Shown here piece after piece: positions 1-21,300 of a stretch of 21,300 bases of DNA. The DNA is from a virus. The stretch's first letter is position 1; the number at the start of each line of letters is the position of its first letter. Both the position numbers and the translations under genes were made by a program. The stretch spans positions 1-21,300 of the IMG/VR virus record IMGVR_UViG_3300020056_000198; one strand, given 5' to 3'. Under the pieces are notes generated by a model that saw only the letters and a program-made list of their open reading frames with translations, was not told the origin of the DNA and searched no databases.

Positions 1-1179
1 AACTGTTTCTGTATTTTGAATTTGGTCAATTGTAAATGAACGTTCGCCTGAGTTCTCTACTCGGAAACCTTTAACATAAGCAACGCCTTGACCTAATAAC
101 GCAGTTACTTCAGTATTTGCTGAACCAGCTGGTATTCTGTCATCGCTTGAAACTGGGAAACTTTCTAATACATAGTTACCTGACTCTTCGTATGTTCTTC
201 GAGCCATTTCTTCACCGAGGATATTATATTGAGAAACATCTCTTAATCCAACTGCGCTACCATTTTGATAACGAATAATTGTAAAGAAATCAGCATCTGC
301 ACCAGCTTCAGCAGGAGTCTTAACAACTAAATTTGGTGTTAGTTTTAATCTGTCAGCACCAGGTGCATTTTCGTTTTTAGAACCAAACGCGTTATCAAAT
401 AATGAGTCGTCTTGTAATGCACTAATTGTTTGTTCTGTTGTTTCAAATCCTACATTTTTATCTGAAGGAACATCAGAATAGTTTTCTACAATTAATGTTT
501 GTTCGTTAGCAAATATAAAATGACCTTTTTGGAAAATAACACCAGGTGACATTTGAATACCAAATGCTTTACCTACTCTATCACTAGCAGTTGAGAATGT
601 TACATTAACTGGTATGGTTTGTGGTGTTGGGTTACTTCCACTAGGAGATGTAGTTCCACGCTTATATTTGTATAAATCAATAGAGAAAGATTCACCTGCT
701 TCAAACTGTGTGTAATTAGTATTTAAAACTTCTGTAGTATTTAAGTACTTAATCCAAAATGTAGTTTGTGGGTTTTGCTGAGACGCGTTTGAACCTTTAC
801 GAGCTTTAAGAATCTGAGCTTGAATTCCAGAAACAGCACCAGTTATAATATAGACTTTATCAATCTCAATTTCTTCACTACCAACTACTTCAGTTGAAGG
901 ACCACTTACATATTCAAGCGGGTCAAATTCTGCGGTATCTACTAATTTAACATAACGCAAATCATCAATATTATTAAAGGTACATCCTTTTACGATACTA
1001 CCTTCTTTATAGATATTATCACCAAACTGTTCAACTTGGTTTTGCAGAATACTTTGCAGTTGTGTTAACTCACGAGCTTGAACCGCAAATCCCGGCTTGA
1101 ACAAGACGCGATTGAATTGTTTATCTTGGTCGTAATCGTCAAAATATGGCGATTGATTGAGATTTGTGTTAATAGGCAT
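1..1179 (-). CDS. DUF4815-type virion structural protein, C-terminus cut off by the window edge
   Basis: The frame is open from an ATG at 1177-1179 down to base 1, so at least 393 codons are present and the C-terminus is missing. The N-terminus reads MPINTNLNQSPYFDDYDQDK, followed by a segment with NRVLFKPGFAVQARELTQLQ and an EQFGDNIYKEGS stretch. I recognise this as the start of the DUF4815 family of T4-like marine phage structural proteins. It lies 13 bp after gp8, where T4 has its gp9/gp10 wedge-periphery genes, so a role at the baseplate rim or as a fibre attachment protein is likely but inferred. The rest is beta-rich with no catalytic motif. A TATAAATA motif lies about 150 nt upstream, inside gp8. 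The family call is good; the precise role is unknown. Confidence 0.8.
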   Translation of the reverse strand, partial: MPINTNLNQSPYFDDYDQDKQFNRVLFKPGFAVQARELTQLQSILQNQVEQFGDNIYKEGSIVKGCTFNNIDDLRYVKLVDTAEFDPLEYVSGPSTEVVGSEEIEIDKVYIITGAVSGIQAQILKARKGSNASQQNPQTTFWIKYLNTTEVLNTNYTQFEAGESFSIDLYKYKRGTTSPSGSNPTPQTIPVNVTFSTASDRVGKAFGIQMSPGVIFQKGHFIFANEQTLIVENYSDVPSDKNVGFETTEQTISALQDDSLFDNAFGSKNENAPGADRLKLTPNLVVKTPAEAGADADFFTIIRYQNGSAVGLRDVSQYNILGEEMARRTYEESGNYVLESFPVSSDDRIPAGSANTEVTALLGQGVAYVKGFRVENSGERSFTIDQIQNTETV

Positions 1180-1192
1180 TTATATTATTTCC

Positions 1193-2848
1193 TTAAAATT
1201 CCAGTACAAACTTAAATTCCTCACGAGATAGGTCTGTTCTAGCAAGTGGGAAGAAGTTCTCCATAAAGTAAACTTCACCAGTTTTCTGCATATAATCTGA
1301 TAGTGTAACATTTGAGGCTACCGGACTATTTATATTGATTGTCTGGCCAGATTCGTTTCTAAATGGTAAGTTTAAATCTAATGGGACATCGTTTGTATTA
1401 TTTGTATGTAATTGACCTGTATTAGCATTATTTGGATAAGGTCCTAAATATTCAGCAATGTAAACTGTATTTGCTGATGTGTCAACTTCATGCACCTTAG
1501 CACTAAATACTGTATCATTATTACTGTCTACTTGAATAATTGTACTATTTGCAGATACTTTATTATAGTCGTCCGTTACTATTGCAATTCTATTATCGAA
1601 TACATTAGCTGTAAACCCTGTGTCAAATTCAGGTGCACGTACGATACCAACTCCACCATACGTATTTACATCACCAATTTGTGTATTATCTTCTGCTGTA
1701 ATATATCCATAAAAACTGAAATGCTTACATCTTAATTCATCAATTAAATTAAATCCATGACCGCCAGGTGGAGATAAACGAGGTCGTATTAATGCACGAA
1801 CATCTGTTGTTGTTTCATCTTCTGGTAAAAATGAATTAGCACCTGGGTCTACAATTTCTGCAACTGCATTCGTATATCCGCTTCCTTCGTCTAAAACTGT
1901 AATTGTTGTTATTCTATTATTTACTATATTTGGTATTGCTACGGCTCCAGTACCGTCACCTTTAATATTTAATCTTGGAATAATTTTAAAATTAGCATTA
2001 CTTTGTACACCAGATAAATCAGGTGTAGCTACTCCAGTTAGTAATTCTGCGCCAACTCTAATTTCTGCATTACCTGTGGCCTGATTAAAAGAATAATATG
2101 TAATTTGGAATAATCTAGAAATTCCATTAGATGGATTAGTTGAGTATAAGAATTGGCCTGTAAAGTAATTAGTTACAGGGCTCCAATTATCTGAAAAAGG
2201 AGTTACGATTAATACGCCAGAAGGAAACGGTGATTGAATTAATCCACCAGTGTATTCATCATATCCAAAATTATCAAGCGGATTATCGACTACTATATCT
2301 GAAATTGTGCTTGCAGTATTAGCTGATGGGTTATTAGGAGATGGTGTAGGTGTAATTGGCACATAACCAATTGCGTTATAAGAATCAAATTCTAATGAAG
2401 AAATAACATACATATATTTCCAAACATATCCATCAGCAGTTAGATAAATTTGACTAGTATTCGTTGGGTCATAACTAGGTGGTGTAGCAGCAGCTCCGCC
2501 ATTATTATTATTTAAACATTTAAATACTCGATAATCACCAGTATCATTATCGTTTGGACCTACAACTGCATAGAATCTTTGGTCTGTTAAATCAACTGCA
2601 TCATCATATTCAACATATACTTGACCAACCTGCCAAGGATAGTATTTAACCATAAAATGAATATCACTTTGAAGTATTTTTTTACCAAAAAGCGTTCGTT
2701 CTAAAAATCCAACTTTGGAAGTTTGAGCATCTTCGGGTGAAAATGTGTCAATACCAGAAACGAAAACATAGTAATCGTTATTAGCAAGGTCATCAATAAA
2801 TAACCTTGTTACATCTGTTTTAAAACTATTGCTTAATATTTCTGCCAT
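1193..2848 (-). CDS. 8: gp8-like baseplate wedge subunit
   Basis: T4 gp8 joins gp7, gp10, gp6 and gp53 to build the baseplate wedge. Three blocks match T4 gp8 as I remember it: a YRVFKCL segment (about residues 106-112, T4 WLVYRCL), DGYVWKYMYVI (139-149, T4 DGYVWEYLFEI), and the C-terminus, where KTGEVYFMENFFPLARTD and a final FKFVLEF mirror T4 HSGEMIYMENRPPI and NILFTF. At 551 aa it is much longer than T4 gp8 (334 aa). The extra length is in the middle and is beta-rich and Asn/Thr-rich. The ATG at 2846-2848 follows a 42-bp gap with an AATAAATA late-promoter motif. The Shine-Dalgarno sequence is weak (AGAG). In T4, gene 8 directly follows gene 7; here two extra genes separate them. Confidence 0.85.
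   Translation of the reverse strand: MAEILSNSFKTDVTRLFIDDLANNDYYVFVSGIDTFSPEDAQTSKVGFLERTLFGKKILQSDIHFMVKYYPWQVGQVYVEYDDAVDLTDQRFYAVVGPNDNDTGDYRVFKCLNNNNGGAAATPPSYDPTNTSQIYLTADGYVWKYMYVISSLEFDSYNAIGYVPITPTPSPNNPSANTASTISDIVVDNPLDNFGYDEYTGGLIQSPFPSGVLIVTPFSDNWSPVTNYFTGQFLYSTNPSNGISRLFQITYYSFNQATGNAEIRVGAELLTGVATPDLSGVQSNANFKIIPRLNIKGDGTGAVAIPNIVNNRITTITVLDEGSGYTNAVAEIVDPGANSFLPEDETTTDVRALIRPRLSPPGGHGFNLIDELRCKHFSFYGYITAEDNTQIGDVNTYGGVGIVRAPEFDTGFTANVFDNRIAIVTDDYNKVSANSTIIQVDSNNDTVFSAKVHEVDTSANTVYIAEYLGPYPNNANTGQLHTNNTNDVPLDLNLPFRNESGQTININSPVASNVTLSDYMQKTGEVYFMENFFPLARTDLSREEFKFVLEF
1327..1334 (-). promoter_or_regulatory. Possible internal late promoter for the DUF4815 gene
   Basis: Exact TATAAATA on the minus strand, inside the 3' part of gp8 and about 148 nt before the next start codon. 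In DNA this AT-rich a few chance matches are expected, so this is weaker than the motifs that lie in gaps. Confidence 0.25.
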
Positions 2849-2875
2849 TTTGAATTAGACTCTAACCGTTTTTAT

Positions 2876-2883
2876 TATTTATT
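2876..2883 (-). promoter_or_regulatory. Candidate T4-type late promoter of gp8
   Basis: On the minus strand this reads AATAAATA, one base from the T4 late consensus TATAAATA. It lies in one of the few real gaps (2849-2890). With T4 late spacing (element at about -13 to -6) transcription would start near 2870 and give a 22-nt leader before gp8, almost the same as at 6611-6618. The motif is short and common in AT-rich DNA, so its position is the main support. Confidence 0.45.
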
Positions 2884-2890
2884 CCCAGCC

Positions 2891-5140
2891 TCAAGATGTG
2901 AAAGAAACTTTTTGTCTCGGCCACGCTCTACCTGAAGTCGGTCTTCGTTTAAATGTTGTTTGTGGACTACCACCTGCGATATATTTACCTGTTCCCATAC
3001 GTACTCCCCATGGAATATGTACTCTTAAAGGTGGTGTTCCATATAATTCTGTTAAATCAGCTCCACCATTTTGATAATCATTATCAGAAATACGATTAAT
3101 ATTACTTGATGAATATAATTTAGATGATGCTATATTAGTAGGAGGATAAACTGCTAGAGGAGTTTGTTTACTTCCTGCTACATTAGAAAAATTAATTCCT
3201 TCACCTTCTTCACCAATTAAATTTTCTTTTGCTGATTTTATCATTAATGCTTTTAATTCTGCAATGCTTGGATAAACTCCGCGTTGTACAAAATACCAAT
3301 CTAAAAATACAGTCGCACAACCTGCTGCAACTGGTGCTGCACAACTTGTACCACTAAAATAACCCCACTTTCCATCACTATATGTAGATGTTGGATAGCT
3401 TGTCCATGTATATGCACCATAAGATGCAAAATCAATCATAGGACCTCTACTACTGTAATCGTCCATTAATCTATTAACGTCGTCTTGTTGACACGCAGCA
3501 ATTGTAAACTGATTGTCTCCACCGTCAATTTCTGACCTTAAAATATAATAGCTTGATTGTGAGCCTTGTGTTGAACTAGTAAATTGATTTCGGCCATCAC
3601 CATCTAAAGTATTTGTTACGTAAGTAGCACCGCTGTCAACTCTTATTGTATTATTCCATCGTGAGTCATCTGGATTTACAGCAACGTGCGCGTTATTACC
3701 TGCACTTTTAAAATGATAAATTCCATTATAGTTATTAAATTGAGACATAACTGTATCAAATGCAGAATATCTTGTTTGGTCAGGAACAGAAATCATCCAT
3801 TTATCAGTACTATCTGCAGGGTCTTCAATAACTCTTGGAATAATTAAGTTATCTACAAATGCTCTATAATCTCCTTGCCAAGAGCTTGTGTCTTTTATAC
3901 ACGAAATATTACCAGTCATAGCTGGATGGAAATCACAAACATAATCATAATTAGTTGTAGCGTCTGGCATTGTAAATGTGACTGTACTTGTTCCTTGACC
4001 ACTTACTCCTGGAACATTACTACCTCCAGTAGTTCTGACATACAATGGATGTCCACCAGAAGCTTGGTTGTCAATAATCACAGTATCTCCTGGATTACAT
4101 ACAATTCCTCTATTATTAATAGCAGAGTTTGCAGATGTTCCTTCGTAAACTCTATCTTCACCAGTAACTTCGTATGCGCTTGCACCTGAAGCTGTCATTG
4201 TGATATTCCAAGTTGCTGCTTGAACATCACCACGATTTATTGTTGTTGAATTACCATCTTCGTCATAAGCTACAATTTGATTGATGCTATCCATTGGATA
4301 GAATTTTTCGTGTTCAACTCCAGAATATCCCCATGCTCCAGTTACAACTGTTGCATTACGAACGCCAGTTGCTGGATTTACAGGTTTACTATTATGCCAT
4401 TGCAATGCTGTATAATAAGCAGTAGTAACACCATCACTAAGATACATAACTCTTAATGTAGATTTTTTACCCCAACCACAATGTTTACCACCTGCTGCGC
4501 TTAATACTCCAATTGCATGAGAACTAAACCAATTAGTATTATTATTCGTAACTTGATTATTACGAGCTGAAGTCATCGAACCAGAAGTTTCGCTCCAATC
4601 CATAGGAATAAATTTAGAATCAGTAGAATCCCATTCTTCAAAATCTACATGGTCTTCGTGACCAGCATTACCTGAAGCCGGGCTACCTGCTTCAATAGCA
4701 ACAATATCTACATATTCTCCTAAAAAATTACTTTTAACTGTGTCATCAAATTGATATTCAGAACCCTGAAAAAAGCCAAAAGGTTGTGTGCCATCAGCCG
4801 GGTCAAATTCACTTGTAAAAAACATATTTAAGCCAGTATGGTCAGCGCCATTACCGCTGCTTGGAATATATCTTGTTCTATATGATACTGTATTACTTTC
4901 GTATCTTGGTGTGGATGTTGGATATGATACTAAATCTACAACATCTCTTTCTGGGCCACATTCAATTACTTTATCGCTTTCAAGTAATTGAGCGCATTCT
5001 TCATCTGTGAGTTTCATGGCAATAATACCATCCCACATATCAAAGTTACAATGAACTTCCATACCAGCTGCTTCATTAGCTAAGAATGAAGCTTCATCTG
5101 TTCCTGGTTGTAGGATTAAATTGTGAATGCGTTTAGACAT
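2891..5140 (-). CDS. Subtilisin-like (S8) virion protein with an inserted cupredoxin domain
   Basis: A 749-aa protein. Residues about 5-65 resemble an I9-type propeptide, with KLTDEECAQLLESDKVIECG. Residues about 140-305 and 420-640 form a split S8-type fold: strand VDIVAIEAG (141-152, where subtilisin has VAVIDSG), SSHAIGVLSAAG (206-217, like HGTHVAG), SAGNN (479-483, oxyanion Asn482) and GTSCAAPVAAG with Ser599. The usual Asp position holds Glu150. In the better register of the His motif the catalytic His position is Phe205, with His208 at the second His, so activity is doubtful. Residues about 306-416 look like a cupredoxin: GDTVIIDN, His364, then VCDFHPAM giving Cys402, His405 and Met408, spaced as in amicyanin (C-x2-H-x2-M). 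The gene starts 4 bp after the fibre gene, probably as one transcript. A virion surface role is likely; T4 has no counterpart that I know of. Confidence 0.75.
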   Translation of the reverse strand: MSKRIHNLILQPGTDEASFLANEAAGMEVHCNFDMWDGIIAMKLTDEECAQLLESDKVIECGPERDVVDLVSYPTSTPRYESNTVSYRTRYIPSSGNGADHTGLNMFFTSEFDPADGTQPFGFFQGSEYQFDDTVKSNFLGEYVDIVAIEAGSPASGNAGHEDHVDFEEWDSTDSKFIPMDWSETSGSMTSARNNQVTNNNTNWFSSHAIGVLSAAGGKHCGWGKKSTLRVMYLSDGVTTAYYTALQWHNSKPVNPATGVRNATVVTGAWGYSGVEHEKFYPMDSINQIVAYDEDGNSTTINRGDVQAATWNITMTASGASAYEVTGEDRVYEGTSANSAINNRGIVCNPGDTVIIDNQASGGHPLYVRTTGGSNVPGVSGQGTSTVTFTMPDATTNYDYVCDFHPAMTGNISCIKDTSSWQGDYRAFVDNLIIPRVIEDPADSTDKWMISVPDQTRYSAFDTVMSQFNNYNGIYHFKSAGNNAHVAVNPDDSRWNNTIRVDSGATYVTNTLDGDGRNQFTSSTQGSQSSYYILRSEIDGGDNQFTIAACQQDDVNRLMDDYSSRGPMIDFASYGAYTWTSYPTSTYSDGKWGYFSGTSCAAPVAAGCATVFLDWYFVQRGVYPSIAELKALMIKSAKENLIGEEGEGINFSNVAGSKQTPLAVYPPTNIASSKLYSSSNINRISDNDYQNGGADLTELYGTPPLRVHIPWGVRMGTGKYIAGGSPQTTFKRRPTSGRAWPRQKVSFTS
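3893..4225 (-). other. Cupredoxin-like domain inside the S8-like protein
   Basis: This codes for residues 306-416 of the S8-like protein. Beta-rich sequence carries the order expected of a type 1 copper site: a strand with GDTVIIDN, a GGHPLYV turn (His364), a TVTFTMPD strand, then DYVCDFHPAMTGNI (Cys402, His405, Met408). It falls between the His and Asn blocks of the protease fold, so it is an insertion and not a terminal fusion. Copper binding is inferred from the ligand set. The domain may be only structural. Confidence 0.7.
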
Positions 5141-5144
5141 TTAA

Positions 5145-6584
5145 TTAGCTCTCTAATTTTAATGCGTCGATAGTGACTGTAACTGTACCTGCACTTCCTG
5201 AATTATTTTGAATTGCTACTGGAACTTCAGTTTCTGAATTATCTAACCAACCCATAATTGATGGGGTTATTTTAAATGTTGTTGTGCCTGAAGCTGTTGC
5301 AATAAATTCTGCAATAACACCAGAACCATCTGAAGGGTCTGTTCCTTGGCTTCTACCTGCATCTGCTGTTCTTGCTGCTGTGTCAGAATATACTCTAACC
5401 CAACACTCTTTGTCTACTGTAACTTTTTGTAAAGCGAATGACTTACCTAATGTAGCATATTCAACAGAACCTGAAGCGCCATCTGCGATTGAAGCAGTTG
5501 TTTCTGCTTCTGATACACGAGATGCTCCACCTCCGCCGCCGCCACCTGCTGCAGCCCATTGGAAATCAGAACCACTCCATTGTAAAAACTCATTAGAACC
5601 TGCACTTGAAACATTTAAATGAGAATCAACATTAGAATCTGCATATTGTGTAATTGTAGATGATAAAACACCACTTGATGCAGATAATCCAGTTCCTGCA
5701 ATTGCTGTAACTAAATCAGCGATTGTGTCTTTCTTAGAATTATTGGAATCATCAGCATCAATAAATCCAATACTATCTGCTGCTACATCAAGTGTTCCAC
5801 CTGTTAAACTGTTGAGGTCAGTACCACCGCCTCCGCCACCGCCTGAAGCATTAATTGTAATACTATCTGCATTGGCATCAGTTGTAATTGTAACATTGGA
5901 ACCAGCTACTAGAGTAAGTGTATCTGTTGCAGTATCAGCTACAACATTAGTTTGACCTGCAACTGCAATGGTTCCAAATGTATTAGCAGAAGAACCACCA
6001 CTTGGTAATGCAGTCCACTGATAATCAGAACCACTCCATTGTAATACTTCGTTACTACCTGCGCCTGAAACATTTAAATGAGTATCAACAGCAGCATCAT
6101 TATATGAGCCACCGCCGCCACCGCTTGCTTGTTCAACCCAAGTATATGTACCATCAGCATTTGTCTTTAATACATAATCAGATGTTTCTGAATTAGTAAC
6201 ATTATTAGCATAAACATAAGGAGCAAGTGGGTCTGTATAATTTAGTATTGTACCACCAGAAGTATCTGCTAAAAGCTTTCTCCATGAACCATGTGCGTAG
6301 TATAGAGAACCAGTATCATGAGCGTGGCCAATTGCTCCATGGTATGTGCTTGGACTATTAGCGGTTAGGTTTGCAAATGTATCATAATAAAATGATACTT
6401 TGTGAGGTTTTCCGTATAAATCTAAATTCCCATTGGAATCAAATATACTAGTAAGTGTTGTTGAAGTTCCAAAATTAAAATATATTTCGTTAAAATTGTC
6501 GTTGACTTTATCGAACGCATTACGTAACGGGTCACCTGACCCATCATTCGCAGATGCACCGATGTTAATTACTTGCTTGGCCAC
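5145..6584 (-). CDS. Gly-rich, repeat-bearing fibre-like structural protein
   Basis: A 479-aa protein. Its N-terminus (MAKQVINIGASANDGSGDPL, then RNAFDKVNDNFNEIY) is a type I know from marine T4-like phage virion proteins and probably docks it to the particle. Two copies of a module (HLNVSGAGSNEVLQWSGSDY at 169-188; HLNVSSAGSNEFLQWSGSDF at 322-341) sit 153 residues apart, separated by poly-Gly linkers at about 154-159, 248-254 and 347-353. Residues about 356-479 look like a beta-sandwich tip that could bind a receptor. The start is GTG (6582-6584), supported by AGGAG 8 nt upstream and by the docking motif beginning at once; the next in-frame ATG lies far inside. It lies between gp7 and gp8, where T4 has no gene, and is followed after 4 bp by the S8-like protein. 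Receptor binding is inferred from architecture. Confidence 0.7.
   Translation of the reverse strand: MAKQVINIGASANDGSGDPLRNAFDKVNDNFNEIYFNFGTSTTLTSIFDSNGNLDLYGKPHKVSFYYDTFANLTANSPSTYHGAIGHAHDTGSLYYAHGSWRKLLADTSGGTILNYTDPLAPYVYANNVTNSETSDYVLKTNADGTYTWVEQASGGGGGSYNDAAVDTHLNVSGAGSNEVLQWSGSDYQWTALPSGGSSANTFGTIAVAGQTNVVADTATDTLTLVAGSNVTITTDANADSITINASGGGGGGGTDLNSLTGGTLDVAADSIGFIDADDSNNSKKDTIADLVTAIAGTGLSASSGVLSSTITQYADSNVDSHLNVSSAGSNEFLQWSGSDFQWAAAGGGGGGGASRVSEAETTASIADGASGSVEYATLGKSFALQKVTVDKECWVRVYSDTAARTADAGRSQGTDPSDGSGVIAEFIATASGTTTFKITPSIMGWLDNSETEVPVAIQNNSGSAGTVTVTIDALKLES
5552..5640 (-). repeat. Direct repeat copy 2 within the fibre-like gene
   Basis: This stretch and 6011-6099 align without gaps at an offset of 459 bp (153 codons, in frame). 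Both hold runs such as ATCAGAACCACTCCATTGTAA and GAAACATTTAAATGAG when read on the plus strand. They encode the HLNVS...LQWSGSD module. Confidence 0.8.
6011..6099 (-). repeat. Direct repeat copy 1 within the fibre-like gene
   Basis: Partner of the copy at 5552-5640. Differences are scattered and mostly conservative at protein level (Tyr/Phe, Val/Phe, Gly/Ser). This suggests an old duplication kept by function, or one maintained by recombination. Confidence 0.8.
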
Positions 6585-6610
6585 AGCAGTTTCTCCTTTA
6601 AATTATTAAA

Positions 6611-6618
6611 TATTTATT
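6611..6618 (-). promoter_or_regulatory. Candidate T4-type late promoter of the fibre/protease pair
   Basis: Minus-strand AATAAATA at the junction after gp7, overlapping its stop codon by two bases. T4 late geometry predicts a start near 6605 and a 21-nt leader that contains AGGAG (6593-6597) before the GTG start of the fibre gene. The same motif and leader length occur before gp8, so the two-gene cassette seems to have its own promoter. Confidence 0.5.
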
Positions 6619-8911
6619 ATGCCGGTTCATGGTCGGCAGTAACATAGGTACTATCAACAGTATAGTTTGTTACTGACGCCTCTAAAATATCTGTGTTCGC
6701 TCGGTCGAGTGGCGAACCCCTTCCATCGTCATTAAATAGTCGTAAAAATCGTGCTTTAGTTGTTCCAGTATTATCATACTTATAAATGAAATCACCAAAC
6801 ATTTTTGAACCGGCGAGGTGAACATTTTCTTTAAGTAATTTTTCGTACTGGCTTTTATCAATAGTTGATTTAATTTGATATGAATACTCTTGATAGAAAT
6901 TACTATCTTGTATTCTTATACCAGCGCTATAGTAACTATCAATTGCTTGACTATTTGCAGTTTGAGTTATATAACCATCAACGTGAGATGAAAAATCTTT
7001 CCAATATCCTTTATTTTTTCCTTGTTCTTCTGCTGTAACTGTCCCAGCAGCTAATTCTAATGTTTCATCGGCTGGATTGTATATATTAGCTTTTTGACCA
7101 GTAATATAAGCAAATCCAGAGTTGTTAACTGCAACCTCTTCGATATATCCAGTTTCGTAAACTGCTCTAGCATCAATAACTGCGTTATCACCATACGCTC
7201 TACTTGAATAATCAATTGAAACACCTGCAACTTCAAAAACATCATTATTAGTTCTTATTATATCGTTAAGTCCAGAAAGCCCATTCCACGAGTTAGGCAA
7301 AATATAAAGAACATTATTTGGTATATCAATAGAAGTTACTTCGGCAGTTGTACCAGTATTTTGTTCTGTAATAATTTCACCGCTATTAAATAAAGCGGCT
7401 TGACCTGCATTACTTAATCTTAATACTTGACCTTTCTTATCAAATTTAGAAATTAAATCATCTTTTGCTCTAGCAAAGATATCAAAATCGTAATTAGCAC
7501 CTTTGTCAATATTTTCAAATAAAGTAATTTTACCAACTTGAATACCTGATATGTCAAACGCTTCATCTAAAGGTGTAGCTAAAGTAACTGGACTTGCTGA
7601 ACCAGACATTGGTGCAGTAGCTTCATAGTCTGCAGCATTAAGTTGTGTAGTTAAATGTGGTTGAATTAAATCTGTAATTAAATTGACTGTTTCTACATTT
7701 GAAAGTTCTGCTATAACTTGTGTGTTAGCATTTTGTGGATTACCGTCTGGATAAAGAATACCTGGAGAAGAATCATTAAAAGCTGAAACGTTTTGTTGAA
7801 TACCTGCAACTGTAAGATTGATATTTGGACTTCTGTCCATTGTAGAAATTGCACGCGTTTGGTCAAAACCGTTTGTATTTACTTTATTAGTAAACTTAAC
7901 ACCAATGTTAGTTTCATTTTGTCCTATAACAATTGCTTCATTACCATTTGTGTCGTTTAATCTTTCGTATGGCTCAAATTGTACAGTATTGGTTCGGTCT
8001 GTAATAATAGATTGTTCTGAAACTAAAAGACTTGTATTTGCAACTGTATATCCATAACCACCGCTATCAATTTCGTATCTTGCAACAGCAGGAGCAATCC
8101 CACTTACTTTAGTAACAATACCTTCACCGCCGACTCCGTCTCCTTCGGTTGCTTTAATTAAAACATTTTCACCAACAGTACGATCCGGTTCGAACTGGTC
8201 TGTAACTGTAAATGCACTTAAAGAGCCATTAACAGAACCAAATTCTACAAGCTCTTTATTAATGTTAGTGTAAATAGTATCATATTTTTCAAATACACCT
8301 TTTACGTTATCGATGTAAATAACAGGTGTAAATCTACCATTAATTAATATTGAATTGATTTTTGTTACTGAAGCTTCAGCTTGTGAAATCGTACCAGTAA
8401 TAACACGGTTAATTAAATCAGAATAACTATATTGAACACCTAAAGGGCTAGTAAATAGATTATCGTTCGGAGTCATCTGAAGGAAATTGCCTTCTTTCCA
8501 TTCAGAGTTTGAAGGTTTAAACATTTTAGTAGATGGATAAAATACTTCAATGTCATACTCTTTATAGAATGTTGCAAAGAATAATTCAATACCAGCCTTA
8601 GTACCTTTTCTACGATAAAGGTCTAATATATTTTTAACAAGAAATGGTATGATACTTTCTTTTAACTCGAGGTCAGCTAAATATTTGTTTTTATAGAAAA
8701 TAAGTAAATCTTTAATTGTCGTGTCGATATCTCTATATTCAAAAAATCTTCGTGATACATAAGTTGATTGATTGGATGTTGTTTCCATCCACTTATAATA
8801 ATCACGAGCTAGCTGAACTAATTCTTGCCCACTTTCACGATAGATAGCAGGGAATTGTTGATTAATAAAAAAGCTTAACGTCTTTTCTATCTGCGAATAA
8901 TTTTCAGCCAT
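6617..8911 (-). CDS. 7: gp7-like baseplate wedge protein (matches the C-terminal part of T4 gp7)
   Basis: T4 gp7 (1032 aa) is the large wedge subunit that holds gp6, gp8, gp10 and gp53. This 764-aa protein matches its C-terminal region as I recall it: residues 21-125, with LARDYYKWM, the IFYKNKYLADLEL helix and RRKGTKAGIELFFATFY, parallel T4 FCEAYIQYLSDGY, EIYKRNIYLNADKRDAV and YSTKGIEASYKFLFKVLY. Near the end, YQIKSTIDKSQYEKLLKENV and HLAGSKMFGDF parallel T4 YYVMKIKSNLPSSRW and VHPVGFGFIAI. The large N-terminal part of T4 gp7 is absent, and a beta-rich middle section is inserted instead. The ATG at 8909-8911 has AGGA 9 nt upstream. Gene order gp25-gp6-gp7 agrees with T4. The assignment comes from motifs read by eye. 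Confidence 0.78.
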   Translation of the reverse strand: MAENYSQIEKTLSFFINQQFPAIYRESGQELVQLARDYYKWMETTSNQSTYVSRRFFEYRDIDTTIKDLLIFYKNKYLADLELKESIIPFLVKNILDLYRRKGTKAGIELFFATFYKEYDIEVFYPSTKMFKPSNSEWKEGNFLQMTPNDNLFTSPLGVQYSYSDLINRVITGTISQAEASVTKINSILINGRFTPVIYIDNVKGVFEKYDTIYTNINKELVEFGSVNGSLSAFTVTDQFEPDRTVGENVLIKATEGDGVGGEGIVTKVSGIAPAVARYEIDSGGYGYTVANTSLLVSEQSIITDRTNTVQFEPYERLNDTNGNEAIVIGQNETNIGVKFTNKVNTNGFDQTRAISTMDRSPNINLTVAGIQQNVSAFNDSSPGILYPDGNPQNANTQVIAELSNVETVNLITDLIQPHLTTQLNAADYEATAPMSGSASPVTLATPLDEAFDISGIQVGKITLFENIDKGANYDFDIFARAKDDLISKFDKKGQVLRLSNAGQAALFNSGEIITEQNTGTTAEVTSIDIPNNVLYILPNSWNGLSGLNDIIRTNNDVFEVAGVSIDYSSRAYGDNAVIDARAVYETGYIEEVAVNNSGFAYITGQKANIYNPADETLELAAGTVTAEEQGKNKGYWKDFSSHVDGYITQTANSQAIDSYYSAGIRIQDSNFYQEYSYQIKSTIDKSQYEKLLKENVHLAGSKMFGDFIYKYDNTGTTKARFLRLFNDDGRGSPLDRANTDILEASVTNYTVDSTYVTADHEPA

Positions 8912-8927
8912 TCTTTATTTTCCTGTA

Positions 8928-10808
8928 TTAATAACCGCTGCCACTGCTTGAATTATTATTTGTTAGTGTTCCAATTGCAGAGGAAGAAGCAGTTGTACCA
9001 GTAGTTGGTTTCTCATCAATTATTAAATTAACTTTTACATCATCATCTCTTATAATAAACACACGACCTTGCGGTGCAGATATATCACTCTTCTTAGTAC
9101 GAACCATTATTTTAATTGCTCTTCCGTCATATGCTTCAACTTCGACTGTATTTAAAGTCACTATTCCATTTACGTAATCAACAGTACCGACATTAGGTTT
9201 AAATATTGAAGGATTTGTTGCATCATCAACAATAAACATTAAATTACCTAAGCCGTCGTCTTGTATATAAACACATGTTCCATCTACATCAAATGGTGTA
9301 CTCTTTACTGCAGGTTTATATTCACTAAATCCGTTTGCTTCTCTAAATGGATATGGTTTAACTAATTCAGTTTCAAATTTAAACGATGGTGTTACTCGAG
9401 TATTAACAACTGGACTCCAATCAATAATTGGCATAATAGTTAATCCTGTACTTTGTATTGCAGTATCAACAGCATCAACTTTGGCAGTTAGTTTACTTCC
9501 TCGTAATTTTGTATTAAAATCTTCTAATGTATTTTCTGAATAATCATTAATTGCAGCTCGTACTAATGACTCGAGTTCGTCTTTTGATTTTTCTGTACTC
9601 TTATTACTATAAACGATATCAGCAACAACATCTGCATATACAAATTTTGTTTGTACAAATATCGGTTCAATACTTAACGGGCTCTTTTCTGCCAAATAGT
9701 TAATATAAGTATTTGCAAGTGTTGAACTAATACTTGTTGTTTCTGAATCTAAATAAACTGAAACAGCAACACGACCAAATTGAGGCGGGTCAAGTTCTTC
9801 ACCACCATAAGCACTTACTGCTGTAATTTCTGGAAATGCTTGTTGTAATAATATTTCATAATCTTTTGTTGTTACTGCGCGCTCTTGGACTGCTAACGAT
9901 TTAGGTGCAAAGTATCGAATAGATTCCATACTTTCGCGCTCTTGGCCACCAGCTGCTGCATTGATAGTTGTTACGTCTATAGTTGCACCTTCAATAAAAC
10001 TTGCGCTAAATGAGTCTGCACCATTTGCTAATTCACCAGAACATACACGATATCTTACACGTACATCTTCAAACTCTTCTGGTTGTAAACCAAATTCGTT
10101 TTTACCAAAATAAACTGCATATCTGTTATCTAAATAAGGCTCTAAATAAAATACTTTATCGTCTGGTTTAACACCATAAATTGTATTAGCACGAGTAAAT
10201 ATATTTCTATTTTCTGTTTCTTCAGCGTCAACGAATACAACGATAGAGTCTGTATCAACTTCGTCATTTGTTAATTGAACACGAAGTACTCCATCAGCAT
10301 CAACAATAAATCCTTCTCTTTGGAATGATGCCAACATTGACCCTTCAAAAATTTGTACGTTATCTGCTACGAATGTATCGGGTGCTATTCTTCTTGCAAC
10401 ATATGTTTCGTTAGTTACAAAGGTAAATAACTCACCTTGGTAATTTGCTGTAAATGTAGAATAAGTTGGAATTGTAATTGTAGTATTTGTTTCTTCTGTA
10501 TCAGTAATAGTAACACGAACTGTAGCTGTTGCTGATTTACGAGAGCGAGGAATATAATTTAATTCTTTTGCATGAGAAACGATTGAGTTCTTTAGGGCGG
10601 CCGAGTCTAAAAACATCTCATTCATTGTCATGTTTGTGTAGTAATTATTTTGGAAAGTATTAAATGCTAGTACATCAAGTAATGCACTCATATTTGAACC
10701 TTCAAAATTATAATCTTTGAATTGAGTCTGCGTTTGCAAATATGATTTAAACTGATTTTTGATTGCGTCAAAATCCAGTTCAGTAATTGGAGTTTTTGGA
10801 TTGGCCAT
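8928..10808 (-). CDS. 6: gp6-like baseplate wedge subunit
   Basis: gp6 forms the continuous inner ring of the contractile baseplate and is the T4 counterpart of the P2 gpJ family. The N-terminus (MANPKTPITELDFDAIKNQF, then LQTQTQFKDYNFEGSNMSAL and a FNTFQNNYYTNMTMNEMFLD stretch) is typical of marine T4-like gp6. Later come the RESMESIRYFAPKSLAVQER and TKDYEILLQQAFPEI blocks, which are characteristic of the gpJ/gp6 core. The length, 626 aa, is close to T4 gp6 (660 aa). The C-terminus is Ser/Gly-rich and low in complexity. The ATG at 10806-10808 comes one base after the gp25 stop, and AGGAT upstream lies inside gp25, so the two are probably coupled. Confidence 0.92.
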   Translation of the reverse strand: MANPKTPITELDFDAIKNQFKSYLQTQTQFKDYNFEGSNMSALLDVLAFNTFQNNYYTNMTMNEMFLDSAALKNSIVSHAKELNYIPRSRKSATATVRVTITDTEETNTTITIPTYSTFTANYQGELFTFVTNETYVARRIAPDTFVADNVQIFEGSMLASFQREGFIVDADGVLRVQLTNDEVDTDSIVVFVDAEETENRNIFTRANTIYGVKPDDKVFYLEPYLDNRYAVYFGKNEFGLQPEEFEDVRVRYRVCSGELANGADSFSASFIEGATIDVTTINAAAGGQERESMESIRYFAPKSLAVQERAVTTKDYEILLQQAFPEITAVSAYGGEELDPPQFGRVAVSVYLDSETTSISSTLANTYINYLAEKSPLSIEPIFVQTKFVYADVVADIVYSNKSTEKSKDELESLVRAAINDYSENTLEDFNTKLRGSKLTAKVDAVDTAIQSTGLTIMPIIDWSPVVNTRVTPSFKFETELVKPYPFREANGFSEYKPAVKSTPFDVDGTCVYIQDDGLGNLMFIVDDATNPSIFKPNVGTVDYVNGIVTLNTVEVEAYDGRAIKIMVRTKKSDISAPQGRVFIIRDDDVKVNLIIDEKPTTGTTASSSAIGTLTNNNSSSGSGY

Positions 10809-10809
10809 C

Positions 10810-11226
10810 TTATCTTATCCTTTCTAAAATTAAATCAAGTGTGATTGGTCTGTCTACGTTTCGAACGTAGAATTGTATTACAACACTTACTTGGTTATCG
10901 TCATATAAACTTGAAACTGACACATCAATAAGTTCAGCTCTTGGTTCGTATGTTATAATTGTTTGTCTGCATCTATTTTCTATTTTCTTTAATGTTGCTG
11001 GGGTAATGTTATCAAACAATAATGCATTAATACCGCCACCGATAAATGGCTGCATTAATCTTTCACCTGGATTTGTTAAAATTAAGTTTCTAATACTTTC
11101 TTTTACAGCATCTTCATCTTTAAGTAAAGCTAAATCTTTTGATATAGGACTAACACGCAAATCTTTATGAAAGTCACTATATAAGTTTGGCTTTTTACTT
11201 ATAGGTGTTTTTACATTAATTGTCAT
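10810..11226 (-). CDS. 25: gp25-like baseplate wedge protein
   Basis: gp25 (GPW/gp25 family) sits at the sheath-baseplate junction, contacts gp6 and gp53, and nucleates the contractile sheath. The 138-aa protein has the family hallmarks: DLALLKDEDAVKESIRNLIL, the LTNPGERLMQPFIGGGI block (GERLM.P.fG), then a helix and an FYVRNVDRPITLDLILER strand/helix end. Its length fits T4 gp25 (132 aa). The start ATG overlaps the stop of the upstream gene by four bases (ATGA at 11223-11226). The family is old and shared with type VI secretion TssE. Confidence 0.95.
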   Translation of the reverse strand: MTINVKTPISKKPNLYSDFHKDLRVSPISKDLALLKDEDAVKESIRNLILTNPGERLMQPFIGGGINALLFDNITPATLKKIENRCRQTIITYEPRAELIDVSVSSLYDDNQVSVVIQFYVRNVDRPITLDLILERIR

Positions 11227-12803
11227 CTTGGTATTTCTCTTATATCTAAATGGATATGTGTGTCATAAATTACAATATATTTAAATCCACTTTTTAAAGC
11301 ATTATTTGTAAAGACTTCAGTCCAATCTAAACTACCTGGATTTTCTTTAAAAACACTATCCATTTTAATATCTATAACAAGTCCGCCCATGTGAATATCA
11401 TCTTTGGGCCCAGGTGGCTCTAAATTTTCATTATATGTTTTATTTATCCAACCATTAGTAATTATAAACTGAATACCATAAATTGATTGTAATCTTTTTA
11501 AATAAACTTTAACGTCTAAATCTACGTTAGTATATGCTTTTCTGCCTATACCTTCTTTTTCATCAAAAACTTTACCTTGCACTTTCCATTCACTTGCGGA
11601 CCCTTTAAAAACTGCTCCACAAGATGGTAAAGATTCATAATCATCAGCTGTAATTGGTTCAACAATAATTGGTTCTTCACCAGTTGGTGTTAATCTCTTA
11701 ACACCATTTTCACCATTCCAATCCCCTTGTAATCTATTTATGTCATTTCTTCTCTGTTCAGCTGAAAATCTTATAGCTCCATTACGAATTGCTGTTGATG
11801 TATTAGCATTTGAAATTGTTTGAAGTCTTCTAACTATTCTTTCGTAACGATTACCGTAATCATCTAATGGGTTTTTAATTTCATTTATGAGTGCTTCAAT
11901 ATTAGATGCTAGAGCACAGAATCTAAGTACTAAGAATTGAGCTGATTCTAAATCAAGGTTATCAAATAATCCAACTGCATAATTTATAAAGCCTTTGACT
12001 TTATCTTTAATTTTTAGTTTTTCTTCGTCACTTAAATCTTCACACAAACTTTCTTTCACGGTCATAATATATTTTGTATGCTCTTTATCAATAGCTGTAA
12101 CAAAATCTTGTATATGTTCTGAAGGTTTAAAGTTATTAATAGCATCTTCAAGCTTTGCCCAAGCTTCTTCGATAACATTAAATATTTTCTCTTCAACTTC
12201 ATCAATTATTTTTTGAATAATTGCTTGCTGAACAAAAGCTGGAAGACCTTCATAATCTGCACTTAATTTCTTATAAAGATTTTTAGCGTCAGTAATAATT
12301 GCATCAACTTGTCCAATTAAATCATAGAATGAATCAATCTGATTAAACAGATTTTGCATACTCTTACAGAAACCACCTAAAATACTTTCAAATATATCAC
12401 CAGCGTAATATTTGTCTAAGTCATTAAGCAATTTTACTGGTGCTTGATTTAATACTTGATTTGGTGTATAATTAAATGCTTGTATAAAATCTGCAAATTC
12501 AATACTTGTAATATTACCACGTTCCCATCTATTATTTAGTGATGGATAACCTTCAGCACCGTATGAACTTTTAAAAGTTGTATTTAAATACTCGTTTACA
12601 TCATAAAAATTATCGTACTTATTAAATGCAATTGCAACAGGATTAGTTTCACCTTGTTGTAAAATATTTTCAGTAAGGTCTGCAGTAAAAACGTCAATGG
12701 CTGCTAAAGTATATGAGCCATCAGAATTTGTAATAGGACCAGAATTAATAGCTTCTCTATTAATAATTGTTTGACTTCTTTTATCTACGCAAGAACTAGC
12801 CAT
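11223..12803 (-). CDS. Baseplate/tail-associated protein with a C-terminal M15A-like peptidase domain
   Basis: A 526-aa protein. Residues 1-130 are unrecognised. Residues about 135-350 are mostly helical and charged, with likely coiled coil (for example around KIIDEVEEKIFNVIEEAWAK). Residues about 425-526 carry a peptidase M15-type metal site: H471-x2-G-x-V-x-D478 (HMGGLVID) and, near the end, DTHIHLDIRE with His518 as third ligand and Asp520 in the H-x-D pattern of M15A enzymes. Such enzymes cut the peptide part of peptidoglycan. Because gp5 next door lacks its lysozyme domain, this protein may open the cell wall during infection; that is inference. The start overlaps the gp5 stop as TAATG, and the end overlaps gp25 as ATGA. 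The fold call is moderate, and activity is unproven. Confidence 0.65.
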   Translation of the reverse strand: MASSCVDKRSQTIINREAINSGPITNSDGSYTLAAIDVFTADLTENILQQGETNPVAIAFNKYDNFYDVNEYLNTTFKSSYGAEGYPSLNNRWERGNITSIEFADFIQAFNYTPNQVLNQAPVKLLNDLDKYYAGDIFESILGGFCKSMQNLFNQIDSFYDLIGQVDAIITDAKNLYKKLSADYEGLPAFVQQAIIQKIIDEVEEKIFNVIEEAWAKLEDAINNFKPSEHIQDFVTAIDKEHTKYIMTVKESLCEDLSDEEKLKIKDKVKGFINYAVGLFDNLDLESAQFLVLRFCALASNIEALINEIKNPLDDYGNRYERIVRRLQTISNANTSTAIRNGAIRFSAEQRRNDINRLQGDWNGENGVKRLTPTGEEPIIVEPITADDYESLPSCGAVFKGSASEWKVQGKVFDEKEGIGRKAYTNVDLDVKVYLKRLQSIYGIQFIITNGWINKTYNENLEPPGPKDDIHMGGLVIDIKMDSVFKENPGSLDWTEVFTNNALKSGFKYIVIYDTHIHLDIREIPR

Positions 12804-14602
12804 TAGGTTTCACCTGCTTCCGTTGCTAAAGATATTATTTCTTGTGTAAACGCATTTTGAGATTCGTCTTGGTCACTACAGAATCCTATTGAATGTCCCT
12901 TAGCATTATAGATATTATCTTTTGTATACACGTTATAAGTTGGAGGCTCAGGCATTTGAGCTCTTGTAATACCTAATCCGCCTTGCGGTAACACGTTAAT
13001 ATCAAATCCAAAAACTGAGAATGGTGATGTTAATACTGATGCTATGAAACCAGGGCCATTTCCATTTGGATACGCAACACCTGAAACTTGACCTGGAACA
13101 AATGAAGGTATAGCTAAGCTTATTGCTGGAATAGTAATTGGTGGTATCGTTGGAATAGCTGGTACAGTTGGAAGTGTCATAATACGACCTGGTCCAGGCA
13201 GACAAGTGCCACCGCCCGATGGTGCAATAGGTGGAGGTGCTGCAAGAATTGTTGTATTAACAGCCTTTGCTGTAATAGCAGTTGCATTTAATGCTAGTCC
13301 ACAATTTATAGTTGGTGCTGTTAACACACCAAAATTACCAGTTGTAGCATTAACTAATCCATTAATACCCACTACTGTTGGAATAGCAGTTGGTATTGTA
13401 TCTGTACTAAACCCACCAATATTAACAAAAGGTGCATTAATATTAAATCCGCCTACTGGATTTACAGTAGCACTACCAGTAACACCAGGCACAGGTGGAG
13501 CTAAACCTTTAGCTGTATTAATAATTTGTCCGAAAGAATATAAATGAATATCACCTGCTGCAGAAAAACGAACTGCTTTATTTGCATAAGCACTGAATGT
13601 TAATAATGCAGTATTTTTAATATGACCTGAAACAGAATTGATTTGTTTTTCAGATTCCATTTTAATATTATTTCTACCAAATATAGTAACATCTTCGGCA
13701 TTACCTTCGAGTTTAAGATTTGCGCCTCTAACATGTGCTGTCAAACCAGCATTATGATAAGAGTTACCACCAACTGCAACTTCGTGTTCACCGTGTACTA
13801 TCTGCTTGTAATTACCATAGATTTCTTCTGTTTTATTACCATTAACATAAACATGAGAATTACCGTTAATCGTAACTACTGAATGACCTGATGATTCGTG
13901 TTTAGTACCAATATTAATTTCGTAACGATCGCCTTGAGCTCTTTCTGTAACACTACCTTTAGAATCAATCTGGATATATGCGCCAGAGCCATGAGTAATT
14001 TGAATACGTTCTGCACCTGGCGTATCATCAATTTCAATACTATGTCGCGCAGTTTCTATAACTCTATTATATGGATATTTCGCAGCGTAAGCTGGTGACG
14101 GTTCGTCCCAAGTTTCTTCAGAGTCTGCAATCTTTTGATTTTGTTTTGAATTAGTATATTGTTTAGCTAAATATGTTTCATCTAAATATTCAGCACGAGC
14201 AAGTCGAGAATTTTGAGGTTGACCAATATCTCTTGGTGAACTACCCTGTGCTAATAGCTCTCCGTCATAAGGAGGAGTGACTCCCCACCTTGCTTCTGTG
14301 GGTTTGTGTTTTTCTACATATTGGCCCGGTACTAATCCAAGTATCAATGGATGTTGACCTTCATCACCGTCTGTAAACATTCCAAACACAAAAGAGTTTA
14401 AAGGTGGTGGTGGATTATTAGGGTCAAAATTACCAGCTACACAAATTGCCCAAGGTAATGCTTTAGTTGGAATTTCTTCTTCTGTATTTTCACCGTGAAC
14501 ACCAAAGGCACGAACTTGCACCCGACCTTGAAATGTTGGGTCAACATTATTTTCTACTACCCCAATGAAAAACATTGGTTGTTTTATTCCCATTCCTCTC
14601 AT
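12803..14602 (-). CDS. 5: gp5-like baseplate central spike, without a lysozyme domain
   Basis: gp5 sits under the gp27 hub and forms the membrane-piercing spike. Residues about 9-95 are the OB fold: FFIGVVENNVDPTFQGRVQV, IPTKALPWAICV and HPLILGLVPG parallel T4 WFVGVVEDRMDPLKLGRVRV, IPTEKLPW and GIVLGTYGG. T4 then has a lysozyme domain, but here a short linker (about 96-170) leads straight to YPYNRVIETARHSIEIDDTP (176-195), which matches T4 YPYNHVKETESGHIFEIDDTP, and to the beta-helical needle (about 200-360) with GN/NGN repeats. Residues 370-599 are extra: hydrophobic, rich in Pro, Ile, Gly and Ala (for example the TLPTVPAIPTIPPITIPAI run at about 476-494), possibly a tip or partner-binding region. 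The TAATG start is coupled to the hub gene. Confidence 0.88.
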   Translation of the reverse strand: MRGMGIKQPMFFIGVVENNVDPTFQGRVQVRAFGVHGENTEEEIPTKALPWAICVAGNFDPNNPPPPLNSFVFGMFTDGDEGQHPLILGLVPGQYVEKHKPTEARWGVTPPYDGELLAQGSSPRDIGQPQNSRLARAEYLDETYLAKQYTNSKQNQKIADSEETWDEPSPAYAAKYPYNRVIETARHSIEIDDTPGAERIQITHGSGAYIQIDSKGSVTERAQGDRYEINIGTKHESSGHSVVTINGNSHVYVNGNKTEEIYGNYKQIVHGEHEVAVGGNSYHNAGLTAHVRGANLKLEGNAEDVTIFGRNNIKMESEKQINSVSGHIKNTALLTFSAYANKAVRFSAAGDIHLYSFGQIINTAKGLAPPVPGVTGSATVNPVGGFNINAPFVNIGGFSTDTIPTAIPTVVGINGLVNATTGNFGVLTAPTINCGLALNATAITAKAVNTTILAAPPPIAPSGGGTCLPGPGRIMTLPTVPAIPTIPPITIPAISLAIPSFVPGQVSGVAYPNGNGPGFIASVLTSPFSVFGFDINVLPQGGLGITRAQMPEPPTYNVYTKDNIYNAKGHSIGFCSDQDESQNAFTQEIISLATEAGET

Positions 14603-16026
14603 TAACTATTTAATCCCACTGCATTTGCTATGTTTGTTTTCTTACCTTTATCAAAACCTGCATCACTATAACCATATTTACTTAATTGTAAACTTGTTAC
14701 TAATTGACCATCTTGAACTATTTGCTGTGAAGAAATTACTAAGTATCTTCCGCTTAATCTTTTATTTAAGTTTTCTTGCCTTGCGTCATTTACTTCTTTC
14801 ATATTTAAATCTATAACATTACCTGCTTGAATATCTAGACGACCAGTTGTTGTTGCTGAGCATGCCGTTGAACCAGCATGATTTAAAAACATATTTCTTC
14901 TTGCTGCTAATTCCGACATATTTGCGTTTGGTCTAAACGCACCAGAATTTTTTCCACTCCAATCTCTAATAATCATCATTTGCTTAGCATTTTCATTTGT
15001 AAAAGTTTCTTTAATAAAATCTTCTGTGTGCGGGTCTGTATCTAATTTTTCTATTTTTTTACCACTAGAGCCAGTAAATTTTCTAAATTCTTTCAAGTAA
15101 CTATAGTTTTCTCTTGTTGCTGTTCTTCTTAATATATCGATTTCAAAAATTGTAGTATTATAATACCCATCATTTAATTCTGAACCAATATCAACGTGAG
15201 CGTTATTACTAAAAGTCGAGAATGTTTCAATTTGTTCTCTTGGATTTTGGCCGTCTAATTCTACATAAGGCATATAATTCATTTTCTTTATTATTTGTTT
15301 ATTTAGTTCAGCGTATTCATATAACCATTCATCAGATACAAAATAGAATCCATCATAATTTTCAAAAAATCTAAACATTGGAGTTGTCACTGAGCGCTCT
15401 GAGCTTAATGCTCTTTTACAAACATAAGTTATCGCTTCTTGTGGCGTATAGTCCGGTATTGTTATAGACATATTCTTTTTGGTTTGTTCGACATAAAACT
15501 TACGACCTGGGTCATTTGTTATTGAATATACTTTGGTTCCTGTCGGAAGTTGTTCTGGCACAGCAGTTTCACTCATTTTACTAAAATATTTTTTAAAAAT
15601 ATCTTCAACTATTTTTGAAGCTGGCTGGTTCATAAACGCTGTTATAATACTTCTTTTTGCAGCTTCATAACTCACCTTAGCCATCCAATGAATATCATAC
15701 GTCATAGATTTAATATTAGAATCTATATCAATACCATCAATTTTAATTACTTGACAATTAAGTTTGATTTCTGTTTGTAAATCATAACAATAAACTTCAA
15801 GCTTTAATTGTTCTTCTGCTCTAATTTCAAAATTATCTAACAATCCAATATTATCTAAAATTACTACAGAACCAGTAAGTGCAGTACTTACAATAGATTG
15901 AGAAAAATTAAATGCGCCAATCATACCAGTAATGTCAATAGGCTTATTAGCACCTTCTCTATTGAATGGTATTATTTCAGCTCTTCTGATTTCGCATCTT
16001 GATGGATTGAAAGTCCCGTCTGCCAT
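14602..16026 (-). CDS. 27: gp27-like baseplate central hub protein
   Basis: A 474-aa protein directly upstream of gp5, with the two genes joined by a TAATG overlap. Its domain plan fits tail hub proteins (gp27/gpD): an N-terminal beta domain (about 1-120, with TALTGSVVILDNIGLLDNF and LKLEVYCYD), a middle region with QPASKIVEDIFKKYF and YTPQEAITYVCKRAL helices followed by FRFFENYDGFYFVSDEWL, and a C-terminal OB-like end with DIQAGNVIDL, LSGRYLVISSQQIVQDGQLV and TSLQLSKYG. The hub trimer links the spike to the tube and lets DNA pass. Sequence identity to T4 gp27 (391 aa) is too low to claim by eye, so the call rests on fold-type motifs and position. A gp27/gp5 gene pair is the usual arrangement in contractile phages. 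Confidence 0.75.
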   Translation of the reverse strand: MADGTFNPSRCEIRRAEIIPFNREGANKPIDITGMIGAFNFSQSIVSTALTGSVVILDNIGLLDNFEIRAEEQLKLEVYCYDLQTEIKLNCQVIKIDGIDIDSNIKSMTYDIHWMAKVSYEAAKRSIITAFMNQPASKIVEDIFKKYFSKMSETAVPEQLPTGTKVYSITNDPGRKFYVEQTKKNMSITIPDYTPQEAITYVCKRALSSERSVTTPMFRFFENYDGFYFVSDEWLYEYAELNKQIIKKMNYMPYVELDGQNPREQIETFSTFSNNAHVDIGSELNDGYYNTTIFEIDILRRTATRENYSYLKEFRKFTGSSGKKIEKLDTDPHTEDFIKETFTNENAKQMMIIRDWSGKNSGAFRPNANMSELAARRNMFLNHAGSTACSATTTGRLDIQAGNVIDLNMKEVNDARQENLNKRLSGRYLVISSQQIVQDGQLVTSLQLSKYGYSDAGFDKGKKTNIANAVGLNS

Positions 16027-16031
16027 GATAA

Positions 16032-16289
16032 TTATTCACTCACTGCGGTTTGGAATTCTCTAGTAATTTGACTTAAAAATGTTTTGTCAAATAAGTATAT
16101 TTCCTTTTTATTATTGTTTAGTGTTTCTTCGTACTCGTATATACGATAAGGTTCCCATTCTTCTGGGATAATTCTTTTAATAATAATTTTTGCACCTTGT
16201 TCTGTTCTCATAATCACTCTATCTTCTCTACGGAGATAGATTGTTCTAAACGATTCGGGTGCTAATAAAATTTCGTCTACTGCTGCCAT
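16032..16289 (-). CDS. Small conserved-looking baseplate-module protein, function unknown
   Basis: An 85-aa acidic/basic mixed protein with no membrane segment or catalytic motif that I can recognise. It begins MAAVDEILLAPESFRTIYLR and contains a KIIIKRIIPEEWEPYRIYEYEE stretch that looks like alternating beta strands. It is tightly packed between gp53 (3 bp) and the hub gene (5 bp), so it is surely co-expressed with the baseplate genes. A small adaptor or assembly factor is a guess. Confidence 0.75.
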   Translation of the reverse strand: MAAVDEILLAPESFRTIYLRREDRVIMRTEQGAKIIIKRIIPEEWEPYRIYEYEETLNNNKKEIYLFDKTFLSQITREFQTAVSE

Positions 16290-16292
16290 CTG

Positions 16293-16667
16293 TTATACTC
16301 TCTTCACGTAGAATAAAATGTTATCATCATTGTTGGGGTCTCGAGTCCAATCAATAACATCTTCACCGACCTCTCCAGATTCTTCCGTGTATTTTGCTAC
16401 TAAGTAGTCATTAAATGTTTGTGGGTCCATTGGCCATTCATAATATGGGTCGATAATATTATTTGCCATATACACAATCCATACGTAATCGACTGACCCA
16501 TAATAAAACTGTGCTATATCTTCGGCGCGTTCTCCTTCTTTAACTGTATAAGGATAATACAAATAAGGATTGTTACTTATTGCACGAACAAAATTTGTGC
16601 GTCTAGAAATATCTCGTATTCTACGACCTTCGTATTCAATAATTGGAAAGTTTTCAAAATATTTCAT
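16293..16667 (-). CDS. 53: gp53-like baseplate wedge protein
   Basis: gp53 clamps neighbouring wedges around the hub through a LysM-like domain. The 124-aa protein shows that core at about residues 40-85: YTVKEGERAEDIAQFYYGSV then DYVWIVYMANNIIDPYYEWP, paralleling T4 PRPEELANAIYGNPQLYWVL and LMCNDNYDPYYGW. It is shorter than T4 gp53 (196 aa) and lacks most of the C-terminal helices. The ATG overlaps the gp48 stop as TAATG (16665-16669), so the two are probably translationally coupled. Confidence 0.88.
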   Translation of the reverse strand: MKYFENFPIIEYEGRRIRDISRRTNFVRAISNNPYLYYPYTVKEGERAEDIAQFYYGSVDYVWIVYMANNIIDPYYEWPMDPQTFNDYLVAKYTEESGEVGEDVIDWTRDPNNDDNILFYVKRV

Positions 16668-17707
16668 TATGAGTTGGCCCCGCGATACCCGGTTTTAGTT
16701 TTAACAACAGTTTGAACTTCTTCAGTAGGTGGAGGTGGAAAATCATCACGTGTTTGAATTTGTACTTCACTGAATGACACAGTAAGTGTAACTGCTGCTG
16801 GTACACCACCTTTAATAATTGAAACCTGACCACCTGCGCCATAATCTACTGAAATATTACTAATCATACATCTTTTAAATCTTGTAAATTTACTTTCATC
16901 AACACCTAATAAATTTAGAGATACAATATCTGGATATTTTAAAAATGCTCTAGCAAGAAATCCGTCATTACTATCAGCTCCTTCAACTTCAGGTAAAGAA
17001 CGAGACTTTAAAAAATAAACAATATTTTGTATTGCTTTAGTATCATCTTCATTAGATGGAAATAAATCCCAGCTAAATGAAAAATTACGTAAATCTACAC
17101 CAGTAAATCCTAATGTTTCTTGTGGATTGACAGTACGTTGTGAAGCAGCACTAATTGACCTAGCTAAATCTCCACCAATAATATTTCTTGCAAGATAACT
17201 TGCAATAGCAGCTGTTTTTTCAGTGCTCATACCTTGCATACTTCCAACTGCATCTGTTATCGCTTTAACAGGGTCATCAAAAAAATCTTTAGAACCTGCA
17301 CGAATACTTTTAAGTGCAGATTTTGCAGAAGCTGCAAAATTTTCCAATGTACTTGCATTGTCTCCACCGGACATTCCAGCTACAGCTGAAGCTGTTCTTT
17401 CGTATAAGAAATCTCTTTCAAAACTTTGTATTCTAATATTACTACTGTCAGTTAATGTTCTTGGAAATGGTAGCTCAACAGTAGATGTGCTTGCAATATC
17501 AGCTCTTGAACCAATAGTATCAACAAAACCTAAGTTTTCAGTATTAGCTTTTTTCTCAGAATTAATACTTGCAATATATGTACTATAATCATATTCTTCA
17601 AAAGTCAACAAAATACCATGCGGCATTGGCTTGTTTGCAGGAAAAGAAAAAGCAGCAAACTTTGCTTGGTTTCTTCTTTCTCTAATTAATTCAGGTCTCG
17701 CTGTCAT
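16667..17707 (-). CDS. 48: gp48-like baseplate tail tube cap
   Basis: gp48 sits on the hub and starts tube growth together with gp54. This 346-aa protein (T4 gp48, 364 aa) has an N-terminal strand region with MPHGILLTFEEYDYSTY, an Ala/Ser-rich helical middle (about 105-205), and the typical distal block FSFSWDLFPSNEDDTKAIQN, followed by an IVYFLKSRSLPE helix, a hydrophobic YPDIVSLNLLG strand and a closing VDYGAGGQVSIIKGGVPAAV plus VSFSEVQIQTRDD. That order of 'L.P.N..E...I..I...fK', 'D(Y)', 'G.P....l..F.E' is how I know the family. The Pro-rich tail (FPPPPTEE) is disordered. It is the first gene of the leftward unit, 41 nt downstream of an exact TATAAATA, with AGAGA as ribosome site. Confidence 0.85.
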   Translation of the reverse strand: MTARPELIRERRNQAKFAAFSFPANKPMPHGILLTFEEYDYSTYIASINSEKKANTENLGFVDTIGSRADIASTSTVELPFPRTLTDSSNIRIQSFERDFLYERTASAVAGMSGGDNASTLENFAASAKSALKSIRAGSKDFFDDPVKAITDAVGSMQGMSTEKTAAIASYLARNIIGGDLARSISAASQRTVNPQETLGFTGVDLRNFSFSWDLFPSNEDDTKAIQNIVYFLKSRSLPEVEGADSNDGFLARAFLKYPDIVSLNLLGVDESKFTRFKRCMISNISVDYGAGGQVSIIKGGVPAAVTLTVSFSEVQIQTRDDFPPPPTEEVQTVVKTKTGYRGANS

Positions 17708-17721
17708 TTCTATCTCTTTTT

Positions 17722-17729
17722 AATAAATA
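17722..17729 (+). promoter_or_regulatory. Candidate T4-type late promoter of the rightward unit
   Basis: Plus-strand AATAAATA, one mismatch to the late consensus, 47 nt before the gp4 ATG. It is the only such motif in the divergent gap that points right. The start would be near 17735. It uses the same variant as the elements before gp8 and the fibre gene. Confidence 0.45.
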
Positions 17730-17748
17730 GTAATTGGATATTTTAGAT

Positions 17749-17756
17749 TATTTATA
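17749..17756 (-). promoter_or_regulatory. Candidate T4-type late promoter of the leftward baseplate unit
   Basis: The minus strand reads exactly TATAAATA, the T4 late -10 sequence recognised by the phage sigma-like factor gp55 with the clamp gp45. It lies in the 69-bp divergent gap with a predicted start near 17743 and a 36-nt leader before gp48. Its position at the head of a long collinear unit makes it the best-supported promoter in the window. Confidence 0.6.
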
Positions 17757-17776
17757 CGGAGTTGCGAAAATAGATT

Positions 17777-18238
17777 ATGGCTTATAGAGGGAGATTTAAA
17801 CCCGCAAATCCGCAGAAATACAAAGGGGACCCAACTAAGATTATTTATCGGTCTTGGTGGGAACGAAATGTATTTTCGTGGCTTGATAAACATAAAGATG
17901 TGATATGGTGGCAATCAGAAGAAGTCATTGTTCCGTATAGGTCACCAATAGATGGAAGAGTACATAGATATTTTCCTGATGTTATTGTCCATAAATATGA
18001 TGGGAATGGTAAGAAGCATACTGTAATGATAGAAATTAAACCTTATAAACAAACGCTTCCACCAAATCCTGCAAATAAAAATAAGACACCTACAGGTCGG
18101 GTGTCGCGAAGATATCTTAACGAGGTTAAGAATTATGGTATTAATAGCGCAAAATGGAAAGCAGCTCGGTCATACTGTGCAGACCGCGGTTGGCAGTTTG
18201 TAATTATGACAGAAAAAGACGGAATAGCAGGTAAATAA
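17777..18238 (+). CDS. 4: gp4-like head completion protein with nuclease fold
   Basis: T4 gp4 (also called gp50/65) acts at the portal end of the packaged head before tail joining. The 153-aa protein begins MAYRGRFKPANPQKYKGDPT and continues with IIYRSWWERN, SEEVIVPYRSPIDGRVHRYF and MIEIKPYKQTLPP, all close to the T4 protein as I remember it. The acidic residues form a PD-(D/E)xK-like set: Glu29, Asp68 in YFPD, and Glu86-x-Lys88 in EIK. So the nuclease site looks intact, although the T4 role is structural completion. The start at 17777 has CGGAG about 15 nt upstream, a loose spacing. It is the first gene of the rightward unit, and its stop overlaps the next ATG as TAATG. Confidence 0.9.
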   Translation: MAYRGRFKPANPQKYKGDPTKIIYRSWWERNVFSWLDKHKDVIWWQSEEVIVPYRSPIDGRVHRYFPDVIVHKYDGNGKKHTVMIEIKPYKQTLPPNPANKNKTPTGRVSRRYLNEVKNYGINSAKWKAARSYCADRGWQFVIMTEKDGIAGK

Positions 18239-18930
18239 TGGCCATCACAAATTACGCAAAATTATTACAAGAAGCAAAATCAGTTGCTAAAGGTACTCAT
18301 CGTGGTACCAGCGTGTTTGCAGATATATTAGTTAAAGGTATTCGCACGGGTGAAGTGCCAGCTCGCTCAAGGACTGCGCGCGTTTGGTATCGAAATCAAG
18401 CAAAGAAAATCAGCAGAACAGGTAGTGGAAGCTCTGGTATATCTGGTGCATCGATGATTGCAACAGGTTTAAAGGAAGGTGGTAATAGAGTTAAAAATAT
18501 TTTAGAACCTGGTATGATGTATACATTTGCATACGACCCCAAGTATAAAGATACACTTCCTTATTATGATAGATTCCCTTTGATTTTCCCAATAAATAAA
18601 ACAAAGGGTGGATTTATGGGAATTAATTTCCATTATTTGCCGCCTACGATGCGAGCTCAATTAATGGATGCATTATATAAGATTACGAACAATAAAAGAT
18701 ATGACGAGACTACCAGATTAAATTTAAGTTACGATTTATTAAATAGCGCTGCTAAATTTAGATTCTTTAAACCAGCGTTGAAGCAATACCTAAATAAACA
18801 AATGAAATCTCGTTTTATTTACATTAACCCAACAGAATGGGATATTGCATTGTTCTTACCATTAGCACAATTTGAAAAAGCATCGAAACAGCAAGTTTAT
18901 GCAGACAGCAGAAGAATGGTAACGAGGTAA
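18238..18930 (+). CDS. Conserved T4-like phage protein of unknown function
   Basis: A 230-aa basic protein. I recognise its style from marine T4-like genomes but cannot name a function. Visible features are a charged N-terminal part with an Arg/Ser/Gly-rich patch (KKISRTGSGSSGISG, about 55-70), then YTFAYDPKYKDTLPYYDRFP, LIFPINKTKGGFMGINFHYL, the PPTMRAQLMDALYKIT helix, and a final FIYINPTEWDIALFLPLAQF with KASKQQVYADSRR. The aromatic, Pro-rich central section and basic tail suggest a structural protein that touches nucleic acid or another virion protein. No catalytic motif is visible. It is coupled to gp4 by TAATG, and the tube-type gene follows after 2 bp, so a neck or baseplate role is plausible but inferred. 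Confidence 0.75.
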   Translation: MAITNYAKLLQEAKSVAKGTHRGTSVFADILVKGIRTGEVPARSRTARVWYRNQAKKISRTGSGSSGISGASMIATGLKEGGNRVKNILEPGMMYTFAYDPKYKDTLPYYDRFPLIFPINKTKGGFMGINFHYLPPTMRAQLMDALYKITNNKRYDETTRLNLSYDLLNSAAKFRFFKPALKQYLNKQMKSRFIYINPTEWDIALFLPLAQFEKASKQQVYADSRRMVTR

Positions 18931-18932
18931 AT

Positions 18933-19820
18933 ATGTCTTTTAGTATTAGTAAATTTAAAACAACTTTTGATAAGTATGGTGGTCCTGCTCGTCCTAACTT
19001 GTTTGAAGTTATTATTTCTAAACCACAAGAACCAAACTCTAATATTGACCCAACAAGAGAATTTTCGTTTTTCTGTAACAGTGTAAACTTTCCAGGTATT
19101 GGAGTCGAAACAGGTCAATTCACAGCTGTATCACAACTGACTACAACATTTCCATTAAGAATGCAAGGTCAACCTATCAGTGCTAATTTTATGCTTGATA
19201 GTAATCATCAAATACTTTCTTTTTTCCACAATTGGATGCAAAGAGTTATGAATTATAGTACAAAGGGTGGTCCTTATGCTTCTATAGATGACCAAGGAGA
19301 AGGAAATCCCGTTGGAATGTTACCATACGAGCTTGGTTATAAAGATGATTATGGATGCAGAATGATTATTCGTCATTATTCAACTGAGTCTTTTGGAAAA
19401 GAAGATAAGTATTATGAAGTTACTATGGAAAACGTATTTCCAACAACAATTCAAGATGTTGCTTTGGATTGGGGTAATAATGACCAACTTATGATATTAC
19501 CAGTATCGTTTGCTTATGACCGTATTTGGTATTCCAATGACAGAACAGGTAATCCATCTGTACGAACAGGTGGCGGATTTCTTGACACTTTATCTGATTT
19601 AGCTAAATTTGTTGATGTAACAAAACAAACAATAAATCAAGGTAAAATTACAAGTATACAAGACGCAATTAACAGATTAAATAGAGTTAGAAATTCTTAC
19701 GATAATTTATCTAGTTTCTTTACACCACAAGAAACAGCTGAAGGAAGTAAAGAAAATAAACCAGCAAAAGACCCAGGTAAGACATATACTCCTACCGGTA
19801 CGGATTTTGTTGACCAATAA
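18933..19820 (+). CDS. Tail-tube-fold protein, probably the gp54-like tube initiator
   Basis: A 295-aa protein. The N-terminal 200 residues look like the gp19/gp54 tail-tube fold: a SKFKTTFDKYGGPARPNLFE start, FSFFCNSVNFPGIGVET, LRMQGQPISANFMLDSNHQI, a LSFFHNWMQRVMN helix, YYEVTMENVFPTTIQDVALD and LMILPVSFAYDRIWY. T4 gp19 is 163 aa and gp54 is 320 aa, so the length and the neighbouring baseplate genes favour gp54, which binds gp48 and begins the tube. The last 80 residues are polar, Lys/Pro-rich and probably disordered. A true gp19 tube protein with an extension is the alternative. GAGG before the ATG is the ribosome site; only 2 bp separate it from the gene before. Confidence 0.7.
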   Translation: MSFSISKFKTTFDKYGGPARPNLFEVIISKPQEPNSNIDPTREFSFFCNSVNFPGIGVETGQFTAVSQLTTTFPLRMQGQPISANFMLDSNHQILSFFHNWMQRVMNYSTKGGPYASIDDQGEGNPVGMLPYELGYKDDYGCRMIIRHYSTESFGKEDKYYEVTMENVFPTTIQDVALDWGNNDQLMILPVSFAYDRIWYSNDRTGNPSVRTGGGFLDTLSDLAKFVDVTKQTINQGKITSIQDAINRLNRVRNSYDNLSSFFTPQETAEGSKENKPAKDPGKTYTPTGTDFVDQ

Positions 19821-19850
19821 ATTTTTATATTATATTAGGAGAAATATATT

Positions 19851-20552
19851 ATGGCATTGCCAAAAATTGATATTCCGATACAGGAACTTACAATTCCTTC
19901 ATCGGGTGAAAAAATAAAATATAGGCCTTTTACAGTAAAAGAAGAAAAGATTCTTTTAGTAGGCCAAGAAAATAATGACGCGACAGCTCAAGTATTAGCT
20001 GCAAAGCAGGTTGTTAATAATTGTTTAATTGATTACGATGTTAGTAACCTTGCAATGTTTGACCTTGAATATGTAATATTATATTTAAGAGCAAGAAGTA
20101 TTAATAATGTTATAGAATTTTCAATTATAGATGAAGAAACTGAAGAGCGTGTATCAGTTGAAATTGATATTGATGAAGTTCAAATCGTTAGAAATGACGA
20201 ACACACTAATGAAATAATAATTAATGATGATTATAGGTTATTCTTAAAATATCCTACTATTGATGAATTTGCTAAGTTAACGACTATGAACCCAGATGAC
20301 CCGTTAACAGATTATGTGATGTTAACTTCTTGTATTGATTACTTAGCATCTGACGATGAAGTACATTATTTTAAAGATTATAAACAAGAAGAAGTTGATG
20401 ATTTTATGGAATCATTAACTACAAAAACGGTTAAAAGTATTGCGACCTTTTTTGAAACTATGCCTAAATTAAAGCACGAAATAAAATATACTAATTCAAA
20501 AGGTAATGATAAAACTATAGTTGTGGAGGGCCTACAAACTTTTTTTACTTGA
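19851..20552 (+). CDS. 26: gp26-like baseplate hub/tail chaperone protein
   Basis: A 233-aa protein of the T4 gp26 type. Its start (MALPKIDIPIQELTIPSSGE, then KIKYRPFTVKEEKILLVGQE) and FDLEYVILYLRARSI are strong family marks. T4 gp26 is needed for hub formation but is scarce in virions, which fits an assembly role. A clear AGGAGA lies 8 nt before the ATG in a 30-bp gap. The end is unusual: the last codons run over seven T (20540-20546), four bases before the TGA, and the gp51 frame lies at -1. A share of ribosomes may therefore shift and make a 294-aa gp26-gp51 fusion. The gp51 ATG also overlaps the stop as TGATG, allowing simple re-initiation. Confidence 0.88.
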   Translation: MALPKIDIPIQELTIPSSGEKIKYRPFTVKEEKILLVGQENNDATAQVLAAKQVVNNCLIDYDVSNLAMFDLEYVILYLRARSINNVIEFSIIDEETEERVSVEIDIDEVQIVRNDEHTNEIIINDDYRLFLKYPTIDEFAKLTTMNPDDPLTDYVMLTSCIDYLASDDEVHYFKDYKQEEVDDFMESLTTKTVKSIATFFETMPKLKHEIKYTNSKGNDKTIVVEGLQTFFT

Positions 20553-20609
20553 TGCTGAGCCACATGAGCCTACAAGATTATTACCAAATAATTTTTAGTA
20601 TGGCCCAGC
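20540..20609 (+). promoter_or_regulatory. Candidate programmed -1 frameshift signal (gp26 to gp51)
   Basis: In the gp26 frame the bases read ACT TTT TTT ACT TGA, giving a perfect X XXY YYZ slip site, T TTT TTT (20540-20546). After a 7-nt spacer, GCTGAGCCA (20554-20562) can pair with TGGCCCAGC (20601-20609): eight of nine pairs, one A-C mismatch, 38-nt loop. Slip site, spacer and stem are in the usual arrangement for bacterial and phage -1 shifts. The shifted frame continues Tyr-Leu-Met-Leu-Ser-His into gp51 and stays open to 20734. Confidence 0.65.
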
Positions 20610-20734
20610 ACCATAAGTATTCAATCTCTGAAATTGAAAATTTATTGCCATACGAAAGAGATTTATATTTTGATATGTTAGTACAGCATATAAAAGAACA
20701 GAACGATAAAATAGAACAAGCTAGAAACGGATAA
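20552..20734 (+). CDS. 51: gp51-like baseplate hub assembly protein
   Basis: A 60-aa protein with SLQDYYQIIFSMAQHHKYSI followed by SEIENLLPYERDLYFDMLVQ, the pattern of T4-like gp51 (aromatic DYY, HHK, then an E-N-L-P-E-R/W-Y helix). The same layout is seen in the 'T' part of tail assembly chaperones. T4 gp51 is needed for hub assembly but is not a virion part. The ATG at 20552 shares its A with the gp26 stop (TGATG); a TTG three bases earlier is an alternative, and no independent Shine-Dalgarno is evident. It may thus be made by re-initiation, as the tail of a -1 frameshift product, or both. The last codon is followed by only 6 bp before the next gene. Confidence 0.82.
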   Translation: MLSHMSLQDYYQIIFSMAQHHKYSISEIENLLPYERDLYFDMLVQHIKEQNDKIEQARNG

Positions 20735-20740
20735 AACTAA

Positions 20741-21300
20741 ATGGCTACCAATTTAGAAGACATTAGAAAACGACTGATACGAGAAGGCGAGCTTGTGCGT
20801 AATGATGGCGCACATTCTATAAAATCTGTAAAAGAAGTTTTAACAGACCAACTTAAGCCAGCGCTTGAGGCGATGTCTGCTTCTATGGCTGGATTTAAAG
20901 GTGGTTTAGAAAAACAAACAAAGCTTGAAAAATTACGCGATGAAAAACAATATAAGCTTGAACAATTTAATAGTGATGAAGAACGTAAGGCATATGAAAA
21001 ACAACACGCAGAGCAAATAAAACTAGAGCAACAAATTGCAACTGAAGATGCTAAGCAAAAAAGAAAAGACCAAATAGAAGCTCAACGAAAAGATATTAAA
21101 ATATTTGGTAAAGATGGTGTTTTAGCAAGTACTATAAAGAAAACATTTACTATTATCGGAAGAACTTTAATGTTTGGAATTATAGGCGCCGTTGGTTATG
21201 AAGTTTTAGCGGGAGCAGCTGAAGCTTTAATTCCAAAATTCTTTGGTAGAGATGTAAATCTACCGACTATATTTGAAGGATTTGAAAAAGCAGGCCAAGC
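20741..21300 (+). CDS. Probable tape-measure/hub protein, N-terminal 186 residues only
   Basis: The frame opens at ATG 20741 (MATNLEDIRKRLIREGELVR) and is still open at the window end. Residues about 54-125 are highly charged and rich in Glu, Lys and Gln (for example RKAYEKQHAEQIKLEQQIAT), a strong coiled-coil candidate. Residues about 131-155 are hydrophobic (TFTIIGRTLMFGIIGAVGYE and an Ala-rich follow-on) and could form a membrane or pore segment. Tail chaperones directly followed by a long coiled-coil protein with hydrophobic segments is the standard place for a tape measure, which in T4 is gp29. The sequence itself was not recognised as gp29, so the name rests on position and composition. 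Confidence 0.6.
   Translation, partial: MATNLEDIRKRLIREGELVRNDGAHSIKSVKEVLTDQLKPALEAMSASMAGFKGGLEKQTKLEKLRDEKQYKLEQFNSDEERKAYEKQHAEQIKLEQQIATEDAKQKRKDQIEAQRKDIKIFGKDGVLASTIKKTFTIIGRTLMFGIIGAVGYEVLAGAAEALIPKFFGRDVNLPTIFEGFEKAGQ

Follow-up and report, generated by a model that had tools for sequence, protein, structure and literature searches.

In phage lambda, the short chaperone gpG and its -1 frameshifted long form gpGT act on the tape measure protein, and a 2016 review described the G-T frameshift as widespread in long-tailed phages 'except T4' (PMC5009743). Tail assembly chaperone genes of T4-like phages were identified by Vladimirov, Gautam and Davidson (2022, Virology 566:9-15), as stated in passages of two papers that cite them (PMC12846349, PMC10885494). 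The first of these passages describes poly-T -1 slip signals as known in T4-like TAC-N genes, and the second reports that some T4-like phages have a separate short copy and a long fusion copy instead. A poly-T type -1 slip (GTTTTT) also ends TAC-N in phage Adele, which belongs to other phage families (Vandenendeviridae/Andersonviridae), and the downstream ORF at that locus is likewise usually annotated as a separate gene (PMC12846349). T4 gp51 itself was listed in a 2010 review as essential and of unknown function (PMC3004832). The phage studied here shares the gene family and the poly-T -1 slip with the T4-like chaperones of the 2022 study, as far as the citing passages describe them, and differs from them in being an uncultivated marine relative.

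The window, by which we mean the whole 21.3-kb virus record analysed, carries its baseplate genes on the minus strand, and the plus strand encodes head closure, DNA end protector, tail tube, gp26 and gp51, after which a large gene begins. The tail tube homologue (18933-19820, plus strand; phrog_45 tail tube, E 7.5e-38) lies just upstream of gp26, a placement that is part of the usual tube-chaperone-tape order. The gene that begins downstream (20741-21300, plus strand) is a candidate tape measure protein by its position, size and coiled-coil-like N-terminal sequence. Its full length is 640 aa in a near-identical locus (L001:3891-5813), and the full-length sequence had no PHROG match; the gene in the same slot of Pelagibacter phage HTVC008M matches tape measure families.

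Two minus-strand genes elsewhere in the window encode proteins with protease or peptidase family matches. The 749-aa tail-fibre-like virion protein at 2891-5140 (phrog_15006, E 2.6e-50) combines a subtilase-like GTSCAAP motif and a match to a protease family (phrog_3677, E 5.9e-7) with a possible copper-site domain, a cupredoxin-like stretch at about residues 307-412 that ends in VCDFHPAM (phrog_9158; amicyanin just E 0.69). The 526-aa protein at 11223-12803 matches a peptidase family (phrog_25247, E 1.7e-7), and its C-terminus is H-x-H-x-D-like. Its gene adjoins the gp5-like hub gene (12803-14602), for which Pfam gave no lysozyme domain, and this peptidase-like protein may replace the tail lysozyme.

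The gp26 homologue (19851-20552, plus strand), the proposed short chaperone form (TAC-N), matched Pfam PF12322 T4_baseplate over residues 12-232 (E 3.2e-53) and phrog_150 (E 1.1e-58) in profile searches. Its ORF ends in ACT TTT TTT ACT TGA, with the slippery heptamer T TTT TTT in register at 20540-20546, three bases before the zero-frame stop TGA (20550-20552), the position of which is kept in relatives. A 7-nt spacer (20547-20553) leads from the slip to a downstream stem whose 5' arm GCTGAGCCA (20554-20562) and 3' arm TGGCCCAGC (20601-20609) pair at 8 of 9 positions with a single A-C mismatch. The -1 frame is free of stops from about position 20513 onwards and closes with the TAA at 20732-20734. 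Within it lies gp51 (20546-20734, plus strand), the proposed C-terminal domain of the long form (TAC-NC), which comprises 62 residues after the slip, and the predicted slip product would be of 232 + 62 = 294 aa, with LQTFF joined to YLMLSHM at the junction. A sequence-only reading of this DNA had proposed the seven T before the gp26 stop, the 7-nt spacer with a one-mismatch stem, the -1 frame open from upstream of the gp51 ATG and the 294-aa fusion; all four were borne out, the fusion as a predicted product.

The gp51 extension matched phrog_634, baseplate hub assembly catalyst, at profile positions 59-116 of 121 (E 5.9e-24). Since it also matched weakly the C-terminal end of the phrog_150 profile (positions 240-281, E 0.025), the searches suggest that some members of the gp26 family have both parts within one protein. 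Upstream of the slip by 9 nt, a Shine-Dalgarno-like GGAGGG (20525-20530, plus strand) is a candidate frameshift stimulator. The -1 signal of Escherichia coli dnaX consists of an upstream Shine-Dalgarno-like stretch, a homopolymer slip and a downstream stem. The same three elements stand in the same layout in the window, with the difference that the dnaX slip is poly-A and that of the window poly-T, and that a role of the Shine-Dalgarno-like stretch in the window is only suggested.

We consider it very probable that gp26 and gp51 are one frameshift gene in which a minority slip gives the 294-aa long form. Most ribosomes would end at 20550 and release gp26, the short form, and a minority would slip back by one base on T TTT TTT and continue into gp51, with help from the stem that lies 7 nt further on and perhaps also from the upstream Shine-Dalgarno-like stretch. 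The comparisons below show the site, its phase, the stem, their conservation and the absence of a gp51 start in many relatives, whereas the slip in the cell, its rate and the chaperone role are inferred. By analogy with lambda gpG/gpGT, the slip sequence of which is different, the short form would coat the product of the next gene, the tape measure protein, and the long form, which is rarer, would use its C-terminal extension to bring in subunits of the tail tube; the virion would contain neither form. The chaperone role is proposed from the order of the genes, the logic of their domains and the literature. When the gp26 model (pLDDT 82.8) was searched with Foldseek, the HK97 tail chaperone gp13 (2OB9) came at rank 5, which was not significant (E 1.8, probability 0.30), and the gp26 profile found no convincing match among the sequences of solved structures.

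To compare the junction among close relatives, 80 IMG/VR loci were fetched, which gave 49 distinct junctions once near-copies were removed. All 80 have X-TTT-TTY-NNN-stop at the end of gp26 and an open -1 frame for gp51. The heptamer of the distinct junctions was T TTT TTT in 41, T TTT TTC in 7 and G TTT TTT in 1, and the stop stood at the same place in each of them as TAA (25), TAG (20) or TGA (4). The sequence-only reading had suggested that aligned gp26 ends would reveal a conserved slip heptamer and synonymous-site conservation, and both were found (T TTT TTY in 48/49; codon-identity ratio 3.19). It had also named as contrary outcomes relatives without a slippery run and with gp51 in no fixed frame or separated from gp26; the opposite was found, as the close relatives retain the slip, the -1 phase and the stem.

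The phage is AT-rich, and T4 conserves the Phe-Phe pair as amino acids without using the site, so that a functionless T run might arise by chance from a T-rich genome and a Phe-Phe at the end of gp26. The codons speak otherwise. The first Phe codon is TTT in 49/49 junctions, as compared with TTT:TTC of 389:121 elsewhere in gp26, and the codon before Phe-Phe, be it for Ser, Thr or Ala, has T as its last base in 48/49. The column of this codon has the highest codon-identity ratio of gp26 (3.19; mean 1.06, sd 0.22); these measures of synonymous bias ignore shared ancestry and have as internal control the remaining conserved Phe columns in these sequences. Besides, phase, spacing and stem occur together, and T4-group phages with Phe-Phe use TTC TTT. 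By these comparisons of relatives a chance origin is already refuted, and we give it practically no credence. A bias is also seen upstream, where a conserved Glu-Gly codon pair, some 9 nt from the slip, is GAAGGT in just 1/49 as against 87/205 elsewhere (Fisher 2e-9, kinship ignored) and gives AAGGA or GAGGG rather than the weaker GAAGGT, a choice compatible with a Shine-Dalgarno-like stimulator.

The downstream stem was conserved too. When 20547-20625 of the window was folded alone, none of 200 shuffles was as stable (z = -3.55). In 48/49 relatives this 9-bp stem occupies the same position with no more than one mismatch; it ranks first among the 5356 possible 9-bp helices of the region and is predicted by RNAalifold unprompted. 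Its positions pair in 95.4% of cells as compared with 23-46% with slid partners, and cells with double changes numbered 11 against 3.8 +/- 1.5 in shuffles (0/500). Most relatives have U-A, U-G, A-U or G-C as the central pair, whose 3' base is the third base of a codon for Ala or Val, and the lineage of the window carries a fixed mismatch (A-C or A-A) at this middle pair. On the tree, covariation of the central pair agrees in direction, with one independent case on well-supported branches and no significance. The recurrence of slip, phase and stem position over the 49 distinct relatives, together with the shuffle result, is confirmed as more than chance. A single close relative (L048) has a broken stem (5/9 pairs) with slip and -1 frame intact. 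A pseudoknot between the loop and downstream sequence was considered and rejected, the best 5-bp candidate being fully paired in just 39% of relatives.

The position of this stem also bears on transcriptional slippage, in which the polymerase would slip on the T run and mRNAs of altered length would encode the fusion. The homopolymer run that such slippage requires is present; however, many relatives have just six T (T TTT TTC), which is short for polymerase slippage, and a conserved stem 6-7 nt downstream suits ribosomes and not polymerase. We regard this route as highly improbable, and a shift by the ribosome remains the preferred reading of the junction.

Another route to gp51 would be translational coupling. 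The ATG of gp51 at 20552 overlaps the gp26 stop by one base (TGATG, 20550-20554), and a ribosome might re-start there after the TGA to yield a separate 60-aa gp51; because of this overlap, re-initiation is possible in this one phage. The codon at this position in the 49 relatives is ATG in 22, GTG in 8, ACG in 7, GCG in 11 and GGC in 1, that is, ATG or GTG in 30/49, and P-SSM2-type cyanophages retain an ATG shortly after the stop. Against coupling, 16/49 relatives lack a usable start close to the junction, with no ATG, GTG or TTG in the -1 frame between the upstream stop and +14, and as no start codon is nearby, gp51 would hardly be readable in them except by shifting. On the gp26 tree a start was gained or lost at least 11 times, and the protein sequence around the start position is conserved throughout. 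Since the start codon varies or is lost where the surrounding protein sequence is kept, the comparison argues strongly that gp51 of the close-relative clade is an extension and not a separate gene, although the window phage retains its ATG. The constraint on the slippery bases beyond the amino acids, the conserved stem at frameshift distance and the occurrence of the same domain in T4 inside a longer protein with a gp26-like part also stand against coupling, which we consider improbable, though less so than slippage of the polymerase. The reading of gp26 and gp51 as one gene joined by a frameshift is the one followed below.

The slip and the -1 phase were also found in phages of Synechococcus (ACG-2014d), Prochlorococcus (P-SSM2), Pelagibacter (HTVC008M), Sinorhizobium (phiM7), Caulobacter (Cr30), Vibrio (K575 and EniLVp02) and Stenotrophomonas (Bhz51). 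P-SSM2-type cyanophages have T TTT TTC in 57/57 distinct junctions, followed after 6 nt by a different hairpin of 10 bp; its positions pair in 91.5% as compared with 23-42% when slid, and its double-change count was not above shuffles (122/500). Scans of IMG/VR gave 6 loci with T4 gp26 and 0 loci with Vibrio K575 gp26. In the annotated records that were examined gp51 is entered as a separate gene or missed, and none of the public records opened has a joined frameshift feature. In L082 (KJ019048) and public records gp51 was separate or missed, being 'none' or hypothetical in several of the matches listed among 567. We lean slightly towards a more specific statement for the marine clade, namely that gp51 may be no protein of its own but solely the tail of the long chaperone, produced through a composite signal of a Shine-Dalgarno-like stretch, a poly-T slip and a lineage-specific stem 6-7 nt downstream. 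Only the slip would be common to the lineages, the stem differing among them, and hundreds of public gp51 gene records would be misannotated.

T4 provides the contrast. Its gp26 and gp51 both match the gp26 family, as does gp26 of the window, but they are two genes on opposite strands without slippery codons, and the long form has a gene of its own. T4 gp26 matches phrog_150 with E 6.7e-71, and T4 gp51, of 249 aa, matches the same family across residues 3-248 (E 2.6e-84), its C-terminal part matching the gp51 family also. Because its whole length matches the gp26 family, T4 gp51 corresponds to the long form, made from a second gene. Profile searches were needed for this comparison, since BLASTP of the virtual fusion against T4 gp51 aligned just the C-terminal part (E 0.005). 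T4 and a Klebsiella relative keep Phe-Phe as non-slippery TTC TTT, and T4-group phages thereby act as the expected natural control, in which Phe-Phe persists where slippery codons do not. The abstract of the study by Vladimirov et al. in 2022 reportedly states that frameshifting is conserved in several T4-like groups and that the group of T4 uses separate genes, with which our comparison agrees. The earlier proposal that T4-like gp26 and gp51 are a frameshift pair is thus upheld for the close relatives, cyanophages and other T4-like phages and fails for T4 itself, where the codons are TTC TTT and gp51 is a separate 249-aa protein.

The sequence-only reading had further expected to join the baseplate 'hub assembly catalysts' to the tail chaperone family. 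This link is not new, having been drawn by Vladimirov et al. (2022) as the citing passages present it. By the same passages, the frameshift principle for T4-like chaperones was published in 2022, and the window adds a further member and firmer evidence. The covarying stem, the repeated loss of the gp51 start and the Shine-Dalgarno-like element are possibly unreported before. On the frameshift reading, the 'baseplate hub' and 'hub assembly catalyst' genes would become one frameshift gene in a common marine phage group, and the contrast between slippery codons kept with the gp51 extension and lost with the separate long gene of T4 makes the role of T4 gp51 testable.
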